Shown here in pieces: positions 1 through 34,429 of a stretch of DNA of 34,429 nt (its first letter is position 1; each line of letters starts with the position of its first letter). Both the position numbers and the translations under genes were made by a program. The notes beneath the pieces are model-generated. The model worked only from the letters and a program-made list of their open reading frames with translations. It was not told the DNA's origin and did no database searches. The DNA is taken from the NCBI GenBank assembly GCA_937958345.1, contig CALGNW010000103.1, positions 1-34,429 on the forward strand, given 5' to 3'. The stretch comes from an uncultured Neomegalonema sp. (GTDB lineage Bacteria; Pseudomonadota; Alphaproteobacteria; Rhodobacterales; Rhodobacteraceae).

Positions 1-413
1 TGGAACGCCATTTTATCGAGTTCCTGCAGCAGATCGTTCGGAAACTCGATATCGGCCTTGTCCACCTCGTCGATCAACAGCACGAGGCGCTCGTCCGCCG
101 TGAAGGCTTCCCACAGCTTGCCGGGGCGGATGTAGTTTTTCACGTCATGGACGCGTTCGTCGCCCAACTGACTGTCGCGCAACCGCGAAACGGCATCGTA
201 TTCATAAAGGCCCTGCTGCGCCTTCGTGGTCGATTTCACATGCCATTCGATCAGTTTCAGCCCCAGCGATCCGGCGATTTGCTTGGCCAGTTCTGTCTTG
301 CCCGTCCCCGGCTCGCCCTTCACCAACAGCGGGCGCTGCAGGGTAATCGCCGCGTTAACGGCGGTGGTCAGGTCTTTTTCGGCGATATAATCGGCAGTGC
401 CTTCAAAGCGCAT
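1..413 (-). CDS. MoxR-like AAA+ ATPase, N-terminal part (runs off the left edge)
   Basis: Reverse-strand translation from ATG at 413: MRFEGTADYIAEKDLTTAVNAAITLQRPLLVKGEPGTGKTELAKQIAGSLGL...; Walker A GEPGTGKT and Walker B-like LVLLIDEVDKAD. Confidence 0.85.
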   Translation of the reverse strand, partial: MRFEGTADYIAEKDLTTAVNAAITLQRPLLVKGEPGTGKTELAKQIAGSLGLKLIEWHVKSTTKAQQGLYEYDAVSRLRDSQLGDERVHDVKNYIRPGKLWEAFTADERLVLLIDEVDKADIEFPNDLLQELDKMAF

Positions 414-528
414 CGGTCTCTCCTGAATTTGCCCACGGAATAAAGCATCCCGCCGCTTCCGTCACCCTTCCGCTTGACCTTGGCGGCGGTTAGTCCTTCT
501 TTCCCGTGAAGCAGAGGGAGAATCGACC

Positions 529-1503
529 ATGCGCGCGATTGAAATACCGGAACCCGGCGGACCGGACGCCTTGAAATTATGCGAACGGCCCATGCCCGAG
601 CCGGGTCCGCAGGAAGTGCTGATCAAGGTCGTTGCCGCAGGGGTAAACCGCCCCGACGCGATGCAGCGAGAGGGTCATTATCCGCCGCCACCCGGCGCGT
701 CCGATATCCCCGGCCTCGAAGTTTCGGGCGTCATCGAGGCCATCGGATCGGACGTCACCCGCTGGGATGTGGGCGAAAAGGTCTGCGCGCTGTTGTCGGG
801 CGGCGGGTATGCCGAATACGCGCTCGCGCACGAACAATGCGTCCTGCAAGCCCCCGACGGTCTGCCGCTTGAACACGCGGCAGCCATCCCCGAGACGTTT
901 TTCACAGTCTGGACGAATGTTTTCGAACGGTCAGACCTTGGCGACGGTTCGGTCTTTCTGGTGCATGGCGGGACCAGCGGTATTGGGACGACAGCAATCC
1001 AGCTCGCCCGAGAATTCGGCGCGACGATCTTTGCCACCGCCGGTTCAGATGAAAAATGCCGCGCCTGCGAGGCCCTCGGTGCTGAACGGGGCATCAATTA
1101 CCGCGAAGAGGATTATGTCGAGGTCGTGAAAGAGGCCACGGGCGGCAAGGGTGCAGATGTGATCCTCGATATGATCGGCGGCGATTATATCGCCCGTAAT
1201 ATCAAGGTTGCCGCAAAGCATGGCCGCATCGTCAATATCGCCTTTCAAAAGGGCGCGAAGGTCGAACTGAACATGCTTCCGGTGATGCTCAAACGTCTGA
1301 CGCTGACCGGCTCGACTCTGCGAATCCGCTCGCCCGAAGAAAAAGGCGAGATCGCAAACGCGCTGCTGCGCTTCGTCTGGCCGATGATCACGAACGGCCA
1401 AGTGAAACCGATTATGGATCAGAGTTTCGGCTTGGAGGACGCGGCGGCGGCGCATGCGCGGCTTGAAACCGACCATATCGGCAAAATCATCCTGACGATG
1501 TAA
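529..1503 (+). CDS. NAD(P)H-quinone oxidoreductase, zinc-independent MDR family (PIG3-like)
   Basis: 324 aa; MRAIEIPEPGGPDALKL...PGPQEVLIKVVAAGVNRPD; HGGTSGIGTTAIQLA nucleotide-binding motif. Confidence 0.9.
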   Translation: MRAIEIPEPGGPDALKLCERPMPEPGPQEVLIKVVAAGVNRPDAMQREGHYPPPPGASDIPGLEVSGVIEAIGSDVTRWDVGEKVCALLSGGGYAEYALAHEQCVLQAPDGLPLEHAAAIPETFFTVWTNVFERSDLGDGSVFLVHGGTSGIGTTAIQLAREFGATIFATAGSDEKCRACEALGAERGINYREEDYVEVVKEATGGKGADVILDMIGGDYIARNIKVAAKHGRIVNIAFQKGAKVELNMLPVMLKRLTLTGSTLRIRSPEEKGEIANALLRFVWPMITNGQVKPIMDQSFGLEDAAAAHARLETDHIGKIILTM

Positions 1504-1554
1504 GGCGGTTTGGCGCGCTTTTGATTTTCATGCAATGGCGCGCCCCGCAGTCCC

Positions 1555-2247
1555 TCAGGTCTGCGTGACTTGCAGCAATTCTTCGCGCTTGTTGATGTGG
1601 TAAAACCCGTCAACGCGCGCGATCAGACCCGCGCGTTTCCACTGGTTGAGAACCCGGCTGACGTTCTCGCGGCTGGCGCCGATCATCGCCCCCAGCTCTG
1701 ATTGGGTCAGCTTGTACTCAATCCGCACAGCGCCGGACACCATTTCGCGCCCGAAGCCGTCAGACAGCCGGATCATGGCCTGTGCTAACTGACCGGGCAG
1801 CGCGAGAAAGTCGCGTGCGGCCAGAGAATCGTTCGTTGCCCGCAGGCGTCCGGCCATCATGGTCAGCATATGCCGGTAAATCGCGGGGTTCTCATCCGCA
1901 TAATCAAAGAATGCCTTGCGCGAGCAGAACATTACTTTCGTCGGCTTCAGGGCGGTAATCGTAGCCGAGCGCGGAAATTCATCGAAGATCGCCATTTCCC
2001 CGATGACTTCGCCCTCGCTGAACAGGGCAATCAGTTGTTGCATGCCCGCCGGTGACAGACGCGTGGCCTTCAGGCCGCCGACCTCGACGGCATAAAACCC
2101 GTCTGCGTCGTCCCCCTCGGAAAACAGAACATCATTAGGGTCGAGCTGGATGGATCGGGCGCGTTTACCCAGCGCCTCGGGCGCATCCTGCGGCGCGCCC
2201 GTGAACATACGTGTTCTGGCAAAGACTTCTGCGGCGTCTGAACGCAA
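1555..2247 (-). CDS. Crp/Fnr family transcriptional regulator (cNMP-binding domain plus HTH)
   Basis: cNMP pocket-like GEMAIFDEFPRSATI and CRP-type HTH LTQSELGAMIGASRENVSRVLNQW. Start is TTG at 2247 (the family N-terminus aligns upstream of the first ATG at 2208). Confidence 0.88.
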   Translation of the reverse strand: MRSDAAEVFARTRMFTGAPQDAPEALGKRARSIQLDPNDVLFSEGDDADGFYAVEVGGLKATRLSPAGMQQLIALFSEGEVIGEMAIFDEFPRSATITALKPTKVMFCSRKAFFDYADENPAIYRHMLTMMAGRLRATNDSLAARDFLALPGQLAQAMIRLSDGFGREMVSGAVRIEYKLTQSELGAMIGASRENVSRVLNQWKRAGLIARVDGFYHINKREELLQVTQT

Positions 2248-2307
2248 AGCTAGTACCCCACTCGAATCGCCCTATGAGGGTACATCAAAAGCGATGAAAC
2301 GCGTAAA

Positions 2308-2323
2308 TGTGATTTTGATCACA
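2308..2323. promoter_or_regulatory. Perfect CRP-type palindrome TGTGA-TTTTGA-TCACA
   Basis: Read directly: TGTGATTTTGATCACA, about 61 bp upstream of the Crp/Fnr start codon. Confidence 0.7.
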
Positions 2324-2451
2324 GTCTTTGCGACGCTCCCGTGACACATTTATCCGGTCGGATTTGCTGGGATGCTGGGGAGCGAGGGGCCTGGCGAATC
2401 CGCACTTTGTAGCCAAAAAGCGTAGTGTAATGTTGCTGTTTGCGACGGCTT

Positions 2452-2471
2452 AACCCCCGAAAGGGGGTTTT
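2452..2471. terminator. Hairpin AACCCCC-GAAA-GGGGGTT with a short T run on the + strand
   Basis: 7-bp perfect stem with GAAA tetraloop followed by TT; lies 33 bp beyond the sel1-gene stop. T run is weak. Confidence 0.4.
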
Positions 2472-2503
2472 GTCGTTCTTGGCTGGGGTCTGGGATCAGG
2501 GCG

Positions 2504-4114
2504 TTATTTGCCGATCTCGTTTCGCAGATCCGCGAGGCGCTTTTCGGCAAGATTGAACGCCGCGTCGTCTTCGGCGGCCATGCTTGCGCTTACCTTTTCA
2601 AGCATGACGCCTGCTTCTTTGTGATTCTGCTCAACTGCTAGGGTCAGCCAGGCATGGGCCTCGGCCAGATCGACCTCCGTGCCGTCTCCGGCGGCGTAAA
2701 GCAGGGCGACGCGGTATTGCGCGTCCGATTCGCCCTGTGTTGCCGCCCTTCGGAACCAGCGGAGCGCCTCGGCATCATCTTCCATAACGCCCTCGCCCGA
2801 CTCCAGCTTGAGCGCAAGGTTATACTGGCCGAGCATATGACCGGCTTCCGCGGCTCGGCGGTACCATTTTACAGCGGCCTTATCATTTTCGGGCAGACCG
2901 GCTCCGGCGTCGAAGAAATAGCCAAGATTGTTCTGCGCTAGCGCACTGCCCGAGGCCGCCGCCGCAAGATACCAGCGGATCGCCTTGCGTAAATCGGTCT
3001 CGACGCCTTTTTCGAACTGGTACATCAGCGCGAGGTTCAACTGCGCATCGCCGTCGCCCTGTTCTGCGGCCTTTGTGTACCAAGTGATTGCCTTAGCCGG
3101 GTCAGAGGCCGCGCCCTCGCCATGCTCGTACATCCACCCCAGGTTGAACTGAGCGCGTTTATGGCCCTGCTCGGCGGCCCTTGCGTACCACAGGATCGCG
3201 GCCTCGTTGTCCTCGGCTGTGCCGTCGCCGCTGTCATAGGCCCAACCCAGCGCGAATTGTGCGTCGGTGTTGCCTTGCTCGGCGGCCTTCCTGAACCATT
3301 CCAGTGCCTTGGCGGGGTCTTTTCCGGGACCGCCCTCGGTTCCTGATTTATACCGGCGGGCAATATTATCCTGTGCCTCGGCATCGCCTTGCTCGGCGGC
3401 CTTGGTGTACCAGTGCAGCGCCTCGGCCTGATCCTGTTCGACGCCCTCACCGATCGCATACATGACGCCGAGATTGTTTTGCGCTTCCTTCAAGCCCGCT
3501 TCGGCGGCCTCGGTATACCAGCGCACGGCCTGCTCGTTGTCTTCGCCAACGCCTTGCCCCTCGTCGTATTTCAGCGCGACCGCGTATTGCGCGTCGGGGT
3601 CGCCGCCGAGGGCCGCGCGCAGATACCATGCAAAGGCCGTCTTATCGTCTTCGGGCAGACCAATACCCTTGTCGAATTTATAGGCAAGATTGTATTGCGC
3701 GTCGGCGTGATCCTGCGACGCGGCGGAGAAATACCAGCGGATCGCCTCAAGATGATCCTGCTCGACGCCGACGCCTTTTTCGTACATCCAGCCGATGTTG
3801 AACTGCGCGTAGATATAGCCCTGAAGCGCCGATTTCTCGTACCACTGTGCGGCAAGTGCGTTGTCCTCCTCGACACCCAATCCTTTGTCATAGGCCCACG
3901 CCAGCTCGAATTGTGCGACGCGGTCGCCGTTTTCGGCATCGTAGTGCAGCAGCAGCGAAAAGGGCCGGTCCTTTCCGGCGGGCTGTTGACCGATCAGCGC
4001 GCCGCGTGCGCTATCGGATGCGAATTCATGCGCAATCGTGTCGCGCCCGCCGCGTTCGGCAAAGGCTGACGATGCAAGCATCAAGAGCGCAGAAGAAGCC
4101 AGCAGCCTGAGCAT
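2504..4114 (-). CDS. Secreted Sel1-like repeat (SLR/TPR) protein
   Basis: 536 aa with signal peptide MLRLLASSALLMLASSAFA; 12 tandem units of the type A..WY.KAAEQG...AQ.NLG..Y..G.GV..D... Confidence 0.92.
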   Translation of the reverse strand: MLRLLASSALLMLASSAFAERGGRDTIAHEFASDSARGALIGQQPAGKDRPFSLLLHYDAENGDRVAQFELAWAYDKGLGVEEDNALAAQWYEKSALQGYIYAQFNIGWMYEKGVGVEQDHLEAIRWYFSAASQDHADAQYNLAYKFDKGIGLPEDDKTAFAWYLRAALGGDPDAQYAVALKYDEGQGVGEDNEQAVRWYTEAAEAGLKEAQNNLGVMYAIGEGVEQDQAEALHWYTKAAEQGDAEAQDNIARRYKSGTEGGPGKDPAKALEWFRKAAEQGNTDAQFALGWAYDSGDGTAEDNEAAILWYARAAEQGHKRAQFNLGWMYEHGEGAASDPAKAITWYTKAAEQGDGDAQLNLALMYQFEKGVETDLRKAIRWYLAAAASGSALAQNNLGYFFDAGAGLPENDKAAVKWYRRAAEAGHMLGQYNLALKLESGEGVMEDDAEALRWFRRAATQGESDAQYRVALLYAAGDGTEVDLAEAHAWLTLAVEQNHKEAGVMLEKVSASMAAEDDAAFNLAEKRLADLRNEIGK

Positions 4115-4120
4115 CGAGAC

Positions 4121-5302
4121 CTAGTTAACCTCCGACGGGCGGGCCTTGCGGGCGCGTTCGGTGGCGCTTTTCAACTGGCCGCAGGCGGCCATAATGTCCT
4201 GTCCGCGCGGCGTGCGAACCGGCGACGCATACCCCGCGCGGTTGACGATCTCGGCAAAGGCTTCGATCCGGTCCCAGCTAGACCGCTTATAGGGCGCGCC
4301 GGGCCACGGGTTGAACGGGATCAGATTGATCTTTGCGGGGATACCCTCGATCAGTTTGACCAGACGCCGCGCGTCGGCATCCGTGTCATTAACACCGTCC
4401 AGCATCACGTATTCAAAGGTAATGCGCTCGGAGTTCGACAGCTTGGGGTATTCGCGGCACGCCTGCATCAGCGTCTCGACATTCCATTTCTTGTTGATCG
4501 GAACCAGCGTATCCCGAACCGCATCCGTCGTTCCGTGCAGAGAAATCGCAAGCATGGTCCCGATCTCGTCCCCTGCCCGCGTGATCAGTGGCACGACACC
4601 GGATGTAGACAGCGTAATGCGCCGGCGTGACAGGCTGATTCCCTCGCCGTCCATCGCAATCTTCATCGCATCGCGAACGGCATCGAAATTATACAGCGGC
4701 TCGCCCATGCCCATCAGGACGATGTTGGACAGCAGGCGCTTTGCCCCGACATTGGTGTCGCCTTCTTCAGGCCATTCGCCCAGATCGTCGCGGCAGACCA
4801 TAATTTGTCCGACAATCTCTCCGGCGGTCAGATTGCGGACCAGATTCTGGGTTCCGGTATGGCAGAACGAGCATGTCAGGGTACAGCCGACCTGGCTGGA
4901 AACGCACAGCGTTCCGCGATCTTCCTCGGGAATATAGACCGCCTCGACCTCGTGCCCGCCCTCGATCCGCAACAGATATTTGCGCGTGCCGTCCTTCGAT
5001 ACCTGACGGGTCACAATCTCTGGACGTCCGATCTGAAAGTGTTCGGCGAGCGATGCGCGCAGGTCTTTTGACAGGTTTGACATCGCGTCAAAGTCCTGCA
5101 CCCCGCGCTGGTAGAGCCATGCCCAGACCTGCCGTTCCCGCATTTTCGCCTGACGCCCGGGAACACCGGCCTGAACCAGAGCGGCTCCCAGCGCCTCGCG
5201 CGTCATCCCGATCAGACTGGGCAGGCCGCCGGACGCCTTGCGCGGCAGGGCGAGCAGGTCGGGCGTCAGAGCCGTGTTCTTTGCGGCGAGCGGGGCGGTC
5301 AT
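4121..5302 (-). CDS. rlmN: 23S rRNA (adenine(2503)-C(2))-methyltransferase, radical SAM
   Basis: 393 aa; [27 protein letters not shown] radical-SAM CxxxCxxC motif, [29 protein letters not shown]. Confidence 0.96.
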
Positions 5303-5396
5303 TGCGTTTCCAGTATTATGGCATGCGCGGGGATGCGGCTTTGCGGCGGTTATATCGCAAGAGCGCCATAGGCCGCAAACCCTTCACCTGCAATGC

Positions 5397-5424
5397 AAAA
5401 AAGCCGCCCCTTTTCAGGGACGGC
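5397..5424 (-). terminator. Rho-independent terminator of the IalB-like gene
   Basis: Minus strand GCCGTCCC-TGAAAA-GGGGCGGC-TTTTTT, 28 bp downstream of the stop codon. Confidence 0.8.
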
Positions 5425-5451
5425 CTGTCTAAATCAAAGAGATTTAACAGC

Positions 5452-5967
5452 TTAGCTGCAGGCTTTTTTCGCTGCGTTGTAAGCGGCGGTGAAGCCGAGC
5501 AGCGAAAAGCTGTCATTCGACCGCGACCCGGCGTCGGAATATCCAGAGACCGAAGCCTTCGCACCGGCCTTCATCGACTTAACCATCGCGGTCTCTTCGC
5601 GGCGGGTTTCCAGCCATGCGCCATCGGATGACGTGAAGAACGAATAGTTATCCGAGCCGATTTTCGCCTGCGCCGTGCGCTTTTCGTCGAACCCGTAGCC
5701 CGAGATAATGCTGATTTCATTTTCGATGCCGCGCGATGGCCACATCGACACCATCAGAAATACGTCGCCGCGGCTGTCGCCCGAATAGTCTGTGCTGATT
5801 GGCGCGGTTGCCGCCCAGCAAACTTTTCCGTCCGGCGCGTCAGCGGTGAATGCGCTCCAGTATTTGAAGGCGCCCAGTCGCGTTTGTTCCTGTGCCGATG
5901 CCGCAACGGGCGCGCAGACCGCGGCGGTCAGGGCGAGTGCGGCGACGGTTTGCGTCTTCCGAATCAT
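5452..5967 (-). CDS. Invasion associated locus B (IalB)-like secreted protein
   Basis: Start ATG at 5967 (MIRKTQTVAALALTAAVCAPVAASAQE signal peptide) with upstream AGGAG; WSAFTADAPDGKVCWAATAP...LETRREETAMVKSMKAGAKASVSGYS resembles the IalB family. Confidence 0.75.
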   Translation of the reverse strand: MIRKTQTVAALALTAAVCAPVAASAQEQTRLGAFKYWSAFTADAPDGKVCWAATAPISTDYSGDSRGDVFLMVSMWPSRGIENEISIISGYGFDEKRTAQAKIGSDNYSFFTSSDGAWLETRREETAMVKSMKAGAKASVSGYSDAGSRSNDSFSLLGFTAAYNAAKKACS

Positions 5968-6061
5968 GTGTTTTCTCCTAGAGATATTCATTGCCTGTCC
6001 AAGTCATCGCGCGCCGTTCTTATTTTTTCCCAAGCACGGTCGCGCGTATTCTGCTCGATTA

Positions 6062-6083
6062 ATGGTTAACGAAGCTTAACCAT
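6062..6083. promoter_or_regulatory. Inverted pair of CtrA-like half-sites ATGGTTAA-CGAAGC-TTAACCAT
   Basis: Perfect 8+8 bp inverted repeat, both arms match TTAACCAT; lies in the divergent ialB/hpt intergenic region. Confidence 0.5.
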
Positions 6084-6347
6084 GTTCATGGATTTAGCTT
6101 TGTTACCCAATATTTCACTCTACGCGCAAACTTAATCGACCGAAATAAGGCCATTCTGCGGAAGGGACGTTCACGAACAATTCGCGTGACTGAAAGTCGC
6201 TTGCATGGCCGGCTGGTCATTCATCCGCAGCGCGATCCGTTTTCGGAACTAATTTTACCGACAAAGGGGATTGCAGCACCCGTTTAAGCGGTTTCTTAAA
6301 ACTGTCCCGCTAGAAATACGGTTACTCGCCACTTTTTAAGGTTGGTT

Positions 6348-6746
6348 ATGGCCGTCGCTGCTGCTGCTCACAAAATTGAAAGTTCGGAGTTCTTCGACTC
6401 CGCTGTCATCGACAGTTTGTCGGGCATCATGTCCGAATCCGCGATCCGTGCGCTGCTTGTGGATATGGAGCGGGACGTTCGGTTGCGTCTCGACCGCTTG
6501 GCCGAACTCCATATCGCCAGCGGCTCGTTGCCGATGATTGCCCAGGACGCCCACGACCTGAAAAGCATGGGCGGAAACTTTGGTCTGATCCAAATGGCAG
6601 AGCGTGCAGGCGTCGTCGAACGTGCCGCACGCAGCGGCTGTGTCGATACTGTCCGCACGGGTATGTCGCCGCTGCTGTCCGTTGGCGGGCATTCGCTCAA
6701 TGCGCTGACCGCGCGTCCAGAATTTATCGGTGGAGGGGCACAGTGA
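6348..6746 (+). CDS. Hpt (histidine phosphotransfer) domain protein
   Basis: Small helical protein with AQDAHDLKSMGGNFGLIQMAERAGVVE, matching the Hpt motif HxLKGxxxxxG. Confidence 0.8.
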   Translation: MAVAAAAHKIESSEFFDSAVIDSLSGIMSESAIRALLVDMERDVRLRLDRLAELHIASGSLPMIAQDAHDLKSMGGNFGLIQMAERAGVVERAARSGCVDTVRTGMSPLLSVGGHSLNALTARPEFIGGGAQ

Positions 6747-6849
6747 CCTGCACGCCTCCACATTCCCTGCAAAATGAAGGCCGACGTTCGCACTTTTCTA
6801 ACGTCCCTTCCGTAAAAATGTCCGAACCCGCTTCTAGAGGAGATGCGCC

Positions 6850-7929
6850 ATGCGCGGCCTGAGAGTTCTAATCCTAGTTTGCGCCACTGTGTCGGCGATG
6901 GCTGCCATGTGGATGATGCGGAGTGCCCTGCAAAGTCAGGCCAGCCTGCCAAACCCGCAGCAGCAAATCGCGGCGGTGCAGCCCGTCGCATCGCCCGTTC
7001 AAGCACCCGCGACGTCGCAGGTGCTGGTGGCAAACCGCGAAATTCCAACGGGCCGTGTGCTGGGTCCGGAAGATCTGCGCTGGCAGTCATGGCCTGCCGA
7101 CTCTGTGTCGGACAACTTCTACACCGAGGGTGAAGATGTTGACGCCATCGAGACTCTGACGGGCTCGGCTTCGCGCCTTGTCATCGTCGAGGGCGAGCCG
7201 ATCACGAGCAACAAGATCGTCGATCTGAACGGCACGGGCATGCTCGCCGCGTTGCTTCGTCCGGGCATGCGCGCCATCTCGATCCCGATTTCCGAGATTA
7301 CCGGTGCAGGCGGCTTTATCCTGCCCGGCGATTTTGTCGACATCCTCCTGACGCGTCAGATCACCGTCAAAGACGTTGACGAAGAGACGGGCGAAGTTCT
7401 GAACACCACCGTGCTGAACCAGACCGACACCATTATGAAAACGGTCCGGGTTCTGGCGATTGACCAGCAGCTCAACGAGACTGAAAATGCTGCGTCGGTC
7501 GGCAACAGCGCGACCCTCGAGCTGAACCCGGAGCAGGCCGAGCTGATCACGCTGACCCGCCAGATGGCACAGCAGGAGCGCGGTTTCCTGACACTCAGCC
7601 TTCGCAGCTTCAAAGAGATGGTCGACGAGTACGGCGACGACATCGACAAGGTAATGCCGGTGACGGTTCTGGATCTGCACGCGATGGTCAAAGACCGTCT
7701 GGCAGCAGCCGACGAATCCAAAGCCAACTATCTGCGCTATGCCAAGAAGAAGGCGGAAGAAGCCAGACTTCTCGGTCTTGAGCCGGAAGACATCGAGCCT
7801 GTCGAAACACAGGCAGCCGAGGTTGCACCTGTCGCTCAGCCAGCGCCGCCTTCGACGGTCACGCTGATCCGTAACGGACGCCCGATCGTTGTCCACACCA
7901 TCACGCCGAACAGCGCGGGGTCCCAATGA
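6850..7929 (+). CDS. cpaB: Flp pilus assembly protein CpaB/RcpC
   Basis: QVLVANREIPTGRVLGPEDLRWQSWP SAF domain; LRPGMRAISIPISEITGAGGFILPGDFVDILLTRQ; in a Tad gene cluster. Confidence 0.92.
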   Translation: MRGLRVLILVCATVSAMAAMWMMRSALQSQASLPNPQQQIAAVQPVASPVQAPATSQVLVANREIPTGRVLGPEDLRWQSWPADSVSDNFYTEGEDVDAIETLTGSASRLVIVEGEPITSNKIVDLNGTGMLAALLRPGMRAISIPISEITGAGGFILPGDFVDILLTRQITVKDVDEETGEVLNTTVLNQTDTIMKTVRVLAIDQQLNETENAASVGNSATLELNPEQAELITLTRQMAQQERGFLTLSLRSFKEMVDEYGDDIDKVMPVTVLDLHAMVKDRLAAADESKANYLRYAKKKAEEARLLGLEPEDIEPVETQAAEVAPVAQPAPPSTVTLIRNGRPIVVHTITPNSAGSQ

Positions 7930-10115
7930 GCATCCAGCTAAAAGCCACCCGCGCCCTTTCTGAAACCGGAGTTGAGATCATGCGCCGATCAACGACAAAA
8001 GCCGCCGCTGCCATCTTGGCTCTTAGCGTCGCACTTCCGGCTCTTGCCAATGACGGCGACTATTTCATCGGCCCGGACGGTTCGGTTGAATATCGCGACA
8101 GCAGCGAGAACGCCGCGCCGACATCTGCCGCGCCGCTTGCGGATATGATGACCACGAAGCCGTCTTATGTGACGATGCAGCCGGTCGATGATTTTGTTGA
8201 TGCTCCGGCAGTCGCGGCGAGCCCGGTCATTCCGGCTGCACCCGAGGCGGTATCCTTTGTACCGACCGAAAGCGTTGCCTTCGATACGGTCCCTTACAAT
8301 GCCGACCCCGTGAGTGTTTCGGCACCGGTCGTTCAGGAACTTTCGATGGAAGTTCTGACCGATGCCAGCGCCGATGTCGCGCCGGAACCGTTCTATTCCG
8401 AGCCTTATGCCGCGCCGATGATGACTGAAATCATGTCGGCTCCGGTGATGGCTCAGCCGATGGTGATGGAGACGTATACGCAGACCCCTGAGATGGTTGC
8501 TCCGGTTATGGCTGCGCCCATGATGGTCGAGCCAGTGATGGCTGCGCCGGTCATGGCTGCACCTGCGCCGGTTGCTTACGAGCCTGCGCCGCAGCCCGCA
8601 ATGATCGAATATGTTGATGCGCCTGTCGCACAGACCTTCGAAGCGGATTACAGCACGCTCGTCGATCCGACACCGTTGTCGTCCATCAGCGCATTGCCGA
8701 TGAACGCGCCATCGGGTCTGTCCCTTGCCGAACGCGGCGACGGTGGCTATGGCCGCTCGACCATTGACCGCGGCGGCGAAAGCGAAGCGGGACAGTCAAC
8801 GGATATCTTTGTTTCGAAATCCGCGATCGTAAACCTGCCCGCCGAAGCAAGCGAAGTCAGCGTTTCCGACCCGACAGCGGTCCGCGCCGTTCTGCGCACC
8901 GCGCGTCAGATTGTTCTGATCGGACTGCGCGTTGGATCGACGAACGTGATTGCGTTTGACGACAACAACAAACAGATCCTCAGCCTCGACATCAACGTCC
9001 GCTACGATCTGCGTCCGTTGCGTGCGGCGATCAAACGTAACTTCCCCAACACGCTGGTCGAAGTCGAGTCGCTGCTTGGCGAGGTCGTTCTGACCGGCGC
9101 AGCAAGCGGCCCGGGTGAAGCAACCGAAATCCGCAATCTCGTGCGCCGGTATCTTTACTCGGCCATGCTCGGTGCGGGCATCGAAGCCGATCCGAACTCG
9201 ATTGAATTCGTTGACCGCCTTGCGACCGACAGCGACGATCAGGTTCTGTTGAAAGTCCGCGTTGCTGAAATGCGCCGCAGTGTCGTGCGCCAGTTCGGCG
9301 TCGATTGGAGCCTTGCAAGCAACGTTGCGTCGAATGTTCTGACCAACGGCCTGCCGGGTGCAGTCAGCGCGTTTGACTCGATCAGCAGCAACAGTGGCGG
9401 ACTGTCGGCAAACATTGCCGGCTCGGTCGGCAGCACGGACTTCGGTTCGCTGGTCAAAGCCCTCGAGCGTCACAGCGTCATGCGCACCCTTGCCGAGCCG
9501 ACATTGACGGCGGTTTCGGGTGAAACGGCCAGCTTCCTTGCCGGTGGCCAGTTCCCGTTCCCGACGTCGGCCGATGACGGTGAGATCGGCTACGAGTTCC
9601 GCGACTTTGGTGTGGCCCTCGAATTCACGCCGGTTGTTGTCGGCGATGGCCGCATCAGCCTGCAAATCGCTACGGAAGTCAGCGAGCTGACGACCGAGGG
9701 CGAAATCCGGATCAACGACGGTCTTACGATCCCCGGTATTTCGGTCCGCCGCGCCAACACGACGGTCGAGCTTCCTTCGGGCGGCACGATGTCCATTGCC
9801 GGAATGCTCCTGCAACGCGACTCGGCTTCGCAGAGCGGTGTTCCCGGTATCAAGAATGTGCCGGTTGTCGGTCAGCTTTTCGCATCGAACGACTTCCAGC
9901 GTGACGAAACCGAACTGGTTATCCTTGTGACGCCTTATGTTGTGAAGCCGGGTCAGGAGCGGGACTTCCGCCTGCCGACCGACGGATTTGCTCCGGCAAG
10001 CGACATGGACTTCTACCTGCTTGGCCGCCTGCACAAAGTGTACGGCGCGGGACGGCAGGACGTAGCAGCAGCCCGTCAGGCGCTTAACGCGCCCCTCGGC
10101 TTCATCATCGAATAA
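7926..10115 (+). CDS. cpaC: Flp pilus secretin CpaC/RcpA with Met-Ala-Pro-rich N-terminal linker
   Basis: C-terminal secretin domain VLLKVRVAEMRRSVVRQFGVDW...RTLAEPTLTAVSGETASFLAGGQFPFP...ELVILVTPYVV. Alternative start at 7980 gives a clean signal peptide MRRSTTKAAAAILALSVALPALA. Confidence 0.92.
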   Translation: MSIQLKATRALSETGVEIMRRSTTKAAAAILALSVALPALANDGDYFIGPDGSVEYRDSSENAAPTSAAPLADMMTTKPSYVTMQPVDDFVDAPAVAASPVIPAAPEAVSFVPTESVAFDTVPYNADPVSVSAPVVQELSMEVLTDASADVAPEPFYSEPYAAPMMTEIMSAPVMAQPMVMETYTQTPEMVAPVMAAPMMVEPVMAAPVMAAPAPVAYEPAPQPAMIEYVDAPVAQTFEADYSTLVDPTPLSSISALPMNAPSGLSLAERGDGGYGRSTIDRGGESEAGQSTDIFVSKSAIVNLPAEASEVSVSDPTAVRAVLRTARQIVLIGLRVGSTNVIAFDDNNKQILSLDINVRYDLRPLRAAIKRNFPNTLVEVESLLGEVVLTGAASGPGEATEIRNLVRRYLYSAMLGAGIEADPNSIEFVDRLATDSDDQVLLKVRVAEMRRSVVRQFGVDWSLASNVASNVLTNGLPGAVSAFDSISSNSGGLSANIAGSVGSTDFGSLVKALERHSVMRTLAEPTLTAVSGETASFLAGGQFPFPTSADDGEIGYEFRDFGVALEFTPVVVGDGRISLQIATEVSELTTEGEIRINDGLTIPGISVRRANTTVELPSGGTMSIAGMLLQRDSASQSGVPGIKNVPVVGQLFASNDFQRDETELVILVTPYVVKPGQERDFRLPTDGFAPASDMDFYLLGRLHKVYGAGRQDVAAARQALNAPLGFIIE

Positions 10116-10130
10116 GAGGGATTTGCAGAG

Positions 10131-10517
10131 ATGAAAACCAACAAAACCATCGTCCGCATGGCCGCGCTGTCTGCTCTGGTCACGCTTGGCGCCTGTCACA
10201 CCGCGGATATTCCGCAACCGCCGCAAGCCGCCCATGATCCATGGGAAACTTACAAGCTGGGCACGGTCTATGACTGCGATCAGATTGAAGTCGGGGACAT
10301 TCGCCTCAACCCTCAATCGCTGCCGACAGCAGACTTCGGTTGTGCGCACCAGAGCAACATCACGCTGATGGCGGCGAAACCTGAAGACCTGCATACGCCG
10401 CGGGCCATGACGCCAGCAGATCCACGCCGGATCCAACGGGTCTACGAGGCTTACGGTGCTGGTGAAGATACGACGACGGCCCGCCGGGCCGAAGGCACAC
10501 AACAGCTGATCGAGTAA
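10131..10517 (+). CDS. Short CpaD-like pilus lipoprotein
   Basis: 128 aa; lipobox LVTLGAC; CpaD-like signature ADFGCAHQSNITLMAAKPEDLHTPRAMTPADPRR; between cpaC and cpaE. Confidence 0.75.
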   Translation: MKTNKTIVRMAALSALVTLGACHTADIPQPPQAAHDPWETYKLGTVYDCDQIEVGDIRLNPQSLPTADFGCAHQSNITLMAAKPEDLHTPRAMTPADPRRIQRVYEAYGAGEDTTTARRAEGTQQLIE

Positions 10518-10556
10518 TGGACAAGCGGGCATAGCCCAAGCAAGGAGAACGCCCCC

Positions 10557-11858
10557 ATGTCTCAGGCGGCACATAAACAAGACTACGACGACGAGGAACA
10601 GAGTTTCGGTGGTCCCATCGAAACGCTCATCCCGCGGATCGACATCGAGGCCTATTGCGAGACGGCGGCTATGGCCACTGCCTTGCAGGACTCGGCCTAT
10701 GACCGCCGGATGACGCGGACTTCGGTTGCTGTTTCCATGGGCGGCATCGGCAAAGCCGCCGGCATGTATCAGGAAACGACGACGCCGCACCTGCTGATCC
10801 TGGAGACCAAGGAAACCGGTCTTGCGATCTTTGACGAGCTGGAAGCGCTCGCCGAGGTTTGTGATCCCGATACCAAGGTCATCGTCTGCGGACCGTCAAA
10901 CGACGTGACGCTGTATCGCGAGCTAAAGCGTCAGGGCGTCGACGAATACGTCGTCTCGCCCGCCGCGCCGATGCAGATTATCGAGGCGATCTCGACGGTC
11001 TTTTCCGACCCCGAAGAAGCCCCGATTGCGCGCACGATCGGTTTCCTCAGCGTCAAAGGCGGCGCTGGTGCATCCACGTTGTCGCATAACTGTGCGTCGA
11101 TGATTGCGAATGACGAACAAAAAGAAGTTATTCTCGTCGACCTCGATATGCAGTTCGGCACAGCGGGTCTTGACTTTAACCGCGAACCAACGCGGTCGGT
11201 CATTGATGCGCTGGGTTCGATTGACGAGCTGGATGACGTCAAGCTTCAGCGTTTGCTGGTCGAGCATGATGATTATCTGTCAATCCTCGCCGCACCGTCG
11301 TCGCTGGAAGTGTCCAGCGAGTTCGAAGAATCGGCGATTGTCGAGATGATCGAGGTTGTGCGCAAGTCGTCCGACTATGTCGTCTTTGACATTCCGCATA
11401 TCTGGACGCCCTGGGTTCGCACGGCGATCCTTCAGATGGACGAGATCGTTCTGGTCTCGACCCCTGAACTTGCTGCCCTGCGGAACCTGAAGGCGATGTA
11501 TGATCTGCTGGTACAGCGCCGCCCGAATGATGCTGCTCCGCGTATCATCATCAACCAGGTCGGCATGCCGAAGCGCCCTGAGATCGCCGAAAAAGACATC
11601 GTCGAAATCGTCGGTGCCGAAGTCGAGGTTTCCATTGCGTATGACGCAACGCTGTTCGGTTCCGCTTCGAACAACGGTCAGATGCTGAACGAGATCAACG
11701 GCAAGCACGAAACGGTCGGTATTCTCACCGATCTGAATGACTCGCTGATCCGCAAATCCGGCGCGCTGATTAAACGGCGCAATGCTGCGAAGGGCGGAAA
11801 GGTCAAAGACTTCCTGGATGGGCTTCGCGGTAAGTTCTCCAAGAAAAAAGCCGACTAA
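10557..11858 (+). CDS. cpaE: Pilus assembly ATPase CpaE/TadZ
   Basis: Receiver-like N-terminus, then MinD/ParA-like ATPase TIGFLSVKGGAGASTLSHNCASMIA...VILVDLDMQFGTAGLD. Confidence 0.92.
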   Translation: MSQAAHKQDYDDEEQSFGGPIETLIPRIDIEAYCETAAMATALQDSAYDRRMTRTSVAVSMGGIGKAAGMYQETTTPHLLILETKETGLAIFDELEALAEVCDPDTKVIVCGPSNDVTLYRELKRQGVDEYVVSPAAPMQIIEAISTVFSDPEEAPIARTIGFLSVKGGAGASTLSHNCASMIANDEQKEVILVDLDMQFGTAGLDFNREPTRSVIDALGSIDELDDVKLQRLLVEHDDYLSILAAPSSLEVSSEFEESAIVEMIEVVRKSSDYVVFDIPHIWTPWVRTAILQMDEIVLVSTPELAALRNLKAMYDLLVQRRPNDAAPRIIINQVGMPKRPEIAEKDIVEIVGAEVEVSIAYDATLFGSASNNGQMLNEINGKHETVGILTDLNDSLIRKSGALIKRRNAAKGGKVKDFLDGLRGKFSKKKAD

Positions 11859-12034
11859 GAACAGGCGGGCGTTCTGACTTTCCCGTTGCTCCGGCTGCGT
11901 CTTCGTTCGCGGGGCGACGGGAAGTCCCCGCCGGTTTGATCCGGTAACTAACATTCGTTGCCGACCTCAGAAGGGGTCAGCTTCACCTGCACCCATAGGA
12001 GGGTGCGCCCGACCAAGGATTGCGGAAGGCGACT

Positions 12035-13843
12035 ATGTTCAGCAAACGCTCAGAAGATGCTTCGAAGCTGCGGAAGGATGGCGACGATTCGCTGCCGGCG
12101 ACGATGGAACAGCCGAAGAAAACTCCGCAAGCGCCGCGTCGCGCCCCGCCGCCGCCGCCGCGCCCCGGTGCTGCCGCTGCGAAAATGCCGCGCCCCGAAG
12201 CGCCGAAGGTCAAACCGCGCCCGCTCGATGCGCTCAATGTTGATCTCAGCCAGTCCAAGGCGCCGCCTCGGTCGGTTGTCGAAGGAACTGCCGACGCGGT
12301 ATCGCGGAGAAGCGCGGCTGTTGCCGAACCCGAGTATGAAGAATTCGAAACGCCCATGGTGCGCGAGAGTTCCGACATCGATATGCGTGATATTGCCCGT
12401 CGCAAAGCCTCCGAGCTTGCCGGATCAGCGCCGCTTGAAATCGAAGACAAGCGCGAGGGCGGTTTCGGCGCGAATAAAGGCCGCGGCAAAACAAAAATCA
12501 AAGACGAAGGACCGGCCCAACCCCTGACACGCGGCGATCAGGGACGTGAGGGTATGCACAATCAGGCATACTACGACCTGAAGTCGGAAATCTTCGAAGC
12601 CCTAATCGACGCGATGGATATGGGGCGGATTGTGTCCCTGCCGCGCGAAGATGCCGAGAATGAAATTAGCCAGATCGTCAATGAGATCATTGGGGTCAAG
12701 GGACACATCATGTCCATCGCCGAGCAGAAACGCTTGGTCGAAGACATTTGCGATGACGTGCTGGGCTATGGCCCGCTTGAGCCGTTGCTCGAACGCGATG
12801 ACATCGCCGATATCATGGTGAACGGGGCCGAGCAGGTCTACATCGAGGTCGAAGGCAAAATCGAGCTGACGAACATCCGCTTTCGTGACAACCAGCAACT
12901 GCTGGAAATCTGTCAGCGCATGGTGTCGAAGGTCGGTCGCCGTGTCGATGAAAGCTCGCCCATCTGTGATGCGCGCTTGCTCGACGGTTCTCGTGTGAAC
13001 GTGATTGCACCGCCGCTGGCGATTGACGGCGCGACACTCACCATTCGTAAGTTTAAGAAAGACAAGCTCAAGCTGTCGGATCTGATCAAGTTCGGCGCAC
13101 TGACCGACGAGGCCGCCGTTGTGCTTCAGATTGCAGCGGCCTGTCGCTGTAACATCCTGATCTCCGGCGGTACGGGTTCCGGTAAAACGACGCTGCTCAA
13201 CTGTCTGTCCGGTTTTGCCGGCGACGACGAGCGCATCATTACCTGCGAAGACTCGGCTGAATTGCAACTGCAACAGCCTCACGTCGTCCGGCTTGAGACA
13301 CGCCCCGCCAACCTCGAGGGCAAGGGCGAGGTCAGCATGCGCGACCTGGTCAAAAACTGTCTGCGTATGCGTCCGGAGCGGATCATCGTGGGTGAGGTGC
13401 GTGGCCCCGAAGCCTTTGACTTGCTTCAGGCCATGAACACGGGTCACGACGGCTCGATGGGAACGCTCCACGCCAACTCTCCGCGTGAGGGTCTGTCGCG
13501 TCTGGAATCGATGATTACGATGGGCGGCTTTGCACTCCCGTCCAAGACCATTCGCGAGATGATCGTTTCGGCGGTCAACGTGGTCGTTCAAGCCCAGCGT
13601 CTGCGCGATGGTTCGCGCCGGATTACGCACATTTCGGAAGTTCTCGGAATGGAGGGTGACACGATCATCACGCAGGATCTCGTCAAGTACAAAGTTACCG
13701 GCGAGGACGAGAAGGGCAAGCTGATCGGCAAGCACGTCTCGACCGGCATCGGACAGCCGAACTTCTGGGATCGTGCGCGCGGGTTTAACCGTGACGTCGA
13801 ACTGCAGGACGCTTTGGCGAATATGGAAGAAGTGGTGGATTGA
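12035..13843 (+). CDS. cpaF: Secretion ATPase CpaF/TadA (CpaF family)
   Basis: Walker [60 protein letters not shown]. Start at ATG 12035 (MFSKR) preferred over 12020. Confidence 0.95.
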
Positions 13844-13893
13844 TCCACCCGCGCCCGGACTATCCGGACCGCAACTAAGGAAGGCGACGCAGC

Positions 13894-14883
13894 ATGTACT
13901 CAACGCTCGCAGAAACGATCGGCACTCCCGGATTGCTTGCCATGATGGGCATTCTGACGTTCACAGCGGTCTATTCGGTTCTGTACGTTTTGACAGCACC
14001 GAATCCCGTCGTGTCAGGGGCATCGCGGATCAGGTCGGACGCGAAGACGACTGTCGGCAAAAAATCCAAGGGCGTCGACCGCCGCAAGGAAATCCAGAAC
14101 CAGCTCCGCAAGCAAGAAGAGATGCGGAAAAAGTCTGCCAAAGCGCCGCTTAGCGTTCTGATGGAGCGCGGCGGTTTGCAGGGCAGTGTTGCTGCGCTCT
14201 ATACAAAGTTCACGATCTTCGGTGCGCTGATGACGGGCGCGCTGATGTTCATGGGTATCAAGCCGCTGTTTGCCGTGGCCGCACTGCCGGTCTGTGCAGT
14301 GATCCTGACGCCGAAATTCGTCAAGTACCGCATCAATCGCCAACAGAAGAAATTCATCGCCGAATTCCCGAACGCGATTGATATTCTGGTGCGCGGCGTG
14401 CGGACCGGTCTGCCGGTGAACGAGGGCATGCGCGTCATTGCCCGCGAGGTTCCCGAGCCGGTCAGCTCGGAGTTCCGCATCATCACTGAATCCACCGGTG
14501 TCGGTGTGACGCTCGAAGATGCTTTGTCGCGGTTCTATAACCGGATGCCGCTGTCGGAAGTGAACTTCTTCAATATCGTTCTCGCGATTCAAAAGCAGAC
14601 CGGCGGTAACCTTGCGGAAGCCCTCGGCAACCTGTCGACGACGTTGCGTGAACGCAAAAAGCTGAAGAACAAAATCAAGGCGCTGTCATCCGAGGCGAAG
14701 GCTTCGGCTTCGATCATCGGTTCGCTTCCGTTCCTGCTGGCAGTTGTCCTGTTTCTGGTTGCCCCGCAATACATCTCGCTTTTGTTCACCGAAACCACGG
14801 GCCACTACATGATTGCCGGCGGTCTGTTCTGGATGGGCTGCGGGATCTTTATGATGAAGACGATGATGGACTTCGAAATTTAG
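13894..14883 (+). CDS. tadB: Type II secretion F-family inner membrane protein TadB
   Basis: FIAEFPNAIDILVRGVRTGLPVNEGMRVIAREVPEPVSSEF; GNLAEALGNLSTTLRERKKLKNKIKALSSEAKASA; C-terminal TM helices. Confidence 0.93.
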   Translation: MYSTLAETIGTPGLLAMMGILTFTAVYSVLYVLTAPNPVVSGASRIRSDAKTTVGKKSKGVDRRKEIQNQLRKQEEMRKKSAKAPLSVLMERGGLQGSVAALYTKFTIFGALMTGALMFMGIKPLFAVAALPVCAVILTPKFVKYRINRQQKKFIAEFPNAIDILVRGVRTGLPVNEGMRVIAREVPEPVSSEFRIITESTGVGVTLEDALSRFYNRMPLSEVNFFNIVLAIQKQTGGNLAEALGNLSTTLRERKKLKNKIKALSSEAKASASIIGSLPFLLAVVLFLVAPQYISLLFTETTGHYMIAGGLFWMGCGIFMMKTMMDFEI

Positions 14884-14978
14884 CGTTCCGCGCTCGCAGC
14901 ACTCTGTTTCAGGCCCGCCCGGCTTGAGACAGGGGTGCGCTACCGGACCGATCTCGAAACGCTTTTGAGGAACCGACA

Positions 14979-15953
14979 ATGGATTTCTTTTCTTCTCTCC
15001 CTTCGGCTCAGGCCGTCTATGCGGTCATTCTGGCCGGGATTGCCGTCTTTTTGCTCTGGATGGCCTTCTTTCCGGCACAGGCTGTCGGGTCCGTCAGCAA
15101 GCGCCTGAAGTCGATCCGTGACCGCCGCGAGGCGCTGAAACAACAGCACCAGATCAACGGCGGTAAAAAAGGATCCAAGCGCCGCGGAGAGCTGGACGAG
15201 GGCACGGTGCGTGTCATGCGCAACACGGTTGAAAAGTTCCGCATGGAAGAAATGCTGAACAACACCGAGTTGAAGCAAAAGCTGTCGCAGGCAGGCTATC
15301 GCGGTAAAAAAGCCCCTATCGTCTTTTTGTTCTTCAAGATCGTAATGCCGGTTCTGCTGTTTATCGCCGCGCTGCTTTACTACTGGCTGATCTACAAGGG
15401 CGCATTCCAGCCAGCCCGCCACGGGCTGATCTCGCTGATCGTTGCCGGTGCAGGCTATATGCTGCCCGGTGTCTGGATGAAAAACGTCACCCAGAAACGT
15501 CAGGTCAAAATGCAGCGTGCTTTTCCGGATGCGCTCGACCTGATGGTGATTTGTGTCGAATCCGGCATGTCGGTCGAGAAATCGTTCCAGTGGGTCTCCG
15601 AAGAGATCGCGGCTCAAAGTCAGGACCTTGCGGAAGAGGTTGCGCTGACCTGCGCCGAGCTATCGTATCTGGGTGACCGCTCGAAAGCATACGAGAACTT
15701 TTCGATCCGGACCGGCATGCCGCAGGTAAAGGCGCTGACCGGGACGCTGATTCAGGCCGAGCGGTACGGTACGCCCGTCGGTTCCGCGCTGCGTGTTCTG
15801 TCTGACGAAAGCCGAAGCGAGCGGATGTCGGTCGCGGAACGCAAGGCGGCGGCTCTGCCCGCCAAGCTGACCGTTCCGATGATCCTGTTCTTCCTGCCTG
15901 TGCTGTTTGTCGTTATTATCGGCCCCGCCTATCTCCAGTTCCAGATCGGCTAG
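14979..15953 (+). CDS. tadC: Type II secretion F-family inner membrane protein TadC
   Basis: AFPDALDLMVICVESGMSVEKSFQWVSEEI; GTPVGSALRVLSDESRSERMSVAERKAAALPAKLTVPMILFFLPVLFVVIIGPA. Confidence 0.93.
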   Translation: MDFFSSLPSAQAVYAVILAGIAVFLLWMAFFPAQAVGSVSKRLKSIRDRREALKQQHQINGGKKGSKRRGELDEGTVRVMRNTVEKFRMEEMLNNTELKQKLSQAGYRGKKAPIVFLFFKIVMPVLLFIAALLYYWLIYKGAFQPARHGLISLIVAGAGYMLPGVWMKNVTQKRQVKMQRAFPDALDLMVICVESGMSVEKSFQWVSEEIAAQSQDLAEEVALTCAELSYLGDRSKAYENFSIRTGMPQVKALTGTLIQAERYGTPVGSALRVLSDESRSERMSVAERKAAALPAKLTVPMILFFLPVLFVVIIGPAYLQFQIG

Positions 15954-16002
15954 ACCGAACAGGAATAGGCCGGGAAATCCAAGGTTTCGGTAGGGACCCG
16001 CG

Positions 16003-16033
16003 AGCGGTGCAGAGCAATCTGCACCGCTTTTTT
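16003..16033 (+). terminator. Strong rho-independent terminator ending the tad cluster
   Basis: AGCGGTGCAGA-GCAA-TCTGCACCGCT followed by TTTTT, 11-bp perfect stem. Confidence 0.92.
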
Positions 16034-16239
16034 GTGCTCGCGTGCTGCTCATTTCGTGGCGCGCGTTGCCATTCGCGGACCATTAAGTGCTGTAAACGCA
16101 CAGATTATAGGCGTTTTGGAAGGCGGTTGGCTCTTGAGCGAGCGCTAGCTGGACTCACAAAATCACTTGCGTGACCGGAAGGCTTGGTTTTGACTGACGC
16201 GCGTAACCGGCAAAAGCTGGTGCGAACAGGGAGATACAA

Positions 16240-17229
16240 ATGAAAAAGCTGCTTCTCGGCGCTGTAGGCGCTGTCGCATTGATGATGTCGTCGCAAGGCG
16301 CGAAGGCAATGGATGAACTGACCGTTGCTTACTTCCCGGAGTGGCCAATGCCATTCCAGTATGCTCAGAAAAACGGCATCTATGACGAAGCACTCGGCAC
16401 GAAAGTGAACTGGGTATCCTTCGACGCCGGTACGGCTATGTCGGCTGCTATGGCTTCGGGCGACGTTCAAATCGCTGTTTCGATGGGTGTTACGCCTTTC
16501 CTGACCGCTGTTTCGGCTGGACAGGACATTCAGGCTGTTGACGTGGCCGTTGGCTATTCCGACAATGACAACTGCGTTGTGCGCGAAAGCCTCGAAATCG
16601 ATGCGTCGAACGCAAAAGAGCTCGAAGGCAAAGAAGTTGGCGTGCCGCTCGCGACCGCTGCGCATACCGGCTTCCTCGCTCAGATGGAGCATTTCGGCGT
16701 TGATACGTCGACGATGAACATCGTCGATATGGCACCTGTTGATTCGGCTGCTGCTTTCGCATCCGGCAACCTCGACATGGTTTGTGGCTGGGGTGGCCCG
16801 CTGCGCCGCATGAAAGAGCACGGCAACGTGCTACTGTCCGGTGCTGAAAAAGAGGCCATCGTCGGCAAAGTTTACGACGTGACCGCCGTCAACGGCTCGT
16901 GGGCTGCTGAGAACGCTGACCTCGTCGCGCGCTTCCTGCACCTGACCCACGACATGAACCGCCAGTACAACGAAGGCCGTTCGGCTGACATGCTTCCTGA
17001 TATCGCTGTTCAGGCCGGTATGGACCTCGAAGGTGCAACTGCAACGGCATCGACGTTCAGCTTCCCTTCGGTTGAAGAGCAGCTCAGCGACGCATGGCTC
17101 GGCGGCTTTATGGCGACCAACTTTAAAGAAGCAACCGACAAGCGTGCCGAAGGCGGCGAAATCACCGCTCTCGACTCATACGAAGGCGCGATTAACGCCA
17201 GCTATCTTCGCGCTGCTTCGCAGCTCTAA
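16240..17229 (+). CDS. ABC transporter periplasmic substrate-binding protein, taurine/sulfonate (TauA)-like
   Basis: Signal peptide MKKLLLGAVGAVALMMSSQGAKA; LTVAYFPEWPMPFQYAQKNGIYDEALGTKVNWVSFDAGTAMSAAMASGDVQIAVS; followed by NrtD/TauB-type ATPase and permease. Confidence 0.85.
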   Translation: MKKLLLGAVGAVALMMSSQGAKAMDELTVAYFPEWPMPFQYAQKNGIYDEALGTKVNWVSFDAGTAMSAAMASGDVQIAVSMGVTPFLTAVSAGQDIQAVDVAVGYSDNDNCVVRESLEIDASNAKELEGKEVGVPLATAAHTGFLAQMEHFGVDTSTMNIVDMAPVDSAAAFASGNLDMVCGWGGPLRRMKEHGNVLLSGAEKEAIVGKVYDVTAVNGSWAAENADLVARFLHLTHDMNRQYNEGRSADMLPDIAVQAGMDLEGATATASTFSFPSVEEQLSDAWLGGFMATNFKEATDKRAEGGEITALDSYEGAINASYLRAASQL

Positions 17230-17244
17230 GAGACGTGAGATCTG

Positions 17245-17272
17245 TGCTGCGCGGGTATCCCGCGCAGCATTT
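17245..17272 (+). terminator. Intra-operon hairpin between substrate-binding protein and ATPase genes
   Basis: TGCTGCGCGGG-TAT-CCCGCGCAGCA then TTTCT; 11-bp perfect stem, 16 nt past the stop codon. Confidence 0.6.
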
Positions 17273-17336
17273 CTGACGATGGGGCTGCCGCTATTTGCCG
17301 GTGTTGCCCGCTAACGGTCTTCAAAAATATTCAGGG

Positions 17337-18155
17337 ATGACGGGAATGTCCGGTTTAAAAATCGACGACATCTCGATGCGATTCGACTTGCCGAACGGCA
17401 GTCACGTTCAGGCTTTGCAGAACGTATCGCTCGATTTGAAAAGCGGAGAGCTGATGAGCGTGCTCGGCCCGTCGGGGTGCGGTAAGACAACGTTGCTCAA
17501 CATCGTTGCGGGCTTTCTCAAGCAGACCAGCGGCGAGATCATCCTGAATGACAAAAAGGTCACCGGTCCCGGTGCGGAACGCGGTATGGTGTTTCAGCAG
17601 GGTGCGCTGTTCGAATGGATGAGCGTTCGCAAAAACGTGTCCTTCGGACCGGATATGAAGGGCATGCCGAAGGCGAAAAGCAACGAGATCGTCGAGCACC
17701 TGCTTGATGTCGTCGGATTGCAGGATTTTAAGGACAAGGCGGTTTACGAGCTGTCCGGCGGTATGCAACAGCGTGTTGCGCTGGCGCGCTGCCTTGCCAA
17801 TGACCCCGACGTGATCCTGATGGATGAACCGCTGGGCGCGCTGGATGCGCTGACCCGCGAAAAGATGCAGGGTTTGGTCCTGAAGCTGTGGAAAGAGACC
17901 GGTAAGACCATTATCCTGATTACGCACTCGGTCGAAGAAGCGTTGTTGTTGGGAGAGCGCCTGCTTGTCATGGCACCGCGTCCGGGGCGTATCCATAAAG
18001 AATACCGTCTGCCGTTTGCCGAGATGGGCGTCGGAGGCGATTTGCGCGAAGTTAAAAAGCATCCCGATTATAACTCTACCCGTGAAGAGATCCTCGCGAT
18101 GATCTGGGACATGGAAGAAGAGATCATGGGTCGCACCGATGGAGCCGCAGCATGA
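17337..18155 (+). CDS. ABC transporter ATP-binding protein, TauB/SsuB-like
   Basis: GPSGCGKTTLLNIVAGFL Walker A, ELSGGMQQRVALARCLANDPDVILMDEPLGALD. Start uncertain (17295, 17337 or 17346). Confidence 0.93.
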   Translation: MTGMSGLKIDDISMRFDLPNGSHVQALQNVSLDLKSGELMSVLGPSGCGKTTLLNIVAGFLKQTSGEIILNDKKVTGPGAERGMVFQQGALFEWMSVRKNVSFGPDMKGMPKAKSNEIVEHLLDVVGLQDFKDKAVYELSGGMQQRVALARCLANDPDVILMDEPLGALDALTREKMQGLVLKLWKETGKTIILITHSVEEALLLGERLLVMAPRPGRIHKEYRLPFAEMGVGGDLREVKKHPDYNSTREEILAMIWDMEEEIMGRTDGAAA

Positions 18156-19423
18156 TCATCCTTGCAATGTACATCGCGATTTTCGCAGCAGCCGCAATCG
18201 TATGGGCGATTGTCGGAGCGCCGTTTGTGCGAAAAGACCCGTTCACCGCGTTGAAAACCGTGACATTCGGAGATGAAAGCGCAATCCGGTCGAACCGCTT
18301 TGCGTCGGTGGTTTCGGTCATCTCGATTTTCCTGATCTGGGCATCCTTCACGGGATCGACTCTGATCCCCAATGCTTTGCACGTACCGGGGCCGTTTCAG
18401 GGCGAGACGAGCTTTGAATACGAGGCCACAGCGCCTGATGGTACGACAGACGCCGGAACCGTGCGTGCGCTGGTCCACCCTGTCGGCGCGGCAGTTGAGA
18501 CGCCGTCGCTTGAGGGTCTCGAAGAATCCGGTTTTGCCAAGAACTTTACCTCGACCATTCCGGCCTACCGCTCTGCAACGATTGTTGCGGGTAAATTGCT
18601 GGACGATCGCAAAACCCAAAAGATTACGTCGATCGACGGGACGCCGATTGCACCGGGCGGTGCGGTCGATATCGCCACCGGTCAGGTGCGGATGAACGCC
18701 AAGGGCAGCCTGACCTTTGAACCGCTACAGGGCATGCAGATGGCAGAGCAATACCTGCCGCCCCCCGAAAAGGTCGGAAAGCGTTTCGTGAGCCTGATCT
18801 TTGACGGCTATCAGAACGTGACGCTGTTCGAACACCTCGGCCTGTCGCTGTTTCGCGTGTTTGTCGGCTTTTTCCTCGGCTGCCTTGTGGGTATTCCGCT
18901 GGGCTATGCGATGGGCCTGAACGGTTGGTTCCGTGGCTGGTTCGATCCGATTGTCGAGTTCATGCGTCCTGTGCCGCCGCTGGCTCTGATCCCGCTGATT
19001 ATCATTTGGCTGGGTATCTGGGAAACGGGTAAAATTTCGCTGTTGTTCCTCGCGGCGCTTTGGATCATGGCGATTTCCGCGCGGTCCGGTGTGTCGGGCG
19101 TCAGAATTTCCAAGGTTCATGCCGCCTATTCGCTTGGCGCGTCCAAGTGGCAAATTCTCAAGAACGTCATCGTGCCCAACTCGTTGCCCGATATCTTTAC
19201 GGGTGCGCGCGTTGCGATGGGTGTCTGTTGGGGAACGGTGGTTGCCGCCGAGTTGGTCGCTGCGCAAAAGGGCGCGGGTAAAATGATCATCGAGGCATCG
19301 AAGTTCTCGCTGACCGATATTGTTATCGTCGGTATTTTGCTGATCGGCGTTGTCGGTTTCGGCATCGATATTCTGATGCGCAAACTCGAGAACTATCTGA
19401 TCCCGTGGAAGGGTAAGGGCTGA
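18152..19423 (+). CDS. ABC transporter permease, TauC/SsuC-like, with large N-terminal extra region
   Basis: C-terminal BPD_transp_1 core with EAA-like loop VHAAYSLGASKWQILKNVIVPNSLPDIFTGARVAMGVCW; 423 aa; ATGA overlap with the ATPase gene. Confidence 0.88.
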   Translation: MIILAMYIAIFAAAAIVWAIVGAPFVRKDPFTALKTVTFGDESAIRSNRFASVVSVISIFLIWASFTGSTLIPNALHVPGPFQGETSFEYEATAPDGTTDAGTVRALVHPVGAAVETPSLEGLEESGFAKNFTSTIPAYRSATIVAGKLLDDRKTQKITSIDGTPIAPGGAVDIATGQVRMNAKGSLTFEPLQGMQMAEQYLPPPEKVGKRFVSLIFDGYQNVTLFEHLGLSLFRVFVGFFLGCLVGIPLGYAMGLNGWFRGWFDPIVEFMRPVPPLALIPLIIIWLGIWETGKISLLFLAALWIMAISARSGVSGVRISKVHAAYSLGASKWQILKNVIVPNSLPDIFTGARVAMGVCWGTVVAAELVAAQKGAGKMIIEASKFSLTDIVIVGILLIGVVGFGIDILMRKLENYLIPWKGKG

Positions 19424-19465
19424 ACCGGCCCCGTCGCCCTCAAGGGCGGTAAACCGGACGATCAG

Positions 19466-19503
19466 AGCCGTTTCCCGCATTGCGGGGGACGGCTTTTTCT
19501 TTG
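19466..19503 (+). terminator. Rho-independent terminator after the ABC transporter
   Basis: AGCCGTTTCCCGC-ATT-GCGGGGGACGGCT-TTTTCTTTG; 13-bp stem with two T-G wobbles. Confidence 0.85.
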
Positions 19504-21144
19504 TTATTCGGGCAACGAGTTTCCGGGGGCAATCGCGCTGGATGACGTGATCACATGGATCAGGGACGGACGACCGGAATGCCGCGAGCGGTCGAGCGCA
19601 CCGGGAAATTCGGCATCGTCTGTCACGATCTCGCCGTGAAATCCGTAAGCCTCGGCGAGCGGGGCAAAACTGGGGTTACGCAGCCATGTGCCGCTGACCC
19701 GGCCAGGGTATTCGCGTTCCTGATGCATGCGGATTGTTCCGTACATGCCGTTATCCGAGACGATCACGATAACATTCGCACCCTCTTGTGCAGCAGTTCC
19801 CATTTCCTGAATGGTCATCTGCAAACACCCGTCACCGGCAAGGCAGATCACCTCGCGGTCGGGATAGCGCAGTTTGGCGGCAATGGCGGCTGGCAGGCCG
19901 TATCCCATCGAACCCGAGGTCGGTGCGACCTGAGTTCCGAATCGGCGGAACCGGTAAAATCTGTGCAGCCAGCTTGCGTAATTTCCTGCGCCGTTTGTTA
20001 GGATCGCATCCTGCCGCAGCACATCGCGCAGGTGGGTAATCACCGCGCCCATCGTTGCGCCGCCCGGTGCTTCGGGCGGGGTTTCGCTCCATTCACGATA
20101 GGACTGGTGCGCCGCCTCGGTTTCATGCGTCCAGTTCAGCGTCTCGGGCGCTTCGACCTCCATTGCCCGTGACAAGAATCCGCCGGGGGTTGCATTGATG
20201 GCAAGGTTGGGCGCGTAGATACGGCCCAGTTCTTCGGCCCCGGGATGCACATGCACCAGCATTTTATCGGGATTCGGAATGTCCAGCAGGTCAAACCCCT
20301 GTGCCGGATTCTCGGACAACCTCCCGCCGAGCAAAAGCAGGAGGTCGCTGCGCTCGATCCGTTTGCGCAGGGCGGGGTTGATCCCCAGTCCGACATCGCC
20401 CGCATAGCAAAAATGATTGTGGTCGAAAAGGTGCTGGCGGCGGAACGAGCAGCCGACCGGCAGCATCCATTTTTCAGCCATCACCCGCAGGGCCCGGACG
20501 GATTCAGGATGCCAGCGTGAGCCACCGACGATCATAAAAGGGCGGACGGATTGCGAGAGCAGCGTCTTGAACCATTCCATCTGAGCGGCGCTTGGTGAGG
20601 GCTCGGCAACCTCGACACGGCGCGCGGGTTCGGCAACGACCGCATCGCGCAGCATGTCTTCCGGCAGGACCAGAACCACGGGGCCGGGCCGGCCGCTCAT
20701 AGCAACATGCCACGCACGGTTGATGATTTCGGGCAGGCGGGCAGCGTCTTCGATCTGTTCGACCAGCTTGGCAATACCGCCGAACATCTGGCGATAATCG
20801 ACCTCCTGAAAAGCGTCGCGGCCCGTCCACCCGCGCGAGATTTGTCCGACGAACAGGACCATCGGAGTTGAATCCTGTTGGGCGACATGCACACCCGCCG
20901 AGGCATTCGTTGCCCCCGGACCGCGTGTGACAAAGCAAACGCCGGGCCGTCCGGTCAGCTTGCCGTCAGCCTCCGCCATCATTGCCGCGCCACCCTCCTG
21001 GCGTGCGACAATCGTCTGGACCGCAGAACCGTGCAACCCGTCGAGAACCGCAAGATAACTCTCGCCCGGTACGCAAAAGACCCGTTTGACTCCCTGTTCG
21101 ACAAGGCATTTCACGAGCAGTTCGCCGCCGGTTTGTTGGGTCAT
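19504..21144 (-). CDS. Thiamine pyrophosphate-dependent enzyme (acetolactate synthase-like large subunit family)
   Basis: Start at MTQQTGGELLVKCLVEQGVKRVFCVPGESYLAVLDGL; TPP-binding GDGCLQMTIQEMGTAAQEGANVIVIVSDNGMYG; the ORF extension to 21579 is not protein-like. Confidence 0.88.
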   Translation of the reverse strand: MTQQTGGELLVKCLVEQGVKRVFCVPGESYLAVLDGLHGSAVQTIVARQEGGAAMMAEADGKLTGRPGVCFVTRGPGATNASAGVHVAQQDSTPMVLFVGQISRGWTGRDAFQEVDYRQMFGGIAKLVEQIEDAARLPEIINRAWHVAMSGRPGPVVLVLPEDMLRDAVVAEPARRVEVAEPSPSAAQMEWFKTLLSQSVRPFMIVGGSRWHPESVRALRVMAEKWMLPVGCSFRRQHLFDHNHFCYAGDVGLGINPALRKRIERSDLLLLLGGRLSENPAQGFDLLDIPNPDKMLVHVHPGAEELGRIYAPNLAINATPGGFLSRAMEVEAPETLNWTHETEAAHQSYREWSETPPEAPGGATMGAVITHLRDVLRQDAILTNGAGNYASWLHRFYRFRRFGTQVAPTSGSMGYGLPAAIAAKLRYPDREVICLAGDGCLQMTIQEMGTAAQEGANVIVIVSDNGMYGTIRMHQEREYPGRVSGTWLRNPSFAPLAEAYGFHGEIVTDDAEFPGALDRSRHSGRPSLIHVITSSSAIAPGNSLPE

Positions 21145-21311
21145 CTGATTTCCTTCAGCAGCGAAGCTTGTTCGTTCATTAGAACGATCCTGATTAGAAT
21201 ACAGGCATGATAGTACCGGAATATCACAGCGTGGGAAGCCCGTGCCCGTGCCGTGCGGCATGAATGACCCGACGGGCCTTTGTGCGTTCCGTTCCCTCGT
21301 CCGGGTGCGCT

Positions 21312-21731
21312 TTAGTCGACCTGTTCGACCGGCAGGCCGACAGCGCGCCAGCCGGGGGCGACAGCTCTGCCGGTCATGCCGCCGTTGACGCTGTAGACAT
21401 TGGTAAAGCCGCGCCTCGTCAGTTCGGCAGCCCAAGCGCCCGAGCGTGCGCCTGACCGGCAGATCAGCGCCAGAGGCGCGGTTTTGTCGCCTGCGGTTAG
21501 GGCTGTGAACTTTTCCAGAATGGCCGGATCGCTGAGGGCGATGCGCTCGGCACCCTCGGCGACACCGCCGTCGCGCCATTCTTGCGGCTCGCGTATATCA
21601 ACAAGAGTGAGTGCGCCGGATTGCTGTGCCGCGCGGGTATCCGCCGGTGAGATCAGTCGGACCTCGGCAGCCCGAGCAGGAGTTACGCACAGTGCCGCCG
21701 TTCCTGCGATAAACGCGCGCCGGCCGATCAT
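21312..21731 (-). CDS. Exported rhodanese-like domain protein
   Basis: MIGRRAFIAGTAALCVTPARA signal (RR, possibly Tat); LVDIREPQEWRDGGVAEGAERI; active loop ICRSGARSG. Confidence 0.85.
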   Translation of the reverse strand: MIGRRAFIAGTAALCVTPARAAEVRLISPADTRAAQQSGALTLVDIREPQEWRDGGVAEGAERIALSDPAILEKFTALTAGDKTAPLALICRSGARSGAWAAELTRRGFTNVYSVNGGMTGRAVAPGWRAVGLPVEQVD

Positions 21732-22555
21732 TTGAGGTTCGCCGCGTGAAAAGCGATGTGATCGGGCATAAAGGTCGAGACGAAATAATAGCTGTGGTCG
21801 TAACCGGCGCGCATTGTGATCGTGGCCTTTTGGCCCTTGGCCGCGCAGGCGTCTATCAGGGCCTGTGTTTTCAGCAGATCAAGAAAGGTATCGGCGTCGC
21901 CCTGATCGACGAGGATTTCGCCTGTCCAGCCATGGGTTGCCACCAGCTTTGATGCGTCGGTGTCGCCCCAGTTGCTTTCATCGCCCAGATAAGCACCCAA
22001 CTGCTTGCGACCCCAATCAGAGCCGTGCGGATGGCAGATTGGCGAGAACGCGGAGAGCGATTTGAACTTTTCGGGATGCGTCATTGCCAGCGTCAGCGCA
22101 CCATGCCCGCCCATGGAATGGCCGCTGATTGCCGAGCGGGTTGTGTCAATCTGCGGAAAGTTCTGTGCGATCAGGCCGAACAACTCGTCGACGATATAGG
22201 TGCGCATGTTGAAGTGCGGGGTCCATGGTGCTTGGGTCGCATCAACATAGAACCCTGCACCCTGTCCCAGATCATAGGCGTCGTCATTGGCAATGCTCTC
22301 GCCGCGCGGCGAGGTGTCGGGAAAAATAACGGCGATGCCGTGTTCGGCGGCGGCGCGCTGTGCGCCCGCCTTTTCCATTGCATTCGCATGGGTACAGGTG
22401 AGGCCGGACAACCACCAGAGGACAGGGACTTTGCCGGTCTTGGCCTGCGCCGGAAGGTAAACCGCAAAGGTCATGTCACAGCCGCACGCTTTGCTGTCAT
22501 GCGTGTAGACACCCTGCGTGCCGTCAAAGCAGATATTCTCGGATACGGTTTCCAT
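21728..22555 (-). CDS. fghA: S-formylglutathione hydrolase
   Basis: AVYLPAQAKTGKVPVLWWLSGLTCTHANAMEKAGAQR...ISGHSMGGHGALTLAMTHPEKFKSLSAFSPICHP; esterase D family nucleophile GHSMGG. Confidence 0.94.
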   Translation of the reverse strand: METVSENICFDGTQGVYTHDSKACGCDMTFAVYLPAQAKTGKVPVLWWLSGLTCTHANAMEKAGAQRAAAEHGIAVIFPDTSPRGESIANDDAYDLGQGAGFYVDATQAPWTPHFNMRTYIVDELFGLIAQNFPQIDTTRSAISGHSMGGHGALTLAMTHPEKFKSLSAFSPICHPHGSDWGRKQLGAYLGDESNWGDTDASKLVATHGWTGEILVDQGDADTFLDLLKTQALIDACAAKGQKATITMRAGYDHSYYFVSTFMPDHIAFHAANLK

Positions 22556-22608
22556 CGTGCGTGCGCTTTCCCGGTTGCATTCCGGGTGATGGTGGCGCGG
22601 GGACGGCG

Positions 22609-23178
22609 TCAGTTCAAGAGGGTGATTGCGCTGCGTTCGGCCTCGGGTAATTCAGCAAGCATTTCTGCCACCGTCCTGCCCAGGATCGGATGCCGCCAGT
22701 CAGCGGCGATTTCGGCCAAGGGGGCGAGGACAAAGGCGCGGCGGTGGAGTTGCGGATGCGGCAGGAACAGCGTGTCGCGCGGCGTTTCAGGCGGCGCGGC
22801 CTCGACATGCCGCCATCGTGCGGCCCCGGGCGCAACCATCGCGCCGCAGGCAATCAGATCGAGGTCGCACGAGCGCGCGGCCCATCGGCCATCTTTATCG
22901 TCGCGTTTGCGGCCCAAAACCGTTTCGACTTTGTGCAAGGCATTCAGCAATTCCTTTGGCGATAACGTGCTGCTGATTTCTGCGGCTCCGTTCACATAAT
23001 CGGGACCGGACCCGGCGGGCCATGCGGGCGAGCGCATCCAGCGAGCTGTTTTGCCGATTGTAATGCCGCGCGCCGACAGCAGGGACAGCGCCGCCTCTAG
23101 GGTTTCGCGGGGCGTTCCCTGTACCGAAGGCTCGTTTGCTCCCAAAGCAATCAGGGCAACCGTTTTTCGCTCTGTCAT
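22609..23178 (-). CDS. folK: 2-amino-4-hydroxy-6-hydroxymethyldihydropteridine diphosphokinase
   Basis: [11 protein letters not shown]...[26 protein letters not shown]...[24 protein letters not shown]...[19 protein letters not shown]. Confidence 0.94.
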
Positions 23179-23271
23179 GGGTGCGGCACTCCGGCGGTTG
23201 CTTATCGGTAAAAGTGGACTAGCGTCCCACATAATCTACGATACTATAAATTGTATTTTTTCGGAGCCTGA

Positions 23272-23844
23272 ATGTTTTACCGCGACGACCGCCTCGCCCT
23301 GTTTATCGATGGGTCGAATTTGTATTCTGCTGCCCGTGCACTGGGCTTTGATATTGATTACAAAAAGCTTCTCACCGAATTCGCGTCCCGCGGAAAACTG
23401 GTGCGTGCTTTTTACTACACGGCACTGATGGAGAATGAAGAGTATTCACCGATCCGCCCGTTGGTCGATTGGCTGGATTACAACGGGTATTCGCTGGTGA
23501 CGAAACCGGCCAAAGAATACACCGATTCGGCGGGCCGCCGGAAAATCAAAGGCAATATGGACATCGAGCTTGCCGTCGATGCCATGGAAATTGCCCCGTA
23601 TATCGACCATCTCGTGATCTTTTCGGGCGACGGTGATTTCCGCTCGTTGGTCGAGGCGCTGCAACGCAAGGGCAAACGGGTCAGTGTCGTCTCGACGATC
23701 CGCTCGCAACCGCCGATGATTGCCGACGAACTGCGCCGTCAGGTCGATAACTTTATCGAGATGGATGACCTCAGCGATGTGATTGGCCGCGCCCAGCGGC
23801 CGCGTCCCGAGGGTGAGGAAGAAGACGACAGTCCGCAAGGCTGA
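23272..23844 (+). CDS. NYN domain (LabA/DUF88 family) protein, putative nuclease
   Basis: LALFIDGSNLYSAARALGFDIDYKKLL...MDIELAVDAMEIAPYIDHLVIFSGDGDFRSLVEALQRKGKRVSVVS. Confidence 0.9.
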   Translation: MFYRDDRLALFIDGSNLYSAARALGFDIDYKKLLTEFASRGKLVRAFYYTALMENEEYSPIRPLVDWLDYNGYSLVTKPAKEYTDSAGRRKIKGNMDIELAVDAMEIAPYIDHLVIFSGDGDFRSLVEALQRKGKRVSVVSTIRSQPPMIADELRRQVDNFIEMDDLSDVIGRAQRPRPEGEEEDDSPQG

Positions 23845-24449
23845 TGCCTGCGCCGCGCACTGATCCGACCGCGGGCTGTCGTAAATGCCCGCGGCTGGTT
23901 GCGTTTCGACGTGAAAACAAAGTTGCCTATCCCGCGTTTCATAACGGTCCTGTTTTGACGTGGGGCGTGGCGGACTCCCGTTTGCTGATTGTCGGGCTTG
24001 CGCCCGGATTAAAGGGGGCGAACCGGTCGGGCAGGCCGTTCACCGGCGATGCGTCCGGCGATCTGCTGTTTGCATCTTTGTTCAGGGCGGGGCTGGCATC
24101 GCAGGCGGGCGGCGCGGTATCGCTGCATGACTGTGCCATTACCAACGCGGTTGCCTGTGTGCCGCCGCAGAACCGGCCCACTGCCGAAGAGGTAGCGACC
24201 TGCCGCCCGTTTCTTGCGGCCAAGTTAAAGAAACCGCGCGTGGTGCTGGCGCTTGGCAAGCTCGCGCATGATTCAGTGTTGAGGGCATTAGAGGCACGGG
24301 TTGCGGATTATCCGTTTTCCCATGGCGCTGTCGCGCGGATCGCGCAGGTCACGCTTGTCTCAAGCTATCACCCGTCGCGCTATAATGTGTCGACCAAACG
24401 CATCAATGCAGAGATGATGGATGCGGCGGTCGGGTTGTGCCTGAGGTAA
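23844..24449 (+). CDS. Uracil-DNA glycosylase, family 5 (UDGb)-like
   Basis: CRKCPRL and CVPPQNRPTAEEVATC (Fe-S cysteines); GLAPGLKGANRSGRPFTGDASGDLL; VSSYHPSRYN. Confidence 0.88.
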   Translation: MPAPRTDPTAGCRKCPRLVAFRRENKVAYPAFHNGPVLTWGVADSRLLIVGLAPGLKGANRSGRPFTGDASGDLLFASLFRAGLASQAGGAVSLHDCAITNAVACVPPQNRPTAEEVATCRPFLAAKLKKPRVVLALGKLAHDSVLRALEARVADYPFSHGAVARIAQVTLVSSYHPSRYNVSTKRINAEMMDAAVGLCLR

Positions 24450-24462
24450 TGTGTGCCCGATG

Positions 24463-24483
24463 CCCCGGCAGGGTATGCCGGGG
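24463..24483. terminator. Hairpin CCCCGGCA-GGGTA-TGCCGGGG between convergent udg and dnaJ
   Basis: 8-bp perfect stem; no good T run on either strand. Confidence 0.4.
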
Positions 24484-24503
24484 GACGGGTTTGTCACGCC
24501 GCG

Positions 24504-25661
24504 TCAGCTTGTCATCCGACCCCAAAAGTCCTTCACGTTCTTGAAGAAGCTTTCATTTTGCGGGCTGTTCTGCTCGGTGTCGGCGATTGTCTGGAACTCT
24601 TCCAGCAATTCCTTCTGGCGCTTGGTCAGGTTGACCGGCGTCTCGACCGCAACCTCGATATAGAGATCACCTTCGCGGTTCTGGCGCAGGACAGGCATGC
24701 CCTTTCCGCGCAGGCGGAATTGCTTGCCGGATTGAGTGCCCGAGGGGATCGAGACCCGTGCACGGCCCCCGTCAATCGTCGGCGCCTCGATCGGGCCGCC
24801 GAGCGCAGACAGAGCCATCGGCACGGGGATGCGGCAGAAGAGGTCCGGCCCCTCGCGCTGGAAGATCGAGTGCGGTTCGATGTCGATAAAGATATACAGA
24901 TCGCCCGGCGGTCCGCCCATCAGACCGGCCTCGCCTTCGCCCGGCAGGCGGATGCGGTTGCCGTCCTCGACGCCCTTCGGAATTTGGACATTCAGCGCGC
25001 GTTCCTTGCGGGTGCGTCCCGAGCCTGAGCACTTGCCGCACGGGTTCGAGATCACCTGACCGCGGCCCGCGCAGGTCGGACATGTCCGCTCGACGGTGAA
25101 AAAGCCCTGCTGTGCGCGGACTTTACCCATGCCTGCACATGTCTGGCAGTTCTCGGGTTTCGCGCCCTCGGCTGCGCCCGTGCCGTTACAGCCCTCGCAG
25201 GCCACAGCGGTCGGAACCTTGATCGACGCCTGCTTGCCCGAAAAGGCGTCTTCCAATTCGATTGTGAGATTATAGCGCAGGTCGGCGCCGCGCATCTGGC
25301 CGCCATTGCCCCCGCGTCCGCCGCGCTGTCCGCCGAACCCGCCAAAGAGGTCGTCAAACACATCGGCAAAAGCGGAAGAGAAATCGCCATTGCCCCGCGC
25401 GCCGCCGAAAGGATTGCCACCGCCCATGCCGCCCTGTTCAAACGCGGCATGACCGAAACGGTCATAGGCGGCGCGTTTGTCGGCGTCTTTCAGGGCGTCG
25501 TAGGCTTCGTTGACTTCTTTGAAGCCGTCTTCAGCTTTGGGGTCGTCGCGGTTGCGGTCGGGGTGGAGTTCTTTCGCACGCTTGCGGAAAGCGGATTTCA
25601 ACTCCGCTTCGGAGGCACCCTTCTCGACGCCCAGCACGTCGTAATAATCTCGTTTTGCCAT
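24504..25661 (-). CDS. dnaJ: Chaperone DnaJ
   Basis: [32 protein letters not shown], four CxxCxGxG-type zinc repeats. Confidence 0.98.
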
Positions 25662-25680
25662 CTGTTGCTCTCCCCGGAGT

Positions 25681-25708
25681 CAAAAGGCGCACCCTTTGCA
25701 GGATGCGC
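25681..25708 (-). terminator. Terminator between dnaK and dnaJ
   Basis: Minus strand GCGCATCC-TGCAAA-GGGTGCGC-CTTTTG, downstream of the dnaK stop. Confidence 0.6.
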
Positions 25709-25749
25709 GCATAGCTACGGAGCGACCGCCGCCGCTCCGCCTCCGTGGA

Positions 25750-27678
25750 TCAGGAAGGCTTACGGTCGTTGTCGCCGTCGGTGATGTCTTCGAAGTCGGC
25801 ATCGACAACGTCGTCATCCGGTCCGCCGCCATCGCGTTTTGCGTCGGCTTCCGCGGCTGCCATGTCTTCGTCCTGGCTCTGCTTGTAGATCGCTTCGCCA
25901 AGTTTCATCGACGCTTCGGCCAGAGTCTGGCTTTTTGCGTTGATGGCATCGACATCCTCGCCGCCTGTCACTTCGCGCAGCTCTTCGATTGCGGTGGTGA
26001 TTGCGTTGCGCTCTTCTTCGCCGACCATTTCGCCGTGTTCCTTGAGCGATTTCTCGGCTCCGTGGATCATCGACTCGGCCTGATTGCGGGCCTCGACCAG
26101 TGCTTTGCGCTTGCGGTCTTCGTCTGCGTATTCGGCGGCGTCCTTGACCATTTTGTCGATCTCGTCGTCGCCGAGGCCACCGGATGCCTGAATCGAGATG
26201 TTCTTTTCTTTGCCCGTCGCCTTGTCGCGCGCCGACACGTTGACGATGCCGTTGGCGTCAATATCGAAGGCAACCTCGATCTGCGGCACACCGCGCGGAG
26301 CCGGCGGGATGTCCTCAAGATTAAACTGACCGAGCATCTTGTTGTCCGACGCCATTTCGCGCTCGCCCTGGAACACCCGGATCGTCACAGCGGTCTGGTT
26401 GTCGTCAGCGGTCGAGAAGATTTGCGATTTCTTCGTCGGGATCGTCGTGTTGCGGTCGATCAGGCGGGTAAAGACACCGCCCTGGGTTTCGATACCCAGC
26501 GACAGCGGCGTGACGTCCAGCAGAACAACGTCTTTAACGTCGCCCTGAAGAACACCGGCCTGAATGGCCGCGCCCATCGCGACAACCTCGTCAGGGTTTA
26601 CACCCTTATGCGGCTCGGTACCGAAGAAGGTTTTTACCGTCTCGTGAACCGAAGGCATACGCGTCATGCCGCCGACGAGAACAACTTCGTCAACGTCGCC
26701 GGCGGTCATGCCGGCGTCTTTCAGGGCCGCCTTGCATGGCTCAAGCGTGCGTTTCACGAGGTCTTCGACCAGCGATTCAAATTTCGCCCGGGTCAGTTTC
26801 AGCGTGAAGTGCTTCGGGCCGGACGCATCCGCCGTGATGAAGGGCAGGTTGATCTCGGTCTGCGTTGCGCTCGACAGTTCGATCTTGGCTTTTTCAGCCG
26901 CCTCTTTCAGGCGCTGAAGGGCCAGCTTGTCGGAACGCAAGTCGATACCTTGTTCTTTTTTGAACTCGCTCGCGAGGTAATCGACGAGGCGCAGGTCAAA
27001 ATCTTCGCCGCCGAGGAACGTATCGCCGTTGGTCGAGCGCACTTCGAAGACGCCGTCACCGATCTCGAGGATCGAGACGTCAAACGTGCCGCCGCCAAGG
27101 TCATAAACGACGATGGTTTTGCCGTCCTGCTTGTCGAGGCCGTAGGCAAGGGCCGCAGCCGTCGGCTCGTTGATGATGCGCAGGACTTCAAGGCCGGCAA
27201 TCTTGCCCGCATCTTTCGTGGCCTGACGCTGCTGGTCGTTAAAGTATGCGGGGACCGTGATCACAGCCTGATCGACCGGCGCACCGAGATACCCCTCAGC
27301 CGTTTCTTTCATCTTTTGCAGGATGAAGGCTGAAATCTGAGCGGGCGAATATTTATCGCCATTTGCCTCGACCCACGCATCGCCGTTGCCGCCATCGACA
27401 ATTTTGTAAGGAACCATGTCCTTATCTTTGGCAATGATCGGATCGTCCATGCGGCGACCGATCAGGCGCTTGACGGCGAAAAGCGTGTTTTCAGGGTTGG
27501 TGACCGCCTGACGCTTGGCGGATTGTCCGACCAGGCGCTCGCCGTCCTCGGCAAAAGCGACCATCGAAGGGGTTGTCCGTGCACCCTCTGCGTTTTCGAT
27601 GACACGGGCAGCCGAGCCGTCCATGATTGATACGCAGGAGTTCGTGGTCCCCAGATCAATTCCAATAACTTTAGACAT
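25750..27678 (-). CDS. dnaK: Molecular chaperone DnaK
   Basis: [21 protein letters not shown]...[45 protein letters not shown]. Confidence 0.99.
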
Positions 27679-27798
27679 TCACAGTTCCTCTCAGCAAAAG
27701 CCCGAAAAGACGCGGAAATCGCCGTCTTGGTGGGCTTCCCTTTTTGATTGCGCCACAGGCCCCGCATGGCGGGCTGCGCGATTTCGTGTTCCCGCGAC

Positions 27799-27827
27799 AT
27801 ATATGAAGGGGGGATAGGGTCTGCAAG
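27799..27827 (-). promoter_or_regulatory. Candidate heat-shock (RpoH-type) promoter of dnaK
   Basis: Minus strand CTTGCA-N16-CATATAT, about 120 bp upstream of the dnaK start. Confidence 0.45.
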
Positions 27828-27979
27828 CGGTGACAGTCACGAATTTTCGCCGATGTACAAATGCGTGAGAATTGTCACTGAGCCAGACGGCTGCCCAAAT
27901 TAATCCTTCCCATCTCCCTTACGCAGGAAACGGCGGTATTTAAGGCGGAAACAGTTAATAAAGTACGCGCACGGCAGGG

Positions 27980-29119
27980 TTAAAGCTGAGTGACGGCCTT
28001 GGGAAAACTGAGGGTGAAAACAGCGCCGCCGTTTTCACCGCTATGCGTGGACAGCGTGCCCTTCAGCGTATTCGCGTAGGTCCGGCAGATCTGCATACCC
28101 AGCGTCTTCGAGTTTTCGATGTCGAAGCCCTCCGGCAGGCCCTGGCCGGTATCGGCGACCCGCAGCGTCAGCGTGTCCGCGTCGACATCCTCTGAAAGGG
28201 ATACGGTCACGTCTGTCGGGACGTCGCAGCTTTTGTGCTTAAGCGCGTTGCTGACCAGTTCAGCCGTGACCAGCCCGACCGCCACGGCGACGTCGGACCG
28301 TACCGGTTGATCGACAATCTCGGCAGCGATGATGCGCGAAGCATCAAAAAACGTGTCGGACAAATCGATGATCAGTTTATCCATAAAGGGACCGAGATCG
28401 ACCGCATGATGTCCGGGGTCGATGTGCAGTTGTTCGTGAACACGGGACAAGGTTGCAATGCGGTTGGCAGCGTCAGAAAGCGCGGCACTTGCCTCGGAAT
28501 CTTCCATTCCGCGCATTTTCAGCCGCAGGATGCTGCCGATAAGCGCGAAGCTGTTTTTGACACGGTGGTCGATCTCGGCACTGAGAATGCGCTGTTGCTC
28601 GATCAGTGCCTCTTTCTCGCTGAGTTCCGCGGTTAGCTTTTCGGCATAGGCCTGAAGCTGGAGGTCGCGTTCGTGCAGAGTGTTTTCGGCTTGAATGCGG
28701 TCGGTTATATCGCGCGATGTCGCAAGGATGTTAACGATTGAGCCTGCCGCATCACGCACAGGCGCGACGTTTACGTGCCACCACCGCGGTGTGCCGTGCG
28801 CCGTCGGGCAATAAGCCTGAAAATCGCTGCGCTCTCCCAAGGACGCGTTTTCAATCGCGCTTTGCAGAAGATCCTGCGCCTCGTCGGGCCAGAGCGAGAG
28901 CCATAACTCGTTCTTGACGCCGCCGAAATCGTCGATTTCCATCGCGGACATGCCGTTGCGGTTCATGTACACCAGCCGACCGTCTAGGCTGATGAGCTTG
29001 ATACAATCCGGTGATGAATCGAGGATGGATCGGACCAGCGCCGAGCCGATTTTTTCGTCGAGCGGCGGTTCCGCGTGCGTTGCGGGTGTCTTGGTCGGCA
29101 GTTCGGCGAACGGCAGCAT
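27980..29119 (-). CDS. PAS domain sensor histidine kinase, HisKA_2/HWE-like
   Basis: PAS: LVRSILDSSPDCIKLISLDGRLVYMNRNG; H-box EIDHRVKNSFALIGSILRL; HATPase LVTAELVSNALKH and DTGQGLPEG. Confidence 0.9.
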   Translation of the reverse strand: MLPFAELPTKTPATHAEPPLDEKIGSALVRSILDSSPDCIKLISLDGRLVYMNRNGMSAMEIDDFGGVKNELWLSLWPDEAQDLLQSAIENASLGERSDFQAYCPTAHGTPRWWHVNVAPVRDAAGSIVNILATSRDITDRIQAENTLHERDLQLQAYAEKLTAELSEKEALIEQQRILSAEIDHRVKNSFALIGSILRLKMRGMEDSEASAALSDAANRIATLSRVHEQLHIDPGHHAVDLGPFMDKLIIDLSDTFFDASRIIAAEIVDQPVRSDVAVAVGLVTAELVSNALKHKSCDVPTDVTVSLSEDVDADTLTLRVADTGQGLPEGFDIENSKTLGMQICRTYANTLKGTLSTHSGENGGAVFTLSFPKAVTQL

Positions 29120-29367
29120 AAGACGGACCCCTGATTACGGCATGATGCCGCCTGTTCAAAAATGATTATCTATCGACGCGAGATTCCAAAACAGATGACG
29201 ACTTTGCCTTCCGGCTTCATCAAAATAATGCGATTTTTCGAGTTGAGTCCATGCCTAACTTTCACCCAAGGCGTTAGGGGCGCTTTATTTCCCGAAAATG
29301 TGATGTGAGGGGCTAACAGCCGGTCGGGGCATCTAAACTGCGCGCGCCGCTGTTTTATCGCCGCGTT

Positions 29368-29394
29368 GCCGCCCCTCCGGTCGGGTGGGGCGGC
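29368..29394. terminator. GC-rich hairpin GCCGCCCC-N11-GGGGCGGC downstream of ccrM
   Basis: 8-bp perfect stem 11 bp beyond the ccrM stop; no T run on the minus strand. Confidence 0.4.
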
Positions 29395-29404
29395 GGTGTT
29401 TTAT

Positions 29405-30611
<1,207 letters not shown>

Positions 30612-30620
<9 letters not shown>

Positions 30621-31259
30621 TATAGTGTTAACTTCATGTAAAATCTTTGCAACAGGCGCGAAACTCCGCCTGTGATGAGGAGTTATCCCCAGGCTGGCAA
30701 GCGCCGCACGATGCTGCGCGACCCCGTATCCGGCATTGGTTTCCCAGCCATATCCGGGATATTCGCGCGCCAAAGCGGCCATCGTCGCATCCCGATGCAC
30801 CTTGGCGATGATCGATGCGGCGGCGATGCTGAGTGAGATACTGTCGCCCTTGATGATCGTGGTCGCGGCACAGGGCAGATCGCGCGGCAGGCGTTTGCCA
30901 TCGACCAGCGCGTGATCGACCGGGCAAACGAGGGCCGCTATGGCACGGCGCATCGCCAGATCATTGGCCTCGGTCAGACCGACGGCGTCGAGTTCGGGCA
31001 CATCAACAATCCCGATCCCGCAACGGGCCACGGCCTGAATTGCGGACGCCAGCGCCTCGCGCTTCGCCTTGGTCAGCTGTTTGGAGTCGCGAATGCCACC
31101 GGGAATGTTGGCCGGATCAAGGATCACCGCGCCCGCCACAATCGGCCCCGCCCAAGGCCCGCGCCCAACCTCATCCACGCCGCAGACGTACCCCTCGCGG
31201 AAGTTGGACTCGAATGAGAGGTCGGGGACGGGGGCAGAGTTGAAATCGCTTTTCTTCAT
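30612..31259 (-). CDS. rnhB: Ribonuclease HII
   Basis: VCGVDEVGRGPWAGPIVAGAVILDP...DSKQLTKAKREAL...HALVDGKRLP...AAASIIAKVHRDATM. The ORF extension to 31454 overlaps the toxin gene and is rejected. Confidence 0.96.
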
Positions 31260-31272
31260 CTCTGAGAAATGC

Positions 31273-31575
31273 TCAGAGTCGACGCTTGAAGTCCATACGC
31301 CCATGCAAAACCGCATCGACAAGTACGATTTTCTGTTCTTCTTGAACACGGTAGAAGATCGTGTGCGCTTTGTACCGGAACCGCCGATATTCACGTCCAC
31401 TAATGTAAACCGCCGAAAAACGCTTGGGCCAGAAATCGAGCTTTGCGCAATCAACTAAGATCGCATCGACATACGCAAGCTGCTGAATCGGCGTGTAATT
31501 GTCGGAAGGGGCATCCAGAATATCGCGCAAGTCCCGCTCAGCCCGCCCTGTGACTCGCACCTCATAGTCACTCAT
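31273..31575 (-). CDS. RelE/ParE superfamily toxin
   Basis: YEVRVTGRAERDLRDI...WPKRFSAVYISGREYRRFRYKAHTIFYRVQEEQKIVLVDAVLHGRMD; typical ParE C-terminus and size (100 aa). Confidence 0.85.
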   Translation of the reverse strand: MSDYEVRVTGRAERDLRDILDAPSDNYTPIQQLAYVDAILVDCAKLDFWPKRFSAVYISGREYRRFRYKAHTIFYRVQEEQKIVLVDAVLHGRMDFKRRL

Positions 31576-31576
31576 T

Positions 31577-31837
31577 TCAAGACGCGATGCCGCTTTTTAA
31601 TCGGGCCGCGACCACTGCTAGAGATGACACTCGACCTTCGAGGCGATCTTCTTCAGCGGCATCAAGTGCAGCTTCTACATAGGCCCGATACTCAGGGTCT
31701 TGCAGATCGTCTTCGGTCACTGGGGCCGCCCGCATCTGCTCCAGCATTTCGGCCAAAGTCGAGGCCATAAGTTGCTGTTGCTCCGGTGCAAGGGAGCGAA
31801 TTTCAGTGAAAACGATTTCCAGTTCAGGCGTATCCAT
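31577..31837 (-). CDS. Putative cognate antitoxin (small acidic protein)
   Basis: 86 aa, acidic, directly upstream of the ParE-like gene with a 1-nt gap; no familiar RHH/Phd motif clearly visible. Confidence 0.7.
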   Translation of the reverse strand: MDTPELEIVFTEIRSLAPEQQQLMASTLAEMLEQMRAAPVTEDDLQDPEYRAYVEAALDAAEEDRLEGRVSSLAVVAARLKSGIAS

Positions 31838-31867
31838 AGGTTCTAATATACTCCCTAAAGCCGTATT

Positions 31868-32638
31868 CTACAACAACGCCTGCGTATCCGCACAAATTGA
31901 AACTGATTGCCCGCTGATGGTGCGGCCCCGCTCGCTGGCGAGGAAGACGATCTGGTCGGCGATCTGCTCCTGCGTGACGTAGGATTTGAGCGATGTGAGC
32001 GCCAGCGCGTCGGTTTCGGCCTCGGCAAAGCTGCGCCCCTGACGCTGCGCCTTTGCCTCGATCACACGGCGGATGCGGTCCCCCGCCACCAGGCCCGGCA
32101 GGATTGCGTTCACGCGGATGCCCTCAGGCCCAAGTTCGACCGCCAAAGACTTCGTCAAGCCGATCACGCCCCATTTCGCCGCCGCATAGGGTGTGCGCAG
32201 CGCAAAGCCCAAACGACCCGCCGCTGAGGACAGGTTGATAATCGACGCGTTCGCGCTTTTGCGCAGGTGAGGTAACGCAGCTTGAACGCATATGAACTGT
32301 GCAGACAAACAGATATTCAGGCATTGATCCCAATCACTTGGGTCAACATCCTCAACCTTGGCCGTCGGTCCGGCGATGCCCGCGTTATTCACCAGAACAT
32401 CAATCCCGCCCATATGAGCCGCCGCGTCACCGATGAATTGAGACAGCGCGGCGCGATCACTCACATCGCAATGCAACGCGTGAATCGGCGAGCCATCCAG
32501 CGCGTTCAGGGCTTCCGCGTTGATGTCACAGACCGTAACGACCGCACCCTCATCCAGAAAAGCCTGTGCAATCTTACGCCCGATACCGTCAGCGCCGGCG
32601 GTGATAACAACCCGCAAGCCTTTGATATTCATATCCAT
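31868..32638 (-). CDS. SDR family oxidoreductase
   Basis: RVVITAGADGIGRKIAQAFLDEGAVVTVCDI; DVLVNNAGIAGP; YAAAKWGVIGLTKSLA (YxxxK). Confidence 0.92.
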   Translation of the reverse strand: MDMNIKGLRVVITAGADGIGRKIAQAFLDEGAVVTVCDINAEALNALDGSPIHALHCDVSDRAALSQFIGDAAAHMGGIDVLVNNAGIAGPTAKVEDVDPSDWDQCLNICLSAQFICVQAALPHLRKSANASIINLSSAAGRLGFALRTPYAAAKWGVIGLTKSLAVELGPEGIRVNAILPGLVAGDRIRRVIEAKAQRQGRSFAEAETDALALTSLKSYVTQEQIADQIVFLASERGRTISGQSVSICADTQALL

Positions 32639-32653
32639 AGCGTGCGCCCTCTC

Positions 32654-33238
32654 TCACTCAAAAGCGGATTTCAAGCATGAATGCTTTGCAAAGCGCGCTT
32701 CGCAGGGCGGGGCTTTGTCGGCATAGGCCGTGCAGCGCTTTGAGCTGCACACGACCTTGCGCTCGCAGTGCTGTGCGAGGCAATCACCGTCCGTGCAGGA
32801 CGCCGCCGCTTCCGGTGCTTTGCAATTCACATAGCTGACGCTGCACGTATTGCAGCCCTGTTGGATCGCAACGCAACCCTCACCCAACAGTTGAAAATAT
32901 TTCCCCGCATGGAACAGCGCCTCATAGACGCTGCCCTCACTGCCGGGCACATCACGGGCAACCATTGTCGAGCCATCACAATGCTGCACGACGCGGCTGC
33001 CATCGGGCAGTTTTACAGTGGACACGGCCACTTCCGCTTCGGGCGCGGGCGGGGAAGGCGCGGGCTTCGCGCGCGGCACGGGCGATTTCTTCACCCAACT
33101 CTCCACACCCGCCGCCGGTTCGACCGGAGCCTCCACCGCGCAAGACGCGCACAGGGCGGGTTTGACATGCGCCGACGGGGTTGCGCTGAGCGCGAAGAAA
33201 CCGCATAGCGCTGTAATCAAAACGAGCAGGCGGGTCAT
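32654..33238 (-). CDS. Cys-rich secreted protein of unknown function
   Basis: Signal peptide MTRLLVLITALCGFFALSATPSAH; Pro/Ala-rich linker; about 14 Cys in the mature region. Confidence 0.75.
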   Translation of the reverse strand: MTRLLVLITALCGFFALSATPSAHVKPALCASCAVEAPVEPAAGVESWVKKSPVPRAKPAPSPPAPEAEVAVSTVKLPDGSRVVQHCDGSTMVARDVPGSEGSVYEALFHAGKYFQLLGEGCVAIQQGCNTCSVSYVNCKAPEAAASCTDGDCLAQHCERKVVCSSKRCTAYADKAPPCEARFAKHSCLKSAFE

Positions 33239-33294
33239 GCGGCACACCCCTGACGCGGCACATCCCGCACCGCCAATAAGTCACGAACGGAAAG

Positions 33295-34020
33295 ATGATG
33301 AACTTTTACCCCGCTATTGATCTCAAAGACGGCGCGTGCGTTCGGCTTCTGCGCGGCAGCATGGATGACGCGACGGTGTTCAACAACGATCCGGCGGGTC
33401 AAGCCAAAGACTTCGAGGCGGCGGGGGCGCAATGGCTTCATCTTGTCGATCTCAACGGTGCGTTTTCCGGCAAACCCGTCAATGACGATGCCGTTAAGAA
33501 AGTCGTAACCTCAATCGGCATTCCCGTGCAACTTGGCGGGGGTGTACGTGACAAAAAAACCATCGACCTGTGGCTTGAGCGCGGCATTGCGCGGGTGGTG
33601 CTGGGCACAATCGCCGCGCGAGACCCTGAATTTGTCAAACAAGCGGCACGGGAGCATCCCGGAAAAATAGCCGTGGGTATCGACGCGCGCGGCGGTAAGG
33701 TCGCCGTTGAGGGGTGGGCCGAAACCACCGAGATGACCGCGCTCGATCTGGCCAAGCGGTTTGAGGATGCGGGCGTGGCCGCGATCATCTTCACCGACAT
33801 CGATCTCGATGGCGCGATGCAGGGGCCGAATGTTGCGGCCACCGCCGCGCTGGCCAATGCGATCTCCACCCCCGTCATCGCATCGGGCGGTGTCTCGTCG
33901 ATGGACGATCTGCGCGCGCTGCGCGACTGTGGCGCACCGCTGGACGGGGCGATTTCGGGGCGGGCGGTCTATGACGGCAAGATTGATGTGGCGGAGGCGG
34001 TTGCCTTGTTAAAGGGATGA
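33295..34020 (+). CDS. hisA: Phosphoribosylformimino-5-aminoimidazole carboxamide ribotide isomerase
   Basis: [64 protein letters not shown]. Start 33295 or 33298. Confidence 0.97.
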
Positions 34021-34429
34021 CGCTGTCCCCTGTCGCCGCCGTCATTGCGCTGTGTCTGGCCTTTGCGGCGGCGCAGGGGTTGAGCTATCCGCTATTGGCG
34101 ATCTTGCAGCAGAAAATGGGCCTCTCCCCCGCCTTCATCGGGCTGTCCGCAGCGATGACGCCGCTGGGGATACTTGTGTCCTCATGGCTGACCCCGCGAT
34201 TGATGGCGCGGTTCGGCCTGTGGCGGCTGGGGGTTTGGTCGGGGCTGGCGGTTTCGGCCGTGTATCTGATGATTTGGGCGGTCCCGAACCCGTATCTGTG
34301 GCTGCCACTGCGGTTTGCCTTGGGTTTTCTCATCAATTTTCAGTTCATGGTCGCGGATTTGACGACCATCTCGCTTGCGCCGCCTGAAAAGCGCGGGCGC
34401 TATATCGCGGGGATGGTGTGCCTGATGCA
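34017..34429 (+). CDS. MFS transporter, N-terminal part (runs off the right edge)
   Basis: [71 protein letters not shown] overlap with the hisA stop. Confidence 0.82.

Follow-up and report, generated by a model that had tools for sequence, protein, structure and literature searches.

What does a perfect CRP-type operator do in front of a gene that itself encodes a Crp/Fnr-family protein? The window in which this question arises is a stretch of 34,429 nucleotides, contig C103 of a draft genome (3.25 Mb, 85% complete) whose closest named relatives are uncultured Neomegalonema genomes. Orthologues of the Crp/Fnr-family gene (hereafter crp) were found at 11 further loci in the same genus, the window making 12; identity to the window protein was 55–83% (79–83% in three orthologues, 55–60% in eight). 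The window's own clade of four genomes is referred to as clade 1, and the other eight genomes as clade 2. Outside the genus, matches to the regulator did not exceed 32% identity, short partial ones excepted. Elsewhere in the window, positions 6850–15953 hold a gene order resembling, by reading, a Tad-type pilus operon (CpaB, CpaC, CpaE, CpaF, TadB and TadC-like). Coordinates of the features discussed are given in Table 1.

Table 1. Positions of the regulator gene, its operator and the predicted divergent element within the window.
Feature	Position	Strand	Basis
Crp/Fnr-family transcription regulator, 230 aa, TTG start	1555..2247	minus	ORF and Pfam
Recognition helix S192-R193-E194-N195-V196-S197-R198	1654..1674	minus	alignment
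T138-N139, equivalents of CRP T127-S128; T-N as in GlxR	1831..1836	minus	alignment, PMC4254451
Cyclic-nucleotide phosphate-binding cassette, residues 83–94 (G83, E84, R93, S94)	1966..2001	minus	alignment to E. coli CRP
CRP-type operator TGTGATTTTGATCACA	2308..2323	none	exact match and conservation
Conserved TG, predicted −15/−14 of extended −10; offset 19–20 from operator	2342..2343	plus	flank alignment, PMC2859248
Predicted divergent structured RNA	2357..2477	plus	start and end predicted; structure conservation
5′ hairpin, 13-bp stem, loop GCTGGGGAGCGAGGGG invariant in four genomes	2359..2402	plus	folding, alignment
3′ terminator-like hairpin; core stem 2452–2469, then TTGTCGTT	2444..2477	plus	folding; clade 2 covariation

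Judged by its sequence, the product of crp is an ordinary CRP-type regulator. It has the N-terminal cNMP-binding beta-roll and C-terminal Crp-type helix-turn-helix that define the CRP/FNR superfamily, both recognised by Pfam over cut-off (cNMP_binding PF00027, 1.8e-20; HTH_Crp_2 PF13545, 1e-14). The TTG start is backed by the clade alignment and by ribosome-binding sequences in relatives, and is favoured because the downstream Met14 is not conserved. A reading of the window made from its letters alone (the sequence-only reading) had described a protein with SRENVSR in its recognition helix and GE...RS in its cNMP pocket, and both are present as claimed, at residues 192–198 and within IGE...PRSA (residues 82–95) respectively; the helix is unchanged throughout the genus orthologues, R193, E194 and R198 corresponding to R180, E181 and R185 of E. 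coli CRP. The score against the CRP equivalog model (NCBIfam PRK11753) was 69 bits, so far under the curated cut-off of 266 that the regulator is better called a CRP-type relative than an orthologue of the enterobacterial protein. Nor did it reach the cut-offs of the Fnr, FixK and FnrL models (54, 37 and 22 bits, against 228, 300 and 300).

An exact TGTGA-N6-TCACA palindrome had been placed about 61 bp upstream of the Crp/Fnr start, and this is where it lies: TGTGATTTTGATCACA is the sole match without mismatch in the window and is 61 bp distant from the start at 2247, the interval 2248–2345 spanning start to operator. From base composition, a sequence of 34.4 kb should hold ~0.02 exact matches and one of 3.25 Mb should hold 1.8. 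Moreover, TGTG(A/C)-N6-(T/G)CACA was found with zero or one mismatch upstream of 11/11 orthologues; across the 12 loci seven palindromes are perfect and five carry one mismatch, and the N6 core differs freely among loci. At any one locus, an upstream region of this kind would contain a copy with no more than one mismatch by chance in ~1% of cases, and since a copy is present at all 11 orthologues the palindrome cannot be put down to chance. The pairing of operator with recognition helix, as originally proposed, is supported across the genus: the site is kept at every orthologue, the helix is invariant, and the only near-complete genus genome to lack the gene (G002, 98% complete) has zero exact sites in a genome scan.

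When both flanks were aligned on the palindrome, the side divergent from crp showed TG at offset 19–20 in 11/12 loci, the twelfth being one base off, and A at offset 23 in 10/12; in controls, random flank resampling gave a maximum of 8 loci for the TG and whole-clade shifts a maximum of 10. No position-locked element was seen on the crp side, where the best dinucleotide recurred in 6/12 loci. A site centred at −41.5 occupies the class II CRP-dependent position (PMC2859248). With the operator so centred, the TG at offset 19–20 would fall at −15/−14, so that the spacing fits class II geometry for the predicted divergent promoter; by this measure the operator appears positioned to activate a divergent RNA in class II fashion. 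The −10 hexamer following the TG in the window (2345–2350) is poor, CACATT, as is common at activator-dependent promoters, and a simple promoter scan found none.

The predicted transcript start (~2357) lies at the base of a 13-bp 5′ hairpin. In four genomes the plus strand keeps 13/13 pairs of this stem, between three and six being G-U, whereas the minus strand keeps 7–10/13; folding energies are −24 to −28.5 kcal/mol and −5 to −13 kcal/mol respectively; covariation in the window's 5′ hairpin is weak, there being only four sequences. At the other end, a T-rich tail accompanies the window's 3′ hairpin on the plus strand alone; the hairpin lies at the same offset in the window and G001. The eight clade 2 genomes have a hairpin at the same offset, with 87.5% of cells paired (75.8% when shuffled, at most 55.5% when slid) and two-sided changes in 11/15 pairs, which is strong covariation. 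These clade 2 3′ hairpins are without strong U tracts, L009 and L011 have no clear 3′ terminator, and the clade 2 5′ hairpin is not sequence-homologous to that of clade 1. Searched against Rfam 15, the divergent RNA gave no match at gathering score, weak matches being at chance level, and a covariance model built from clade 1 found nothing in the 197 further genomes of the order that were searched. A small protein encoded in the element was ruled out, as a one-base insertion in the loop of G001 breaks the frame. In clade 2 (L012–L019), a GTTGYGTA repeat directly precedes the 3′ hairpin; it was rejected as a protein-binding direct repeat, given a spacing that ranges over 20–22 bases and a pattern search across the genus that matched nowhere but at the crp locus of G003.

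The reading that we favour, with somewhat better than even confidence, is that a CRP-type activator at one operator controls two divergent units, combining class II activation of a small RNA with control of its own gene. The dimeric activator, very probably loaded with a cyclic nucleotide, would bind TGTGA-N6-TCACA, and a single dimer at 2308–2323 would serve both transcription units. On the plus strand, standing at −41.5 of an extended −10 promoter, it would activate a putative structured RNA of ~120 nt (~2357–2477); on the minus strand, standing just upstream of the crp promoter, it would autoregulate crp, either by assisting polymerase at that promoter or by drawing it towards the divergent one instead. 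What the sequence shows is the operator and its conservation, the residues of helix and pocket, the fixed spacing and a conserved RNA structure; ligand, binding, transcript and the direction of regulation are predictions. Taken singly, the operator probably activates the divergent small RNA. Autoregulation, which was the sequence-only proposal, is likely but tells an incomplete story, in that the fixed spacing is on the divergent side and not on the crp side.

A simpler account would be that the palindrome is the operator of crp alone, activating or repressing, and that the divergent sequence is conserved as DNA, for example through contacts with polymerase or the regulator, and gives rise to no stable RNA. 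The occurrence of the site upstream of crp at every locus suits this account, as do TAGGAT/TAAGAT-like hexamers at offset 25–30 on the crp side of four to five loci, and the weakness of the divergent-side −10. However, the best crp-side dinucleotide reaches only 6/12 loci against 11/12 on the divergent side, the hairpin, whose G-U pairs exist only on the plus strand, is strand-specific, and the 3′ hairpin covaries. We consider plain autoregulation unlikely, though a serious contender.

As to the ligand, the proposal that the regulator responds to cAMP or cGMP stands in part. Binding of a cyclic nucleotide is plausible from the alignment: G83, E84, R93 and S94 are invariant among the orthologues and shared with E. 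coli CRP (phosphate/ribose contacts G71, E72, R82 and S83), and the T-N pair is as in GlxR and Mycobacterium tuberculosis CRP. Among these key contacts N139 (Ser128 in E. coli CRP) is also invariant across the genus, but T138 (T127 in CRP), Thr in the window, is Ala in three orthologues (G010, G004 and G009), and the ligand may be either cAMP or cGMP. No class I cyclase was found in the four genomes searched, and G005, a 99% complete genome that carries the regulator along with six sites, gave no class III or class I match. A regulator in at least one genome that shows no recognisable cyclase of either class, together with Ala at T138 in three orthologues, calls for caution in assuming cAMP. 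Cyclase genes and regulator do not track each other, G002 having no regulator but four class III matches, G005 the regulator but no match. In the window's genome a single protein with a class III cyclase domain was found (L038, minus strand, G000:C204:12979-13461, in a 604-aa frame); it has LVDIAGDG at the place where a Lys before GDG is usual in adenylate cyclases, and its product is uncertain because this Lys is missing.

These same three points (Ala at T138, G005, and the GDG motif of L038) speak for a regulator that binds its site constitutively or with some other ligand. Set against them are the four pocket residues shared with E. coli CRP, an invariant N139 whose counterpart Asn in the C helix of GlxR contacts cAMP (PMC4254451), the draft state of the genomes, and the scope of the cyclase search, which covered class I and class III. 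A regulator indifferent to cAMP and cGMP is, on this evidence, distinctly unlikely.

The gene upstream of crp varies: it encodes a Sel1 protein in three genomes and is plsB in six, gshB in two and pepA in one. Both orientations occur, and palindrome, TG and RNA are retained beside all four. As plsB genes elsewhere in the genus are without the divergent element, and as the element is kept through four neighbours, the RNA unit belongs to crp and not to the neighbour. It might nevertheless be supposed that the divergent transcript is the 5′ leader (attenuator) of a neighbouring gene rather than a free small RNA: plsB is divergent and 224–301 bp away in six genomes, pepA is on the divergent strand in G001, and the clade 2 hairpins are missing strong U tracts. 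However, in the window and in G012, G005, G003 and G007 the next gene runs in the direction of crp, leaving nothing to lead into; having Sel1 or gshB upstream, these five genomes present no adjacent divergent gene, so that the RNA is not a leader there. The absence of the element at other plsB genes and the confinement of the T-rich tail of the window's hairpin to the plus strand also weigh against a leader, which we regard as improbable. That the regulator gene travels with a structured small RNA, divergent and activated by CRP in class II fashion, through one shared operator, as a two-gene unit kept beside four neighbours in one alphaproteobacterial genus, is a tentative proposal, in which our confidence falls a little short of even.

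The sequence-only reading had also suggested that a genome scan with TGTGA-N6-TCACA would define a regulon, and such a scan of 14 genus genomes recovered 38 exact sites, compared with 10 for a reversed control pattern. Roughly 18/31 sites away from crp are intergenic, as judged with a crude ORF caller and by hand. That the operator is a chance match, or the site of another Crp/Fnr protein, for example of FNR type, is very improbable indeed: TGTGAT-N4-ATCACA is two changes off the FNR consensus TTGAT-N4-ATCAA, and these genomes hold further Crp/Fnr proteins, but the site is conserved at all 11 orthologues, G002 lacks both gene and exact site, and the R-E...R helix of the regulator is CRP-type.

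Sites were found at the petA promoter in two genomes and near amidinotransferase-like or arginase-family genes in three. In the latter, exact palindromes lie upstream of an amidinotransferase-like gene in two genomes and of an arginase-family gene in the third (L071:2804, L081:4656 and L087:2767), hinting at control of guanidino compounds. In the former, a conserved palindrome (L089:2726-2741 and L094:2758-2773) lies between petA, encoding the Rieske protein, and a divergent 131-aa ORF that has no Pfam match, with TGATTATA at exact class II spacing on the side of the 131-aa ORF. Class II spacing was rejected as a general rule, since among the other intergenic sites TG with a good −10 occurred at this petA-divergent promoter only.

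The closest precedent for the arrangement is E. coli crp, for which Okamoto and Freundlich (1986) and Hanamura and Aiba (1991), both cited in PMC9600491, reportedly described autoregulation with a CRP-activated divergent RNA, as is predicted here; in the present case, however, the predicted divergent RNA is structured and conserved and carries a terminator-like hairpin of its own, and a single operator stands between the two starts. The regulators are alike in TGTGA-N6-TCACA recognition, the R-E...R helix and the cNMP pocket, but share 27% identity, and Ser128 of the E. coli protein is Asn here. Like the CRP-controlled small RNAs Spot 42 and CyaR, the present RNA is small and structured, with control by CRP predicted; it differs from them in sequence and location and has no Rfam match. 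By sequence, the closest solved structures are those of Corynebacterium GlxR and Mycobacterium tuberculosis CRP (Rv3676), with E values of 1e-29 to 7e-33. Both share the T-N pair in the C helix, although they are actinobacterial and have RETVNK in the helix that reads RENVSR here; the GlxR site is TGTGANNTANNTCACA (PMC4254451), while the spacer here has no fixed TA. Clr of Sinorhizobium meliloti (7PZA), an alphaproteobacterial cNMP receptor with a G-E-R-S pocket (PMC10127613), matches the regulator at 1e-17 and has the same pocket, but has T-T in its C helix and reads DNA through R195/N199, in place of T-N and R-E...R.

Regulator and operator are of known type, and it is the shared divergent RNA that is the plausible novelty. 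Were the proposal true, an uncultured alphaproteobacterial genus would gain a defined CRP-type regulon that includes a small RNA arm, and the logic of E. coli crp, in which the regulator switches on transcription divergent from the gene that encodes it, would be seen outside the enterobacteria. This would allow a test of whether divergent transcription linked to crp recurs as a means of control.
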